Shown here: positions 1 through 64,000 of the stretch, piece after piece
How the letters are laid out: each line of letters opens with the position of its first letter
Position numbering within the stretch: the first letter of the stretch is position 1
Assembly (NCBI GenBank): GCA_028285145.1
Contig: JANQQC010000065.1
Coordinates: forward strand, 1-64,000
DNA: 64,000 nucleotides
Direction: 5' to 3'
DNA from: Hyphomonadaceae bacterium
GTDB lineage: Bacteria; Pseudomonadota; Alphaproteobacteria; Caulobacterales; Hyphomonadaceae
Notes under the pieces: generated by a model
Told to the model about the DNA's origin: nothing
Seen by the model: only the letters and a program-made list of their open reading frames with translations
The model's database searches: none
Made by a program: the position numbers and the translations under genes

Positions 1-270
1 GGCTTGTAGAACACAAGCACAGGCCAAGGCTGAGGCCCGGCGGGACAGCGCGAAACACTGCGGCGTGCGGGGACGGCTTGCGCCGAACATCGCATTCACT
101 TCTTCAGCGAGGCGCAGCGTCGTCTCCGCACGGGCTCTTCATATCAACCGGACGCGGAAACGCGGGCCGGGCGGGGGTGTTGGCATGCCCTTGCGTTTCC
201 GGGGGCAAGGGACTAGTACACGCGCTTTGGAATCACCGGGCCTCGCCCTGACCGATACGGAACGAAACAA
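1..270. other. Leading segment without a recognisable gene
   Basis: I see no convincing coding region here. The only open frames are short, low-complexity and Arg-rich, and look like by-products of high GC content. The segment probably holds the end of an upstream gene cut by the window edge and the promoter region of rpmF. Confidence 0.5.
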
Positions 271-456
271 ATGGCTGTCCCAAAGCGGAAAACCACCCCG
301 TCGAAACGCGGAATGCGCCGCGCCCACGACCGGCTGAAAAGCAACACATACATCGAAGACGCAGACTCTGGCGAGCTGCGCCGCCCGCACCATGTCGACC
401 TGAAAAGCGGCATGTATCGTGGCAAACAGGTTCTTGAGCCCAAGGAAGACTTCTAG
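271..456 (+). CDS. rpmF: 50S ribosomal protein L32
   Basis: Structural protein of the large ribosomal subunit. The 61-residue product begins [20 protein letters not shown], the conserved L32 N-terminus, and continues into the typical [18 protein letters not shown] segment. It lacks the CxxC zinc-ribbon cysteines, as many alphaproteobacterial L32 proteins do. The length is normal. A strong hairpin with a T-tract follows 54 bases after the stop, so rpmF is probably transcribed alone or with partial read-through into eno. Confidence 0.97.
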
Positions 457-1833
<1,377 letters not shown>

Positions 1834-1891
1834 AGCAAGATTTTCTTAACCATTTTCGAGTCCTGTTGATTCGTATCGGCAGGACAATGAA

Positions 1892-2191
1892 ATGAGCTCA
1901 CGACTCGCTGGCTTCGGGCTTTCAGCGCTTCTTCTTTATTTCGCCTTTCACGCACTGGCGGGAGAGAAGGGCCTTGGCCAATGGACGGACATGCAACGCG
2001 ACCTTGCGGCGAAGAAGGCCGAACTCTCCGCGCTGGAAGATGGTATTGATCGGCTGGAAAAAGACATTGTCCGCCTGACACCGGGCTCTGTCGATCCTGA
2101 TTTCGTCGAGGCGCTGGCACGCGAGAAGCTCGGCTACACCTATCCGAACGAGATCATTATCATGACGGACACATCCCGCCCTGCATTTTGA
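1892..2191 (+). CDS. ftsB: Septum formation initiator, FtsB/DivIC family
   Basis: Small bitopic inner-membrane protein of the divisome, expected to act with FtsL and FtsQ. The 99 residues comprise a hydrophobic segment at about residues 5-24, a periplasmic coiled coil (DLAAKKAELSALEDGIDRLE), and the family's C-terminal motif around VEALAREKLGYTYPNE. The ATG at 1892 is preceded by AGGA. Location between eno and pdhA is the usual alphaproteobacterial arrangement and supports the assignment more than sequence identity does, because the family is divergent. Confidence 0.9.
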   Translation: MSSRLAGFGLSALLLYFAFHALAGEKGLGQWTDMQRDLAAKKAELSALEDGIDRLEKDIVRLTPGSVDPDFVEALAREKLGYTYPNEIIIMTDTSRPAF

Positions 2192-2266
2192 CATAGGTGT
2201 CCTGACTGGATTTCACCCGCGCACTGGCACAAAGTGGGCAAGAATCTTCAGGTCAGGATGTGTTGA

Positions 2267-3280
2267 ATGGCAAACAAGTCCAAAACGGCCGGCAAATCGT
2301 CGGTGAAGACGTCCAAGAAAGAGCTGCTGCAATACTATCGCGATATGCTGCTGATCCGCCGCTTCGAAGAGAAGGCGGGACAGCTCTACGGAATGGGCGA
2401 AATCGCTGGCTTCTGTCACCTCTATATCGGTCAGGAAGCGGTCGTGACCGGCATGCAGGCCTGTCTCAAAGAGGGCGATCAGGTCATAACCGGATATCGG
2501 GATCACGGGCACATGCTGGCCTGTGGCATGGATCCGAAAGGTGTGATGGCAGAACTGACCGGCCGGGAAGGCGGCTATTCGCGTGGCAAGGGCGGCTCGA
2601 TGCACATGTTCAGCCGCGAGAAGAACTTCTTCGGCGGCCACGGCATTGTCGGCGCGCAGGTGCCGATCGGGACCGGGCTCGCCTTCGCTAACAAGTATAA
2701 GGGCAACGACAATGTGTGCCTTGCCTATTTCGGCGATGGGGCCGCCAATCAGGGGCAGGTCTATGAAGCCTTCAACATGGCTTCGCTCTGGGATCTCCCC
2801 GTCGTCTACGTGATCGAGAACAACCAGTACGCCATGGGCACGAGCCTAGCCCGGGCCTCGGCAGAAGTGGAACTCTACAAACGCGGTATCTCCTTCGAGA
2901 TCGAAGGGGAGGAAGTCGACGGCATGGACGTGAATGCCGTGCGTGCGGCTGGCGAGAAGGCCGTGAAGTATGCCCGCTCCGGAAAAGGGCCGTACATCCT
3001 TGAAATGGAGACCTATCGTTACCGCGGACACTCCATGTCCGACCCGGCCAAGTATCGAAAGCGCGAGGAGGTCGACGATGTCCGCTCCCACCGCGACCCG
3101 ATTGAGGGCCTAAAGGGCGAACTCCTCGAAGCCGGTCACGCGACCGAAGATGAGCTGAAAGCCATAGACAAAGAAATCAGGGCCATCGTTCAGGAAGCCG
3201 TCGATTTCGCTAAGGAAAGCCCGGAGCCAGACCCGTCAGAGCTCTGGACCGACGTCCTCAAGGAAGTGGAGACGGCGTGA
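2267..3280 (+). CDS. pdhA: Pyruvate dehydrogenase E1 component, alpha subunit
   Basis: Thiamine-diphosphate-dependent decarboxylation of pyruvate as part of the heterotetrameric E1 (alpha2beta2). The 337 residues show the TPP/Mg motif GDGAANQGQVYEAFN followed by ENNQYAMG, and the phosphorylation-loop-like segment YRGHSMSDPAKYR. The N-terminal 20 residues are Lys/Ser-rich and probably disordered. AGGA lies about 10 bases before the ATG. The gene's stop overlaps the start of a MAPEG gene (TGATG), so the E1-alpha and E1-beta genes are not adjacent as they are in most relatives. Confidence 0.97.
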   Translation: MANKSKTAGKSSVKTSKKELLQYYRDMLLIRRFEEKAGQLYGMGEIAGFCHLYIGQEAVVTGMQACLKEGDQVITGYRDHGHMLACGMDPKGVMAELTGREGGYSRGKGGSMHMFSREKNFFGGHGIVGAQVPIGTGLAFANKYKGNDNVCLAYFGDGAANQGQVYEAFNMASLWDLPVVYVIENNQYAMGTSLARASAEVELYKRGISFEIEGEEVDGMDVNAVRAAGEKAVKYARSGKGPYILEMETYRYRGHSMSDPAKYRKREEVDDVRSHRDPIEGLKGELLEAGHATEDELKAIDKEIRAIVQEAVDFAKESPEPDPSELWTDVLKEVETA

Positions 3281-3681
3281 TGCCAATCGAGTTGTCATAC
3301 CTCTCCGCCAGCGTTGCGCTTTTCGGCATCTACCTTCTGGGCGAAGTCGTCACTGGAAACATCCAGTACTCGCCGAAACAGCTTCTCGGCGCGCGAGACG
3401 AACTGCCGCCCTACAACGCCGCGCTTGGTCGCGCGAAGCGGGCGACCCAGAACATGCTCGAAGCCATGATCATGTTCGCGCCGCTCATCCTGATTGCGCA
3501 CGCAACCGATCGTTTCAACGACATGACCGAGCTAGGTGCGGGCCTGTTCCTCGGCGCGCGGATCCTTTACGCGCCGTGTTACTGGTTCGGTATTCCCGTC
3601 CTGCGCACGCTGGCCTGGTTTGCCGGCATGGTCGGTACGCTCATTGTGTTGTTCCAAGTCCTGCCGTTCACGGGAGCCTGA
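3280..3681 (+). CDS. MAPEG-family integral membrane protein
   Basis: A 133-residue protein with four predicted membrane segments (about residues 5-25, 52-72, 78-98 and 105-128). It carries the MAPEG pattern AKRATQNMLEAMIMFAPLIL in the second helix region. MAPEG members include glutathione-dependent transferases/peroxidases and eicosanoid enzymes; bacterial short forms are mostly of unknown function. The start overlaps the pdhA stop as TGATG, with a GGAG ribosome-binding site about 12 bases upstream. A GTG three bases earlier is possible. It lies within the pyruvate dehydrogenase operon and should be co-translated with E1-alpha. I infer no specific reaction. Confidence 0.85.
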   Translation: MPIELSYLSASVALFGIYLLGEVVTGNIQYSPKQLLGARDELPPYNAALGRAKRATQNMLEAMIMFAPLILIAHATDRFNDMTELGAGLFLGARILYAPCYWFGIPVLRTLAWFAGMVGTLIVLFQVLPFTGA

Positions 3682-3687
3682 TTGTAA

Positions 3688-5070
3688 ATGTCAGTTGATA
3701 TTCTGATGCCGGCGCTGTCGCCCACCATGGAAGAGGGCACGCTTGCCAAGTGGCTGAAATCGGAAGGCGATGCGATTGCGTCAGGTGACGTGATCGCCGA
3801 GATCGAAACCGATAAGGCGACGATGGAAGTCGAAGCGGTCGATGAAGGTGTGCTCGCCAAGATTCTCGTTCCTGAAGGAACCGAGAATGTTCAGGTCAAC
3901 GCCGTGATCGCGGTGCTCGCCGAAGACGGAGAGGATGCGTCATCTGTCGAGGCCGGCGCAGCCCCTGAGCCCGAAGCAGCAGCTTCTGAAGACACCGCTG
4001 AAGAGGATGACGCGCCAGACGTCGAGGTTGCCTCGCAACCGGAAGCGGCCGTTCTCACCGATCCGGCTATCCCGGAAGGCACCAGCTTCACTGAGACCAC
4101 CATCCGCGATGCATTGAGAGACGCCATGGCGGAAGAGATGCGCGCGGATGACCGCGTCTTCGTGATGGGCGAAGAGGTCGCCGAGTATCAGGGGGCCTAC
4201 AAGGTCACCCGGGAACTGTTGCAGGAATTCGGCGCGCGCCGCGTGGTCGATACGCCGATTACTGAGCACGGCTTTGCGGGCCTTGGTGTTGGCGCGGCGT
4301 TCGGCGGATTGCGGCCGATTGTGGAATTCATGACCTTCAACTTCGCGATGCAGGCCATTGACCAGGTCATCAACTCGGCCGCGAAAACGCTCTATATGTC
4401 CGGTGGGCAGATGGGTTGCCCCATCGTGTTCCGCGGCCCGAACGGGGCGGCCTCGCGCGTTGCCGCTCAGCACAGTCAGGACTATGCGGCCTGGTACGGC
4501 CATGTGCCGGGGCTAAAGGTCGTCGCGCCTTATGATGCGGCTGACGCCAAAGCGCTCCTGAAGGCGGCGATCCGCGATCCCAATCCGGTTGTCTTCCTTG
4601 AACACGAGTTGCTCTATGGCGAGAGCTTCCCGGTGCCGGACCTCGACGATTACGTCCTGCCCATCGGTAAGGCGGCGGTGAAGCGCGAAGGGTCGGACGT
4701 CACGCTGGTTGCGCATTCGCGAATGGTTGGCTTTGCGCTCGAAGCGGCGGAGCAACTTGCAGGCGAGGGGATCAGTGCCGAAGTGATCGATCTGCGCACG
4801 ATCCGCCCGCTCGATACCGCGACCGTGATAGAGAGTGTGCAGAAGACGAACCGCGTCGTCTGCTGTGAGGAAGGCTGGGGCCGTTTCGGCGTCGGCGCGG
4901 AAGTCGCGGCTGTGGTCACGCAGGATGCGTTCGACTATCTCGACGCCCCGCCGGCGCGTGTCCATCAGAAAGACGTCCCGCTGCCTTATGCAGCAAATCT
5001 GGAGGCGCTCAGCCTGCCGGGAACAGAAGACATCATCGAGGCGGCGAAGGCTGTCTGCGTGGGCCTCTAG
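3688..5070 (+). CDS. pdhB: Pyruvate dehydrogenase E1 component, beta subunit, with N-terminal lipoyl domain
   Basis: Second half of the E1 heterotetramer. The 460 residues begin with a complete biotinyl/lipoyl domain (about 1-80) with the lipoylated Lys in ETDKATMEV. An Ala/Glu-rich linker (about 85-135) follows, then the transketolase central domain and the C-terminal transketolase domain (about 140-460; [42 protein letters not shown]). A lipoyl domain on E1-beta is a known alphaproteobacterial feature. It is nearly identical to the lipoyl domain of PdhC encoded next, so the complex would carry two lipoyl arms and depends on lipA at 13.8 kb. Confidence 0.97.
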
Positions 5071-5079
5071 GAGAACCCG

Positions 5080-6414
5080 ATGCCAATCAACATCACCATG
5101 CCTGCGCTGTCGCCCACCATGGAGGAGGGCACGCTCGCTAAGTGGCTCGTCAAACCCGGCGACGAAGTGAACTCCGGCGATGTCATCGCAGAGATCGAGA
5201 CTGACAAGGCGACAATGGAAGTCGAAGCGGTTGATGAAGGCACCGTTGCGCAGATCCTTGTCGATGAAGGAACAGAGGGCGTGCAGGTCAACGCGGTCAT
5301 TGCGGTGCTCGCTGAAGAGGGTGAGGATGCCGGTGACATCAAAATGTCGGACACACCCAAAGCGACCACCAAGGCAGAGAAAGCACCTGAGGAGCCCGCT
5401 ACTGAAGCGTCGAACGGCGCGGGCGGTTCTGATGGCGGTGCGGCAAAGAAATCCGAAGGGAAAGTTGCTTCAACGCCTGTAAAACTTCAGGGCGTTGGCG
5501 AAGGGGATGACCGGATCAAGGCATCGCCACTGGCGCGTCGGATCGCGGCGCTGAAAGGCATTGATCTGTCTTCGCTCAAAGGCTCCGGCCCGCACGGGCG
5601 GATCGTGAAGAAGGATGTTGAAGGCGCACAGCCCGGACAGGGCGCGAATGCCCCATCGGGCGCGCCGGCCTCACCAGATGGCCTGATCCTGCCGCAAGTC
5701 CTGGATGACCGCGTCTACGATCCAGACTCCTACGAACTGAAGCCGCTGGACGGCATGCGCAAGACGGTCGCGCGCCGGCTCACCGAGAGCTTCATGCAGG
5801 TGCCGCACTTCCCGCTGACGGTGGACATCGAACTGGATCACCTGCTCGCTGCGCGATCCGGCATCAACAAGGCGGCACCCGAAGGCGTGAAAGTCTCGGT
5901 CAATGATATGCTGATCAAGGCGTCGGCGATGGCGCTGCTCGAAGTGCCGGAGTGTAATGCGAGCTATACCGACAAAGGCATCGCTTATCACAAGTCTGCG
6001 CATGTCTCTGTCGCGGTTGCAGTCGATGGTGGGTTGATTACGCCGGTGATTTTCAGCGCTGGAAAGAAGGGTCTCCATCAGATCTCGGATGAGATGAAGG
6101 ACCTTGCGGCCCGCGCACGTGACCGAAAACTGAAACCGCAGGAATATATGGGCGGGACCTTCTCGCTCTCGAACCTCGGTATGTTCGGCATTAAGAATTT
6201 CGCCTCCATCATCAACCCACCAGAGGGCATGATCATGTCGGTGGGTACAGGTGAAAAACGGCCGGTCGCACGCGAGGACGGTACGCTCGGCATCGCCACG
6301 GTGATGAGCGTGACGCTGACCTGCGACCACCGCGTCATCGGCGGCGCAGAAGGCGCGAAATGGCTGCAGGCCTTCAAGCGCTATGTTGAAACACCAGAAG
6401 CGATGCTGCTTTAG
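5080..6414 (+). CDS. pdhC: Dihydrolipoamide acetyltransferase (E2) of pyruvate dehydrogenase
   Basis: Core-forming E2 that transfers acetyl groups from lipoamide to CoA. The 444 residues contain one lipoyl domain (about 1-80, Lys in ETDKATMEV) and a flexible Ala/Gly/Lys linker. A peripheral subunit-binding domain (about 146-182, ASPLARRIAALKGIDLSSLK) and the catalytic domain (about 215-444) follow. The catalytic domain includes the active-site motif CDHRVIGGAEGAKWLQAF near the C-terminus. AGGAG precedes the start. It lies 9 bases after pdhB and 15 before lpdA, clearly one operon. Confidence 0.98.
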   Translation: MPINITMPALSPTMEEGTLAKWLVKPGDEVNSGDVIAEIETDKATMEVEAVDEGTVAQILVDEGTEGVQVNAVIAVLAEEGEDAGDIKMSDTPKATTKAEKAPEEPATEASNGAGGSDGGAAKKSEGKVASTPVKLQGVGEGDDRIKASPLARRIAALKGIDLSSLKGSGPHGRIVKKDVEGAQPGQGANAPSGAPASPDGLILPQVLDDRVYDPDSYELKPLDGMRKTVARRLTESFMQVPHFPLTVDIELDHLLAARSGINKAAPEGVKVSVNDMLIKASAMALLEVPECNASYTDKGIAYHKSAHVSVAVAVDGGLITPVIFSAGKKGLHQISDEMKDLAARARDRKLKPQEYMGGTFSLSNLGMFGIKNFASIINPPEGMIMSVGTGEKRPVAREDGTLGIATVMSVTLTCDHRVIGGAEGAKWLQAFKRYVETPEAMLL

Positions 6415-6429
6415 AGACTGGAGGCCGGA

Positions 6430-7839
6430 ATGGCTGATTTTGACCTGATCGTTATCGGTTCGGGCCCCGGCGGCTACGTTGCGGCGATCCGCGCGAGCCA
6501 ACTCGGCATGAAGACGGCAGTTGTTGAGAAGGAGTCGCTTGGCGGCGTCTGTCTCAACTGGGGCTGCATCCCCACCAAGGCGCTATTGCGGTCGGCTGAG
6601 GTGCTGCATCTCGCGAAGACCGCAGAAGCCTATGGACTGAAGAAGCTGGAACCGGAAGTTGATCTCCCAGCCGTGGTGAAGCGCTCGCGCGATGTCGCCA
6701 AGCAACTTTCAGGTGGCGTGAAGCACCTGATGAAGAAGAACAAGATCACCGTGATCGAGGGCACGGCACGGCTGGAGAAAGCGACGCCAGCCCCGAAAGT
6801 GATCGTCGAAGACGCGTCTGGAAAGCACACGACCCACATAGCCAAGCACGTGATCCTCGCCACGGGCGCGCGGGCGCGGGCGATCCCGCAGGCGGGACTT
6901 GAGCCGGACGGCGATCTGATCTGGACGTACCGCGAGGCGATGGTGCCGAAGGAGCTGCCGAAGCGGCTGCTCGTGATCGGCTCCGGCGCGATCGGGATCG
7001 AGTTTGCAAGCTTCTACAATGAGCTCGGCTCGGACGTGACCGTTGTTGAAATGGTCGACCGGATTCTGCCTGTGGAAGATGCAGATATCTCAGACATGGC
7101 CCGCAAGCAGTTTGAGAAGCAGGGCATCGCGATTCATACCAAGGCGCAGGTCAAAGGCCTGAAAAAGGGCAAGGGCAAAGTCACCGCCGATATTGAGGCG
7201 GGCGGGAAGACGGAGAAAGGCGAGTTCGACAAGGTCATTCTCGCTGTTGGCATTGTTGGCAATGTTGAGGATATGGGCCTCGACAAGCTCGGTGTGAAAG
7301 TTGAGAAGACGCACGTCGTTGTGGACGGGTTCGGCCGGACGGGCGTGCAGGGCCTCTATGCGATCGGCGATCTGACAGGGCCACCATGGCTGGCGCACAA
7401 GGCATCTCATGAAGGCGTAATCTGCGTGGAGGGCATTGCCGGATCGAACAAGACGCATCCATTCGATGCGTCCAACGTGCCGGGCTGCACCTACTCACAT
7501 CCCCAGGTGGCGAGCGTCGGCCTGACCGAAGCGAAGGCGAAGGAAGAGGGCCGGAAGGTGAAGGTCGGCAAGTTCCCATTCATTGGGAACGGCAAGGCTA
7601 TCGCGCTGGGCGCGGCGGAGGGCATGGTGAAGACGATCTTCGATGCGGAGACGGGCGAACTGCTCGGCGCGCACATGATCGGCGCGGAGGTGACAGAGCT
7701 CATCCAGGGCTACGTCATTGCCCGGGAAGGGGAGCTGACAGAAGCCGAGTTGATGGAAACCATCTTCCCGCATCCGACGCTATCCGAGATGATGCATGAG
7801 AGCGTCCTCGACGCCTATGGTCGCGCACTGCATATGTAG
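6430..7839 (+). CDS. lpdA: Dihydrolipoyl dehydrogenase (E3)
   Basis: Flavoprotein that reoxidises dihydrolipoamide with NAD+. The 469 residues show the N-terminal FAD-binding GSGPGGYVAAIRA and the redox-active disulfide GGVCLNWGCIPTKALL at about residues 38-53. The NAD-binding GSGAIGIEFASFY and the C-terminal catalytic His-Glu in IFPHPTLSEMMHE follow. GGAGG precedes the ATG. It is the last gene of the pyruvate dehydrogenase set. Because it encodes a shared E3, it may also serve 2-oxoglutarate dehydrogenase if no other lpd gene exists. Confidence 0.98.
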   Translation: MADFDLIVIGSGPGGYVAAIRASQLGMKTAVVEKESLGGVCLNWGCIPTKALLRSAEVLHLAKTAEAYGLKKLEPEVDLPAVVKRSRDVAKQLSGGVKHLMKKNKITVIEGTARLEKATPAPKVIVEDASGKHTTHIAKHVILATGARARAIPQAGLEPDGDLIWTYREAMVPKELPKRLLVIGSGAIGIEFASFYNELGSDVTVVEMVDRILPVEDADISDMARKQFEKQGIAIHTKAQVKGLKKGKGKVTADIEAGGKTEKGEFDKVILAVGIVGNVEDMGLDKLGVKVEKTHVVVDGFGRTGVQGLYAIGDLTGPPWLAHKASHEGVICVEGIAGSNKTHPFDASNVPGCTYSHPQVASVGLTEAKAKEEGRKVKVGKFPFIGNGKAIALGAAEGMVKTIFDAETGELLGAHMIGAEVTELIQGYVIAREGELTEAELMETIFPHPTLSEMMHESVLDAYGRALHM

Positions 7840-7868
7840 TTCATTGAAAAAGTGAAGGAAAAATTCTC

Positions 7869-7904
7869 TAGACAGTCTGTCGGCATAAACATAACATGTT
7901 ATGT
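7869..7904 (+). promoter_or_regulatory. Promoter with palindromic operator upstream of the MarR-GNAT gene
   Basis: A perfect 16-base palindrome ACATAACATGTTATGT (7889-7904) lies 15 bases before the start codon. It overlaps a possible -10 (TAACAT, 7892-7897) placed 17 bases after a possible -35 (TAGACA, 7869-7874). MarR-family dimers bind palindromes of this size, so I infer autoregulation by occlusion of the -10. The palindrome is read directly; the promoter boxes are weaker guesses. Confidence 0.6.
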
Positions 7905-7919
7905 ATAAAGGAGATCGCG

Positions 7920-8873
7920 ATGCCGGACATACTTGAAGACCTTGGCTATCTCGCACTCGGCAGCCGGTTGAAGCGATTGGCGGAGCGGTTGCAGTCCGAC
8001 GCAGCGGCGCTTCACTCGGCACACGGCTATCCGACCCAGCCGAGCCAGTTCCCGCTCATCGCGGCGCTGGATCGATACGGCGATCTGTCAGTAAACGATG
8101 CCGTAGAGGCGCTGGGTGTCAGCCAGCCAGCGGTGACACGTGCGATGTCGAGTCTGATCGAAATGGGCCTGGTTGAAACCCGTCAGTCGGAAGAGGACAG
8201 GCGCAGCAAAACCCTGTCACTTAGTCAAAACGGAAAGGCTCTTGTGACCGACATGAAGGCGCAGTTCTGGCCGGCGGTGGAGTCGGGAGCGCATGATCTT
8301 TGCGAAGGTCTCGATGCCGACTTTGTCGAGCAGATCAGCGGTCTTGAGAGAGCCATGGAGAAGAGATCGCTGCTGCAACGTGTCTCCGTGCCGGAGCAAG
8401 GCGATCTTTCAGTTGTTCTGTACTCAGCCGATCTCGCGCAGGACTTCTATGACATCACAGCGGCATGGGTCGAAACCATGTTCAGCCTGGAGCAGGAAGA
8501 CATCGACATTATCTCCAATCCCCAGGAGAGAGTGATCGAGCCTGGCGGTGAGATTGTTTTCGTTCATTCGAAGGAAGCCGGGATCATTGGTACCTGCGCT
8601 TTGATGAAAATAGAGGAGGGGTGTTTCGAGCTGACGAAAATGGGCGTCCTTGAAGCCGCCCGGGGCCGGAAGGCGGGTGATTTCCTAATGCAGGCCATCC
8701 TCAACCGCGCGAAGGACATGGACATCGACACGCTGTTCCTGCTGACGAACAAGAAGTGCGAGGCCGCGATCCATCTCTATGAAAAGTTCGGCTTTGAGCA
8801 TGACGAGGATATCATGCGCCGTTTTGGTGCGCGTTATGAGCGGTGCGATGTGGCGATGCTCTATCGGGGTTAA
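7920..8873 (+). CDS. MarR-family regulator fused to a GNAT acetyltransferase domain
   Basis: A 317-residue two-domain protein. The N-terminal winged helix-turn-helix (about 25-130) includes YPTQPSQFPLIAALDRYGDL, the recognition-helix region GVSQPAVTRAMSSLIEMGLV, and the wing RQSEEDRRSKTLSLS. The C-terminal half (about 155-315) resembles a GNAT N-acetyltransferase, with GVLEAARGRKAGDFLMQAI as the acetyl-CoA loop and AIHLYEKFGFEHDE near the end. ATG at 7920 is chosen over an in-frame ATG at 7896 because AAAGGAG lies 6 bases before it, and the earlier one would begin inside the operator palindrome. The acetylated substrate is unknown. Its stop overlaps the convergent ligase gene by TTAA. Confidence 0.88.
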   Translation: MPDILEDLGYLALGSRLKRLAERLQSDAAALHSAHGYPTQPSQFPLIAALDRYGDLSVNDAVEALGVSQPAVTRAMSSLIEMGLVETRQSEEDRRSKTLSLSQNGKALVTDMKAQFWPAVESGAHDLCEGLDADFVEQISGLERAMEKRSLLQRVSVPEQGDLSVVLYSADLAQDFYDITAAWVETMFSLEQEDIDIISNPQERVIEPGGEIVFVHSKEAGIIGTCALMKIEEGCFELTKMGVLEAARGRKAGDFLMQAILNRAKDMDIDTLFLLTNKKCEAAIHLYEKFGFEHDEDIMRRFGARYERCDVAMLYRG

Positions 8874-9856
8874 TCCGATGCGTCAGCCAAGGTTCCGATC
8901 TGAAAGGGTTCGAGCGGCTGACCGCGCCAGTTGGCTTTCGCCATAGCGACACGCGCAATGGGATCGTCCGGAATGCTGTCGAGGGCGTGGATGGGCTCCA
9001 GAAGCGGCACAAGGCCTCTGAGATTGGCAGTCTGGATGGCAATGCCTGGTCTCGCATTCAACTCCAGCAGGGTTGGCCCTTTGACTTCATCGATCACGAT
9101 GTCCACACCGACATAACCGAGGCCGATATGGGCACCCAGCCGTGCGGAGAGTTCCAGGATCTCATCCCAACCCGGCACTTCAAATCCGGTTACTTCCGTT
9201 TCGAAATCAGGATGGTGTTCAACCAGCTCATTGTGCTGCACACCGCGTGTGGTCACACCCGTAGCCAGATCGATCCCGGCACCGATGCCACCCATATGAA
9301 GGTTGGCCTTGCCGTCGGACTCTGCGGTGGGCAGCCGAAGCATCGCCATGACCGGGACACCGCGAAAGACGATGACACGGACGTCCGGAACGCCGCCAAA
9401 GGCAAGATCTTTGAAGATGGAGTGAGGCTTCAGCCGCTCTTCGATGAGCACGCTGTCGGAACTCCCGCCCATTGAGTACATGCCGGACAGGAGATTGTTC
9501 AGCTGGAAGCGGACATCCTGCCAGGGGATAATGGCACCGCTCATCTTGCGAAGCCCGCCCTTTGCAACGCCGCCAATCACCATAATGCCACCGCCGCCGG
9601 AGCCCTTGGCCGGCTTCGCAACAAAGCTCTGACGCTTATTTGCAATATCGACGAATTGTTCCCACTGGCCTGTAAACTCGATGACCCCATACAGCTCGGG
9701 TACGGTTACGCCCGCTTCAATGGCGAGTTCCTTGGTGGTGATCTTGTCGTCCACAAGCGGATAAAGGGCTCGCTTGTTGTACTCTGCAATGAAATCGAGG
9801 TTGCGCGCGTTCATTCCGAGAACGCCAGCGCGGCCGAGGGATGTGATGCCGCGCAT
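8870..9856 (-). CDS. ATP-grasp alpha-L-glutamate ligase-like protein
   Basis: RimK-related ATP-grasp enzyme expected to form an amide/peptide bond between an amino acid (typically glutamate) and an unknown acceptor. The 328 residues show the ATP-binding lysine and glycine-rich loop FVAKPAKGSGGGGIMVIGG and the Mg-ligand region GPTLLELNARPGIAIQ near residue 275. The N-terminal ILGMNARNLDFI-like start is typical of the subgroup. ATG at 9856 is preferred over GTG at 9862 because AAGG lies 5 bases before the ATG; the GTG is nearly contiguous with the previous gene's stop. It is the last gene of a three-gene minus-strand cluster with a transglutaminase-like membrane protein and an exported protease. 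The acceptor is not deducible from sequence. Confidence 0.9.
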   Translation of the reverse strand: MRGITSLGRAGVLGMNARNLDFIAEYNKRALYPLVDDKITTKELAIEAGVTVPELYGVIEFTGQWEQFVDIANKRQSFVAKPAKGSGGGGIMVIGGVAKGGLRKMSGAIIPWQDVRFQLNNLLSGMYSMGGSSDSVLIEERLKPHSIFKDLAFGGVPDVRVIVFRGVPVMAMLRLPTAESDGKANLHMGGIGAGIDLATGVTTRGVQHNELVEHHPDFETEVTGFEVPGWDEILELSARLGAHIGLGYVGVDIVIDEVKGPTLLELNARPGIAIQTANLRGLVPLLEPIHALDSIPDDPIARVAMAKANWRGQPLEPFQIGTLADASD

Positions 9857-9863
9857 CTTCACC

Positions 9864-11429
9864 TTAGCCGGCCGTCGCCGCGAGTTTCCGGAAGCGGCGA
9901 TACTCGGTCAGCTTGTAGCCGTTGTAGCGGCCCAGCATGATCACCACAGCCAACACGATGAGTAGCAGCTCTGGATAAACGAACACCATCTCCTCGATGA
10001 AGTCGTTGGTGATGATGAAGTATCCAATAGCGGCACCGACGAGCGATCCGCCAGCCTTCTGCAGGGCATCCTTCGCGCCGGCTTCTTCCCAGACGGTGGA
10101 CATCCGTTCGATGGTCATCGTCAGGATGACGATTGGGAAGAGTGAGATTGAGAGGCCCAGCTGGAAGTTGAAGGCTTGGCCGAACAGGGCGATGGCCATC
10201 ATCAAGAAGGTCACCACAATCAGGATCGCGGCGAGCCTTGGAACGAGGAGCAGCTTCAACTGCGCAAAATAGATGCGCAGGACGAGGCCGGCTCCAACAA
10301 TGAAGGTGAACAGGATCATACCGGTGAGAAGCTGTGTCTCGCGAAAGGCCAAGGCGATGAGGACCGGCATGAACGTCCCGAAGGCCGGGATCCCGACAAC
10401 CTGTTTGAGGAGCACGATCAGGAGTGCAGCGATGGGGATTAGAAACAAAACGCGGAAGACAAGCTGCATGTCGATGGGTAGGTTGAGCAAAGACACAGCG
10501 GCAAGGAACGGTGCGGCCTCCGCCCCCCGGCTCATGGCGCGAGAGAGCGCCGTTTCGAGGTTCCTCTGAATGGCGAAGGACACGGCAAGCCGGCGAAAGC
10601 CCTCGCCATCGACGAGGGGCGCACCGCCATAGGTGATCGGTACGATCCGAGACTTGTCCAGAGGTTCGGATGTTATGGGGTCAGCAGGCACCCAGGCCCC
10701 GTCAATCCAAAACTCGATCCAGCGTTCCAAAGGAACTGAACGCGTTTCCGTTGTCAGGCGAATACCGGAGACCACGCGGGAAGGTGTACCAGCGGCATTG
10801 AGCAGGAACACCATTCGATCTGCGGCCTGATTCAGGCCCGGCGGGCCACCATCGATCAGACTTTCGACCCGCTCGTCCGTCGTATCCGAGGAAAGCTTGG
10901 CGAGTTGGCTGATAAAGCTGTCCTCATCGGCGGAGCGCTCAAGTGCATCTGTGAGAATTGAGTCGAGCGCCAGAAGAAGCGGCGTGGCGTTTTCCTGTAT
11001 CGCGCGGCGGCGGTCGCGGCGGCGGTAGTCGGAAATCGCCTCCGGCACCTCGCCATTGCTTCCGGCGCGGCGCGACAGATCGAGTTGATAGAGCGACGCA
11101 CGGTAAAACAGGACGGCTCGGCCGGTCTGTGACCGGCGCTGAAACACCGCGTGACGCAACTCTCCATCGCCTTCCGTCTCAATGCCGAAACCAGATGCAA
11201 TAAAGTCTTCGTCGACAATCCGCGCGCCGCTGGAGGAGGAGGGCAGGGCGAGTCTCAGAGAAACCGGCCGATCCTGGCCCTCGAAACTCACTTTGGCCTC
11301 GATGGTCCAACTGTCCGCATCCCGGTCTGGCGTCAGCGGAAAATCAAGCGCAACGATTTTGAACAGGAAAATGCCGAGGCCGATCGCTACGAGACCACCC
11401 ACCAGAAACAGTAACTGAAAGCGTTGCAT
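9864..11429 (-). CDS. Inactive transglutaminase fused to seven-helix membrane domain
   Basis: A 521-residue inner-membrane protein. An N-terminal membrane anchor (about 5-27) leads into a large periplasmic part (about 30-315). That part has a transglutaminase-like core (NAAGTPSRVVSGIRL, WIEFWIDGAWVPADP). A C-terminal bundle of about seven helices follows (about 325-510). The position where active transglutaminases carry the catalytic Cys reads NQAADRMVFLL, with no Cys, so the domain is probably a binding module. AGGAGG lies about 10 bases before the ATG. The downstream ATP-grasp gene begins within 10 bases, showing tight coupling. Co-occurrence of these three families is established, but the function is not settled. 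Confidence 0.85.
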   Translation of the reverse strand: MQRFQLLFLVGGLVAIGLGIFLFKIVALDFPLTPDRDADSWTIEAKVSFEGQDRPVSLRLALPSSSSGARIVDEDFIASGFGIETEGDGELRHAVFQRRSQTGRAVLFYRASLYQLDLSRRAGSNGEVPEAISDYRRRDRRRAIQENATPLLLALDSILTDALERSADEDSFISQLAKLSSDTTDERVESLIDGGPPGLNQAADRMVFLLNAAGTPSRVVSGIRLTTETRSVPLERWIEFWIDGAWVPADPITSEPLDKSRIVPITYGGAPLVDGEGFRRLAVSFAIQRNLETALSRAMSRGAEAAPFLAAVSLLNLPIDMQLVFRVLFLIPIAALLIVLLKQVVGIPAFGTFMPVLIALAFRETQLLTGMILFTFIVGAGLVLRIYFAQLKLLLVPRLAAILIVVTFLMMAIALFGQAFNFQLGLSISLFPIVILTMTIERMSTVWEEAGAKDALQKAGGSLVGAAIGYFIITNDFIEEMVFVYPELLLIVLAVVIMLGRYNGYKLTEYRRFRKLAATAG

Positions 11430-11468
11430 GGTGGTCCCGACCTCCTGAAGCGCGCGAGCCGCGCCTCG

Positions 11469-11981
11469 TCACGTGCAGCGTGACTTGTCGGTATATATCT
11501 CAGACGGATCGACCAAGATCTGTCCCGCCTCGAGCATGTTCCGTCCGACGAGGACTTCATAGTTGAAATGTCCGCGGTCGGCCAGTGTTACCTCACCGCT
11601 GAGGAGGTTGCCGCCGATACAAAAATCCATCGTAACAACAGGGCGATAGAGGACGCCGCCACTTTTCTTCTTGATGGCGGCCCAGCGGACGAGCTCGGAT
11701 TCGATGGTCCGCTCGTCGCCTTTTTCATTGTTGATTCTGAAGACGATGACGTGATCGCCTTCGCCATCGCTACTCGAGCGGCGGTCGGGTGCTGATAGGA
11801 TTTCCGCGTGGATGGAAGATGTCTTCGCACCAGTGTCTAGCTTGGCGTCCATGCGTAGGTCAGCGCCTTGTACGCGAACGAATTCAAGCCATCCGAGGGT
11901 GACTTTTCCCTGGGCGACGGCCTGGCCGCCAAACAGCGCAACAGCAAGAGCGGATACGCATAATGTGATGAGTCGGGTCAT
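11469..11981 (-). CDS. Exported retropepsin-like protease of the RimK-associated (DUF785) family
   Basis: A 170-residue protein with a signal peptide (about 1-23, LCVSALAVALFGGQAVAQG). The single retropepsin-like domain has the active-site motif AKLDTGAKTSSIHAEIL at about residues 46-62 and GRNMLEAGQILVDPSE at the C-terminus. The family is often labelled 'ATP-dependent zinc protease', but the visible motif is that of an aspartic protease (DTGA). AGGAG precedes the ATG. It leads the cluster with the transglutaminase-like protein and the ATP-grasp ligase. I infer that a periplasmic peptide or peptidoglycan-linked product is made or trimmed by the cluster. Confidence 0.85.
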   Translation of the reverse strand: MTRLITLCVSALAVALFGGQAVAQGKVTLGWLEFVRVQGADLRMDAKLDTGAKTSSIHAEILSAPDRRSSSDGEGDHVIVFRINNEKGDERTIESELVRWAAIKKKSGGVLYRPVVTMDFCIGGNLLSGEVTLADRGHFNYEVLVGRNMLEAGQILVDPSEIYTDKSRCT

Positions 11982-12071
11982 TACTTGCTCCTGAAAATTC
12001 GCGCGCGTTAAAGCGCTGGCAATGCGGCTATTTCAAGTCGCATTTAGTACTCAATTCGATTCGATGCATGC

Positions 12072-13652
12072 TCAAGCCTCGGTTAGTTTGACAGCAAGCT
12101 TCTGGATCGCTCCATAGTCCAGTTTCCCAGTGCCAAGCACGGGGATTTCGTTCACGTGGATAATCTTTCGCGGAACAGATAGTTCCGAGACGCCGTGGTT
12201 TTGCGCCCAGGCCAGTATGTCACTGCGATTGCAGTCCTCGGCATCGCTCAAAAGCACAATCTGTTCGCCCTTGCGGGCATCCGGCAGCGTGGCGGCCGCA
12301 TGCATGTTGTCCGGCCAGATCGCGCTCGCGCAGTTCTCGACCACTGCAAGGGAGACCATCTCACCGCCAATTTTTGCGAAGCGCTTCACGCGGCCTTTGA
12401 TCCGGATGCAATTGTCCTCGTCGATCGCAACGATGTCGCCGGTGTCGTGCCAGCCATCGATTGGTCGCTCCAGAACCCCTGGATTGGTCGCGTGCAGATA
12501 GCCCATCATGATGTTGGGACCGCGAACCCTTAGGCGCCCGCCCTCAGCGATTCCTTCGACTGGGACGAGTTCATATTCCATGTCCGGCATGAGGACGCCG
12601 ACGGTGCCTGGCTTGTTGAGATCCATCGAGTTTGCAGCAACCACGGGAGAGGCTTCCGTCGCACCGTAACCCTCAAGGATTTCGATATTGAACTTCTTGC
12701 GAACCAACTGGCGCGTTTCGTCCCGGACCCGCTCGGCCCCGCAAACGGCGAGCCGGATGGAACTCATATCACCCTGATCGCCGGCACGAGCGTACTGGGA
12801 AATGAAGGTGTCTGTTGCGAGCAGAATGGTCGATTGCGTCGTGCGTATGCGCTTTGCGATCTCTCTGGGTTGAAGCGGTGTTGGATGGAAAACCGCCTTG
12901 ATCCCCGCGACAAGCGGGAGGATGGCCCCGACTGTCAGGCCAAAACAGTGAAACGTCGGAAGCGGATTGAAGACAGAGTCGGTTTCATCGCTCAGACCGA
13001 TATGAGCACGGACCTGCTCAACATTGGCAATGACGTTCTGATGGGAAAGCACGACACCTTTCGGGTCGCCCTCGGTGCCTGACGTGAAGAGTATGACGCC
13101 CGGCGACGCATGGCTCGCGCCTCGGCGAAACAACCACGGAGTGACAGGCCCGAGCGCGCCGGCCGCCTTGTCCAGCAGTCCAAGATTCTCGCGCACATCC
13201 TCAAGATAGATGATCTCAGCATCCTGCTCGAGCTCTGCGATGAGGGGCTCAAGATTGCCGAGTTCAACAAACCTATGGGCGGTGACGATGCGCTTCACTT
13301 CGCTCGACTTCATCGCTGAGCGCAGATTCCGTGAGCCCGCCGTGAAGTTCAGCATGGCCGGGATTCGGCCATATGCCTGCAACGCATAGAAAGCGATGAC
13401 GGCACCCGCGCCTGTCGGCAGCAAGACGCCAACGGCCTCTTTCGACGATGTGTGCTTCTTCAGAGCGGACCCAAGCGCGAACGCTGCGCGTGTCACTTCA
13501 GTGTAGCTCAATTCGCGCTCATCGCCGTCAACGATTGCGATGCGTGCACCTCCAAACTCCCGCTTGGCGCGCATCAGCGCGCTGAAGAGGTCCGTTTTTG
13601 TGCGGGCCGGACGCCACGGGAGTGGCTGGGGCAGGGCGGCAGTCGCGGTCAT
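12072..13652 (-). CDS. AMP-forming acyl-CoA/acyl-ACP synthetase
   Basis: ANL-superfamily enzyme that activates a fatty acid via an acyl-adenylate. The 526 residues show the P-loop-like motif [18 protein letters not shown] (about 188-205), [14 protein letters not shown] (A5), the hinge motif [13 protein letters not shown], and the C-terminal lysine region [14 protein letters not shown]. The overall pattern resembles the synthetase half of Aas (acyl-ACP synthetase/acyl-GPE acyltransferase) without its acyltransferase half. The substrate is unproven. It is divergent from lipA, with 138 bases between the two starts holding both promoters. Confidence 0.85.
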
Positions 13653-13790
13653 GAGAGGCTCCGTGCGCCTTTACGTTATGACAGATCGGTCACAAAACGT
13701 AGTACGGGCGTAAACCCTTGCAAAGCCGCAGCATCAGCCATGCGCAACATCTACCTTGCTGCGGGAACGCATCCGGCCCATTTATCTTGT

Positions 13791-14750
13791 ATGGCGACGC
13801 TTATTGACTCGACAGCCCGACAGCACCGGCACCCGGAAAAGCGGAATCGGCCGGACACGCCGATTCTACGAAAACCCGACTGGATTCGCGTCAAAGCGCC
13901 GACCAGCCGCGGATACGCAGAAACACGTGAGATCGTGAAGTCCAAGGGACTGGTCACGGTTTGCGAGGAAGCAGGCTGCCCGAACATCGGAGAGTGCTGG
14001 GAGCAGAAACACGCGACCATGATGATCATGGGCGAGATCTGCACGCGGGCCTGCTCCTTCTGTAATGTGTCGACCGGCAAACCCAGCCCGCTTGATCTGG
14101 ATGAACCGAGACGCGTGGGAGATGCCGTTGCCGAAATGGGCCTCGCCCATGTCGTCATCACATCTGTCGACCGGGACGACCTGGAAGATGGTGGGGCAAT
14201 GCATTTTGTCCGAACCATCGAAGCCATCCGCAGCGCAGCCCCGAAGACAACAATCGAGATTCTGACGCCAGACTTCCTGCGCAAGGATGGGTGGGAAGCG
14301 AAGGTGATCGACGCGCGTCCCGACGTTTTCAACCACAATCTCGAAACGGTTCCTCGGCTCTATCTCTCGATCCGCCCCGGCGCGCGGTACTTCCATTCGC
14401 TGCGCCTGCTTGAGCGAGTGAAGGAGCGCGATCCGAGCCAGTTCACCAAGTCCGGCCTGATGGTGGGGCTCGGTGAAACGAAGGAAGAAGTGATGCAGGT
14501 GATGGATGACATGCGATCCGCTGGCATCGATTTCCTGACGATTGGCCAGTATCTCCAACCGACGCGCAAGCATGCCGCGATTGATCGCTACGTGTCGCCG
14601 GAAGAGTTCGCATCCTACGAGGAGATAGCGAGGTCGAAGGGCTTCCTGATGGTGTCCGCATCGCCGCTCACCCGGTCCAGCTATCACGCAGGCGATGACT
14701 TTGAGCAGTTGCGCCGTGCCCGCGAGGCGAGCCTGGCGGCGGCGAGCTAA
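13791..14750 (+). CDS. lipA: Lipoyl synthase
   Basis: Radical-SAM enzyme inserting two sulfurs into octanoyl groups on E2, E1-beta and GcvH lipoyl domains. The 319 residues have the auxiliary cluster cysteines in [12 protein letters not shown] and the radical-SAM CTRACSFC. The conserved [14 protein letters not shown] tail supplies the serine that ligates the auxiliary cluster. I chose ATG at 13791 because homologues start just before HPEKRNRPD; an upstream in-frame ATG at 13740 would add 17 residues with no family support. GTG-started coq10 follows 2 bases after the stop. The two lipoyl-bearing PDH subunits encoded at 3.7-6.4 kb are obvious substrates. Confidence 0.96.
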
Positions 14751-14752
14751 GG

Positions 14753-15214
14753 GTGCCGAGACACCTTGAAACACTGATCATCGGGCATAGGCCGGATCAG
14801 CTCTTTAATCTCGTCAGCGACGTCCAGACCTATCCGTACTTTATCAAATGGGTCCGGGGACTGCGCGTAAAGAACGAGCAGATCTCAGGAGCAGAGCGTC
14901 GCTGCGATGCGGAGGTCGTGGTGGGCTTCAAGGGGTTTGTTGAGCGGTTTTCAACAACCGTTATTGCAAATGCCGGGGATAACTCCGTGAAGGTCGATCT
15001 TCTGCGCGGCCCCTTCAGGCGCCTAGCGAATACCTGGAGGATGGATGCCTACGGCGAAGGCTCATCGCGCGTCGAGTTCATGATCGATTATGAGTTCAGG
15101 AACCCGATTCTCAGCGCGCTGGCATCGACCAATACCGATGTTGCAATCAGCAAGATCATGAAGTCGTACATGGATGAAGCCAGACGCCGCTATGGCGAGC
15201 CCCAATCGGTCTAG
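14753..15214 (+). CDS. COQ10/RatA-type START-domain protein
   Basis: A 153-residue SRPBCC-fold protein (polyketide cyclase/START-like). It begins MPRHLETLIIGHRPDQLFNL and contains the family's PYFIKWVRGLRV segment. Alphaproteobacterial members next to lipA are orthologues of mitochondrial COQ10, thought to bind ubiquinone and assist respiration. The GTG start lies two bases after the lipA stop, so the two are translationally linked. The stop forms a CTAG palindrome with the convergent cinA gene. Confidence 0.88.
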   Translation: MPRHLETLIIGHRPDQLFNLVSDVQTYPYFIKWVRGLRVKNEQISGAERRCDAEVVVGFKGFVERFSTTVIANAGDNSVKVDLLRGPFRRLANTWRMDAYGEGSSRVEFMIDYEFRNPILSALASTNTDVAISKIMKSYMDEARRRYGEPQSV

Positions 15215-15702
15215 GCGATCTGTTCCCGGATCATTTCGAGCGCTTTCTCGACACTTGCCATTCGCACTTCAGACCGGCCGATCGGACCGAACTGCACCAT
15301 CTCGTGCACAAGTGCGCGATTCTCTCGCAGGCAGGCGAAATGGACTGTACCGACAGGTTTCATTGGCGTACCGCCTTCCGGGCCTGCGATGCCGGTAATC
15401 GCAACGGCGATATTGGCCCTGCCAACCTCCAATGCGCCTTCCGCCATCATACGGGCAGCTGGTTCCGATACAGCCCCATAATCGGCAAGAAGGTCGCCGG
15501 GGACGCCAAGGACCTCTTCCTTGGCCCGGTTCGAATAGGTCACGAACCCCCGGTCGAAGACTTTGGAAGATCCGGAAATCTCGGTGAAGAGGGCGGCGAC
15601 CAGTCCGCCTGTGCAGCTCTCCGCTGTCGTTACGCGTAGACGCCGCTCTCGGAGCTCATCCGAGACCAACAGGGCGAGGTTGTATATTCGTTCTGGAAAC
15701 AT
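15211..15702 (-). CDS. CinA-family nicotinamide-nucleotide amidohydrolase
   Basis: A 163-residue single-domain protein matching the C-terminal domain of CinA (PncC), which deamidates nicotinamide mononucleotide. Signatures are TTAESCTGGLVAALFTEISGS near the N-terminus and AVAITGIAGPEGGTPMKPVG. No N-terminal MoCF-like domain is present. It begins 9 bases after the ispDF stop and is probably co-transcribed with it. Confidence 0.92.
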   Translation of the reverse strand: MFPERIYNLALLVSDELRERRLRVTTAESCTGGLVAALFTEISGSSKVFDRGFVTYSNRAKEEVLGVPGDLLADYGAVSEPAARMMAEGALEVGRANIAVAITGIAGPEGGTPMKPVGTVHFACLRENRALVHEMVQFGPIGRSEVRMASVEKALEMIREQIA

Positions 15703-15711
15703 CGGCAGACC

Positions 15712-16860
15712 TTATCTGCCCCCATTGATCCGCTGCAACAGAACAATCGCTTCAGCTGCAATGCCTTCTGCGCGCCCCGTAAAACCGAGACCTTCTGTTG
15801 TTGTCGCTTTGACGCTGACGGCATCAAGGGGCAGGCCGATGGCATGAGCGGTGGCCTCCCGCATCGCTTCGCGATGAGGCTTGATCTTCGGCGCTTCGCA
15901 AATGATCGTCAGGTCGCAGTTTCCAATCGACCAGCCTGACGCTTTTGCTAGCTCGACGGCATGGACGAGGAATTGGCGCGAATCCGCATCTTTCCAGCGA
16001 TCATCGCTGGGCGAGAAGTGATCTCCGATATCGCCAAGCGCCGCTGCACCGAGAATCGCGTCGGTCAATGCGTGCCAGCCGACATCCGCATCAGAATGCC
16101 CGGCCAGCCCGCGATCATGCGGGATCTTGAGGCCGCACAGGACCACATGATCTCCTTCGCAGAAAGCATGGACATCAAAACCCTTTCCAATGCGGTTTGA
16201 GACGGTTTGCGCTGTCATCATTTGCTCCACGCGTTCCAGGTCGCCGGAAAATGTGATCTTGGCCAGTTTCTCATCGCCTTGCACGAGGACCACCGGCTCT
16301 CCAGCTGATTCAACCGCTTGCAGGTCATCGACGAGCGCGTCCCGTGTGCCGGAAAGGGCAGCATGAATTGTGTCGAAGTGAAAGGCTTGCGGGGTCTGGA
16401 CGCGGTAAAGACTCTGGCGGTCAATCGTCTCTAGTTTCGAGTCCTGATCGCGCTTGAGCGCATCTGCGACCGGAAGTGCGGGTGCGGCGGCTTTTGCCTC
16501 GCTTAGTCCCTTGAAAAGGGCATCCAAAACCGTCGGGGAGATGCCGGGCCGAGCCGCGTCGTGGATGAAGATGTACTCTGGCGACTCTTCAAGAGACGCC
16601 AGAGCGTTTTGTACGGACGCTGTTCGTGTGGATCCACCTTGGATGATTTGGACGCCGGATGACCCGTAACGCTCCTGCGCCCAGTCGACTTTGTCTGCAC
16701 TCACCACGAGCACCGTGCCAACGAACCGTTGATCGCGCTCAAATGCTTGAATCGACCAGTCAACAACCAGTTGATGGCCTAGCGAACGAAACTGCTTCGG
16801 CGTATCACCGCCTGCGCGTGATCCGGAACCGGCGGCAACAATGAGCGCGATTGCTTTCAT
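15712..16860 (-). CDS. ispDF: Bifunctional IspD/IspF (MEP pathway)
   Basis: Fusion of 2-C-methyl-D-erythritol 4-phosphate cytidylyltransferase and 2,4-cyclodiphosphate synthase, two non-consecutive steps of the non-mevalonate isoprenoid pathway. The 382 residues comprise an IspD half (about 1-225; [29 protein letters not shown]) and an IspF half (about 226-382). The IspF half has the metal ligands in GKGFDVHAF and GHSDADV, and [21 protein letters not shown] use ATG at 16860 because [11 protein letters not shown] is the normal IspD start; an in-frame start 114 bases upstream has no family support. It is divergent from dusB. Confidence 0.96.
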
Positions 16861-16967
16861 GTCGGACCCATAGGCGTGTTTCAGCAGGTGTGCCAATAGC
16901 GTCACACTGTGGCATTCCGAGTACCGCCTATCTTTTGTGCGAGTGCGAAGTGTGTATTCTGTTGTCG

Positions 16968-17966
16968 ATGACAATTCTGACTGATTTCAAGGCACCTGAA
17001 GCTTGGTTGGCTCCGATGTCCGGTTCGACGGATGCCGCGTTCCGTAGGCAGGCCATGCGATTCGGGGCCGATGCAGTCGTTTCGGAAATGGTTGCCGGGG
17101 AAGGGCTTGCTGCAGCGCGGCAAGACATTGTTCGGCGGACATGCCGCCACGAGGGCGGTGGTTTATGGATCGTGCAGCTGGCTGCGCGCCGCCCTGAGGA
17201 TATGCGTCTTGGCGCGGAAATCCTCTCGGATGCGGGTGTCGACGTTATTGACATCAACATGGGCTGCCCGTCGCGACAGGTAACCGGCGGTAATTCGGGT
17301 TCAGCGCTCATGCGCGAACCAGAGCTGGCCGCACAGATCATGCAGGCGGCGATGGATGGTGCTGGCGGCCGTCCCGTTACCGTCAAGATGCGCCTCGGCT
17401 GGGATGATGACCTTCTGAATGCGTCACAACTGGCGCGCGTGGCCGAGGATATCGGACTTCAGTTGATTACCGTGCATGGGCGAACACGCTGCCAGTTCTA
17501 CAAGGGCACGGCGAATTGGATGCAAGTCCGCGAAACCGTGGAGAGCGTGAACCTACCCGTGCTGGTCAATGGCGATATCTGCGACGTTGAGACCGCGCGC
17601 CTTGCCCTGAACCAGTCCGGAGCGAAAGGCGTCATGATAGGCCGCGCCGCGATGGGTCGGCCCTGGCTGGTCGGTCAGATATCATCGGCTCTTGGCGGGT
17701 GTGCGTGGGTAGAGCCGACGCTTGCCGAGCAGCACGACAGCCTGATCGAGATGATTGAAGACGCTGCCGAATTGTACGGTGCCCGCCTTGGCGTCCGGAT
17801 TGTAAGGAAACATGTCTCAGCGTCGATCGATCAGGCTCCGCTGCATCTTTCCGACGGAGAACGCAGGCGGCGACGCGCTGACCTTTGCCGCATTGAAGAT
17901 GTCGGCACCCTGATCACCGCTCTGAAGCGGACCTACGAAAACGCGTATCAAGAGGAGGCGGCCTGA
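16968..17966 (+). CDS. dusB: tRNA-dihydrouridine synthase (DusB/NifR3 type)
   Basis: FMN enzyme reducing uridines in the tRNA D-loop. The 332 residues show the N-terminal [13 protein letters not shown], the catalytic-cysteine motif [39 protein letters not shown] and [13 protein letters not shown] at 16968 is chosen because the product then begins just before the conserved TIM barrel; an upstream in-frame start adds 39 unrelated residues. Its TGATG overlap with ntrB reproduces the classical nifR3-ntrB-ntrC order of alphaproteobacteria. Confidence 0.95.
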
Positions 17967-19027
17967 TGTCCGTCGCGGATGTAAATAGTTCCATGGACGC
18001 CCTGTCCGATGCAGTCCCGATAGCCTTGCTGGCGGTGGATAATCGACGCCACATTCGCGCGGCGAACATGGAGGCCGAGGTGCTTCTTGGTTTGTCGCGT
18101 CGCGCGATGACAGGCAAAGCGCTCAGCGAAGTCCTCTACTTTGACACCCCGATCTTCGAACTGATCGATAAGGCTGAGAGCCTTAGCGGGGATATGACGG
18201 CCCATGGTGTCCCGATGTCAGGGCCGACACTGGCGTCTGGTTCTGTTCACGATATTCGTATCCGCCAAGATGATCTTGGCGGTTTCTTGATCGCGTTTTC
18301 CCGCTCGCTTGGGCGCGAGGTTGCGGACGCTGGCCCTGGGGTGTCCGCGTTCGGGAGAATTCTGGGGCACGAAGTAAAGAACCCGCTGGCGGGTATCTCG
18401 GGTGCCGCCCAACTCCTCATGCGAAAAGCCCGCGAGGACCAGTCAGAACTCCTTACCGTTGTTCTCGATGAGACCCGCCGGATTGAGCGACTGGTGCAGC
18501 GTCTGTCGGCTTTTGAACTGTTCTCCGCGCCCCGCATGGCTCCGTTGAACATCCACTCCCTGATTGACCGCGTGTTGAGCGCCGAACGGGCTGCCTTTGA
18601 TGGACGGGTCACTTACAAGCGCAGCTACGACCCGTCTTTGCCGGATATCCTTGGTGACGAGGATCATATCCACGAGGCGCTGCAGAACATCGTCAGGAAC
18701 GCATCTGAAGCTGCCGCAGCGAGTGGCGGGGATGGAACGGTGATCGTGCAGACCGCCTACGAGGCCGGCTTCAGCATCCTTCTGCGGCGCGGGCCAAAGA
18801 CGATGCTGCGAGCGTTGCGCGTCACCATTCAGGACAATGGCCCAGGTATTCCCAGCGATCGTCAGAACGCGATTTTCGAGATGTTTCAGAGCTCTAAGTC
18901 GGGCGGACGAGGGCTCGGCCTTTCAATTGTCAGCGAGATCATTGCGGCACATGGCGGGCAGGTGAAAGTCGAGAGCAAGCCCGGGCGCACCAAGTTTACC
19001 ATCTTCCTACCGTTGGCGGGGGCCTGA
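17966..19027 (+). CDS. ntrB: Nitrogen regulation sensor kinase NtrB
   Basis: Cytosolic histidine kinase/phosphatase that responds to PII protein and controls NtrC. The 353 residues have an N-terminal PAS domain (about 10-110) and the phosphorylated His135 in ILGHEVKNPLAGISGAAQLL. The ATPase boxes are N (IVRNASEAA), G1 (DNGPGIP) and G2 (GGRGLGLSIV). No membrane segment is seen. It is coupled to dusB by TGATG and sits one base upstream of ntrC. Confidence 0.96.
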   Translation: MSVADVNSSMDALSDAVPIALLAVDNRRHIRAANMEAEVLLGLSRRAMTGKALSEVLYFDTPIFELIDKAESLSGDMTAHGVPMSGPTLASGSVHDIRIRQDDLGGFLIAFSRSLGREVADAGPGVSAFGRILGHEVKNPLAGISGAAQLLMRKAREDQSELLTVVLDETRRIERLVQRLSAFELFSAPRMAPLNIHSLIDRVLSAERAAFDGRVTYKRSYDPSLPDILGDEDHIHEALQNIVRNASEAAAASGGDGTVIVQTAYEAGFSILLRRGPKTMLRALRVTIQDNGPGIPSDRQNAIFEMFQSSKSGGRGLGLSIVSEIIAAHGGQVKVESKPGRTKFTIFLPLAGA

Positions 19028-19028
19028 T

Positions 19029-20402
19029 ATGTCCGGAAAAACAGTCCTTCTGGCTGAAGACGATGCTAGCATCCGGCTTGTGGTTAGCCAGACGCTTGTC
19101 TCTGCTGGTCATCAGGTGCGCGCGACAAGCTCGCTGCAGGCGCTGGAGCGCTGGATCGGCAATGGGGAAGGGGATGTCGTCGTAACGGACGTGTACCTCG
19201 GCGATACGGCAGTCTTCGAAGCGTTGCCGTCCATGCGTCTGCAGCGTCCGGATCTGCCGATCATTGTGATGAGTGGCCAGAACACGATCCTGACAGCCGC
19301 GTCTGCGGCCGAGCATGGAGCCTTTGACTATCTTCCCAAGCCGTTCGACATCGACACGCTAACCAGCCTTGTCGACCGTGCGCTCAAGTCTCCGCCGAGC
19401 AAGAAGGCGCGCGTGGACCGTCAGACGCAACAGTCCATCTCCGATGCCAGGCTTCCGCTCATTGGCCGATCCGCTCCAATGCAGGAAGTCTATCGGATTA
19501 TCACCCGTGTGATGAAGACCGATCTCACTGTTCTGATCGAAGGCGAGTCCGGGACCGGGAAAGAGCTTGCGGCGCGAGCGATTCACCAACTTGGCGACAA
19601 TAGCGATGCGCCTTTCCTGGCGCTTGATCTGAGCGCGATGGGCCAGTCAGAGGTCAATGCTCAGCTGTTCGGCGATGGCGACCGGACGGGTGCCGTCCAT
19701 CAAGTAGGAGGAACACTCTACCTTGATGAGATTGGCGACCTTCCGGCCGACGCGCAAACCCAGCTTGTGAAGCTGATGCGTGAAACGGAAGGCGCGCGAA
19801 TCATCGCTTCGTCCCGCAAGAATCTCGGGCGTCTCGTCGATGATGGCGTGTTTCGCGAGGATCTCTATTATCGATTGAACGTCGTCCGGCTCACCATGCC
19901 GCCCCTGAGAATGCGCAAGGATGACATTCCTGAACTCGCCAAGGCATTTCTTGTACGGGCACAGGCCAAGGGGCTGCCGGCAAAGACCCTTGAAGGGGCC
20001 GCCCTCGATCTGCTGGCGGCCTACGACTGGCCGGGCAATGTTCGCGAGCTTGAGAATCTCATTCTTCGACTCGCAGCGCTCAGCCCTGATCCTGCCATTG
20101 GGGTACGCCAGATCGAACGCGAACTGCGCTCCAGCGCCATGCGCGATGAAGGAAGTGCGCCCGGCCTGGAGCAGGAAATACAATCGCTACTGCATCGCTA
20201 TGTCCTTGCCGACCTGATGCGCGCGGAGAGTGACGAAGAGACTAAGGTTCATCAGTCCGTGATTGAGAAGGTCGAACGGCCTCTTATTAAGCTCGCCCTC
20301 GAGGTAACGTCTGGTAACAAGGTCAGGGCGGCTGGCCTGCTTGGACTGAACCGAAACACGCTACGTGCGAAGATTACGTCGCTGGGTATTGCAGAAGGCT
20401 AA
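19029..20402 (+). CDS. ntrC: Response regulator NtrC lacking the GAFTGA motif
   Basis: Nitrogen-response transcription factor. The 457 residues comprise a receiver domain (1-125, phospho-acceptor Asp54 in VTDVYL) and an AAA+ domain (about 143-370; Walker A GESGTGKE 172-179; Walker B LYLDEIGD near 230-237). A Fis-type helix-turn-helix follows (about 425-455, KVRAAGLLGLNRNTLRAKI). The sigma54-contacting loop, normally GAFTGA after LFG, reads GDGDRTGAVHQ (215-225) and is shortened by roughly 15 residues. Rhodobacter capsulatus NtrC is known to lack GAFTGA and to activate the housekeeping polymerase; I infer the same here. Confidence 0.95.
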   Translation: MSGKTVLLAEDDASIRLVVSQTLVSAGHQVRATSSLQALERWIGNGEGDVVVTDVYLGDTAVFEALPSMRLQRPDLPIIVMSGQNTILTAASAAEHGAFDYLPKPFDIDTLTSLVDRALKSPPSKKARVDRQTQQSISDARLPLIGRSAPMQEVYRIITRVMKTDLTVLIEGESGTGKELAARAIHQLGDNSDAPFLALDLSAMGQSEVNAQLFGDGDRTGAVHQVGGTLYLDEIGDLPADAQTQLVKLMRETEGARIIASSRKNLGRLVDDGVFREDLYYRLNVVRLTMPPLRMRKDDIPELAKAFLVRAQAKGLPAKTLEGAALDLLAAYDWPGNVRELENLILRLAALSPDPAIGVRQIERELRSSAMRDEGSAPGLEQEIQSLLHRYVLADLMRAESDEETKVHQSVIEKVERPLIKLALEVTSGNKVRAAGLLGLNRNTLRAKITSLGIAEG

Positions 20403-20484
20403 TTGACCCAGGCGTAAAGTGTTGCTCTAACACATCAGTGTTGCCGTTTGGCGACAGGGCTGGGTGGCCTGATGAGAGTGTTGC

Positions 20485-22677
20485 GTGCCGCGTCTGTTGA
20501 ATACCAATCAGGCTAAAACGAGCTGGGCGCTCTTCCAGGGGCTGTTCATCGTTGCAGCCTTGCTGGCGGCCTCAGCCACATTCGTAGCTGTATCCGGCGT
20601 CAGCCCAGCCAATCCGACAGATGGTGGGATGCTTTGGTTGCTCGGGGTCAACATGATCCTGATCGCCGTGCTCGCACGCATCGTGCTGCGCCGGTATCTC
20701 GACATGCGGCGTTCCGACGAGGGCAGGGCATCGGGTCGTCTTGTCCAGCGCTTTCTCTTGCTCTTCAGCCTATCCGCGATCGTACCCGCAGGCATTGTCG
20801 CGATCTTTCTAGGTGCAACGATCACGGCTGGCCTCGACAACTGGTTTGGTGAACGCGTCGATACGATTGTCGAGGAAACTGCGAGCGTTGCGCGCGATAC
20901 CGTAGACACATACATCCAGTCTCTAGAGACGGATTCGCTGCAGGCCATGGCCGACTTTGACGAGACGGTTGAAGGTGGATTGGAAACCGAGTTCCTGACG
21001 GCACAGGTCGCAATCGGCACCTTTTTCGCGGCCTATCTGGTCGATGATCAAGGGCGTTTTGTGAATGAAGCGCGTGCCCAGGACCCATTGCTGTTTCGCG
21101 CGCCGTCAGAAGCAGATCTGGCGGAAGCGAAAGAGGGAGCGGTAGCCCAGACGCTCTATGAGAGGGTTGGACTTGCGACCGCGCTCGTGAAGTCAAACGC
21201 TGCACCGGACCGCTATCTCTACTTCTATCGCGAGTTCGATCCGCAACAGATTGCGCAACTACGCCGCGCTGAGCAGGCGCTGATTGACCTGCGCGAGGCG
21301 CAGGGGCGAAGTGACCGCCTTCAATGGTTGTTCGCTGTTGGCTATGCGCAGATCGCAGCGCTCATTCTGCTCTTGTCCGGCCGGTTTGGGCTTGAAGCCG
21401 CAGGGCAGATTACCGGGCCAATCGGCCGGCTCGCAACGGCAGCCCACTCCGTTCGTGATGGTGACCTTACCGTGCGCGTCGCGCTGCCCGGCGGCCGCGA
21501 TGAACTCTACGCACTGACGCAGTCTTTCAATGGAATGACGGAGCAACTTGCCGAACAGCGAAATGCGCTCATCACGGCACGCGAGGACGCCGAGGACCGC
21601 AGGCAGTTTGTCGAAACGCTGCTGGCTGAAGTTAGCGCAGGCGTGATCAGGACCGATGCTGGACTGGTCGTCAGCCTTGCGAACCGCTCCGCGGAACGGT
21701 TGCTTAACACAGAGTTTTCTCCGGGTCAGAACCTCGCTGACATCGCACCGGACTTCGCGCCTTATGCCAGCAACGCGCTTAGGAGCCGTGCCTCTGTCGA
21801 TACGTCTCTCGAAATCGAACACGACGGCAATGTTCGGCATTTCCGGCTTAAGACCGCGCTTGACCCTGCGGGCGGCTGTGTTCTGACATTTGACGAGACC
21901 ACGGGCCTCGTGAACGCACAGCGGCAGCTGGCCTGGCGCGATGTCGCGCGGCGGATCGCCCATGAGATCAGGAATCCACTAACACCCATCCAGCTTTCCA
22001 CGGAGCGCCTACGCCGCAGGTATCTGAAGCAGGTTGCCGATGATGATGGTGTTTTTGAGCGCTGTCTGGACACGATCCTCCGACAGGTGTCGGACATCGG
22101 CCGCATGGTGGAAGAGTTCTCCAATTTCGCCCGCATGCCCAAGCCGACAGTTGCGCCTTTCCATCTTGGGGCGCTTCTTGAGCGGACCGGATTTGCGCAG
22201 GGAATGGTGTCACCTGATCTAAAAATTGAGGTGACGGGGGTAGATGAGGCACCGCACTACCAGGGCGACGAGAGACTACTCGGTCAGGCCTTTGGAAATC
22301 TGATCAAGAACGCTGTCCAAGCCATTGAGAGCCAGCCGGAAGATGACGAACGTGGTGGCCACATCCGCGTTGATGTCAGCCGTCGCGCAGGCGGCGTTGA
22401 AATCGTGATCGAGGACAACGGCCCGGGCTTTCCGCAGGAGGCGCGGGACAAGCTGTTGGAACCGTATGTCACCACGAAGGAAAAAGGGGCAGGCCTCGGT
22501 CTGGCGATCGTGAACCGAATCATCATGGATCACGGTGGTTCGATTTCACTTCAGAACCGGACGGATGGGCTGAGGGGAGCGCGAGTCGGCATCTTGTTGC
22601 CGGATAATCCATCAGGGGAAGTTGCGATCCCCATCGAAAACGCTTCAGGCGAACGCCTTGAAGATGCGCATGTGTAG
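20485..22677 (+). CDS. ntrY: Membrane sensor kinase NtrY
   Basis: Histidine kinase of the NtrYX system, linked to nitrogen and redox/oxygen signalling in alphaproteobacteria. The 730 residues have three N-terminal membrane segments (about 10-35, 47-67, 90-112) and a periplasmic loop. A fourth segment (about 285-307), HAMP (about 310-365) and PAS (about 380-480) follow. HisKA carries the phosphorylated His493 in IAHEIRNPLTPIQLSTERL, and HATPase_c has NLIKNAVQAIE, DNGPGFP and KGAGLGLAIVNRI. The start is GTG; no in-frame ATG fits. An 82-base gap from ntrC contains a GTGTT/AACAC hairpin without a T-tract, so partial independence of transcription is possible. Confidence 0.94.
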   Translation: MPRLLNTNQAKTSWALFQGLFIVAALLAASATFVAVSGVSPANPTDGGMLWLLGVNMILIAVLARIVLRRYLDMRRSDEGRASGRLVQRFLLLFSLSAIVPAGIVAIFLGATITAGLDNWFGERVDTIVEETASVARDTVDTYIQSLETDSLQAMADFDETVEGGLETEFLTAQVAIGTFFAAYLVDDQGRFVNEARAQDPLLFRAPSEADLAEAKEGAVAQTLYERVGLATALVKSNAAPDRYLYFYREFDPQQIAQLRRAEQALIDLREAQGRSDRLQWLFAVGYAQIAALILLLSGRFGLEAAGQITGPIGRLATAAHSVRDGDLTVRVALPGGRDELYALTQSFNGMTEQLAEQRNALITAREDAEDRRQFVETLLAEVSAGVIRTDAGLVVSLANRSAERLLNTEFSPGQNLADIAPDFAPYASNALRSRASVDTSLEIEHDGNVRHFRLKTALDPAGGCVLTFDETTGLVNAQRQLAWRDVARRIAHEIRNPLTPIQLSTERLRRRYLKQVADDDGVFERCLDTILRQVSDIGRMVEEFSNFARMPKPTVAPFHLGALLERTGFAQGMVSPDLKIEVTGVDEAPHYQGDERLLGQAFGNLIKNAVQAIESQPEDDERGGHIRVDVSRRAGGVEIVIEDNGPGFPQEARDKLLEPYVTTKEKGAGLGLAIVNRIIMDHGGSISLQNRTDGLRGARVGILLPDNPSGEVAIPIENASGERLEDAHV

Positions 22678-22688
22678 AGGAGCCGCCC

Positions 22689-24074
22689 ATGGCGAATGAC
22701 ATTCTTGTTGTTGATGACGAACCCGATATCCGGGAGTTGATCGCTGGTGTCCTTGAGGATGAGGGTTATGGGGTCCGCACAGCCGCTACTGCAGAGACAG
22801 CGCTCGATGAGGTTCGTCGCCGCGCGCCGGGGCTCGTGGTGCTTGATGTCTGGCTTCAGGGCAGTGGCATGGATGGCCTTTCGCTGCTGAAGTATCTCAA
22901 ATCCATTGATCCTCTACTGCCCGTCATCGTCATCAGTGGGCACGGCAATATCGAGACGGCGGTGGCCGCCATCCGCCGTGGGGCCTACGACTTCATCGAA
23001 AAGCCGTTCAAGACAGACCGCTTACTTCATCTCGTTGAGCGGGCGCTTGAGTCTGCCGCGCTCAAGCGAGAGAATGAGTCTTTGCGGACCAAGGCCGTCG
23101 CAAGCGAGAGTTGGATTGGCGAAAGCCATGCGACCTCGCTGCTTCGCGCCTCCCTCGAAAAAGTCGCGCCGACGAATTCGCGGGTCCTGATTACTGGCCC
23201 TGCGGGCGTTGGAAAGGAACTCGCCGCTCGGCTTGTCCATCAACAGTCACAGCGACGGGAAGGGCCGTTCGTCGTCGTGAACGCGGCGAGTATCGCGCCG
23301 GACCAGATGGAACACGCCTTGTTTGGCGCAGAAGACAATGAGGGTAAGCCGACCCGGATCGGTTTCTTTGAGCAGGCGCATAATGGAACGCTTCTGCTTG
23401 ATGAGATAGCCGACATGCCGCTTGGCACGCAGAACAAGATCCTGCGGGTTCTTACCGAGCAGAGTTTCCAGAGAGTCGGTGGCTCTGCGGACGTGAAGGT
23501 CGATGTGCGGGTCATGTCCGCGACGACGAAGGATCTGATGGCGCAGATCGCGGAGAACCAGTTCCGCGAGGATCTGTACTATCGGCTCAGCGTTGTCCCT
23601 CTTGAAGTCCCATCACTCGCCGAGCGCCGCGATGATATTCCGGCGCTGGTTGAGCATTTCTCTGCTCGGATCGCCGATTCCTCCGGCCTGGCCCCGCGTG
23701 CCTTCTCGCAGGAGGCCGTCGCTGTGCTTCAGTCCATGGAATGGCCGGGAAACATTCGCCAGCTGCGCAACGTCGTCGAGCGGATCATGATCCTGTCGCC
23801 GGCTGACACCGATCGCCCAATCAGCGTCGATGAACTGCCCAAGGACACAGCGAGTGCTGGAACGGCTGCGCAAGTAGGTTCCGCCGATCTGGTCGGTCTG
23901 TCGCTGCGGGAGGCACGCGAACAGTTCGAACGGGAATATTTGTCGCTTCAGATCACCCGGTTTAACGGAAATATTTCGCGAACGGCGCAATTCATTGGAA
24001 TGGAGCGGTCTGCTCTGCACCGAAAATTAAAGGCTCTTGGGGTTCAATCAGCACAAGCTCGCCAGGACAGCTAA
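22689..24074 (+). CDS. ntrX: Response regulator NtrX
   Basis: Partner of NtrY. The 461 residues have a receiver (Asp53 in VLDVWLQGSG), an AAA+ domain (Walker A GPAGVGKE at 170-177; Walker B TLLLDEIADMP) and a C-terminal Fis-like helix-turn-helix (NGNISRTAQFIGMERSALHR). As in other alphaproteobacterial NtrX proteins, the GAFTGA loop is absent: LFG is followed by AEDNEGKPTRIG. It is therefore unlikely to activate sigma54 polymerase in the classical way. GGAG lies before the ATG; trkA starts one base after the stop. Confidence 0.95.
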   Translation: MANDILVVDDEPDIRELIAGVLEDEGYGVRTAATAETALDEVRRRAPGLVVLDVWLQGSGMDGLSLLKYLKSIDPLLPVIVISGHGNIETAVAAIRRGAYDFIEKPFKTDRLLHLVERALESAALKRENESLRTKAVASESWIGESHATSLLRASLEKVAPTNSRVLITGPAGVGKELAARLVHQQSQRREGPFVVVNAASIAPDQMEHALFGAEDNEGKPTRIGFFEQAHNGTLLLDEIADMPLGTQNKILRVLTEQSFQRVGGSADVKVDVRVMSATTKDLMAQIAENQFREDLYYRLSVVPLEVPSLAERRDDIPALVEHFSARIADSSGLAPRAFSQEAVAVLQSMEWPGNIRQLRNVVERIMILSPADTDRPISVDELPKDTASAGTAAQVGSADLVGLSLREAREQFEREYLSLQITRFNGNISRTAQFIGMERSALHRKLKALGVQSAQARQDS

Positions 24075-24075
24075 C

Positions 24076-25449
24076 ATGCGCGTACTCATTTGCGGTGCCG
24101 GCCGGGTCGGGCAGGGGATTGCCCGCCGACTTGCCCAGGAAAAGCACGACGTCACCATTGTCGATGCTGATTCTGAGCTGGTGGACCGCGTGTCGACAGA
24201 ATTAGACGTTCGCGGCCTTGCCGGGCACGCTGCTCATCCTGACGTGCTGAAGAGTGCTGGTGCGGCTGATGCCGAGATGATCATCGCGGTCACGTACTAC
24301 GATGAAATCAACATGGTGATCTGCCAGATCGCGCACACGCTTTTTGCAGTTCCCACCAAGATCGCGCGTGTACGGGCTCAGGCCTATCTCGACGCGAGCT
24401 GGAAAAACCTCTTTTCGCGGGAAGGCCTGCCCATTGATGTCGTGATCTCGCCTGAGATTGCCGTCGGTGACGCCATCCTGCAGCGTTTCCTTACGCCCGG
24501 CGCAGTCATGAGCGCGACCTTTGGCAAAGGCAAAGTCCAGGTGCTGGGTATGGAGATTGGGGATCAGAGCCCGCTCGTGGAGACGGCTCTGGATCAGGTT
24601 GCAGACCTGTTCCCGGATCTCTCAGCCCGTGTGATCGGGATCGGTCGTGGGGAGGTTGTGCATGCGCCGAGATCAAACGATCGACTCTCTGTCGGAGATC
24701 GCGCCTACGTCGCCGTTAACGAGGCCCACATCTCTCGCGTGACGGAGATATTCAGCCCGGACCAGAAAGAGCTGAAGCACGTCGTCATCGTTGGCGGCGG
24801 CAATGTCGGTGTCTACGTGGCCGAGATGCTCGAAAAGCGCAGTTCGCTGCGTGTGAGGCTGATTGAGCTGGACCCGGACCAGGCCGAGAAAGCCGTTCGG
24901 CGGCTGAAACGTACAATCGTTATCAGCGGAGACGGGCTCGATCCGAACATCCTCGAAGAGGCTGGCGCGGCAAATGCCGACTTTGTCATTAGCATCACCG
25001 ATGATGACAAGACCAACCTGCTCATTTCGAGCTTGTCCAAGCGGATTGGAGCCTCCCGCACATTGGCGCTGGTCAATTCAGTCGAACTGGCGGCCCTCAG
25101 TCGCGAGATGAGCGTAGACGCCGTGCTTGATCCGCGCGCGCTCACCGTCTCGCAAATCCTGCTACGGATGCGTCGGGGTCGGATTCTTTCGCTGCAGTCG
25201 CTTGAAGACGGAGCCGCCGAGATTGCTGAGGGCGTGATCTTGGATGCGTCACCGTTGAAGGGCGAGCATTTGGGTTACGATGATCTGCCGGAGGGGATAA
25301 CGGCCGCCGCCATCGTTAGGGGAGAGGCGGTGATATTCCCGAAGCAGGATACCGTTGTCCGGACCGATGATCGGGTGATCGTCTTCTTCGAGAAGAACCA
25401 AACTCGCAAAGTGGAGCAGTTCTTCCGCGTCAGTCCGGACTTCTTCTAG
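24076..25449 (+). CDS. trkA: Trk potassium uptake regulator TrkA
   Basis: Peripheral NAD(H)/ATP-binding subunit gating the TrkH channel. The 457 residues contain two RCK modules. The first has MRVLICGAGRVGQGIARRL and the second HVVIVGGGNVGVYVAEML near residue 235; each is followed by a TrkA-C domain. I chose ATG at 24076 because it begins exactly at the Rossmann glycine motif; an in-frame ATG at 24037 inside ntrX lacks support. It is co-transcribed with ntrX and trkH, the usual alphaproteobacterial order. Confidence 0.96.
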   Translation: MRVLICGAGRVGQGIARRLAQEKHDVTIVDADSELVDRVSTELDVRGLAGHAAHPDVLKSAGAADAEMIIAVTYYDEINMVICQIAHTLFAVPTKIARVRAQAYLDASWKNLFSREGLPIDVVISPEIAVGDAILQRFLTPGAVMSATFGKGKVQVLGMEIGDQSPLVETALDQVADLFPDLSARVIGIGRGEVVHAPRSNDRLSVGDRAYVAVNEAHISRVTEIFSPDQKELKHVVIVGGGNVGVYVAEMLEKRSSLRVRLIELDPDQAEKAVRRLKRTIVISGDGLDPNILEEAGAANADFVISITDDDKTNLLISSLSKRIGASRTLALVNSVELAALSREMSVDAVLDPRALTVSQILLRMRRGRILSLQSLEDGAAEIAEGVILDASPLKGEHLGYDDLPEGITAAAIVRGEAVIFPKQDTVVRTDDRVIVFFEKNQTRKVEQFFRVSPDFF

Positions 25450-25475
25450 CGCGGCCACGCTGCTAGTTCCTGACA

Positions 25476-26879
25476 ATGAACTATCCGTCTGTCTTCCGGG
25501 TTCTTTCGGCGCTTTACGGCGGGTTTGCAGCGCTCTTGGTCCTGCCCCTGATCGTTGCCATAGGGTTTGGCGAAAGACCTCAGATCGCTTCTCTGTCGAT
25601 CACCCTGCTCATCACCAGCGTCGTGGCTGCTTCGGTGTTCCTGCTCACTGGAAAGCCGCGCCGTCATGCACGCCCAACGGATGGGCTCGGCGTGGCTATT
25701 CTTTGGTGGATCGCCGCTCCGATTGCTGCGGCCCCGCCATTCGTGCTTGGTGCCGCCGGAACATCTGTTATCAGCGCGATCCACGAGGCGGCCTCGTGCC
25801 TGACGACTGCGGGCCATTCTGTCGTGGAAATCGGTGATGGTGGCTGGCCGAGATCTTTGATTGTCTATCGCGGTATCCTCCATCTCATCGGTGCCTGGAT
25901 GACGGTAACGATCGCCGCTAGTGTGTTCGCCGCAATCAATCTCGGCGGCCCCGGCATCCACCGCACCGACCTGTTCACGATCCCCGATGACAACTTTTTT
26001 GGTGCCGTGCCACGTGTTGGGTCGGCGGTCGCCTGGATGCTTTCGCTGCTGATACTCGGCACCTTCTCCGCGCTTATCCTCACCGGTGTTCCGGGTACGA
26101 CCGCGCTGACGACCGCGATCAGCATCGCGACCACAGGGTCCGTCGATCCTGGCATGGCTTTCGTATCGCTGACGCCATTGGCTGAATTCGTTGTCTTCGT
26201 TGGCCTTATGTCGTCGGCACTCGGCCTTGGCGTACTACTCGACGTTCGCAAAGGCCGCTTTTTGACGGCGTTGCGAGATCCTGAAACGCTAATGCTCGGG
26301 CTTATCGTCGGGCTCGTGTCCGCAGCTTGCATCGCTGTTGGTGTGTCGGTTTGGCCGGCCATATCGTGGGCGGCATCTGCGGTCGCGACCGCCAGTCCCA
26401 CGGCAGCCGGAGCGGCTTTGCAGGCCGACCTGCCAATCAGCTTCGTGCTCGTTCCGGCCATGATCGGCGGTGCGGCGCTCTCGACCGCAGGCGGCGTAAC
26501 GCTCGCGCGTGTTTTCGTGCTCTCAAGACGTGCCGGGCTGGAGTTTTCGAGGCTGGGATACCCGCAATCGATGATGTCATTCGTGTTTCGGGGGCGAAAA
26601 CAGCCTCAGAGCGCGGTAATCGGCGTTTGGGTCTACCTCGTTGGCTACATCGCGGCGGCGTTTTTGGCGATCTTGGGCTTTGCGTTCCTGAATGTGCCAT
26701 TCGAGAGCTCAACACTTGCCGCTATTGGTGCATTGTCGAACTCCGGTGCGCTTGTGGAACAGGCCACGCTGTTGTTCGACTTCCCGATGCATGCGCTCGC
26801 AATTGCTTGTCTCATCGTTGGCCGATTGGAGATTCTGGCGCTTTTGCCTGCCCTGAACCGGTCATTCTGGCGCGGCTAA
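25476..26879 (+). CDS. trkH: Trk-family potassium uptake protein (TrkH/TrkG)
   Basis: Inner-membrane K+ translocating subunit. The 467 residues are strongly hydrophobic with about ten membrane segments and pseudo-fourfold pore loops: [28 protein letters not shown] and [11 protein letters not shown]. These loops are divergent from the textbook TTTGA filter, so ion preference (K+ versus Na+) cannot be settled by eye. It lies 26 bases after trkA. Confidence 0.9.
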
Positions 26880-26958
26880 TGTTGGGATTGCAATGACGGG
26901 TTGCCATATCGGCCCAATACTATTAGCCGAACTAGAAAATATAAAAGGGCCAGACAAA

Positions 26959-27219
26959 ATGTCGTCCGAAAAGAAACAACACCTTCAAGACGCGTTTTTG
27001 AATGCGGTTCGTAAGTCGAAAACGCCGCTCACAATATTCCTCGTCAACGGCGTGAAGCTGCAAGGCGTCGTCACCTGGTTTGACAATTTTTGTGTTCTCT
27101 TGCGCGGCGATGGCCGCCCCCCACAACTCGTTTACAAGCATGCGATCTCGACGATCGCGCCGAACGCTCATGTTCAGCTGTTCGACGAAGAGAGCGCCGG
27201 ATCGGGCGACGCTGATTGA
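26959..27219 (+). CDS. hfq: RNA chaperone Hfq
   Basis: Hexameric Sm-like RNA chaperone promoting small RNA-mRNA pairing. The 86 residues include Sm1 ([22 protein letters not shown]) and Sm2 ([13 protein letters not shown]), followed by a short acidic tail. The in-frame start 66 bases upstream is rejected because [19 protein letters not shown] is the usual Hfq N-terminus. The stop overlaps the hflX start (TTGA), matching the common hfq-hflX pair. Confidence 0.97.
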
Positions 27220-28529
27220 ACGATCTGCAGGCGACTGACGCACAGGCTTCTGACACCGTTGGCGTCGTTATCCCATGGTTTGATGGTGAACCGTCAATAA
27301 CCGACGAGCGGATCGCTGAGACACGCGGTCTGGTGGACGCGCTCGGCAGCCCGCTCGCGTTTATTGAGGATGTCCGCGTCCGCAAGAGAACGCCGTCCCA
27401 TCTTTTCACCGGCGGTTTGGTTGAGCGCTTCGCGGAACAGCTGAAAGCGGCATCTGCCGGGCTTCTTGTTGTCGACAGCGCGCTGACGCCCATCCAGCAA
27501 CGCAACCTTGAGCGAGATCTTCAGGTAAAGGTGATCGACCGGACGGGTCTTATTCTCGAGATCTTTGGATTGAGAGCGCAAACCAAGGAAGGTGTCATTC
27601 AGGTCGAACTGGCGCGCCTTCTCTATGAGCGCTCCCGGCTGGTGCGCACGTGGACCCACCTTGAGCGCCAACGTGGTGGGCGAGGCTTCCTGGCGGGTCC
27701 CGGTGAGTCTCAGCTGGAAGCCGACAGGCGTATGCTCGACCGTCGACTAAAGAGCTTGAGAGCCGATCTCGATGCAGTGAAGAAAACCCGTCAGCTGCAG
27801 CGCGCTGGAAGGCGGCGTTCCGGCACGCCGACCGTAGCGCTCGTCGGATACACCAATGCTGGCAAGTCGACGCTCTTCAACGCGTTGACGAGTGCGGACG
27901 CGTTCGCTCAGGACATGCCATTTGCGACGCTTGATCCAATCATCCGTCGGATAGAGCTGCCGTCTATCGGCGAAGCGGCACTGGTCGACACAGTGGGCTT
28001 CATCACAGACCTGCCAACGCACTTGATCGACAGCTTCCAGGCGACGCTTGAAGAAGCGCTTGATGCGGATCTGATTGTACACGTCCGCGACCGCTCGTCT
28101 GATGTGGATCACGAGCAGCGAGATGATGTCATGCACGTTCTCACGCAATTGGAAGAGTCCAGCGGGCGTCCGCTGCCTACTATGATTGAGGCATGGAACA
28201 AGTCCGATTTACTCCCGCCTGACAAAGCCACGGCGCTTCAGATCGCAGCGAAGGAGTCGGATCCGCCAGCCTGCCTCCTGTCAGCCGAGACCGGTACTGG
28301 CGTACGAGAGCTTGTTCGGATGATCGAGCGCGAGTTGACCCGTGGGTCGGACGTACGACAGTACCGGATGACGACTTCTGACGGTGAAGCGCGCGCCTGG
28401 CTCTATCAGAATGCTGAAGTGCTTGAGGATGAGGTGGAGAGAGACACCGATTTGCTTTTGACGGTGCGGATTGAGCGCGAACGCGATGTGCAGTTTCTGA
28501 AGCGATTTCCGTCGGCAGAGGTCATCTAG
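27216..28529 (+). CDS. hflX: Ribosome-associated GTPase HflX
   Basis: GTPase that splits stalled or heat-damaged ribosomes. The 437 residues contain an N-terminal HflX domain (about 1-190, with [17 protein letters not shown]) and a G domain (G1 [10 protein letters not shown]3 DTVGF, G4 NKSD). The start is TTG, overlapping the hfq stop by four bases. No better ATG exists nearby and the coupling supports it. The stop is shared with mazG as CTAG on the opposite strand. Confidence 0.95.
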
Positions 28530-29371
28530 GCCTGCTCACGAGATTTCACGAGTGTCCAGAGAGCCTCCTGCGCGTCGAGGTCGAGGTCAGCAAAAGCTTC
28601 TCCGCGTTCAGTTGCAGCAGATTCCATTTCTCTGAAGCGTCGGCTGAACTTGTCATTGGCGCGTCGAAGCGCCTGTTCCGGATCGACATCCAACCGTCGT
28701 GCAAGGTTCGCAGCGACAAACAGCAAGTCTCCGATCTCATCCTCGATCTTCTCACGATCGCCGTCGGCGATCGCCTCCCGCACTTCATCTGTCTCCTCGG
28801 ACAGCTTACCAAAGATCTGATCGGGTTCAGTCCAGTCAAAACCGGTACGGGCGGCGCGCTTCTGGAGTTTTTCGGCGCGCAGAAGGGCTGGCAGGGCGAG
28901 GGCGACGCCGTCGAGGGCGCTGGTGGCTTCCTGGCGGGCATTGGTGGCTTTCTGTTGGCGTTCGGCCGCCTTGACCTGCTCCCAAGCATCCGTCTGTTCC
29001 TCAGCCGATCTCTGGTCAGCTTCTCCGAAGACGTGCGGATGACGCCTCGTCATTTTCTCGCAGATGCCGGCGACGACGTCTTCGACAGAGAACGCCTGCT
29101 GCTCCGATGCCATCTGGCTGTGGAACACGACTTGGAACAGAAGGTCGCCCAACTCGTCGCGAAGATCGGTCATGTCGCCACGGTCGATGGCGTCGCTGAC
29201 CTCGTAGGCTTCCTCGATCGTGTACGGCGCGATCGTCTTGAAGGTTTGCTCGACGTCCCAAGGACATCCATTCTCGGGATCGCGCAGCCGCCTCATGATG
29301 TTAACGAGCTCTGAAAACCGGTCGCTGGCGAGGGGGGAAGGGGTATTATCTGGCACGCGCGTGCTACTCAT
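28526..29371 (-). CDS. mazG: Nucleoside triphosphate pyrophosphohydrolase MazG
   Basis: All-alpha NTP pyrophosphohydrolase thought to clean nucleotide pools and lower ppGpp during stress. The 281 residues hold two MazG repeats. The first begins at RLRDPENGCPWDVEQTF with the EExxD-type metal site EEAYEVSDAID and DELGDLLFQVVFH. The second has EETDEVREAI and DEIGDLLFVAANLARRL. ATG at 29371 has an upstream GGAAG; a longer in-frame start lacks family support. It faces hflX convergently. Confidence 0.95.
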   Translation of the reverse strand: MSSTRVPDNTPSPLASDRFSELVNIMRRLRDPENGCPWDVEQTFKTIAPYTIEEAYEVSDAIDRGDMTDLRDELGDLLFQVVFHSQMASEQQAFSVEDVVAGICEKMTRRHPHVFGEADQRSAEEQTDAWEQVKAAERQQKATNARQEATSALDGVALALPALLRAEKLQKRAARTGFDWTEPDQIFGKLSEETDEVREAIADGDREKIEDEIGDLLFVAANLARRLDVDPEQALRRANDKFSRRFREMESAATERGEAFADLDLDAQEALWTLVKSREQA

Positions 29372-29486
29372 TGTTCGGGCTTCCTGTGGTTCGGTGCATC
29401 GGCCGAATTCGGCGCGCGGCTTTGATGCTGGTGTGGATAACTGGGACATCATCGAGACCCTCAATACACAATTCGCATAATCATCA

Positions 29487-30311
29487 TTATGGGAAATCGG
29501 GTTTCGCTTCGATCTGAATGGTCATACCGTCATAACCGGGCCTGACATGATCCGGCAGCTCCTTGCAGAGCGTCGCATAATCCATGTCGATATGGAGATT
29601 CGTCAGAATCGCCGATTTCGGCTCCAGCATCGAAATCCACTCCAACGCCTGGTCCAGATGTGCATGCGTCGGGTGTGGCGTGCGTCGCAGCGCATCGATG
29701 ACGAGGACCTCTACCCCCTTCAGATGATCCTTCGTTTGATCCGGTAGCGCGCTCACATCATTGCAGTAAGCGAGTCCGCCAATGCGAAAACCAAGCGACT
29801 GGATTGGGCCGTGCTCCTGCAGGAGCGGCATCAACGAGATCTCGCCGGCGGCTCCGTTAATCGAGAACGGCTCATAGGCGTTGATCCGGTTCAACTCTTT
29901 CAGAATTGCCGGATAGCCCGCCTCGCCCTCGAAGCAGTATCTGAACTTCGGGATCAGCGTCCGTGCTGTCGCATCATCCATATGCACGCGAACCTGCTGG
30001 CGCATGTTGATTGCGATGACACGCAAGTCGTCGAGCCCGTGGGTCTGATCTGCATGATCATGCGTGAAGACGACTGCATCCAGACGTCCAACCTGTGCAT
30101 CAAGAAGCTGCTCGCGAAGATCGGGCGAAGTGTCGATGAGGACGCGTGTGGCATCCCGAGTGGCTGGATCAACCTTCTCGACAAGAGCCGAGCATCGCCT
30201 GCGGCGGTTCTTTGGCTGGTTCGGGTCGCAGTCACCCCAATCATTTCCGATGCGCGGGACACCACCTGACGAGCCCGTCCCCAAAAGCGTGAATTGCAGG
30301 CTGGAGCTCAT
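29487..30311 (-). CDS. MBL-fold metallo-hydrolase (PhnP-like)
   Basis: A 274-residue metallo-beta-lactamase-fold phosphodiesterase-like protein. Visible features are the N-terminal LLGTGSSGGVPRIGNDWGDC and the metal-binding HxHxDH variant THDHADQTHGLDD. The substrate is unknown; the PhnP family cleaves cyclic phosphodiesters. The start overlaps the tatD stop as ATGA, so the two are translationally coupled, a pairing usual in alphaproteobacteria. Confidence 0.88.
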   Translation of the reverse strand: MSSSLQFTLLGTGSSGGVPRIGNDWGDCDPNQPKNRRRRCSALVEKVDPATRDATRVLIDTSPDLREQLLDAQVGRLDAVVFTHDHADQTHGLDDLRVIAINMRQQVRVHMDDATARTLIPKFRYCFEGEAGYPAILKELNRINAYEPFSINGAAGEISLMPLLQEHGPIQSLGFRIGGLAYCNDVSALPDQTKDHLKGVEVLVIDALRRTPHPTHAHLDQALEWISMLEPKSAILTNLHIDMDYATLCKELPDHVRPGYDGMTIQIEAKPDFP

Positions 30312-31087
30312 GACGGGTTTTGGACCTTCTGGAACAGCTGCAGAGCGTTCTCCTGCGTCACCTGTTTGATATCCTCGACATCCTGTCCGTGGAGGTTCGC
30401 AAGCGCCTCTGCAACGTGCTGGAGGTAAGCTGGTTCGTTCCTGCGTCCACGGAACGGCGTCGGTGCCAGATATGGGCAGTCTGTCTCAAGAATTATGCGT
30501 TCCAGCGGAATTCCCTGAATGACATCGCGAACATCATCCGCTCGCTTGAACGAGAGGATACCAGATACCGAGAAGTAAGCGTTGAGCTTCAGTGCACGCC
30601 GGGCGAGTTCGTGTCCGCCCGTGTAGCAGTGCAGCAGCGGCTGAAACACGCCAGCCTCGTATTCCTCTTCGAGGATGCCTGCCATCAGTTCGTCAGCCTC
30701 ACGCGTATGAAGGATCAAAGGCAGGTCCGTCCGACGCGCCGCTTCAATGTGGAGCCGCAGGCTTGTGACCTGCGCGTCCTCAGCGCTGTACCCGTAATGG
30801 AAGTCGAGACCTGTCTCACCGATCGCCACGACGCGGCTTTGCGTGGCCCGGCTCGTCAGATCCTCAACGGTGAGATCTGGGAAGTCCTTTGTATGGTGGG
30901 GATGAACGCCGACAGAGCACCAGATATCCTGATTGTCCTTCGCGATGGCAAGAACGCTCTCGAAATTGTCGAGGCGGTCACAGATCGCAAGGAACTTCTG
31001 GACGCCAGCCTCACGGGCGCGAGTTAGCACGTCCTGCAGGTCGTACTCGTAGGCTTCTCCGTGAAGGTTTACATGCGTGTCGAACAT
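30308..31087 (-). CDS. tatD: TatD-family metal-dependent DNase
   Basis: Amidohydrolase-fold 3'-5' DNase. The 259 residues show the N-terminal metal site FDTHVNLHG (a variation on the usual DSHCHL), GETGLDFHYGYS, HTREADELM, LHCYTGG and ETDCPYLAPTPFRGRRNEP. ATG at 31087 is chosen because it starts at the metal-binding strand, with AGG about 5 bases before it; the upstream extension has no homology. It lies 11 bases downstream of holB. Confidence 0.93.
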   Translation of the reverse strand: MFDTHVNLHGEAYEYDLQDVLTRAREAGVQKFLAICDRLDNFESVLAIAKDNQDIWCSVGVHPHHTKDFPDLTVEDLTSRATQSRVVAIGETGLDFHYGYSAEDAQVTSLRLHIEAARRTDLPLILHTREADELMAGILEEEYEAGVFQPLLHCYTGGHELARRALKLNAYFSVSGILSFKRADDVRDVIQGIPLERIILETDCPYLAPTPFRGRRNEPAYLQHVAEALANLHGQDVEDIKQVTQENALQLFQKVQNPS

Positions 31088-31098
31088 CGTCCCTGCGC

Positions 31099-32031
31099 TT
31101 ACCTCGACTGAGCCGAGGATTGAAGCGCATGAACCAGTTTCGATGCGGTCTGGACGCTGTCCATATTCAACGCAGCCGAGTCTCCGACGATACGAGACAA
31201 TTCCAGCCACACATCCGACATCTGAGGTGTGTCGTCGCTGGCGCTCGCTGCGAGGTTCAGAAGCTGAGACGCACCGGCCCGCAAAGGGTCAGCACCGGAA
31301 CCGGCCTTCTTGATGAACTCAGCCGCTGTTGCGTCGCTTCGAGAGCGAAACACGGCCTTCGCCGCGCTCGCGGCCGCCATGCATGCAGGTGTTGCGAGCT
31401 GCAGGCCAATTCCGGGCCGTCCGTGCGCGAGCGACGTTGCAGCCGCTATGTCGGTGCTATCCGTGGCGGCAGCCTCTATGGCGCTCCTCGTATCGTCATC
31501 GGAAAGCGTGTTGAGCCTCAGCGTGCGGCACCGCGAGCGAATTGTCGGAAGCAAAGGCTGTGTGCGGTGATTGATGAGGATCAGCAGGCAATTGGCGGGC
31601 GGCTCCTCGAGCGTCTTGAGGAGCGCGTTTGCGCCAGACCGGTTGAGATCATCCATCGCGTCGATGACGCCGACGCGCCATCCACCCAGCGCCGGTCTCA
31701 GGGCGAAGAAGCCGTTCAGCGCCCGGATGTCCGCAACGGGTATGTCCTGTTTGAGCTTACCCTTGTCGTCAGGCCGGCGTGTCAGCCAGTGAAAATCCGG
31801 ATGCGAGTCTGCAAGGATCTTCTGGACGACTGGATCGTCGACCGACTCGTCGGTGATCTCTACATCCGCGCCGAGCATTCGTGCCGCCATCCGACGCGCA
31901 ACAATGGATTTGCCAATGCCGGATGGCCCTTCAAGCAGCCAGGCATGATGAAGGCGTCCGCTCATGCGCGCGGTCTCGAATACGCCATAGGCGTCATGAT
32001 GCCCGAATAATGACCAGCCTGATGTGGTCAT
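31099..32031 (-). CDS. holB: DNA polymerase III delta' subunit
   Basis: Clamp-loader subunit. The 310 residues have the AAA+ P-loop LLEGPSGIGKSIVARRMA and the segment DDLNRSGANALLKTLEEPP with the SRC-like motif TIRSRCRTLRL. I do not see the four-cysteine zinc finger in the usual place. ATG at 32031 overlaps the tmk stop as ATGA, the standard tmk-holB coupling; a start 36 bases earlier is less likely. Confidence 0.93.
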   Translation of the reverse strand: MTTSGWSLFGHHDAYGVFETARMSGRLHHAWLLEGPSGIGKSIVARRMAARMLGADVEITDESVDDPVVQKILADSHPDFHWLTRRPDDKGKLKQDIPVADIRALNGFFALRPALGGWRVGVIDAMDDLNRSGANALLKTLEEPPANCLLILINHRTQPLLPTIRSRCRTLRLNTLSDDDTRSAIEAAATDSTDIAAATSLAHGRPGIGLQLATPACMAAASAAKAVFRSRSDATAAEFIKKAGSGADPLRAGASQLLNLAASASDDTPQMSDVWLELSRIVGDSAALNMDSVQTASKLVHALQSSAQSR

Positions 32032-32675
32032 GTTCCCGAGCCAGCTCTGTCGAGGATGAGTTGCCATGCCGCGTCGGCCAGCGATTCAGCAGGCATCAGT
32101 GCATCGAGCACAATGCATCTGTTTGGCTCTTGCTCTGCGATGTCCAGGAACCCTGTACGGACACGTTCGTGAAACGCGAGATCGCGCGCTTCGAACGCAT
32201 CAGGGGCGGTCGCGCCGTCGCGGGATTGCCGGCGCTCAAGAAGCGTTGCTGGCGCAGCATCGAGGATGAGTGTGAGAGCAGGGTGTTTGCTATCGAATGA
32301 AATCCGCTCAAGCGCCGAGATGTCTTCGCTCGACATACCACCGCCAACGCCCTGATAGACTCGGGTCGAGTCGGCAAACCGATCGCAGATGACAAGTTCA
32401 CCGCGTTGAAGCGCGGGCGTAATGACTTTCTCGAAATGGTCGGCGCGGGCTGCGTTCATGAGCAGGGCTTGTGAAGCTGGGGACAACGGATCGGTGTCAG
32501 GCACGCGAAGCACGACATCGCGGATATGTTCGGCGGCTGGCGTTCCACCGGGCTCGCGGGTGAGATAAACCGTGAAGCCAGCCGTACCCGCGCGGGCCTT
32601 CAGATTGGCCGCCAGAGTTGACTTGCCGACGCCCTCGCCTCCTTCAAGTGTTACGAAGAGACCCTGCTTCGGCAA
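32028..32675 (-). CDS. tmk: Thymidylate kinase
   Basis: Phosphorylates dTMP to dTDP. The 215 residues show the P-loop LEGGEGVGKSTLAANL, the DR(Y/F) motif CDRFADSTRVYQG and the TREPGGT motif. The start is TTG at 32675, three bases after the dacC stop; GAAGG lies upstream and no ATG precedes the P-loop. Order dacC-tmk-holB is typical. Confidence 0.95.
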   Translation of the reverse strand: MPKQGLFVTLEGGEGVGKSTLAANLKARAGTAGFTVYLTREPGGTPAAEHIRDVVLRVPDTDPLSPASQALLMNAARADHFEKVITPALQRGELVICDRFADSTRVYQGVGGGMSSEDISALERISFDSKHPALTLILDAAPATLLERRQSRDGATAPDAFEARDLAFHERVRTGFLDIAEQEPNRCIVLDALMPAESLADAAWQLILDRAGSGT

Positions 32676-32678
32676 CGA

Positions 32679-33836
32679 TCAGCCTTCACCGCCGGAAATA
32701 CGAAGGCTTAGTCCTTCAATCGCCCGCCCGATAAAGCCGAGCTTGGCCGAGCTTTCTTCTGCGATGACCGGCGCGCTTTCCTGTTCCACACCGTCAATGG
32801 ACACGATCAGGCGGCCGACCTCGTCGCCAGCCGTCACAGGGGCATTCAATGGGGCATTGTAGGCAAGCTCGACTGTTGCACCGTCAAAGGCCCGTCGGTG
32901 AGCACTGAAGGTAATCGGTTCCGCGAGCGACACCGCAATGCTGCGCTTCTCACCAAGCCAGACCGGGACTTCCGGGAGCTCAAGAAGTTTTGGCGAAATC
33001 GTGCGCGTCTCGAAGCTGGTAAAAGCCATGCGCATCAGCCGTTCAGCTTCGGCGCGGCGCGCGCTCATTGTTTCCAGCCCATTGATGACAATCGTCCGAC
33101 GCGTGCCGTCTCGGATTGCGGAGGCGACAAGCCCGTACCCGGAGACTTCGAGGTGGCCCGTTTTCAGCCCATCGACTCCGTCCATCCGGCCGAGCAGCGG
33201 GTTGCGGTTGGGCTGGCTGATGCCGCGCCATTCATAGGAGCTCTCATCGTAGAGGGCGTAGAGGTCTGGAAAACGGTCGATTGTAAGTCGCGCAAGTTCT
33301 GCAAGTTCCTCAGCGGTCATGCGCTGATCGGGACCATCCAGGCCTGTGGAATTCTCGAAGGTTGCGGAGTCGAGCCCGAGCTCCCGGGCGAGGGCTGTCA
33401 TTTCCATCGCGAAGGCCGCTTCGCTGCCGGAGATGCCTTCGGCGAGGACGATGCAGGCATCATTGCCTGAAAGCACGATGACGCCGCGAAGAAGTTCCTC
33501 GACAGTCGGCTGGTCGCCAACGGCAAGTCCCATGGTCGATCCGCCGGACGCCCAGCCGCCGCGCTGCCAAGCATTCTCGCTGACCGTGAACTTATCGGTG
33601 AGGGCGATTTCGCCGCGCTCCAAACGGTCAAAAACAAGGTAGGCGGTCATGACTTTCGTCATTGAGGCCGGAATCATCGGGACATCGCCCTGTTTGGAAA
33701 ACAGGATCGCGCCCGTCTCATGGTCCATGATGACGGCATAGTCGGCATCTGTCGGAATGAGCGGTGTGGATTGAGCCAGCGCGGTGGTTGCGGAGAGTGC
33801 GCTAACTGCAAGGGATATCAGGGTATTACGGATCAT
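32679..33836 (-). CDS. dacC: D-alanyl-D-alanine carboxypeptidase (low-molecular-weight PBP, PBP5/6 type)
   Basis: Periplasmic, membrane-anchored enzyme trimming peptidoglycan stem pentapeptides. The 385 residues include a signal peptide (about 1-21, SALSATTALAQS) and the serine motifs SxxK (PASMTKVMTAY, near residue 60), SGN and KTG (LKTGHLEVSGYG). The C-terminal PBP5-type beta domain and an amphipathic tail (FIGRAIEGLSLRI) follow. The symbol is by position and family; dacA would be equally fair. Confidence 0.93.
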   Translation of the reverse strand: MIRNTLISLAVSALSATTALAQSTPLIPTDADYAVIMDHETGAILFSKQGDVPMIPASMTKVMTAYLVFDRLERGEIALTDKFTVSENAWQRGGWASGGSTMGLAVGDQPTVEELLRGVIVLSGNDACIVLAEGISGSEAAFAMEMTALARELGLDSATFENSTGLDGPDQRMTAEELAELARLTIDRFPDLYALYDESSYEWRGISQPNRNPLLGRMDGVDGLKTGHLEVSGYGLVASAIRDGTRRTIVINGLETMSARRAEAERLMRMAFTSFETRTISPKLLELPEVPVWLGEKRSIAVSLAEPITFSAHRRAFDGATVELAYNAPLNAPVTAGDEVGRLIVSIDGVEQESAPVIAEESSAKLGFIGRAIEGLSLRISGGEG

Positions 33837-33942
33837 CTCGCGTCTCTCTAGCGGAGATCGCGCTTGGTCGCATCCCCTTCATGTCGCAGTGACACGAAAA
33901 AGGGACAGCTTTGAGGCCGACGTCAAGAACCCCTCGCCCGCT

Positions 33943-35088
33943 TTAGCGCGAGACGACAACCCCCTGTTGGAATCCATCGCGGACCAGACCATCGCGCTTC
34001 GCGTTGGCAGCGGCGCGGCTACTGACGGGACCGACAAATACGCGGAAGAAATCAGCACCACGAATACGGGCGGTTTCGATTTCGACCGGATAGCGGCCAC
34101 CAAGGGATGATTGCAGGCTCTGTGCGTTGGAAATGTCGCTGAATGCGCCAACCTGAACAAAGAACCGGCCATCTGAAGCATTGACTGACCCTGGCACCAC
34201 CGGATCTGGCACCGGAAGTCGGGGTTCGGCAACAACCTCTTGTTCGAACGAAACGAACGATTTCTCCGGTTCAGGTGTCTGAGGTTTCGGCGCAGGTGCA
34301 GCCGAACCAAGATAACGGATGCGGACATTCGCCTGCTCAGCACCCACAAAACCAAGCTTGTCTGCCGCCGCCTTCGACAAGTCGATGGCGCGTCCGTCTA
34401 CGAAAGGCCCCCTATCGTTCACGCGCACAACAACCTCGCGGTTATTATCGGTGTTCACAATCTGCACGAGGCTTGGCAGTGGCAGCGTCGGGTGTGCCGC
34501 CGTCAGGGCATTCATATCGAAGATTTCTCCATTGGCGGTTGGTGCGCCGTGGAAGGATTCGCCATACCAGGAGGCGATTCCGAACTCGTCAGCGCTGACA
34601 GTGTCGGCACGCGGTGACATGAAGGGTTCTGCGGGCAGCACTGCGGCCGGAGCCACTGCCCTACTCTCTTCAAAATCGTTGAAAGCGGGCGGGGTTATCG
34701 CAGGCACTGGGGCCGTCGCTGGTGGTTTCGTACTTGGCACAGGCGCTGTCAGGGCGGCCATCTGAACAGGTTCCCGAACGACGGGCGCAGCTGGTGGTGT
34801 TGCCCGAGCAGCTGCGGGTTCTGGAGAGGACGGATAACGAAACTGAATGCGCGCGCCGCCTGTTGAACTCGTTATTGTCGTCGCGCGAGGCGTAACCGGA
34901 GCTGTACGGACAGGCGCTGGAGCGACTGTTTCAGCGGTGGTCGCGGCCGGCGCGCCCTTCCCTGCGTATACGATCGGTGCAGGCTGATTGCGCGATCCCG
35001 CCGCGGCAGGCAGCGCGCAAACGAGTGTTGCGCCAGCTGCGATAAGGGTCGTCTTCAGTAATTGGGCGTGTACGTGGCCAAAAGCCAT
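33943..35088 (-). CDS. rlpA: RlpA-like septal lytic transglycosylase with SPOR domain
   Basis: Envelope protein expected to cut denuded glycan strands at the septum. The 381 residues comprise a signal peptide (about 1-30) and a Pro/Ala-rich low-complexity linker to about residue 165. The double-psi beta-barrel follows (GIASWYGESFHGAPTANGE, NDRGPFVDGRAIDLS). A C-terminal SPOR domain (about 305-381, FFVQVGAFSDISNAQSL) would target septal glycans. No lipobox Cys is seen at the signal cleavage site, so it may not be a lipoprotein. ATG at 35088 is chosen for its AGGA site and direct entry into the signal peptide; an in-frame start 48 bases upstream is possible. Confidence 0.9.
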   Translation of the reverse strand: MAFGHVHAQLLKTTLIAAGATLVCALPAAAGSRNQPAPIVYAGKGAPAATTAETVAPAPVRTAPVTPRATTITSSTGGARIQFRYPSSPEPAAARATPPAAPVVREPVQMAALTAPVPSTKPPATAPVPAITPPAFNDFEESRAVAPAAVLPAEPFMSPRADTVSADEFGIASWYGESFHGAPTANGEIFDMNALTAAHPTLPLPSLVQIVNTDNNREVVVRVNDRGPFVDGRAIDLSKAAADKLGFVGAEQANVRIRYLGSAAPAPKPQTPEPEKSFVSFEQEVVAEPRLPVPDPVVPGSVNASDGRFFVQVGAFSDISNAQSLQSSLGGRYPVEIETARIRGADFFRVFVGPVSSRAAANAKRDGLVRDGFQQGVVVSR

Positions 35089-35287
35089 TCTTGCGTCCTC
35101 GTTCTGCGGTCCGGTCCATCCATTTTGGATGAACATCAGCGGGTTCTCCCACCTACAGATCGATGTTTAGCAGACATGCCTGCATATACGGTGAACAAGC
35201 GCCGTGAATTTGAAAGACTGTGTAAACGCTTTGCAAAGACAAAGGACCCTTGCAATTTCATCACTGGCGCGCGAAAGAGCGTCGCCC

Positions 35288-35377
<90 letters not shown>

Positions 35378-35456
35378 CTCGCCGCCGACTGCACGAAGTT
35401 ATGCTCCGCCGGTTTGCGGGATGTTTGAGATATTGCGCTCGTCCGGATTGGATGGG

Positions 35457-36770
35457 TCAGTTGGACAGAACGATCGAATGCGGGCCGTGCGGTGTTTCGA
35501 TGGAGGTGCGCAGCTTGACAAGTGAGGCCGCATCACCGTCGATCAGCTTCCAGAAATCGATCGAGCCGCCTTCGCGATTTCGATCGAAATGGTCGTAGTT
35601 TACGACTGCGACATAGCTGCTCGACGCATCCCAAACAGCCGCTTCGGGAAGGATGCCGTCAAAGGCGTAGGTTCCAACGGTATGGAGCCGCCCGGTATCC
35701 CGATCGATGTCGATCAGTGTGAGAGATGAATATGGCGTGTGCCGCGGATCGTCAGCCGGGGCATAGGATACTTCCAGATTTGTGGTCACCGCCCATTCGC
35801 CGTCCGGTGATATGGCAATGCCCTCCGGGGAGGTACCAGTTTCGGCGCGCCCGATCAGAAAATGCTGGGGTCCATTCTCACCAGCTTCCGATGCGAAACG
35901 GATCGACGTGACATCCCCTGCCGGCGCTTCCGTCCAAACGCCCACGACATCGCCACCCCAATAAAGATTGCCCGTCAGAAAATAGCTTCCATCCGGTGTG
36001 AACCGCCCCATGAAGGGGTATTTCGAGACCAGAACCGGGTTGCCCCATTCTTCAAGCGAAACGCCTTCCTCACCACGTACGACTTGCGCAAATCGGATGA
36101 TCGCCCGGTTGACGTCGGTGATCGCGACAAAGTCCCCCGATGGATGCCACTCGACATGGCTCAGCCTGTCGGTCGGTTCGGTTCCGGGCACGGATGCATA
36201 GCTCGGTTCCCCCAACGCGCCGTCGACCAGCGGAACAAATGCGACGCCGCGCCCATCGGCCGGATGCATGGCGATCGCCGCCATGTCGCCGGACGGGCTG
36301 AGCGATAAGCCCTCCGGCCGTGAGCCGACATCGAGCTGTTGGACGACGCGCGGTTCATTCGCGTCAGAAACATCAACGAGTGTCAGAAGCGAGCCGACCG
36401 GGAGGTCGCCGAAAGACTGCGCGTCGGTGCCGCGTTCTCCGAATGACTCCGAGACGACGGCAAAGCGGCCATCCGGCGTGACGGCGACGGCGGTCGGCGC
36501 GCCGGCGACCGAGTTTGAGACTTTAACTGTCGCCACAGTTACATCGGTAAGGTCCGGGCTCATGGTTGCGACGATGAGGGCGTCGTCGCTTTCCTTGGTC
36601 CCGAGTTGTCCATTCACGTAAGCTGAAGCGAGCATGTCGCCATCGCTGATTGCGACAAGCTTGCCACCCTGAAAGTTCATATAGGGCGCTTCCGCGAACG
36701 CAGCGCAGTTCGTAATCGCAAAAGCCGATAAAGCGATTGCTGTTGTGGCGGTTAGTTTCATTGGTTTCAT
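35457..36770 (-). CDS. Exported beta-propeller (lactonase-like/YVTN) protein
   Basis: A 437-residue protein with a signal peptide (about 1-27, ending NCAAFAEA). At least five propeller-blade motifs follow: TPDGRFAVVSES, SPSGDMAAIAM, HPSGDFVAITD, TPDGSYFLTGN and SPDGEWAVTTN. It resembles lactonase-fold/YVTN proteins, but no catalytic residues can be assigned. The start is uncertain (36770 or 36761). A LysR regulator is divergently transcribed 120 bases away, so the propeller gene is its most likely target. The ligand is unknown. Confidence 0.8.
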   Translation of the reverse strand: MKPMKLTATTAIALSAFAITNCAAFAEAPYMNFQGGKLVAISDGDMLASAYVNGQLGTKESDDALIVATMSPDLTDVTVATVKVSNSVAGAPTAVAVTPDGRFAVVSESFGERGTDAQSFGDLPVGSLLTLVDVSDANEPRVVQQLDVGSRPEGLSLSPSGDMAAIAMHPADGRGVAFVPLVDGALGEPSYASVPGTEPTDRLSHVEWHPSGDFVAITDVNRAIIRFAQVVRGEEGVSLEEWGNPVLVSKYPFMGRFTPDGSYFLTGNLYWGGDVVGVWTEAPAGDVTSIRFASEAGENGPQHFLIGRAETGTSPEGIAISPDGEWAVTTNLEVSYAPADDPRHTPYSSLTLIDIDRDTGRLHTVGTYAFDGILPEAAVWDASSSYVAVVNYDHFDRNREGGSIDFWKLIDGDAASLVKLRTSIETPHGPHSIVLSN

Positions 36771-36827
36771 CCGATCATATGGGCCAGAATTAAAAGGCAA
36801 CCGGCGATATGGCGCACGTTCAGCACA

Positions 36828-36850
36828 TGAGAAATTCTGATATCATCTCA
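36828..36850. promoter_or_regulatory. Candidate LysR-type operator
   Basis: TGAGA (36828-36832) and TCTCA (36846-36850) form an inverted repeat separated by 13 bases, in the 120-base region between the propeller gene and its divergent LysR gene. LysR regulators usually bind interrupted dyads in such positions. The arms are short, so this remains tentative. Confidence 0.4.
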
Positions 36851-36890
36851 CCTGATCGGTTATTGCGATTACTGAGTGAGGGCGTCCCCT

Positions 36891-37772
36891 ATGGACACGA
36901 AACGGCTGCGATTGTTCGTCATTCTGGCGGAGGATCTCCATTTCGGGCGCGCGGCAAAACGGGCAGGCGTCGCCCAGTCGGTCTTGTCGGTTCACATCAA
37001 ACGGCTCGAGGATGAGTTGGGACTTGACCTATTTGCCCGTACGAAAAGAGAAGTCCGCCTGACACCATCCGGCCAGCACTTTCTTTATGAAGCGCGCGCC
37101 ATTCTGGATCGGATCGAGCGTGGCCGTCGTGTTGCAGCCTCGTTGGCGCATGGAAATACGCAGGTCCTACGGGTCGCCATGACCACGGTCGCAATGCTCG
37201 GTATTGCACCGCAATGGATTGGCGGTTTTAAGGACGCATTTCCTAAGGTCGACATTCAACTGCTCGAACTGGGAACTGTGGAACAGGAAATAGCCTTGGC
37301 CGATGGGGAAATCGACATAGGCTTCCTGCATCCCCCACTCGATCGGGAAGACTTGCGACTCTGCCTCTTGGTGCCTTCAGCGTTCTTTGCCCTGCGGCGC
37401 AGAAGTGACGCGCCAAGCGATGAGCCCGTGGCTTGGGAAACTGTCCTCAATGAACCGCTCGTCTTCTATGGTCGTCGGCGGGCCCCGCGGCTCTACGATG
37501 CAATCATCAGCTCAGCCGTGGATCACGAGATCACGATCAGGATCGTTTCAGAAGCCCCGTCCTTCCTGTCCGCTGCAAGTGCTGCATCCGCAGGTATCGG
37601 AACAGCATTGCTGCCCGAAGAATTGCGATCACGTATTCCGGAGAACAGCGTCCCGGCCAGCATCGAGAGTTGTCCCTTAGTGCTGGAGAATGCAGTCGCC
37701 TATCGAGCTAACCACAGCAATCCAGCGGTGGATTGGTTCATGCAACACATTCAGCGCCGCGTTAGACTGTAG
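36891..37772 (+). CDS. LysR-family transcriptional regulator
   Basis: A 293-residue regulator. The N-terminal winged helix-turn-helix (about 1-62) includes RLRLFVILAEDLHFGRAAKR and LSVHIKRLEDELGLDLFART. The periplasmic-binding-like effector domain follows (about 90-290). ATG at 36891 starts just before the conserved HTH; an in-frame start 15 bases earlier is possible. No adjacent metabolic genes suggest the inducer. Confidence 0.92.
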   Translation: MDTKRLRLFVILAEDLHFGRAAKRAGVAQSVLSVHIKRLEDELGLDLFARTKREVRLTPSGQHFLYEARAILDRIERGRRVAASLAHGNTQVLRVAMTTVAMLGIAPQWIGGFKDAFPKVDIQLLELGTVEQEIALADGEIDIGFLHPPLDREDLRLCLLVPSAFFALRRRSDAPSDEPVAWETVLNEPLVFYGRRRAPRLYDAIISSAVDHEITIRIVSEAPSFLSAASAASAGIGTALLPEELRSRIPENSVPASIESCPLVLENAVAYRANHSNPAVDWFMQHIQRRVRL

Positions 37773-38081
37773 GTGCCTCTAGGTTTCATCAAACATCCAA
37801 CAAGTGATTGAAGAGTTCGTGCTGTGAGAAGAGCTCTTGAAAGCGGTCGTCCGCAGCGGGTCATGGGAAGGCGTACTGCTCCGCAAAATTGATCAATACA
37901 GCACGCCGCGCAGCCATGTCATCGTAGCCTATGGCGAAGCAATAGGTTGGCTTCCATGGTCATTCTCCATATGAGTGAGCTTCTGAAACGTGCGCCGAGC
38001 GCTGACCTGAGAGATGTCGAAACTCGCAAAACCCGCGGCAACGATGCTTTGCTGAACTGAATGATGGTGTCGACGCCCTGT
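37773..38081. other. 309-base intergenic region without a recognisable gene
   Basis: This lies between the convergent LysR and DUF4332 genes. On the minus strand a stretch of about 30 codons without a start (around 37865-37955; contains YCFAIGYDDMAARRAVLINF) reads like a protein fragment but matches nothing I recognise. No terminator with a T-tract is seen. It may be decayed coding DNA. Confidence 0.4.
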
Positions 38082-38738
38082 TCAAGGAACGTAAGCTGCG
38101 GCGCTCACCAGACGCCTGACGTCTCTCAAGCCGACTTTGCCTTTGTAGAACTTCGCCCCTTGGTTGGCCTTTGCGATCGCCTCGAAAAGCGCTTCGGGAT
38201 CGGCCTTGGCCACTGCCGCCGCACTCGAGACGCCAGCGGCGACCAGAGTTCTCGCAAAGGTCGGGCTGACCCATTGGACGCGACTTAGATCGGAGAGTTC
38301 AAAGACTTCCTCCAGCTTCTTCGGATTCGCGCCGGTCTTCTTAGCGAATGCGCTCACGTCTCTAGAAGCCGCCTCAAATAGCTGTCGCGTGTTCTTTATG
38401 CCCGCACTTTCGAGGCGCTCGATCAAACTGCTTTTGAGCCACTCGAATTCACGGAGCGCCCTTGGCTTGGGAAAGAAGCCGTTGACGGTTCGTCTGAGCA
38501 ATTGAAGATAATTCAGATCGATGCCGGATGTTTTCGACAGAGTCGCCAGAGACTTTTTGGATTTCAGCGCAGCGCGCAAATCGGCAACAGACGCTATCCC
38601 TGCCCTTTGCAGCGCGGTCATCTTATCTTCGATCCCATCCAGCAGAGGCTTCTGGCTAGGTATGAGGTCGGTGGCTTCCAGACGCTCCCGCAACGCGTCC
38701 AGTCCCGTCGCCTCATCATCTAGATAGTAGCCCGTCAC
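38082..38738 (-). CDS. DUF4332 domain-containing protein
   Basis: A 218-residue protein made largely of helix-hairpin-helix-like repeats (GIASVADLRAALKS, GIKNTRQLFEAAS, GVSSAAAVAKADPEALFEAI). These are the hallmark of DUF4332. The repeats resemble DNA- or protein-binding HhH units, but the role is unknown. I chose GTG at 38738 because it overlaps the stop of the upstream 42-codon gene (GTGA) and has GAGG 8 bases before it; an upstream ATG at 38783 would overlap that gene by about 50 bases. Confidence 0.75.
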   Translation of the reverse strand: MTGYYLDDEATGLDALRERLEATDLIPSQKPLLDGIEDKMTALQRAGIASVADLRAALKSKKSLATLSKTSGIDLNYLQLLRRTVNGFFPKPRALREFEWLKSSLIERLESAGIKNTRQLFEAASRDVSAFAKKTGANPKKLEEVFELSDLSRVQWVSPTFARTLVAAGVSSAAAVAKADPEALFEAIAKANQGAKFYKGKVGLRDVRRLVSAAAYVP

Positions 38739-38863
38739 GAGTTTTCCTCTCGTTTGAGCATCCTTGCCTGCAGAGACACCCACCAGATGACTCCTGCACC
38801 GATCAGAAACAGGCCGAGACCACCAAGAAACAGGCAGACAAACAGCATCGGAGGCATGGTCAT
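38735..38863 (-). CDS. 42-residue single-span membrane protein
   Basis: A small open frame beginning MTMPPMLFVCLF, with one hydrophobic helix rich in Gly and Leu (about residues 5-28) and a basic tail ending ARMLKREENS. Its stop overlaps the DUF4332 start (GTGA), which argues it is translated and functionally linked. The ribosome-binding site is weak (GAGAA). No family is recognised. Confidence 0.6.
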   Translation of the reverse strand: MTMPPMLFVCLFLGGLGLFLIGAGVIWWVSLQARMLKREENS

Positions 38864-39189
38864 GGTGAGTTCTCTATTGAGCGGCTAGGCTTTGCGTCAG
38901 GGGCTCAATAGCTGGATTGTTCGAAAGGCCGATTGATACGTGTCAGTCGCCTCAGATTATGCCGGCGTGCTTGCGACCGGCTTCGGACTCATCTTGCATC
39001 AGACAGAAAAAGGGCCGACGCGAAGGCCGGCCAAGTTAGCAAGAAGGACGTTGGCTCGCACAAGTGAGGTTCACACAGCGCACGACCCAACGGTCATGTT
39101 TATAGATGATTCAAGCTGAACGAGCGGATGGGGATCGCGTTATCTTTCGTTCAGTGTGAGTGGGAAACCAGAACAAGATGAATGCATGT
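38864..39189. other. 326-base intergenic region
   Basis: This contains the promoter region of the 42-residue protein/DUF4332 pair and, on the minus strand, a strong intrinsic terminator (39007-39032) for the upstream AMACR-phosphatase transcript. A second inverted repeat (CTGAACGA 39116-39123 with TCGTTCAG 39147-39154) has no T-tract. No gene is seen. Confidence 0.6.
39007..39032 (-). terminator. Intrinsic terminator after the phosphatase gene
   Basis: On the minus strand, GGCCGGC pairs with GCGTCGGCC-derived bases (7-base stem with one wobble, loop around TTCG) and is followed by CTTTTT. It lies about 160 bases downstream of the histidine phosphatase stop. Confidence 0.7.
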
Positions 39190-39930
39190 TCAGTCTGTGG
39201 CCTCCGCGCGGGTGAAAATGGCCTCAAGACTGCGAAGATTCATCCCGTTCTTGAGATAATTGGCCGGCGTCAAGTTCACGGCCTTAATGACAGCACGCTC
39301 GATTCGCACGCGATGATCCTGTTCTGCAGGCACAAGATCGAAATCCACGATGTTGACGCATCCTGTGTCCTGCTCGAAGCCTGCACAGGCCCCCAGAGGC
39401 GCGCCTAGGACCCACGCCAGTGCGAGGCGATTGACGCCCTCATGCGCCACGACGAGTGCGCTGGACCAGGATGGACGCGCCAGAAGCGCGTGAAAGCCCG
39501 CTTCAATCCGGTCCATTGCGTCTGAGAAGAGCTCTCCGCCCTCAAGGAAGGTAGCGCCCGGTTCTCCGGCCTGCTCGAATTGAAAGGTCATCGTCGCAGC
39601 GAGTTGTTCCGCGCTGGCGAAGTTGATGTAGTGGCCTGAATGCAGTTCTCCGAAACGGGCATCGTCTTCCAGTGGAGGTGGGTTCGGGTGGCCGTGTAGA
39701 ACGATCTCGGCCGTTTCGCGGGTCCGCGCGAGGCCTGAACTGATCGCGACATCGAAGTGTATCTCCGACAACGCTGCACCTGCTGCCGCAGCTTCCTCGC
39801 GGCCGACGGGTGTAAGCCGCGCCAATGTCGGGTCCTGCGACTCCCGGACGAGCTTCGATGTGTAGTCAACGAAGCCGTGGCGCATCAGGTAGATACGCCG
39901 TCGGCCCGTTGTCCCCGGAAGTGCGCTCAT
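39190..39930 (-). CDS. Histidine phosphatase family protein
   Basis: A 246-residue phosphoglycerate mutase-like phosphatase. It has the catalytic RHG motif in [11 protein letters not shown], the second Arg in [15 protein letters not shown], and the second His in [12 protein letters not shown]. The C-terminal 40 residues are unlike short SixA proteins. The substrate is unknown. Its ATG overlaps the stop of the AMACR-like gene (ATGA), so the two are co-translated. A phosphatase linked to an acyl-CoA enzyme might act on a CoA- or phosphate-containing intermediate, which is only an inference. Confidence 0.88.
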
Positions 39931-41039
39931 GCGTTCAGAAGATCGGCGCTCACGCCCCAGTCACTAAGAATGGCGTCTGTGTGCTCACCCCGTCCGGGTG
40001 CCCGGCCCTGTATCTCGCCCGGTGTCTTGGAGAAGCGCGGTGCGGGCGCGGGCTGCACAACCCCTTCAAGCTCCACAAAGGTTTCCCGCGCGCGATTGTG
40101 AGGATGGTCTGGTGCTTCCGCCATTGAAAGGACGGGTGCGAAACAGACATCTGTGCCTTCCATCAGTTCACACCATTCGTCCCGCGTCTTGGTCTTGATC
40201 ACGTCTATCAGTTTCGCCTTTAATGATGGCCACTGAGACCTGTCCATCTGTGCCTGAAATGCGGGATCTGTGAGCCCGGCCTTTTCCAGCAGCAGCGCGT
40301 AAAACTGAGGTTCAATGGATCCTATGGAGACCCACTTTCCATCTGAGCATTCGTAGGTGTCGTAGAAGTGCGCGCCGCCATCCAGCAGGTTGGCTTCGCG
40401 TTCATCGGTCCAGATGCCCATGGCGCGCATGCCGAAGAACATCGCTGCCAGTGACGCGGCGCCATCCGTCATGGCGCAGTCGATCACCTGCCCCTGCCCG
40501 GTCTCTCGCGCACTGATGATCCCTGCGCAAAGACCAAAGGCGAGGTACAGCGCGCCACCGCCATAGTCCCCAACCAGGTTCAAGGGTGGGCTTGGACGTT
40601 GGTCTTTGCGGCCCATGGCATGGAGCGCACCTGTGAGCGCGATATAGTTCAGATCGTGGCCGGCGGCGTGAGACAGCGTGCCGGTCTGTCCCCAGCCTGT
40701 CATCCGGCCGTAAACAAGCTTTGGATTACGTGCGAGCGCCTCATCCGGGCCAAGACCCAGCCGCTCCATGACTCCGGGCCGGAAACCTTCGATCAGCCCG
40801 TCCGCTTTCTCGATCAGGGCCAGCGCGGCTTCGGTGTGTTTCGGATTCTTGAGGTCGAGGCCAATTGACCGACGTCCTCGTCCGCTCACATCTGCCGCGT
40901 TGCCCGGTTTTCCGTCGCCCGGACGGTCAATCCGAACGACATCGGCTCCAAGGTCTGAAAGCAGCATTCCGCAGAACGGTCCCGGTCCGATCCCGGCAAA
41001 CTCAACAATGCGAACACCTGACAATGGTCCTGACGCCAT
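39927..41039 (-). CDS. CaiB/BaiF CoA-transferase family protein, alpha-methylacyl-CoA racemase type
   Basis: A 370-residue family III CoA transferase. The N-terminus, with [20 protein letters not shown] and DVVRIDRPG, closely follows the AMACR pattern rather than that of formyl-CoA transferase. Likely catalytic residues are His in [16 protein letters not shown], Asp in [13 protein letters not shown] and Glu in [10 protein letters not shown]. It would epimerise 2-methylacyl-CoA esters for beta-oxidation. ATG at 41039 starts at the conserved fold; an upstream in-frame start has no support. Confidence 0.88.
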
Positions 41040-41112
41040 CTCGCTTCTCCCTATGTTATCAACCGCCGGTTCGGCGAGGTCTGGCAGTGACCTTAAGACG
41101 GGCACGCGTAAT

Positions 41113-41138
41113 GAAAAGAGGTTCCCCGGCGGCGCCGG
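41113..41138 (-). terminator. Possible terminator after mfd
   Basis: On the minus strand CCGGC-GCC-GCCGG forms a compact hairpin, followed after 8 bases by TCTTTT. It lies 6 bases past the mfd stop. The distance from stem to T-tract makes it a weak example. Confidence 0.35.
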
Positions 41139-41143
41139 TTTGC

Positions 41144-44100
41144 TCAGGCGTCTTCGCTCTCGGTCTGAGCCGCGAAACTACTCAGCTCGGTGAGGAATTT
41201 CCGGGCCTGCAGCATGCGCTGCGCAGGTGTTTGCTGCGCCGGCGACAGCACGAGCTTCGAGTCGGGGCGAAGGCGCAGATTGTTGGGACGCGAGCGAACG
41301 ATCGTCATAAGCGCCTGCGGCTCCAGCGGCGTGTCATCCCGGAAAGCGAAGACGATCCCCTTCGGTCCACCGTCCAGCTTCTCAATGCCCAATCGCTTGC
41401 ATGCCGCCTTGATCGCCATGATGTCGAGCAATTGGCTGGTTTCCTCAGGAAGCGGACCGAAGCGATCGATGAGTTCGGCTGCAAATGACTCCCGTTCGGA
41501 GTCATCGTCGATAGAGGCGAGACGACGATAGAGCGCGAGCCGTTCGCCGAGATCCTGAACGTAGTCTTCCGGGATGAGGACCGAGACGCCGAGATTAATC
41601 TGGGGCGACCACTCATCGACGACTTCATCGACCTCGTGAGCCCCCGCCTTCAAAGCACTGACGGCCTCTTCCAGCATGGTCTGGTAAAGCTCCACGCCCA
41701 CTTCGCGGATGTGTCCGGACTGCGCGTCGCCCAGCAGGTTTCCGCCACCTCGGATGTCAAGGTCGTGGCTGGCAAGTTGGAAACCGGCTCCCAGGCTATC
41801 CAGTGATTGCAGAACCCTCAAGCGGCGCTCGGCATTAGTCGTGATCACCTGATCCTGCGGCGAGGTGAAATAGGCATAAGCCCGAAGCTTGGAACGCCCG
41901 ACCCGGCCCCGCAGCTGATAGAGCTGGGCAAGGCCGAAAAGATCGGCGCGGTGGATGATCAGCGTATTGGCGCGCGGGATATCGAGTCCGCTTTCAACAA
42001 TCGTTGTTGATAGCAGGACATCGTACTTTCCGTCGTAGAACGCGGTCATGATGTCTTCGAGTTCGGTCGCGCCCATCTGACCGTGCGCCACGACGAAGCT
42101 GACTTCGGGGACGTTGTCGCGCAGAAATGCCTCGAGCTTGTCGAGATCGGTTATCCGGGGCGCGACGTAGAAGGCCTGACCACCGCGATACTTCTCCCTG
42201 AGCAGCGCTTCACGAATGGTCAGCGTGTCGAACTCCGTCACATAGGTTCGCACGGACAAGCGGTCGACCGGGGGTGTTGCGATGATCGAAAGGTCGCGAA
42301 TGCCGGTCAGCGCCATTTGCAGTGTACGCGGGATCGGCGTGGCCGACAGAGTCAGCACGTGCACGTCCGCCTTGAACTCCTTCAGCCGCTCCTTGTGCTT
42401 TACGCCGAAGCGTTGTTCCTCATCGACCACGACAAGGCCGAGGCGCTTGAACGCCACGCTGTCTGACAGCAGTGCATGTGTGCCGATTACGACATCGATC
42501 GTGCCATTCTCTAATCCCCTGCGGACATCAGCTGCTTCCTTCGCACTGACCAGTCTCGACAGCTGGCGTACGTTCAGCGGCCAGCCTGAGAAGCGGTCCT
42601 TGAAGGTCTGGAAGTGTTGCCGGGCGAGAAGGGTCGTTGGCGCAATCACTGCGACCTGCATACCGCTCATCGCGGCGACGAACGCGCCTCGCAGCGCGAC
42701 TTCGGTCTTGCCGAAGCCGACATCGCCACAGACGAGCCGATCCATTGGTTTGCCGGAGGAGAGATCCGACAAGACGTCCTGAATGGCGTTGAGCTGATCG
42801 TCGGTCTCTTCGTAGGGGAAGCGCGCCGCGAACTCCTGATACAGGCCCTCCCCTGTCCCCGTCGTTTCGGCTTTCTTGAGCTCTCGCGCGGCAGCGATCT
42901 GCAGCAGTTCCGCCGCCATTTCGAGGATACGTTTCTTGGCTTTGGCTTTCCGGGTCTGCCACCCGGCCCCGCCAAGGCGGTCGACCGCCGTTTCTGCTTC
43001 ATCGGACCCATAGCGGCTGATCAGGTCAATGTTTTCTACCGGGAGAAAGATTCGGTCTCCGCCCGCATATTCGAGCTCAAGGCAGTCATGGGCCGCGCCC
43101 GTTAGCTCAAGCATCCGAAGACCGCCGTATCGTCCAACGCCGTGATCGACGTGGACGATCAAGTCTCCAATAGACAATGAACCGGCCTCGGTGATGAAAT
43201 TCGCCGCCTTGCGCTTGCGGCGCGGAGCGGCAAGCCGGTCGCCGAGGATATCCGGTTCGGCGATGATTGCGAGATCATCGAACACCAGACCCTGCTCCAG
43301 TGGCAGTACGCAGATGCTAAGACCGGCTGCATTTGCGGCTTCTTCGGAGTGGCTGCGCAATGGTTCTGAAAGGCCGTGGTCTTCGAGGACGTTAGCGAGC
43401 CTGTCAGCAGAGCCTTCGCTCCATGCTGCAAAGCAGACTGCTTTACCGGCCTTACGATGAGCGGCGGCATGTTCGGCGGCGGCTTCGAATACGTTGGTGT
43501 CAGGCCGCGAGCGTTCTGGCGCAAAGTTCCGCTCGTTGCGAGCCCCCAAATCGATACCGGCTTCATCCGCAGTTGCGCTGCTGAACCGAGCCACCGCGGT
43601 GATCGCGATGTATCGGTCCAGTTCGTCAGATGCGAGGTAAAGGGCTTCAGGTTGAAGGACTTTCGCCTGTGTCCCCTCCCCGGCGGCCTCGACACGCGCG
43701 TCGTGATAGTCGCGGGCCTGCGACAGACGCTCAGCCATGGCTTCACCGGCAAGGGCGCCCAGACCGAAGAGCGCGTTTTCGCCGGCATAGTCGAAAAGCG
43801 TGTCGAGGCGTTCGTGAAACAGTGGCAGCCAGTTCTCCAGCCCCTGTCGACGGATTTGTGCGCGAGCCGCTTCGTACATCGTGTCGCCAGCGGGAGGACC
43901 GAGGCTCTCCAGATACTTCTCGCGGAATAGCGAAAGCACGTCCGGCGAGAAGATGATTTCGCTGACAGGCGCGAAATCGACTCGTTTCAGCTGACCGGTT
44001 GAACGCTGTGTCTCAGGATCAAAGGATTTAATAGTGTCGAGTTCATCGCCAAAAAGGTCGAGGCGAATGGGGTCTGGCTCTGTTGGCGGGAAAATGTCGA

Positions 44101-44611
44101 TGATCCCGCCTCTGATCGCAAACTCGCCGCGTTCTCGAACGGTGCTCACGCGAACATACCCGTTCACGCTCAGATACTCGGTGAGATCCTTTTCGGAGAC
44201 GGTGTCCCCTTTTGCGAGCGAAAGGCTCGACTGCCGCATGGTCTCAACCGGTGGCACCCGCTGTACAAGTGAGGCCGCTGTCGTAACGCAAAGCAGTGGT
44301 GGGCTGTCCGTTTTTCGTTGAGCGAGGCGCGCAAGGCCAGCGCATCTACGAGATGCTACAGCTGGCGCTGGGCTGACCCGATCATACGGCAACGTGTCCC
44401 ATGCCGGAATCAGCACGGTTTCGAGGTTTGGCTCGACGAACTGGCTGAGCGCGATGGCACCGGCGGCCGCCTTGTCATCCCGCGCGACATAGATCGAGAC
44501 ACCGCCACGTTGGATGGCGGTCTTCGCCATCACGCGTACATCAGCTCCAAACGGCGCACCAAAAAACTTGGCCGGGCCCGAGAGCGTTTTCAGGACGGAG
44601 AGAGCTTGCAT
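41144..44611 (-). CDS. mfd: Transcription-repair coupling factor Mfd
   Basis: DNA translocase that removes RNA polymerase stalled at lesions and recruits UvrA. The 1155 residues show N-terminal UvrB-homology modules ([37 protein letters not shown]) and the RNAP-interaction domain ([19 protein letters not shown]). Helicase motifs are I ([14 protein letters not shown]), II (VVDEEQRFG), and later [20 protein letters not shown] and [11 protein letters not shown]-terminal TRCF domain follows. The length is normal. It starts 24 bases after sdhE, the usual alphaproteobacterial pair. Confidence 0.97.
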
Positions 44612-44635
44612 GTTGATAGACGGTGGTTGGCGGCG

Positions 44636-44896
44636 TTAGCCCGGCATCGCCTCGTAGCGAAACGCGATCATCTGGTCCAGCACTGGCCCTGCATGATTGT
44701 CAGGAACAGGCTTCTGGCCGACGAGCCAAGCGTAAACTTCCCAGTCGGGTGTCGCCAGCAGTCGCTCGAACTCGTCCAAGCCTGCTTCATCGAGTTCTCC
44801 GATGTGTCGTTCCGCGAAAGACCCCATGAGCAGGTCCATTTCCCGGAATCCTCGTCGCCAGGCCCGGAACTTCAGTTTTCTGCGACGTTCATCCAT
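44636..44896 (-). CDS. sdhE: Succinate dehydrogenase FAD assembly factor SdhE
   Basis: Small protein promoting covalent flavinylation of SdhA. The 86 residues have the family's RGxxE signature in RRGFREMDLLMGSFAE and the C-terminal LLATPDWEVYAWL. ATG at 44896 has AGGAG 7 bases before it; a longer in-frame reading to 45112 crosses the divergent recG promoter and is rejected. Confidence 0.94.
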   Translation of the reverse strand: MDERRRKLKFRAWRRGFREMDLLMGSFAERHIGELDEAGLDEFERLLATPDWEVYAWLVGQKPVPDNHAGPVLDQMIAFRYEAMPG

Positions 44897-44986
44897 CTCA
44901 ATCTCCTGTCCGGTGACTAGATAGGACGAACTCCAGAAGAAGCACATGTGATTGCGCAGGAAGACCTCGCTCCATAGTGTCGCGGT

Positions 44987-47059
44987 ATGCGTGACTCGCG
45001 CCTGTTCCCCCTGTTCGAACCATTGGACGCCCTCCCCGGCATTGGTCCAAAACTCAAGCCTGTGCTTGAGCATTTGGTAGGAGGAGAGCGAGTCTGGGAT
45101 CTGTTGCTCCATCTTCCCAATGCATGGATCGACCGGCGGACGAAAGCTTCATTCGAGGAAACGGTACCAGGGGAGGTTTCAACCGTTGAAGGCACTGTGT
45201 CGGCCGTCATAGCGCCTTACAACGCCACGGCCCCGCACCGAGTTCGGCTGGTCGACGATACGGGTTTCCTGACGCTGGTGTTCTTCCGGGCGAATGGACA
45301 GTGGCTTAAGGGCCAGTTCCCGCTCAATGCAAAGCGCATCGTTTCGGGCAAGGTGGAGGAATTTCAGGGCGAACGGCAGATCGCGCACCCTGACTACGTT
45401 CTTGACCCTGTAAAGGATGAACGCCCGCCACTGGTGGAACCGGTTTATCCGTTGTCTGCCGGGCTAACGAACAAACGCGTTCATAGCGCTCAGATAGCTG
45501 CGCTTGATCTCATTCCTGACGATCTGCCGGAGTGGTCTGACCCCAGCCAGATAAGCAAGCAAAGCTGGGCGTCTATGAAGACTGCGCTGCGCGCGCTGCA
45601 CAATCCTGATGTCTATGATGAAGGGGCATTTGAGCAGGCTCGCGCGCGTCTTGCCTATGACGAGGCGCTCGCGCGTGAAATCGTCTTTGCACAGGCGCGG
45701 GCGGCCCGCTCCGACCGACAGAGCCGCCCGCTCCCTGCAGCGAAGGAGCGCCATGCTGAACTTCTGAAAAGCCTGCCCTACAAACCGACCGGCGCACAGA
45801 TCAACGCGTTTCGAGATATCTCCCAGGATTTGAAGCAATCCTACCCGATGCGCCGCATGCTTCAGGGAGATGTGGGATCCGGCAAGACACTCGTGGGCGG
45901 AATGGCCGTGGTTCAGGCGGTGGCGGCCGGGGCGCAAACGGCGTTCATGGCACCGACGGAGGTGCTTGCCACGCAGCAACACCGCGCATTCTTGCAGCTA
46001 TTGTCGCCACTCGGTTATCAGGTCGAGCTTTTGACCGGAGGCATGAGCGCTTCGGCGCGAGAAGGTGTGCTGCTCGGGCTGGCGGACGGGACGGTACAGG
46101 TCTGTGTCGGAACACAGGCCCTGTTTCAGGAGGCTGTGACGTTCCGCAATCTCGGCCTCGTCATTGTCGACGAGCAGCACCGCTTTGGCGTGATGGATCG
46201 TGCCCGGCTCGCCGATAAGGCCACGAGCCCGCATATGCTGGTCATGAGTGCGACGCCGATCCCGCGCACGCTGTCGATGGCGGTGGCTGGTGACCTCGAC
46301 TTATCAATCCTTGACGAGAAGCCAGCCGGCCGGCAGCCGATCGAGACACGCGCAATGCCTGACACCCGGATCGAAGATGTTGTCGCCGCCGTTGGACGCG
46401 CGATTGGGCGCGGCGAGCGAGCGTTCTGGGTTTGCCCTAAGGTTGATGTTGACGATGATGACAGCACAGCCGTCGGGCGGCACGCCGCTCTGTCGCGATC
46501 CCTCAACGCACCTGTGGGCCTTGTCCACGGACGAATGAAAGCCAGCGAAAAGGACGCGAACCTTGAAGCCTTCCGGACCGGGCGGACGTCCGTGCTTGTG
46601 GCGACCACGGTTATTGAGGTGGGCGTCGATGTGCCAGAGGCCACGATCATGGTGATCGAGCGGGCTGAAGGTTTCGGTCTGGCCCAGCTTCATCAGTTGC
46701 GAGGCCGCGTCGGTCGAGGAGATAAACCGAGCTTCTGCCTTTTGCTCTACCGGCCTCCGTTGACCGAAATGGCGCATGAGCGACTCGAAACGCTGCGCCG
46801 CACCGATGATGGATTCGAGATTGCCGAAGCCGATTACAAGCTGCGTGGGCCCGGCGACATCCTGGGAACACGCCAGTCCGGGCTAGCATCATTCCGGCTG
46901 CTCGATCTTTCAAAGCATAGTGACCTGATAGAGGTCGCGCGTCAGGATGCCCGAATGATCGTGGAACGTGGAGAAGAGCTGGACTCGAGCCGCGTCGAAG
47001 CAATTAGACTGCTTAAGACCCTTCTCGCACCTCAGTTTCAGAAGCCGGAAGAGACTTAG
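44987..47059 (+). CDS. recG: ATP-dependent DNA helicase RecG
   Basis: Branch-migrating helicase for stalled replication forks. The 690 residues contain the wedge/OB domain (about 1-175, GIGPKLKPVLEHLV, RVWDLLLHLPNAWIDR) and helicase motifs I (QGDVGSGKTLVG) and II (IVDEQHRFGVMDR). [30 protein letters not shown] and the C-terminal TRG-like RGPGDILGTRQSG follow. It is divergent from sdhE-mfd across about 90 bases. Its 3' end overlaps the convergent DUF502 gene by 47 bases. Confidence 0.97.
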   Translation: MRDSRLFPLFEPLDALPGIGPKLKPVLEHLVGGERVWDLLLHLPNAWIDRRTKASFEETVPGEVSTVEGTVSAVIAPYNATAPHRVRLVDDTGFLTLVFFRANGQWLKGQFPLNAKRIVSGKVEEFQGERQIAHPDYVLDPVKDERPPLVEPVYPLSAGLTNKRVHSAQIAALDLIPDDLPEWSDPSQISKQSWASMKTALRALHNPDVYDEGAFEQARARLAYDEALAREIVFAQARAARSDRQSRPLPAAKERHAELLKSLPYKPTGAQINAFRDISQDLKQSYPMRRMLQGDVGSGKTLVGGMAVVQAVAAGAQTAFMAPTEVLATQQHRAFLQLLSPLGYQVELLTGGMSASAREGVLLGLADGTVQVCVGTQALFQEAVTFRNLGLVIVDEQHRFGVMDRARLADKATSPHMLVMSATPIPRTLSMAVAGDLDLSILDEKPAGRQPIETRAMPDTRIEDVVAAVGRAIGRGERAFWVCPKVDVDDDDSTAVGRHAALSRSLNAPVGLVHGRMKASEKDANLEAFRTGRTSVLVATTVIEVGVDVPEATIMVIERAEGFGLAQLHQLRGRVGRGDKPSFCLLLYRPPLTEMAHERLETLRRTDDGFEIAEADYKLRGPGDILGTRQSGLASFRLLDLSKHSDLIEVARQDARMIVERGEELDSSRVEAIRLLKTLLAPQFQKPEET

Positions 47060-47768
47060 CCTCGAACAGCTCACCAGACTCATCTGTCTTGGCCTCTGGA
47101 ACGACTAGGCCAGCTGACAGGATGAGTTTAGCGCCCTCTTCGACAGTCATGTCGAGTTCCTTCACTTCCGCGCGCGTCACATAGACAAGAAAGCCCGAGG
47201 TCGGGTTCGGCGTGGTCGGCACGAAAACACCGATATGATCGTCCGTCAGCCGCGCTTTGACTTCGCCCTTCGCCCCCGACGCTACAAAGCCGATGCACCA
47301 TGACCCACGCCTTGGATACTCAACAAGGACGACCGAGTCGAAACTGGCCGTCTGATTGTTTCCCAGCACCTCGAAGAGTTGTTTAAAGGCGGAGTAAACG
47401 TTCCGGACGATTGGAATGCGACTGAGTAACCGGTCGCTGCTGTTGATAAGAGAGCGCCCGATGAGGTTCGTTGCGACAGCCCCGAGAATGGTCAGGGCAA
47501 TCACAGTCACCAGGACGCCAACACCCGGGATCGCATAATTGGTGTAGGTTTCCGGCTTCAGAACAGGTGGGAGCAGCGGTTTAACGCGATTATCGATGAA
47601 AGTGATCAGGAACTGGATCACCCAGAATGTGATCGCTATCGGTGCCGCAATGACCATTCCGGCAAAGAACCGCGCGCGTAGCCATGCAAAAAGGCTCTGC
47701 TTCCGCGGCGGCTCGAGCGCATCCGACGGTATTAGCGGCGACTGAGGTTCCTTCGTCTTCTTTGCCAT
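47013..47768 (-). CDS. DUF502 inner-membrane protein
   Basis: A 251-residue protein with two membrane segments (about 32-52 and 76-98) and a soluble C-terminal domain. The family motif PIVRNVYSAFKQLFEVLG is present, as is PTTPNPTSGFLVYVTRAEV. Related plant proteins are COV-like; the bacterial function is unknown. The second ATG (47768) is preferred because the AGGAG site is only one base from the first ATG at 47777. Its end runs 47 bases antisense into recG. Confidence 0.88.
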   Translation of the reverse strand: MAKKTKEPQSPLIPSDALEPPRKQSLFAWLRARFFAGMVIAAPIAITFWVIQFLITFIDNRVKPLLPPVLKPETYTNYAIPGVGVLVTVIALTILGAVATNLIGRSLINSSDRLLSRIPIVRNVYSAFKQLFEVLGNNQTASFDSVVLVEYPRRGSWCIGFVASGAKGEVKARLTDDHIGVFVPTTPNPTSGFLVYVTRAEVKELDMTVEEGAKLILSAGLVVPEAKTDESGELFEAKSLPASETEVREGS

Positions 47769-47826
47769 TCCCACCATACTCCTGACGTTGAGGAACTCTT
47801 GGCTTTAATCCTCGTTCCGCGCAATT

Positions 47827-48846
47827 GTGTCGAAGATGGGTACGACACAAGAACTTGAAAATGCGCTTAACGCACTCGGGTCGAAATTAGGCGACCCGGC
47901 CGGTAAGGTTTCTGATCTGAAAAGGTTATCCGGCGGTGCCAGCCAGGAGACATGGGCTTTCGATTTCGGCCCGAGCGGCGGCGCGGTTGAGGATCTGATC
48001 CTGCGCCGTGCTCCCGGAGGTGTCTCCGCAGCTCGGTCGCAGGCGGCCATTGGTCTGGAAAATGAGGCAGCGCTTATCGACCGCGCGGTCGCGGCGGGGG
48101 TTCCAGCTCCACGCGTGGTTCACAGTTGCAAGCCGGAGGACGGGCTTGGCCAAGCCTTCATCATGAACCGGATCGCTGGTGAGACGATAGCTCGGAAGAT
48201 CCTTCGAGACGATCAGTACGCGACGGCGCGTGAGAAGCTCGCGGCGCAATGTGGCAGCGCGGCTGCTCTGATCCATTCGATTGATATTGCCGACGTTCCC
48301 GATCTCCCGAAAAGCATGGGAGAGGACCAACTCGCCCAGTACGAAGAGATTTACCGGGGTTTCGACACGCCCCGACCTGTCTTTGAACTAGCGATCCAGT
48401 GGCTCAAGGCGTCTGTTCCAGACGCCGTCGAACCTTCGCTGGTTCATGGAGACTTCCGGCTTGGAAACTTGATTGTGGATGAAACCGGGCTTGTGGCCGT
48501 TCTTGATTGGGAACTGGCTCATCTGGGAGACCGGCGCGAGGACCTTGCCTGGATTTGCATCAACTCCTGGCGTTTCGGGAACTCTCAAAACCGCGTTGGC
48601 GGTTTTGGCGACCTTGGTGAGTTTCTTGACGCCTATGCGGCGGCAGGCGGTGTCGAGGTCACGCCTGCAGAGATTGACTGGTGGGAAACGCTTGGCAGCT
48701 TCAAATGGGGCGTCATGTGCATGATCATGTACGAAGCCTTCCGATCTGGCGCTGATCCAAGTGTCGAGCGCGCGGCGATCGGTCGGCGCGTATCGGAAAC
48801 CGAGATCGACCTCATCAATCTGTTGGAGCGTGTTCGCGATGCATGA
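47827..48846 (+). CDS. Phosphotransferase family protein (APH/ACAD10-like kinase fold)
   Basis: A 339-residue aminoglycoside-phosphotransferase-fold protein. Motifs are LSGGASQETWAFDF, the catalytic loop SLVHGDFRLGNLIVDE with AVLDWELAHLGDRREDLAW (HGDxxxxN and D-W-E), and a helical C-terminus. Such proteins pair with acyl-CoA dehydrogenases in degradation of hydroxy or branched acyl chains. The start is GTG at 47827 or ATG at 47836. DUF6285 follows with an 8-base overlap, a recurrent pairing. Confidence 0.88.
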   Translation: MSKMGTTQELENALNALGSKLGDPAGKVSDLKRLSGGASQETWAFDFGPSGGAVEDLILRRAPGGVSAARSQAAIGLENEAALIDRAVAAGVPAPRVVHSCKPEDGLGQAFIMNRIAGETIARKILRDDQYATAREKLAAQCGSAAALIHSIDIADVPDLPKSMGEDQLAQYEEIYRGFDTPRPVFELAIQWLKASVPDAVEPSLVHGDFRLGNLIVDETGLVAVLDWELAHLGDRREDLAWICINSWRFGNSQNRVGGFGDLGEFLDAYAAAGGVEVTPAEIDWWETLGSFKWGVMCMIMYEAFRSGADPSVERAAIGRRVSETEIDLINLLERVRDA

Positions 48847-49222
48847 TCAACCTTCTGTTTCAGAACTCGTCACTGCGGTGCGCGGGTTCATCTCCGACAC
48901 CGCCGCGCCACAGCTTACGGGCCACGCCGCTTTTCACGCGCGGGTCGCTGTAAATGTGCTCGACATCGTGTTGAGGGATCTTGAGGCGAGAGACGCGAAT
49001 GATCTCAGAGAAGCCGCCTCCCTCGCAGCGCTTCTGAATATCTCTCCTGAAGCCCACAGCCACTCGGAAATGGTCCAGATGCTCTGCGAAAAGCTCCGCA
49101 ACTCAGAGCTGACGTTGAGTACGCCCGGCCTGCTGGAACATCTTAAAACCACCGCAATTGCTCAGTTAGAAGTCGACCAACCGAAGTATTCTGGTCTCAG
49201 AGAGGCCCGTGGGAGACCCTGA
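48839..49222 (+). CDS. DUF6285 domain-containing protein
   Basis: A 127-residue mostly helical protein (SELVTAVRGFISD, HAAFHARVAVNVLDIVLRDL). The pattern and its position behind a phosphotransferase family gene match DUF6285, whose function is unknown but presumably supports the kinase. ATG at 48839 overlaps the upstream gene by 8 bases. Its TGA overlaps the next ATG (TGATG), so three genes form one operon. Confidence 0.78.
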   Translation: MHDQPSVSELVTAVRGFISDTAAPQLTGHAAFHARVAVNVLDIVLRDLEARDANDLREAASLAALLNISPEAHSHSEMVQMLCEKLRNSELTLSTPGLLEHLKTTAIAQLEVDQPKYSGLREARGRP

Positions 49223-50103
49223 TGCGTCGCGCAATCGTGGTTGTCGCTGTGGCAGCCATTCTATGGATGGGCCTGAAAGACTGGGCCTATCGCACCTTCT
49301 ACATGCAGAAAGACCCCATCGAGACCAGTGAACCTGTTTATGGGGCACTGGAAAACTGGGCGTTGCGACCTGTCGAGGCTCCCCCAGGCGCATGGGAATC
49401 GCCTTGGGGTGTAGATCTGTTTGTGCTGCCGCCAATTCGCCGTGCGCCCCATCCTCCGGGGGTGGTCAGCTTCGACCATGAGAGATCACGCGGCGAGACC
49501 GAAGCGTTCCTTGGACGGTTGTTGGATGTGCTTGGCGATGCGCCCGTTTACGCACCATATCTGCGGCATGGCTCGCCGGTCCATAAGGAAAGCGCGGACT
49601 TCGCGGAGATGACAGAAACCGATGCTGTAGCTGCATTCCGTTCCTATCTTGAGGAAGACAATCTTAAGCGTGGTTTCGTCCTGATCGCGCCGCCGTCCAT
49701 GACTGAACCGGTGCAGAGCGTTTTGGCGTCGTTTGCTGGCGATGATGATGTGCGACAGCGATTTGGCGGCGTGGTCTGGCTAGGACCTGAAACCGCAGGA
49801 CTGGAGGACCTGGAGTGCTCTGACGGGTTGGTCGGTCAGTGTTTGATCGAAGTACCGATGAAGTCAGGTGTTCCGTTCCTTCAGCGGCTGATGCCAAACC
49901 TGCCACGACCACGTCTGAAACATCACCTGACCGATCCCGAAGCAGCTCAGGTCAGTATCGCCAACCGTGTAGCGTTTCTATCGACGTGGCTGGATGAGAA
50001 CGCGCCCAAGCCCGCCGAACCCCTTGGCGGGCTTGAGGAGATGGAATCTGTCGATGTCGCGCCCATACGCCGCCCGGGCGACGACATCGGAAAAGGCAAC
50101 TAG
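49222..50103 (+). CDS. Membrane-anchored protein of unknown function
   Basis: A 293-residue protein not confidently recognised. An N-terminal hydrophobic segment (about 4-17) anchors it or acts as an uncleaved signal. The remainder is soluble and acidic, with VDLFVLPPIRRAPHPPGVVS and RGFVLIAPPSMTEPVQSVL. The latter resembles the strand-turn-helix around the nucleophile of alpha/beta-hydrolases (compare DUF3089), but no clear GxSxG is present. A Pro/Glu-rich tail ends the protein. It is coupled to DUF6285 by TGATG. Its stop forms CTAG with the opposing small gene. Confidence 0.7.
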   Translation: MRRAIVVVAVAAILWMGLKDWAYRTFYMQKDPIETSEPVYGALENWALRPVEAPPGAWESPWGVDLFVLPPIRRAPHPPGVVSFDHERSRGETEAFLGRLLDVLGDAPVYAPYLRHGSPVHKESADFAEMTETDAVAAFRSYLEEDNLKRGFVLIAPPSMTEPVQSVLASFAGDDDVRQRFGGVVWLGPETAGLEDLECSDGLVGQCLIEVPMKSGVPFLQRLMPNLPRPRLKHHLTDPEAAQVSIANRVAFLSTWLDENAPKPAEPLGGLEEMESVDVAPIRRPGDDIGKGN

Positions 50104-50285
50104 TTGAGCGGTCCGTTCTCAACACCCTTTTCGAGATAGGCGATAACGTCATCCCAGTGCTGGAGCGCGTCTGCATCGCCCAGCGCGGCGACCTCGGCGG
50201 CTCGCAACGTGGCGATAACGACGGCATCTTCTCCATATTGGGCGAAGAGTTGGGTCGCGGTGGTTCGAACGGCAGAGTCGGTCAT
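50100..50285 (-). CDS. Small hypothetical protein coupled to hldE
   Basis: A 61-residue helical soluble protein (QYGEDAVVIATLRAAEVAAL, DALQHWDDVIAYLEKG). The start overlaps the hldE stop as ATGA, so it is almost certainly translated. No membrane segment or known motif is seen. Similar short proteins occur in alphaproteobacteria, but I cannot name a family with confidence. Confidence 0.7.
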   Translation of the reverse strand: MTDSAVRTTATQLFAQYGEDAVVIATLRAAEVAALGDADALQHWDDVIAYLEKGVENGPLN

Positions 50286-51745
50286 GCGTCGCCTTTCGCA
50301 CGTTCGATGGCGGATGTCGTCGATTCACCCTGCACCAGCGGAACGATGTGGACGGCCCCTCCCCGCTGCAGCACGCTCCGCGCACCGACGATGTCTTCAA
50401 GCGCATAGTCTCCGCCTTTGACCAGCAGGTCAGGTTTGATTGCGTCGATGAGATTGGCTGGGGTGTCCTCTTCGAAGACAATTACGTCGTCCACGACGGA
50501 CAATGCTGAAAGAACGCGCGCCCTCGACGTTTCGCTGTTCACAGGTCGACTTGCCCCCTTGAGCCGACGAACAGACGCATCTGAGTTGAGCCCGACGATT
50601 AGTCGTCCGCAGCGTTCACGCGCTTCCTCCAGCACCTTGAGGTGCCCGGGATGAAGGATATCGAAGCAGCCATTGGTAAAGCCGATTGTCAGCCCGGCAT
50701 CGCGCCAGACGTCAATGCGCGCCTGCAGGGCGGTAAGCGGTGTGTGTCCGCTCCCCACACGTGCCATGCCCAATTTGAGCGACTCGTTCAGCTCGGCGGC
50801 CGTCACCGCAGCGGTTCCAGCTTTGCCAACAGCGATACCAGATGCTCGGATGGCGAGCGCGACCGCCTGCTCCAGTGTGCCGCCTACTGCCAGCCCGATC
50901 CCGAGCGCTGCAAGGCTCGTGTCGCCTGCGCCGGACACATCATAAACTTCCCGCGCTTCGCCCTGGACGTGAACGATCCGGCCGTTTTCATCCACATAAG
51001 ACATGCCTTTGGCGGCTCTTGTGGCGACAATGGCTTTGGCCATCGAGCCCTGCTTGGCAGCATTTAGGGCAGCGGCCGTTTCCTGATCTGAACCGCTGGG
51101 AAGCTCCGTTGCGGCTGCGAGTTCTGCAGCATTCGGTTTGATGAGTGCGACAGGGCCGTACTTGTTGAAGTCTCGTCCTTTCGGATCAACGATAACAGGG
51201 AGGTCAAACTCCGCTGCGACGCGTGTGACTACGTCCAGAATGCCCGGGGTGGCGACGCCTTTGGCATAATCCGAGAACAGGATCGCATCGGCGGATTTCG
51301 CTTCGTAAGTGAGAGAGTCGATGACCGCTTGCTCCGTGGCTCGATCAATGGCGGATGTCTCTTCGCTGTCTACGCGAAGCATCTGCTGCGATGTGGCGAC
51401 ATACCGTGTCTTCAAGGTCGTAGGACGGCCGCGCTCCGCGATCAGGTCGCCAGTGACGCCATCCATGTCACCTATTGCACGGACGAGACGGCGGGCCTCA
51501 TCATCATCACCAACGACGCCGATCAGTACGGCTTCAGCGTCGAGCGCCGCCACATTTCGCGCAACATTGCCTGCCCCGCCCGGCATCTCCGTGACGCGCG
51601 TCTGCCTGAAGACCGGAACCGGTGCCTCAGGTGAAATGCGGTCAACACTGCCGTAGACAAAGCGATCCAGCATCGTGTCGCCAACGCAAATGATCTTCTT
51701 CGTCGATGATGTGTCGATCAGGGCAGATAGGTTTTGCTCGGTCAC
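50282..51745 (-). CDS. hldE: Bifunctional heptose-7-phosphate kinase / heptose-1-phosphate adenylyltransferase
   Basis: Makes ADP-heptose for lipopolysaccharide inner core. The 487 residues have an N-terminal ribokinase-fold kinase (about 1-320; GDTMLDRFVYGSVDRISPEA, GGAGNVARNVAAL, DVSGAGDTSLAALG). A C-terminal nucleotidyltransferase follows (about 345-487; FTNGCFDILHPGHLKVLEEA, KGGDYALEDI). GTG at 51745 has an upstream GGGA; the longer in-frame reading covers the divergent photolyase promoter region and is rejected. Confidence 0.94.
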   Translation of the reverse strand: MTEQNLSALIDTSSTKKIICVGDTMLDRFVYGSVDRISPEAPVPVFRQTRVTEMPGGAGNVARNVAALDAEAVLIGVVGDDDEARRLVRAIGDMDGVTGDLIAERGRPTTLKTRYVATSQQMLRVDSEETSAIDRATEQAVIDSLTYEAKSADAILFSDYAKGVATPGILDVVTRVAAEFDLPVIVDPKGRDFNKYGPVALIKPNAAELAAATELPSGSDQETAAALNAAKQGSMAKAIVATRAAKGMSYVDENGRIVHVQGEAREVYDVSGAGDTSLAALGIGLAVGGTLEQAVALAIRASGIAVGKAGTAAVTAAELNESLKLGMARVGSGHTPLTALQARIDVWRDAGLTIGFTNGCFDILHPGHLKVLEEARERCGRLIVGLNSDASVRRLKGASRPVNSETSRARVLSALSVVDDVIVFEEDTPANLIDAIKPDLLVKGGDYALEDIVGARSVLQRGGAVHIVPLVQGESTTSAIERAKGDA

Positions 51746-51825
51746 GTCGATTTCCCAACAAGGTCTCGTCTGGTCGTATGATAGGCAGTTATCGCCGGTT
51801 AAGGCAGGCGAACGGCAATTCGTGT

Positions 51826-51855
51826 TGATCCACAATGCTTTGCGGCGCGTATCTA
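51826..51855 (+). promoter_or_regulatory. Candidate RpoE(ECF)-type promoter of the photolyase operon
   Basis: TGATCC (51826-51831) is followed by exactly 18 bases and then TATCTA (51850-51855), 31 bases before the photolyase start. The -35 and spacing equal those of the better candidate at 59446-59475; the -10 differs from TAAGA. It matches the -35 known for Rhodobacter RpoE promoters. The weaker -10 lowers confidence. Confidence 0.42.
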
Positions 51856-51886
51856 CAACAAACGCCGCATCAAGGGGACCCATCCG

Positions 51887-53347
51887 TTGCCGGATAGTGA
51901 ATCGACACCAGCACTGGTCTGGTTCCGAAATGATTTAAGGCTGGAGGATAACCCCGCGCTGAATGCTGCGGTGAATACCGGGCGACCAGTTCTTTGCCTC
52001 TATATCCTCGAACAAGACAGTGATCTTCGAGATCGCGGCGGCGCATCCAGATGGTGGCTGCACAAGTCACTCGAGTCGCTTTCGGCGGATATCGAAAGCG
52101 CCGGCGGTCGCCTGATCCTGCGTGCAGGGGATGCTCAGAAGGCTTTGATTGCTGCCGTTGAGGATACCGAGGCGGACGCCGTTTTCTGGAACCGCCGATA
52201 CGGCGCGGCGGAGCGCGAAGTCGACTCGGCGATAAAGAGTGCATTGAAGGACAAAGGCCTGAGAGCTGAGAGCTTCAACGGATCTCTACTCACAGAGCCA
52301 TGGACGATCGAGACCCAATCTGGCGGTCATTACCGTGTTTTCTCTCCATACTGGAGGGCGGTTCAGGCCTGCTACAGCGCGCCGTCACCCGCAAAGAAAC
52401 CCAAGGAATTGGCGAAACTGGACGTGGCGTCAGACGACCTGGCTGATTGGGAGCTGCTCCCGACATCACCAAACTGGGCCGATGGTTTCGAGGATGTCTG
52501 GGCACCCGGCGAAGCCGGAGCGCAAGAGCGCCTGAAGTCTTTTCTCGAAAGCCCGGTCAACCAATACAAGATTGATCGGAACCGACCAGATCTGAAGAAC
52601 GGTACATCCGGCCTTTCACCGCACCTGCATTTTGGGGAAATCGGCCCGGCGCAGATCTGGCGCGCGACCCAATCTCGGATCGACTCCGGCGAGGTCAATG
52701 AGAAGTCGGCTCGCGTATTCCTCTCCGAAATAGGCTGGCGAGAGTTCTCCTACGTCCAACTGTTTCAGAATCCCGATTTGGCGACCGAGAACTACAACGA
52801 CGACTTCGACAATATGCCATGGCGCGACGACGAGGATGGATATGTCGCTTGGACAAAGGGGCGTACCGGATATCCCATAGTTGATGCGGGCATGCGCCAG
52901 CTCTGGCACACGGGCTGGATGCATAATCGTGTCCGGATGATTGTTGCGTCCTTCCTGACAAAGCATCTGCTGGTGCACTGGCAACGTGGAGAAGACTGGT
53001 TCTGGGACACCCTTGTGGACGCCGATCCGGCGTCTAACAGCGCAAGCTGGCAATGGACAGCCGGTTCCGGTGCCGATGCGGCCCCCTATTTCCGTGTTTT
53101 CAATCCGATCACGCAGGGCCAGAAGTTTGACGAGACCGGCGATTACGTCCGCCAATGGGTCCCAGAGCTCGCAGATCTTCCGACCAAACACATTCATGCC
53201 CCGTGGGAGGCGTATGATGACCTGCTCTCAAAGGCCGGCGTGACGCTTGGCGAGACGTACCCTTATCCGATCATCGAACACAAAAAGGGGCGAGAGCGCG
53301 CGCTCGACGCCTATGAAACCCTTAAGAATCAGCGGGACGCAGCATGA
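51887..53347 (+). CDS. phrB: Deoxyribodipyrimidine photolyase (CPD class I/cryptochrome family)
   Basis: Light-driven repair of cyclobutane pyrimidine dimers. The 486 residues have the antenna Rossmann domain (about 8-135; LVWFRNDLRLEDNPALNAAV) and the FAD-binding helical domain (about 195-480). The latter includes LSPHLHFGEIGPAQIW, GRTGYPIVDAGMRQLWHTGW, MHNRVRMIVASFLTKHLL and DADPASNSASWQWTAGSG. The start is TTG with GGGGA upstream; no ATG fits. It heads an overlapping operon with an FAD oxidoreductase, DUF1365 and Cfa genes. Rhodobacter photolyase is a known member of the singlet-oxygen RpoE regulon. Confidence 0.95.
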   Translation: MPDSESTPALVWFRNDLRLEDNPALNAAVNTGRPVLCLYILEQDSDLRDRGGASRWWLHKSLESLSADIESAGGRLILRAGDAQKALIAAVEDTEADAVFWNRRYGAAEREVDSAIKSALKDKGLRAESFNGSLLTEPWTIETQSGGHYRVFSPYWRAVQACYSAPSPAKKPKELAKLDVASDDLADWELLPTSPNWADGFEDVWAPGEAGAQERLKSFLESPVNQYKIDRNRPDLKNGTSGLSPHLHFGEIGPAQIWRATQSRIDSGEVNEKSARVFLSEIGWREFSYVQLFQNPDLATENYNDDFDNMPWRDDEDGYVAWTKGRTGYPIVDAGMRQLWHTGWMHNRVRMIVASFLTKHLLVHWQRGEDWFWDTLVDADPASNSASWQWTAGSGADAAPYFRVFNPITQGQKFDETGDYVRQWVPELADLPTKHIHAPWEAYDDLLSKAGVTLGETYPYPIIEHKKGRERALDAYETLKNQRDAA

Positions 53348-54666
53348 AGAGAATAGCCATTGTTGGATCTGGTATCTCGGGACTGAGCGCCGCGTGGGCG
53401 CTGAAGGATACCGCCGACGTTACCCTGTTTGAGAAGCGCGAACGCATTGGTGGCCACTCCAACACCAAGACCATCGATTATCCGGGTGTCGGTCCAATCA
53501 ACGTCGATGTCGGATTCATTGTCTATAATGCTCACAATTATCCGAACCTGATCGCGCTCTTCGACGCACTGAATGTAGAGACACAGCCGAGCGATATGAG
53601 TTTCGCCGTGTCGGACCCCGACGGTTATGAGTGGGCCTCAACGCTAAAGGGGTTCTTCGCCCAGAAACGCAATCTTCTAAGCCCTAGTTTTCATCGGTTC
53701 TGGCAAACCATTCTGCGTTTCAATGATGTCGCGCGAGAGGAACTCGACGCCGGCACTGTCGGGGAGGTATCTCTAGGAGCGTGGCTGGACCGGCATGGTT
53801 TCGATGAAACGTTTCGCCGAAACTATATTCTCCCGATGGGGGCGGCGATCTGGTCAACGCCGGAAGATCGCCTCCTCGACTACCCCGCCCTCAGCTTCTT
53901 CAAGTTCTTTGAAAACCATCGCTTGATGCATAAGGAACGGCCGAAATGGCGGACTGTAAAGAACGGTAGTCAGTCCTATGTGGCCGCGCTGAAAGCCGAC
54001 CTGCGAGACAGGCTCAAATCAGGCATGGGCGTGGAAACAGTCTCCAGATTTGGCGACAAGGTGCGTCTGACGTTCGAAACCGGAAAGCATGAGGTCTTCG
54101 ACGATGTGGTGCTGGCCGTGCACTCAGATCAGGCCGCCGCAATGCTTGACGATAGTTTTTCAGATCGAAAGTTCGCGCTCGGCTCCGCGCAGTACCGGCC
54201 CAATCAGATCTATCTCCACCGCGATCCCGCATTGATGCCGCGCAAGAAGGCGGCGTGGGCTTCATGGAATGTTCTGAAACAGGAAAGCGGAGATATCTGT
54301 CTGTCGTACTGGATGAACAAGCTGCAGTCGATTGATGACCGGGCACCGCTCTTCGTGACGTTGAACCCGGACAACCCGCCTGCTGACGAACTGACCTTTA
54401 GCTCTTTCGTTTTTGATCACCCGCAGTTTGACGGCGCGGCCGAAGCAGCCGTGCGAACGCTAAAGCGCGTACAGGGCGAAGACGGCCTCTGGTTAGCCGG
54501 GGCCTGGATGGGGAGCGGCTTCCATGAAGATGGTTTGAAGTCGGGACTATCGGCAGCGCTGTCGCTCGGTGGTGCAGTGCCATGGACACCGCAAGGGATC
54601 GAGTTGGTCACTCCAAAAGGCCGCGAGATCGAAGTCGGTGTCGTACAGGCGCAGGCGACCAGCTAA
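53344..54666 (+). CDS. FAD-dependent amine-oxidase-like oxidoreductase
   Basis: A 440-residue flavoprotein with the N-terminal dinucleotide fold IAIVGSGISGLSAAWAL, GGHSNTKTIDYPGVGPINVD and the C-terminal FAD contact LWLAGAWMGSGFHEDGLKSG. In proteobacteria this type sits next to DUF1365 and Cfa-like genes. It may act on membrane fatty acyl chains; the Rhodobacter furan-fatty-acid pathway uses the proteins UfaM, UfaD and UfaO, and a desaturase-like role here is only an inference. ATG overlaps the photolyase stop as ATGA. Confidence 0.88.
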   Translation: MKRIAIVGSGISGLSAAWALKDTADVTLFEKRERIGGHSNTKTIDYPGVGPINVDVGFIVYNAHNYPNLIALFDALNVETQPSDMSFAVSDPDGYEWASTLKGFFAQKRNLLSPSFHRFWQTILRFNDVAREELDAGTVGEVSLGAWLDRHGFDETFRRNYILPMGAAIWSTPEDRLLDYPALSFFKFFENHRLMHKERPKWRTVKNGSQSYVAALKADLRDRLKSGMGVETVSRFGDKVRLTFETGKHEVFDDVVLAVHSDQAAAMLDDSFSDRKFALGSAQYRPNQIYLHRDPALMPRKKAAWASWNVLKQESGDICLSYWMNKLQSIDDRAPLFVTLNPDNPPADELTFSSFVFDHPQFDGAAEAAVRTLKRVQGEDGLWLAGAWMGSGFHEDGLKSGLSAALSLGGAVPWTPQGIELVTPKGREIEVGVVQAQATS

Positions 54667-55457
54667 TGCGCGAAGCGCCCCTCACCCTTCTCACCGGCGA
54701 AACCACGCATAAGCGGTTCGTGCCATTCGAGCAGCGCTTTAGATACAAGCTCTTCATGATCGATATCGACATCGATCGGTTAGACGATGCTCACCAAGTA
54801 TCCCCGTTCTTCTCTGTGAACCGTCCGGGCGTGTTCTCGTTCTCCGAGAAAGATCATGGCTCCCGCGGGGCATGCTCCCTGCGCGAATGGGCCGACGCGA
54901 AATTCAGGGAAGCCGGCGTGGAACTCGCTGGTGGCGCAGTCCGTCTCACCACGTTCCCGCGCCATCTCTTTTACAAGTTCGCACCCATCTCGCTCTGGTT
55001 CGGCTACGACGCGGACGGCGATGTGAAGGGCGTCATCTACGAGGTGAACAACACGTTTGGCGAGACGCACTGTTACGTTGCTGCGACGGCTTCAGACTCC
55101 GTCAGCCTTCATGAAGCGGACAAGGTTTTCCACGTCTCACCCTTCTTTGACATCTCTGGCCAGTATCGCTTCACGCTCCGCCCACCGGAGAAAGGCGTCA
55201 ATCTCATCGTTGATAGCGTGGGCAGTGAAACGCGAACCCATATGGCGACCATTCAGACGCGCAGAATGCCTGCAACCAGTGCTAATCTTCTGAAAACAGC
55301 GGTATCTCGGCCTTTATCCTCCATTGGCGTGACTTTGGGAATTCACTGGGAGGCGCTAAAGTTGTGGTTGAAGGGCGCGAAATATCACTCAAAACCGACG
55401 CCGCCATCGAGAGAGGCGACTGTGGCAATGGGCAAGACCAAGGAACCAGCGGCATGA
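54666..55457 (+). CDS. DUF1365 family protein
   Basis: A 263-residue protein with the family features GETTHKRFVPFEQRFRYKLF near the N-terminus, RLTTFPRHLFYKFAPISLWF, VNNTFGETHCYV and VFHVSPFFDISGQYRF. The function is unknown, but it consistently accompanies the FAD oxidoreductase and cyclopropane synthase-like genes, pointing to lipid modification. The start overlaps the previous stop (TAATG) and its own stop overlaps cfa (ATGA). A longer in-frame reading from 54582 would overlap the oxidoreductase gene and is rejected. Confidence 0.9.
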   Translation: MREAPLTLLTGETTHKRFVPFEQRFRYKLFMIDIDIDRLDDAHQVSPFFSVNRPGVFSFSEKDHGSRGACSLREWADAKFREAGVELAGGAVRLTTFPRHLFYKFAPISLWFGYDADGDVKGVIYEVNNTFGETHCYVAATASDSVSLHEADKVFHVSPFFDISGQYRFTLRPPEKGVNLIVDSVGSETRTHMATIQTRRMPATSANLLKTAVSRPLSSIGVTLGIHWEALKLWLKGAKYHSKPTPPSREATVAMGKTKEPAA

Positions 55458-56674
55458 CCACTATCAAAGCGACTGCCAAGACAATCCGCCAGCTGGACGA
55501 TGTTCCCGCGAGCTTCAAACTGGCTGCGCTCGCCCTACTGCGCGCGCGCCGAGGATCGCTGGAAGTGACGTTGCCGGATCAGCGCGTGATCCTGTTCGAC
55601 CACGGCATCGACGGCCCGCATGCAAAGGTGACATTCCTCGACTATGCCGTGGCGAAGCGCGCCATGGCCGGGGGCGATGTCGGCTTTGCTGAGTCCTACA
55701 TGGATGGCGAGTGGGAGACACCGGACCTCACCAATGTCCTCCGGTTCTTCTCTGCAAACTTCGAAGCAGCCGGTCAACTAGCGGTTGGTGGAGCCGTCGT
55801 TCGGGCCGTAAACCTTCTGCGCCACATGTTCAATCGGAACAGCAAAAGCGGCGCGCGGCGAAACATCACTGCACACTACGATCTTGGAAACGAATTCTAT
55901 GGTCTTTGGCTGGACCCGAGCATGACCTATTCATCGGCTCGGTTTGACAGCCCGAACCAGTCGCTTGAGCAAGGTCAGCACACCAAGTATGCGAGCATCT
56001 GCGATGGTCTGTCAGCGGGACCGGACAGCAACCTCCTTGAGATCGGATGCGGCTGGGGCGGTTTTGCAGAGTATGCCGCAAAAGAGCGAGGGTCCAAGGT
56101 AACCTGCCTGACGATTTCGCCCTCTCAGCGAGAGTACGCCCAGAAGAGAATGTTTGATCGGGGCCTGAATGATCGCGTCGAAATCCGACTTGAGGACTAC
56201 CGCGATCATACCGGATCCTATGACGGCGTTGCCTCGATTGAGATGTTTGAAGCCGTCGGAGAGCGCTACTGGCCGAGCTATTTTGCCAAAGTTGCAGAGG
56301 TTTTGAAGGATGGCGGACGCGCGGCGCTGCAGATCATCACAATCGACGACAAGCTGTTCCCTCGCTATCGCAAGCGCGCCGATTTCATCCAGCGCTACAT
56401 TTTTCCAGGCGGTATGCTACCAAGCGAAGCGGTGCTGAAGGATAAGGTCGCAACGGCCGGCCTGCGCTATGACGGCGCAAGCCTCTTCGGTCAGGATTAT
56501 GCGCGTACATGCGCAGAGTGGCGGCGGTCATTCAATGATGCGTGGGACCGTGTTGAAGGCCTCGGCTTCGACTTTGCGTTCAAGCAGATGTGGAACTTCT
56601 ATCTCAGCTATTGCGAAGCCGGGTTCCTCGATGGGCGCATCAATGTCGGCCAGTTCCAGTTGGCAAAGGCCTAG
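55454..56674 (+). CDS. cfa: Cyclopropane-fatty-acyl-phospholipid synthase family methyltransferase
   Basis: SAM-dependent enzyme modifying unsaturated acyl chains in membrane phospholipids. The 406 residues include an N-terminal lipid-associated domain (about 1-120; GGDVGFAESYMDGEWETPDL) and the catalytic fold. Key motifs are NITAHYDLGNEFYGLWLD, MTYSSARF, LLEIGCGWGGFAEYAA (SAM loop) and SIEMFEAVGERYWPSYF. Family members either close a cyclopropane ring or only add a methyl group (UfaM-type); the sequence alone does not tell which. Rhodobacter cfaA is in the singlet-oxygen regulon. The stop is shared as CTAG with the opposing photolyase. Confidence 0.93.
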   Translation: MTTIKATAKTIRQLDDVPASFKLAALALLRARRGSLEVTLPDQRVILFDHGIDGPHAKVTFLDYAVAKRAMAGGDVGFAESYMDGEWETPDLTNVLRFFSANFEAAGQLAVGGAVVRAVNLLRHMFNRNSKSGARRNITAHYDLGNEFYGLWLDPSMTYSSARFDSPNQSLEQGQHTKYASICDGLSAGPDSNLLEIGCGWGGFAEYAAKERGSKVTCLTISPSQREYAQKRMFDRGLNDRVEIRLEDYRDHTGSYDGVASIEMFEAVGERYWPSYFAKVAEVLKDGGRAALQIITIDDKLFPRYRKRADFIQRYIFPGGMLPSEAVLKDKVATAGLRYDGASLFGQDYARTCAEWRRSFNDAWDRVEGLGFDFAFKQMWNFYLSYCEAGFLDGRINVGQFQLAKA

Positions 56675-58200
56675 ATCCCTATCGACTTGAGGTAGCCCTC
56701 AGCGTTTTCCTTGATCGCCTCGAGCTCTTCGTCGCTCTTCTTCTCCAGATTGGCATAAATCAGGCCCATGCGTCCATTAGAGCGTAGCTGGTCCGCGTTG
56801 CGGGCAATGAAGTCCCAGTAGAGATAGTTGAACGGGCATGCACCCTCGCCGGTCTTCTTGCGTACGTCATAAGCGCAGTTCGAGCAGTAATCGGACATCC
56901 GATTGATGTAAGCTCCGCTGGAGGCATAAGGCTTGGAGGCCACGACGCCGCCATCGGCATAGATGGCCATTCCATGCGTGTTTGGCAGCTCGACCCACTC
57001 ATAGGCATCGGCATAAACGGCCATGTACCATTCGTTTACGTGGTCTGGATGTATGCCGGCGATCAGGGCGAAATTGCCGGTGATCATCAATCTCTGAATG
57101 TGGTGGGCGTAAGCGTTTTCCTTGGTCTGCCGAACGGCCTGAGAGAGGCAGGTCATGTCAGTGTCGCCCGTCCAGTAGAAGTCCGGCAGGTCGCGAGACG
57201 CGTTGAGCGCATTCATGTCTTTATAGTCAGGCATTTTGAGCCAGTAGACGCCGCGGACATACTCTCGCCAGCCGATGATCTGCCGAATGAAACCTTCTAC
57301 CGCATTCAGTGGCGCGCGATCATTCTTCCACTCTTCCTCCGCGCGCTCGCACAGGTCGAGTGGCTCTAGCAGACCGCAATTGAGGTACATCGACAGGATA
57401 GAGTGCCACATCCACGGCTCATCCATGGCCATGGCGTCCTGATAGTCTCCAAAGCCCGGAAGGATGTTCTCCATGAAGTGATCCCGGGCTTCCTCTGCCC
57501 CCGCGCGTTTCGTGGCGAACGAAAAAGAGTCCAGATCACCGAAATGATTGTCGAACCGCTCGGCGACATCTTCGATGGCTCCCTTGTCGATTTCGTCGGG
57601 ACTGGTGAACCACCGCGCGGGTGTCGATTTCGATTTAGGGAGCTTTTTCCGGTTGTCCTGATCGTAGTTCCATTCGCCGCCCGCAGGATCGTCCCCTTCC
57701 ATGAGGAGCCCGGTCTTGCGGCGCATCTCGCGATAGAAGTACTCCATACGGAGTTCCTTCCGCCCGTCAGCCCATTCGCGGAATGTCTCTTCTGAACATA
57801 GGAAGCGGTTGTCATCCCGAAGCTCGACGTCGCAACCGAACGCATCGCTCCAGGTCTGCATGTCCTCCAGCAGCCGCCATTCACCGGGCTTCGTGACAAC
57901 GACGCGGTCAATGTCGGAGTTGTCAGACAGGTATGCTCGCACAACGGCTTTCAGGCTATCGGCGTCCATATCGTCGCTGATCTTCCGATAGCGAACACTA
58001 TATCCTTCACCTCGCAGCGCCTCAGCGTGTTGGCGCATGGCGGCAAAGAGAAATGCAATCTTCTTCTTGTGATGCCGGACGTATGTTGCCTCGTCATGGA
58101 CCTCCGCCATGACGATCAGATCATTGTCCTTGTCGGCATCCGACAGGCTGGAGATATTCAGTGACAGCTGGTCTCCAAGGACCAGTCGGATCGTGGCCAT
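56671..58200 (-). CDS. Iron-sulfur bacterial cryptochrome/(6-4) photolyase
   Basis: Photolyase-related flavoprotein of the FeS-BCP group, whose Agrobacterium member PhrB repairs (6-4) photoproducts. The 509 residues have the N-terminal LVLGDQLSLNISSL and the FAD domain. The [4Fe-4S] cysteines appear in YCSNCAY and GACPF (Cys439, Cys442, Cys455, spaced as in Agrobacterium PhrB), plus an upstream Cys in DTDMTCLSQAV. The length fits the family. The ATG follows the DUF6134 stop immediately, so it is the last gene of the cupin-DUF6134-photolyase operon. It complements the CPD photolyase encoded on the other strand. Confidence 0.95.
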   Translation of the reverse strand: MATIRLVLGDQLSLNISSLSDADKDNDLIVMAEVHDEATYVRHHKKKIAFLFAAMRQHAEALRGEGYSVRYRKISDDMDADSLKAVVRAYLSDNSDIDRVVVTKPGEWRLLEDMQTWSDAFGCDVELRDDNRFLCSEETFREWADGRKELRMEYFYREMRRKTGLLMEGDDPAGGEWNYDQDNRKKLPKSKSTPARWFTSPDEIDKGAIEDVAERFDNHFGDLDSFSFATKRAGAEEARDHFMENILPGFGDYQDAMAMDEPWMWHSILSMYLNCGLLEPLDLCERAEEEWKNDRAPLNAVEGFIRQIIGWREYVRGVYWLKMPDYKDMNALNASRDLPDFYWTGDTDMTCLSQAVRQTKENAYAHHIQRLMITGNFALIAGIHPDHVNEWYMAVYADAYEWVELPNTHGMAIYADGGVVASKPYASSGAYINRMSDYCSNCAYDVRKKTGEGACPFNYLYWDFIARNADQLRSNGRMGLIYANLEKKSDEELEAIKENAEGYLKSIGI

Positions 58201-58869
58201 CTAGTAGAGCTGACGGAGCCGATATTCGATGGCCTGTCCGCGAGCCTCAAAGGCCAGCTTCACCCACCGGCCGGCATCGTCGTACCATAGGTCAACGGTA
58301 ATATCCGACGTCAGACGGTAGTGGTCTGCAGGCACGCTTTGGCCCCCGATCATGACATTGTCGCGACCAATCTGTTCAACCTTAATATCCAGCAGCTCGC
58401 CGTCTTCTGTCGACAGCATCACATCACTGTACATCTGTTTGATATTCCAATGGCTGGACGGAATGATGTCGGCAGGAGCTTCGCCCGTATAGGCCGTCCC
58501 ATCGATTGTCAGTGTATCCCCTTCTCGATCCGCATCGACACTAGTCCTGTCGCCATCGTCATTGGTCTGGCCGGACAGGGAAACCAGTTTTCCGTCCTGC
58601 CATTTCTCTGTGCTGTCGAGCGAATAGCGAAACACCGTGATCGGACCGAGGCCGGCTTTCAGATCAACATCAGTCGTCACCTGCAGGGTGCCGTCCTCAG
58701 CCTTGTCAAAGCTGAGGATATGATCACCGAAAGGTTTTCCTTTTCGCAGCACCTCGAAGGAGATTTGATCGCCTGCGCTCGGGGTCCATGGGTCCGGCGC
58801 GGGGACATTATCGGCCAGTGCGGTCTGGGCAACAGCGGCTGCAAGTACGATCGATGCGAGATGCCTCAT
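58201..58869 (-). CDS. DUF6134 family exported protein
   Basis: A 222-residue protein with a signal peptide (about 1-20, HLASIVLAAAVAQTALA) and a beta-rich body (SFEVLRKGKPFGDHILSF, SSHWNIKQMYSDVMLSTEDG), typical of DUF6134. The function is unknown; the periplasmic location is inferred. ATG at 58869 overlaps the cupin stop (TGATG) with GGAG 10 bases upstream; a start 15 bases earlier lies inside the cupin gene. Its place between a ChrR-like cupin and a photolyase suggests an envelope role in light/oxidative stress. Confidence 0.82.
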   Translation of the reverse strand: MRHLASIVLAAAVAQTALADNVPAPDPWTPSAGDQISFEVLRKGKPFGDHILSFDKAEDGTLQVTTDVDLKAGLGPITVFRYSLDSTEKWQDGKLVSLSGQTNDDGDRTSVDADREGDTLTIDGTAYTGEAPADIIPSSHWNIKQMYSDVMLSTEDGELLDIKVEQIGRDNVMIGGQSVPADHYRLTSDITVDLWYDDAGRWVKLAFEARGQAIEYRLRQLY

Positions 58870-59417
58870 CAACTCAATCTCCAAAATGGTTTCCTGTCTT
58901 GTGCAACAAAGCAGACACAGGTTTCGTTCCCCACAGCCATGGGTTTGTGTTCTTCGCCGGGCACGCCGAAGGCAATTTCACCCACCTGATAGGTATGCTC
59001 GCCGTCAGATAGCGCACCTTGAAGCACCAGCGTCGCCTCTAGTGCGCTGTGGCGATGTTTCGGTGCGGATTTGCCGGCTTTCAGGCGCATAAACTTCGTG
59101 TGAGGCGTATGTCCACGCGCATACTCCACACCGGAGAACCCGGTTTTCCATGGAAGTCGTTCAAGATCCGCCTCCAGTATGGAGGTGCTGGTTTCCTTCG
59201 TCCGATAAGGCATTGCTCGCCGTTGGAAGTGCGTTGGGCGGGTGGCCTCGTCGACGTTTTCAAGCAGCACACCGCCAATCGCCGCCCAGATGTCGTTCCG
59301 GTCACGGCCTGCGGCATTCAGATTCAAATGCGCGTCGGCAAGGAGAGTCATTCCCTGCGAAAGAGATCCTGACGCATGATCGAGCATGAATGCGTCGTAT
59401 GTAGGGTCTTTAAACAC
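58869..59417 (-). CDS. ChrR-like cupin protein lacking anti-sigma zinc ligands
   Basis: A 182-residue protein resembling ChrR, the anti-sigma factor of Rhodobacter RpoE. The N-terminal helices (LDHASGSLSQGMTLLADAHL) follow the ChrR pattern, but the HxxxCxxC zinc site reads HLNLNAAG, so both cysteines are missing. The C-terminal cupin is intact, with metal ligands in PKHRHSALEATLVLQG and GEEHKP. It is therefore more likely a cupin sensor or enzyme than a working anti-sigma factor. The start is GTG. A strong RpoE-type promoter lies directly upstream, and no sigma gene is adjacent. Confidence 0.85.
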   Translation of the reverse strand: MFKDPTYDAFMLDHASGSLSQGMTLLADAHLNLNAAGRDRNDIWAAIGGVLLENVDEATRPTHFQRRAMPYRTKETSTSILEADLERLPWKTGFSGVEYARGHTPHTKFMRLKAGKSAPKHRHSALEATLVLQGALSDGEHTYQVGEIAFGVPGEEHKPMAVGNETCVCFVAQDRKPFWRLS

Positions 59418-59445
59418 GTTTTTCCGGCCTTGTTACTGTCAGTTT

Positions 59446-59475
59446 TTCTTACGTAAGCTCTGATAAATCGGATCA
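59446..59475 (-). promoter_or_regulatory. Candidate RpoE(ECF)-type promoter of the cupin-DUF6134-photolyase operon
   Basis: On the minus strand TGATCC (59475-59470) is followed by 18 bases and TAAGAA (59451-59446). Rhodobacter RpoE promoters are known to carry TGATCC and TAAGA elements. The predicted transcript would begin about 20-25 bases before the GTG at 59417, a sensible leader length. Confidence 0.65.
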
Positions 59476-59538
59476 CTTCGGGTGGTTGTGTTTCACAGCA
59501 GCGGTCCCTAGCTTTGGCCCGGTAAAAACAGGTGATCC

Positions 59539-60543
59539 ATGCAGATTCTCCCGTCCGTTGTGGACGCCATAGGCAACACGCCGCTTATTCGGTTGAACAA
59601 ACTCTCCGAACTGACGGGCTGTGAGATCCTCGGAAAGGCCGAATTCCTGAATCCGGGTCAATCCGTGAAGGATCGTGCGGCGCTGGGTATCATTCGCAGC
59701 GCAGAGGCTGACGGCAGCCTGAAACCGGGCGGAACAATTGTCGAAGGAACGGCTGGCAATACCGGGATCGGGCTCGCGCTTGTCGGCAACGCGCTCGGCT
59801 ACAAAACGGTAATCGTCTTTCCGCGGACCCAGTCTCAGGAGAAGAAGGATGCGATCAGGATACTGGGCGCGAAGCTGATTGAGGTGGATGCGGTCCCTTA
59901 CTCCAATCCCAATCACTATGCCCGCTATTCGGGCACCCTTGCCGAAGAGCTGGCGAGCAGTGAGCCAAATGGTGCGATCTGGGCAAACCAGTTCGACAAC
60001 ACCGCGAACCGGGATGCGCATGGCGCTTCGACCGGGCCGGAAATCTTCGCCCAGACGGATGGAAAGGTGGATGGCTTTATCTGTGCCGTCGGTTCCGGAG
60101 GGACATTGGCAGGCGTTGCCATGGCGCTCAGGGAGCGGAACAAGGACATCAAGATCGGCATCGCTGATCCCGGTGGAGCGGCGCTCTACGGCTACTATGC
60201 CGAAGGTGAACTGAAGGCGGAAGGAACCTCAATCACGGAGGGGATCGGTCAGTCGCGGATCACCGCCAATCTCGAAGGTCTTACCGTCGACTATGCCTAT
60301 CGTTGCAGTGACGACGAAGCGCTGCATATCCTTTACGATCTCGTGCTGGACGAAGGTCTCTGCTTGGGCGGATCAGCCGGCATCAATCTCGCCGGAGCAG
60401 TTCGAATGGCAAAAGAGATGGGCCCCGGTCATACGATTGTGACAATGCTCTGCGACTACGGAAACCGATATCAATCCAAGCTCTACAATCCCGATTTCTT
60501 GAGGAGCAAAGATTTACCGACACCCCCATGGATGGAGAACTAG
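59539..60543 (+). CDS. cysK: Cysteine synthase A (O-acetylserine sulfhydrylase)
   Basis: PLP enzyme making cysteine from O-acetylserine and sulfide. The 334 residues have the PLP lysine at about residue 44 in NPGQSVKDRAALGII, the substrate loop EGTAGNTGIGLALVG, the phosphate-binding GSGGTLAGVAMAL and the C-terminal GLCLGGSAGINLAGAV. Length is slightly above the usual 310-325. AGGTGATCC precedes the ATG. It leads a three-gene sulfur operon with sseA 2 bases downstream. Confidence 0.95.
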   Translation: MQILPSVVDAIGNTPLIRLNKLSELTGCEILGKAEFLNPGQSVKDRAALGIIRSAEADGSLKPGGTIVEGTAGNTGIGLALVGNALGYKTVIVFPRTQSQEKKDAIRILGAKLIEVDAVPYSNPNHYARYSGTLAEELASSEPNGAIWANQFDNTANRDAHGASTGPEIFAQTDGKVDGFICAVGSGGTLAGVAMALRERNKDIKIGIADPGGAALYGYYAEGELKAEGTSITEGIGQSRITANLEGLTVDYAYRCSDDEALHILYDLVLDEGLCLGGSAGINLAGAVRMAKEMGPGHTIVTMLCDYGNRYQSKLYNPDFLRSKDLPTPPWMEN

Positions 60544-60545
60544 GC

Positions 60546-61382
60546 ATGGAAACTGGAGATCCCCTGGTCTCGGCATCCTGGCTGCTTGAGAACATTAGTG
60601 CCCCTGATGCTCGTATCCTCGACGCGACATGGATCCCTTCTTTTGCGAACGCTGATCGGACGGGTCGCAGCTCATATGAGTCGGGACATATCCCCGGTGC
60701 CGTCTTTTTCGACATTGATGAGATTGCGGACAAAGAGTCGGACCTTCCGCACATGATGCCGAACTCCGTTGTCTTCGCCTCTCGGGCGCGTAAGCTTGGA
60801 ATTGGCGACGGCAATCGGATCGTCGTCTACGACTCCAATAATTTCTTCGCCTCTGCGCGCGCCTGGTGGATGCTGCGGGCGATGGGGCATTCCGATGTAA
60901 AGGTTCTGGACGGCGGCCTAACGGCTTGGACGGATGCTGGTGGTGAGCTTGAGGACCTGCCCCCGGTGTCGGCGGAGCGTCATTTCACACCTCGTGTGCG
61001 GGCTGACCTTCTCAAAACGGCTGATCAGGTGCTGGACGCCAATGGAATGCCTATTCTGGATGCGCGCCCTGCTGATCGTTTCTTCGGACGTGCGCCTGAA
61101 CCTCGCGCTGATCTCCGTTCAGGCCATATCCCCGGTAGCAGCAACGTGCCGTCAGACTCCCTGATTGGGCCGGACGGGAAGATGAAGTCTGCGAAAGAGC
61201 TGAAAGACTTGCTTCCTGGGGGTGAGGAACCCGTGATCTGCACGTGCGGCTCCGGTGTGTCGGCCGCTGTGATTGCGCTCGCGCTCGCGCGGATCGGTAA
61301 TTACAATGCGGCTGTCTATGACGGATCGTGGTCTGAGTGGGGCGCGAACGCAGAGCTGCCGATCGCGACTGAAACGGTGTGA
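60546..61382 (+). CDS. sseA: 3-mercaptopyruvate sulfurtransferase
   Basis: Rhodanese-fold enzyme moving sulfur from 3-mercaptopyruvate to thiols or cyanide. The 278 residues comprise two rhodanese domains. The first has DATWIPSFANADRTGRSSYE and GAVFFDIDEIADKESDLPHM; the second carries the catalytic Cys234 in CTCGSGVSAAVIALAL. The CGSGVxA loop is that of mercaptopyruvate rather than thiosulfate sulfurtransferases. ATG at 60546 follows the cysK stop and has GGAG 8 bases before it. Confidence 0.94.
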   Translation: METGDPLVSASWLLENISAPDARILDATWIPSFANADRTGRSSYESGHIPGAVFFDIDEIADKESDLPHMMPNSVVFASRARKLGIGDGNRIVVYDSNNFFASARAWWMLRAMGHSDVKVLDGGLTAWTDAGGELEDLPPVSAERHFTPRVRADLLKTADQVLDANGMPILDARPADRFFGRAPEPRADLRSGHIPGSSNVPSDSLIGPDGKMKSAKELKDLLPGGEEPVICTCGSGVSAAVIALALARIGNYNAAVYDGSWSEWGANAELPIATETV

Positions 61383-62533
61383 CCGACCGAAAGCTGCCCA
61401 CCTCCCTTATCCATCTGCCGGGCGCGCCTGATAGGCGGACGGTGAACCCTCCCATCGAACGGGCATCGACCCTCCTCTTCGAGACAGAGGAAACGCTTTA
61501 TGGGCCAAAGCCGACCTATGGACGGCTTGGCCTGCAGGTTCATCGTGAGCTTGAAGAGGCCCTTTGCCTTGTCGAGGGCGCTGATTTCGCCCAGCTGGCT
61601 CCCTCCGGGCTTACGGCTTGTGCAATGTCCATCGCGAGTATTGTCCGGTCGGGCGATCACATCCTGATATCGGACAGCCTATACGGGCCGACGCGCCGCT
61701 TCTGCGAGCGGCGTCTGGCAAGCATGGGCGTTACGTCCACTCGTTTCGCCCCTCGCGCAACGGACGCGCTGGAGGGGCTGGTCAAGGAGAACACCACGGC
61801 AATCTTCCTCGAAGTCCCAGGATCGCTGACCTTCGAGGTTTCCGATACGCCAGCGATTGTCCGTTTGGCGAAGGAGCGCGGGCTGAAGACCGTTCTCGAC
61901 AACACATGGGGAGCCGGTATCCACTACCGCCCGCTGGATTTCGGCGTCGATATCTCGGTGCAGGCGCTGACAAAGTATCCTGTCGGACACGCCGATGCGT
62001 TTGGCGGTGCCGTTCTGACCAGAGACAAGGCGCTTGCCGGTAGAATAGGTGCAACGGCCGAAGACTGGGGCCTCTCACTCGGACCGGAAGATGCCTACGC
62101 AGCGCTTCGCGGCATGCGAACGTTGCCGACACGGCTGCAGGCCCATGAGCGCGCAGGCCTCATCGTCTCTGAATGGCTTCAGACGCATGAAAAAGTGTAT
62201 CAGGTCCTGAACCCTGCCCTGCCGTCGCACCCCGACCACGCCATCTGGCAACGCGACTTCTCCGGATCGAATGGTTTGTTCGGCGTCATCCTCAAGCCTT
62301 GCAGCAAAACGTCCCTGGACAAGATGATTGGATCACTCTCGCTTTTCCGGCTGGGCTTTTCATGGGGTGGGTTCGAGAGCCTTCTGATCCCCTGCGGTGA
62401 GCAACTAAATCGAATGGACTCTGATTGGACAGCGCAGATGCCCGGACCGCTCCTGCGGCTTCATATCGGCCTTGAGGATACAGATGACCTGATTGCGGAA
62501 CTGGATCGCGCACTGGCGCATCTGACAGAGTAA
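61379..62533 (+). CDS. metC: Cystathionine beta-lyase
   Basis: PLP enzyme cleaving cystathionine to homocysteine, pyruvate and ammonia; it may also desulfhydrate cysteine. The 384 residues show the Cys/Met-metabolism signature with the PLP lysine at residue 199 in VQALTKYPVGHADAFGG, plus TYGRLGLQVHRELEEAL and SLSLFRLGFSWGGFESL. GTG start overlaps the sseA stop (GTGA). Placement after cysK and sseA groups sulfide assimilation with sulfur release. Confidence 0.92.
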   Translation: MTDRKLPTSLIHLPGAPDRRTVNPPIERASTLLFETEETLYGPKPTYGRLGLQVHRELEEALCLVEGADFAQLAPSGLTACAMSIASIVRSGDHILISDSLYGPTRRFCERRLASMGVTSTRFAPRATDALEGLVKENTTAIFLEVPGSLTFEVSDTPAIVRLAKERGLKTVLDNTWGAGIHYRPLDFGVDISVQALTKYPVGHADAFGGAVLTRDKALAGRIGATAEDWGLSLGPEDAYAALRGMRTLPTRLQAHERAGLIVSEWLQTHEKVYQVLNPALPSHPDHAIWQRDFSGSNGLFGVILKPCSKTSLDKMIGSLSLFRLGFSWGGFESLLIPCGEQLNRMDSDWTAQMPGPLLRLHIGLEDTDDLIAELDRALAHLTE

Positions 62534-62541
62534 GCGGCTGC

Positions 62542-62618
62542 TGGCGACCCCTGCAGGACTTGAACCTGCAACCGTCGGATTAGAAGTCCGGTGCTCTATC
62601 CAGTTGAGCTAAGGGGCC
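62542..62618 (-). tRNA. tRNA-Arg (anticodon UCU)
   Basis: A 77-base gene on the minus strand with encoded CCA. The acceptor is GGCCCCT/AGGGGTC with one G-T pair. The anticodon loop is CTTCTAA (TCT) and the T-loop TTCAAGT. It decodes AGA/AGG. Confidence 0.95.
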
Positions 62619-62645
62619 CCATGTCACGCCGCCTTCGTGGCGTAA

Positions 62646-62951
62646 TCAGTGCGTCCAGGGCTGCTTCCGATCCGCGGCGAAGTTCTCACTGTACGACTTC
62701 ACCAAGCGCTTGGTTTCTCGCGCCTCTTCGACCGTGAAGGTCAGTCCCTCGCGCTTGGCGTAGGCGATAGCGGCATCGCGCGTATCGAATGCCATGCGGA
62801 CCTGCGAGTTTGTATCGGAAATACTGGTCCAGCCCATGAGAGGGTCAGACGTTCTGCGCCCTTGATCGAGGAGTTCCAGAACCCAGTCACCCGTTTTCGC
62901 GCGCCCCGCCTGCATGGCGCTTTTTCGAGGGCGGTAGATGCGTGCGTCCAT
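62646..62951 (-). CDS. NADH dehydrogenase accessory subunit (NDUFS4/AQDQ-like, ETC complex I subunit)
   Basis: A 101-residue protein of the alphaproteobacterial complex I accessory family. Signatures are RIYRPRKSAMQAGRAKTGDW, LMGWTSISDTNSQVRMAFDT and AIAYAKREGLTFTV. It is homologous to the mitochondrial 18 kDa subunit NDUFS4, found in alphaproteobacteria. It lies between tRNA-Arg and tRNA-Pro on the same strand. ATG at 62951 is chosen because an upstream extension would run through the tRNA-Pro gene. Confidence 0.93.
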   Translation of the reverse strand: MDARIYRPRKSAMQAGRAKTGDWVLELLDQGRRTSDPLMGWTSISDTNSQVRMAFDTRDAAIAYAKREGLTFTVEEARETKRLVKSYSENFAADRKQPWTH

Positions 62952-62967
62952 GGTCGCCTCGTGAAAA

Positions 62968-63044
<77 letters not shown>

Positions 63045-63123
63045 GACTCCCGTACTAATGGCGAACGCAGCCATGACAACCCCTTTTTCAGCTTGTCTGC
63101 AGCGACAATTCGTTCTGCGACGC

Positions 63124-63552
63124 CTACTTCGGCTTTCGCCGGATCAGTCGGAACACGGCATCGGCCCGTCCGCAGGGGCGTCGGCCGTCTCGAACCATGT
63201 CGGCGCTGACATGCACGACATCGTCGAGGGCAGCTGAAACCCTCGGTCTGGCCTCAAGCCACGAGCCTTCAGGAACGATATCCAGAAAGCTCATTGTCAG
63301 TTTCAGCGTGACCGACACTGATCGCGCTTCGTGCCAGACGGCCCATGCAAGCGCGCCATCGGCAAAAGCCGAGGCCATCCCTCCATGGAGGAAACCCATG
63401 CTGTTACAATGCCGATCAAGGACGATCAGGCCAGATCGCAAATCATCTTTGCCCGTCGCGCGATAGACTGGGCCATTGTGACGTGTGAACGGCCCTCGAG
63501 ATGACGATAGCTCAAATCCGGCTGGCGGCGCAGCCTCTGCGCTATTCGTCAT
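63124..63552 (-). CDS. PaaI-family hotdog-fold thioesterase
   Basis: A 142-residue hotdog-fold protein with the family motif NSMGFLHGGMASAFADGALAW, where the HGG-type loop binds acyl-CoA thioesters, and LKLTMSFLDIVPEGSWLEA. The substrate is unknown. ATG at 63552 overlaps the DUF192 gene by 11 bases, implying coupling; a longer in-frame start inside that gene is less likely. Confidence 0.9.
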   Translation of the reverse strand: MTNSAEAAPPAGFELSSSRGPFTRHNGPVYRATGKDDLRSGLIVLDRHCNSMGFLHGGMASAFADGALAWAVWHEARSVSVTLKLTMSFLDIVPEGSWLEARPRVSAALDDVVHVSADMVRDGRRPCGRADAVFRLIRRKPK

Positions 63553-63988
63553 TCGAAGCCGCAAATATCCGGTGATCGACCGTAGCACCCGGCTCAATGC
63601 CGAGTTCTGCCGACCGCCCGCCATTCAGCTCCAATACGCCTTTGACGGGCACCCCCGGATTGATCCGTCGTTCAGACCCCGGAACGGCGTTTCGGGCAAT
63701 CGCAACAACGACCCCATCGGTGCCGATGAAAAGCATATCGAGGGGCAGCGTCACATTGCGCATCCACATATTGGCTTCGCGCGGCGTGCCGAAGTCGAAC
63801 AGCATCCCTGCGTCGGCCTCCAGTGTTTCGCGAAACATCAGGCCCGTTGTGATTTCATCGGGTTCATCTGCGAGCTCAACAGTAAACTCATGCGTTACAT
63901 CGCCAGACTGAACGATCACGATTTCCGTTTCCTGGGCGAAAGCTTGCCCAGCCACCAATACCAAAAGGCTCAAAAGTGCGGTTTTCAT
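63542..63988 (-). CDS. DUF192 family exported protein
   Basis: A 148-residue protein with a signal peptide (about 1-18, LLSLLVLVAGQAFAQE) and the DUF192 core (TTGLMFRETLEADAGMLFDF, MWMRNVTLPLDMLFIG, GVLELNGGRSAELGI). The function is not known. It is translationally coupled to the downstream thioesterase. The upstream region is cut by the window end. Confidence 0.92.
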   Translation of the reverse strand: MKTALLSLLVLVAGQAFAQETEIVIVQSGDVTHEFTVELADEPDEITTGLMFRETLEADAGMLFDFGTPREANMWMRNVTLPLDMLFIGTDGVVVAIARNAVPGSERRINPGVPVKGVLELNGGRSAELGIEPGATVDHRIFAASNDE

Positions 63989-64000
63989 AACCGTCGTCTA

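Follow-up and report, generated by a model that had tools for sequence, protein, structure and literature searches.

Three genes lie with almost no spacing on the minus strand between positions 8870 and 11981 of the window, by which we mean the whole 64,000-nucleotide stretch that was analysed, and are transcribed in the order rloA, rloB, rloC (Table 1). A preliminary description had placed a compact three-gene cluster here, and it is borne out by open reading frames at exactly these positions and by family matches far beyond chance. The gap between rloA and rloB measures 39 bases and that between rloB and rloC a single base, the latter counted from the listed GTG at 9862; the ATG at 9856, which lies behind an AAGG and would give a protein of 328 residues, seems the likelier start of rloC. 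Upstream of rloA by 90 bases, a minus-strand gene (12072-13652) encodes a free-standing acyl-ACP-ligase-like protein that matches only the C-terminal half of a bifunctional acyltransferase/ligase; it adjoins rlo in four close relatives (L057, L058, L060, L062) and not elsewhere. On the other side, a plus-strand gene (7896-8873) for a MarR-type DNA-binding domain fused to a GNAT acetyltransferase converges on rloC and overlaps its 3' end by 4 bases, and no match to it was found near rlo in the other loci compared.

Table 1. Genes, domains and motifs of the rlo locus, with positions in the window.
Feature	Position	Strand	Residues	Description or basis
rloA	11469..11981	minus	170 aa	exported retropepsin-like aspartic peptidase; PF05618
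RloA leader	11981-11913	minus	about 1-23	Sec-type, read by eye
RloA DTGA motif	11837-11826	minus	49-52	visible in sequence
rloB	9864..11429	minus	521 aa	membrane protein; PF14400, PF01841, PF14402
RloB first helix			2-27	
RloB dead transglutaminase-like periplasmic part	11318-10548	minus	about 38-294	AF2 model and fold match
RloB membrane domain	10475-9870	minus	about 319-520	PF14402, AF2 model
rloC	8870..9862	minus	330 aa from GTG	cytosolic ATP-grasp ligase; TIGR02291, PF14397

The assignment of RloA rests on its matches to PF05618 (7.6e-26), to the RloA1 and RloA3 models (3e-24 to 4e-24) and to PDB chain 9g58_A (1.5e-15). Its leader, judged by eye, is MTRLITLCVSALAVALFGGQAVA. When mapped through 9g58_A, the window protein keeps the catalytic Asp together with K47, R99, R113 and R136, four basic residues that correspond to the symmetric polyglutamate contacts, the equivalents of K46, D48, R92, R114 and R137 all being present.

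RloB matches PF14402 (1.1e-87) and PF14400 (5.8e-34), and contains no cysteine in its whole length; the catalytic Cys/His/Asp positions are occupied by L/E/D in the alignment. In the AF2 model (mean pLDDT 89) the periplasmic part adopts a transglutaminase-like cysteine-protease fold, with 3isr_C as the best match (Z 15.2, rmsd 4.2 over 225 residues), and the membrane domain shows helix breaks at GTFMP and SLFP. A full catalytic triad was seen in only 3 of 63 aligned RloB proteins, all three in a separate group, and the invariant residues are concentrated in the membrane domain. A PDB fold search with this domain returned no convincing transporter; RND pumps were matched at a middling level (Z about 6), which is evidence neither way. 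In Shewanella vesiculosa, vesicles are overproduced when a gene annotated as an inactive transglutaminase with seven fused helices is disrupted (PMC12096838).

RloC exceeds the curated cut-off of TIGR02291 (381 bits against 314; 3.1e-114) and matches PF14397 (5.9e-78). The ATP-grasp residues K83, E141, D254, E267 and N269 are invariant in 108 RloC proteins, so that selection acts on it as an enzyme. Against the RimK-family model TIGR00768 it reaches 38 bits, below the cut-off of 143, so that glutamate should be regarded as a putative substrate. The family matches, the lack of cysteine, the modelled fold and the leader as read by eye agree with the earlier reading of a cytosolic ligase, a Cys-less periplasmic transglutaminase fold and an exported DTGA protease.

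These families were named RloA, RloB and RloC in a 2025 study of Pseudomonas aeruginosa (PMC12239564), where RloA is a retropepsin-like peptidase that cleaves polyglutamate runs of at least 8 residues in vitro. The species has three exported RloA proteins, unlinked paralogues among them; without all three it cannot grow in salt-free medium, and its shape, biofilm and antibiotic sensitivity are altered, while deletion of rloB or rloC rescues the salt-free growth defect fully and the other defects in part (PMC12239564). The P. aeruginosa rloABC genes (NF052262, NF052267, TIGR02291) share with the window the same three families in the same order and on the same strand, an RloA with an apparent leader, DTGA and four symmetric polyglutamate contacts, the dead transglutaminase and membrane domains of RloB, and an intact ATP-grasp ligase. 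By its sequence, the locus is therefore an alphaproteobacterial rlo operon, an added member of an already described system; the rows nearest to it in the tree place the genome in this class. The view of the cluster as a poorly described envelope system has been overtaken by that experimental work (PMC12239564); the additions made here are comparative and concern the RloA contact residues, the gene content of the genome and the variants found among relatives.

The window also differs from P. aeruginosa in several respects. RloA scores 85 bits against the 280-bit cut-off of NF052262 and RloB 311 bits against the 900-bit cut-off of NF052267, so we file both under the broad rlo family and not with the narrow Pseudomonas-type orthologues. 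Only one exported RloA was found in the genome, as opposed to three, and elsewhere in it RimB is fused to RimK in one 500-aa frame (L185, minus strand, G000:C26:8002-9309), an arrangement also present in relatives (L194, L197). RimB-RimK, a ribosome-modification pair, resembles rlo in that a related peptidase and an ATP-grasp ligase are encoded together, and in vitro the peptidases of the two systems are both able to cleave polyglutamate (PMC12239564). Unlike rlo, it is confined to the cytosol and lacks a partner in the membrane, whereas the window RloA carries an apparent leader and RloC falls under the RimK-family cut-off.

The distribution of rlo is patchy, with loci in 5 of 142 genomes from the class of the window, in 58 of 349 from its phylum and in 14 of 37 from its family, and further ones in the Nitrospirota, Thermodesulfobacteriota, Myxococcota and Bdellovibrionota. 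That the three families co-occur, as the preliminary description held, is supported by the neighbourhood survey: in 105 of 120 loci rloA, rloB and rloC directly follow one another (93 under a strict rule and 12 with an over-called RloC start), although 80 of the loci were picked by similarity to RloB and the counts therefore describe a biased sample. The others comprise three loci cut by a contig end, ten with rloB-rloC but no adjacent rloA, one rloB-rloC fusion and one unresolved case. No conserved fourth partner gene was found beside the trio across taxa.

The operon also occurs in structural variants. Two loci from the window's own family, L066 (7162-9427) and L067 (7257-9495), represent a minimal form in which RloA, a bare membrane domain of 250 residues and RloC are encoded with short overlaps. 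Both are nested inside the alphaproteobacterial RloB branch (support 95/83), which indicates that the transglutaminase domain was lost secondarily; judging from these gene structures, it appears dispensable for whatever RloA, the membrane domain and RloC do. A third locus of this family, L068 (G500; 6483-8930 and 8917-10809), encodes RloB and RloC in a single 815-aa frame followed by a TPR protein, and the fusion speaks for a direct link between the membrane domain and the ligase.

The RloB of L068 and those of L072-L075, from f156 genomes, carry an apparently complete Cys-His-Asp triad (SCNGKGR, HQW[VL]E, VPFD), and in all of these loci a TPR gene stands in place of the adjacent rloA. In L072, L073, L074 and L075 the triad-bearing RloB and RloC are followed by the TPR protein and then by a protein of about 392 residues with a weak match to SlipAM, an outer-membrane barrel; these loci seem to form a separate branch of the rlo system. 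A PF05618 gene was absent from the whole genome in four of the five f156 genomes checked, the fifth (G228) having one elsewhere, and G500 likewise shows a partial PF05618 match elsewhere. The pattern, drawn from a small and clustered sample, hints that hydrolysis may fall either to RloA or to a catalytic transglutaminase domain. Two further loci, L070 (6900-8958, G219) and L069 (G263), pair an ATP-grasp protein with a PF14402 protein that lacks the transglutaminase domain and is very divergent, perhaps a separate subfamily given its very long branch in the tree.

We suggest, as a somewhat probable reading, that RloC makes a glutamate chain, that the membrane domain of RloB moves or presents it, and that RloA cuts it. 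Cytosolic RloC would join glutamates into a chain, either free or bound to a carrier, which would be moved or presented to the periplasm by the membrane domain of RloB in direct partnership with the ligase; exported RloA would then cut the chain and so limit its accumulation. Without RloA the product would build up and the cell would fail in dilute medium, and the published toxicity of RloA loss, which is suppressed when RloB or RloC is lost as well, agrees with a product in need of trimming. Evidence from the present loci consists of the three genes themselves, the active sites, which are intact in RloA and RloC, the loss of the RloB triad and the conserved coupling; from these and the published work we infer synthesis of polyglutamate by RloC, its export by RloB, and the validity of both for this organism. 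The absence of RloA beside rloBC in 10 of the 120 loci counts against this model, as do the low RimK-family score of RloC and the want of a convincing transporter match for the membrane domain, and the literature searched contains no isolated rlo product for any organism.

The topology given in the preliminary description, with synthesis inside, a membrane step and trimming in the periplasm, is compatible with the genetics and biochemistry of P. aeruginosa, the gene order, the overlaps and the fusion; its mention of recognition by the membrane protein needs correcting on one point. The dead domain is unlikely to be an essential recognition element, since it was lost in L066 and L067, two members of the window's family that keep RloA, the membrane domain and RloC, and it is best explained as an accessory related to the forms that retain the triad.

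The main rival holds that the glutamates are added to a fixed envelope target and form no free polymer: RloC would glutamylate a specific protein, a lipid-linked precursor or the peptidoglycan stem, RloB would flip or hold the product, and RloA would remove the modification, as a periplasmic counterpart of RimK/RimB. This is possible, and the resemblance of RloA to RimB, its ability to cut protein-borne glutamate tails in vitro, and the altered cell shape and sensitivity to wall-targeting antibiotics after its loss in P. aeruginosa (PMC12239564) all accord with it. However, a proteome search in the same study found no genome-encoded polyglutamate substrate (PMC12239564), and no conserved target gene accompanies the operon. 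It is improbable that RloB acts mainly as a sensor or regulator, its dead transglutaminase domain controlling RloC in response to a bound periplasmic peptide, with no transport involved. The periplasmic part does retain the fold while having lost the catalytic residues, as in other binding-only versions, yet the minimal operons nested among the alphaproteobacterial RloB dispense with it and keep everything else, and the invariant residues cluster in the membrane domain. That the genes are mere neighbours with unrelated roles is hardly credible: the unlinked RloA paralogues of P. aeruginosa and the ten loci with rloB-rloC but no adjacent rloA could be read in this way, but the conservation of gene order in several phyla, the overlaps, the RloB-RloC fusion and above all the published epistasis, in which the rloA phenotype is rescued by deletion of rloB or rloC, come close to refuting it and uphold the functional linkage proposed at the outset.

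A functional parallel to rlo is provided by the poly-gamma-glutamate synthase PgsBCA/CapBCA, which likewise combines a ligase, a small multi-helix membrane protein and an outer hydrolase; the membrane subunit resembles RloB in modelled helix order and GxxxP motifs, whereas its ligase is Mur-like and RloC belongs to the ATP-grasp enzymes. Homology of the RloB membrane domain with PgsC/CapC had been spotted by eye from GxxxP and its spacing, and profile comparison did not support it: hhalign gave probabilities of 0.2-4% against shallow, broadened and classic-only CapC sets, while the controls worked (tandem against classic CapC, 97% and 81%). A home-made window score placed RloB against CapC above 15 transmembrane decoy families for windows of at least 30. 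The result of a gapped decoy test was borderline, in that 2 of 90 single transmembrane decoys scored as high as CapC against RloB, and in column shuffles the RloB-CapC score was only 2.6 standard deviations out. Compared without superposition, RloB and a weak AF2 model of CapC (mean pLDDT 70) show a similar order of helices at a constant offset. A PDB fold search with CapC gave nothing above Z 6.3, which is evidence neither way, and there was no match to PF14102 in the genome of the window nor to CapC in the viral contigs scanned. The B. subtilis sequence used, which we take to be that of PgsC, was checked by its PF14102 match only. The likeness is thus suggestive, and confined to the layout of helices and motifs. 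In seven loci (L091-L095, L183, L214) open frames of about 1085 residues contain two tandem CapC domains followed by a large extra region and adjoin a sensor-kinase-like frame, an unusual architecture for CapC.

In a more far-reaching version of the preferred model, which we consider doubtful, RloB-RloC would both synthesise and export polyglutamate, its membrane domain being distantly related in structure to PgsC/CapC but working with an ATP-grasp ligase where PgsC/CapC has one of the Mur type. It would form a Gram-negative periplasmic system that tunes osmotic or charge balance, in which RloA and the triad-bearing transglutaminase would be alternative depolymerases.

In P. aeruginosa, rlo bears on survival at low salt, antibiotic sensitivity and biofilm formation. 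As the genome studied here has no second exported RloA, deletion of a single rloA should show the phenotype, where P. aeruginosa requires three. The natural variants, comprising operons free of the transglutaminase domain, the RloB-RloC fusion and triad-bearing RloB proteins that mostly occur without RloA, restrict the set of parts that can be essential. If the kinship with PgsC/CapC were true, rlo would constitute a second type of polyglutamate synthase, a Gram-negative one.
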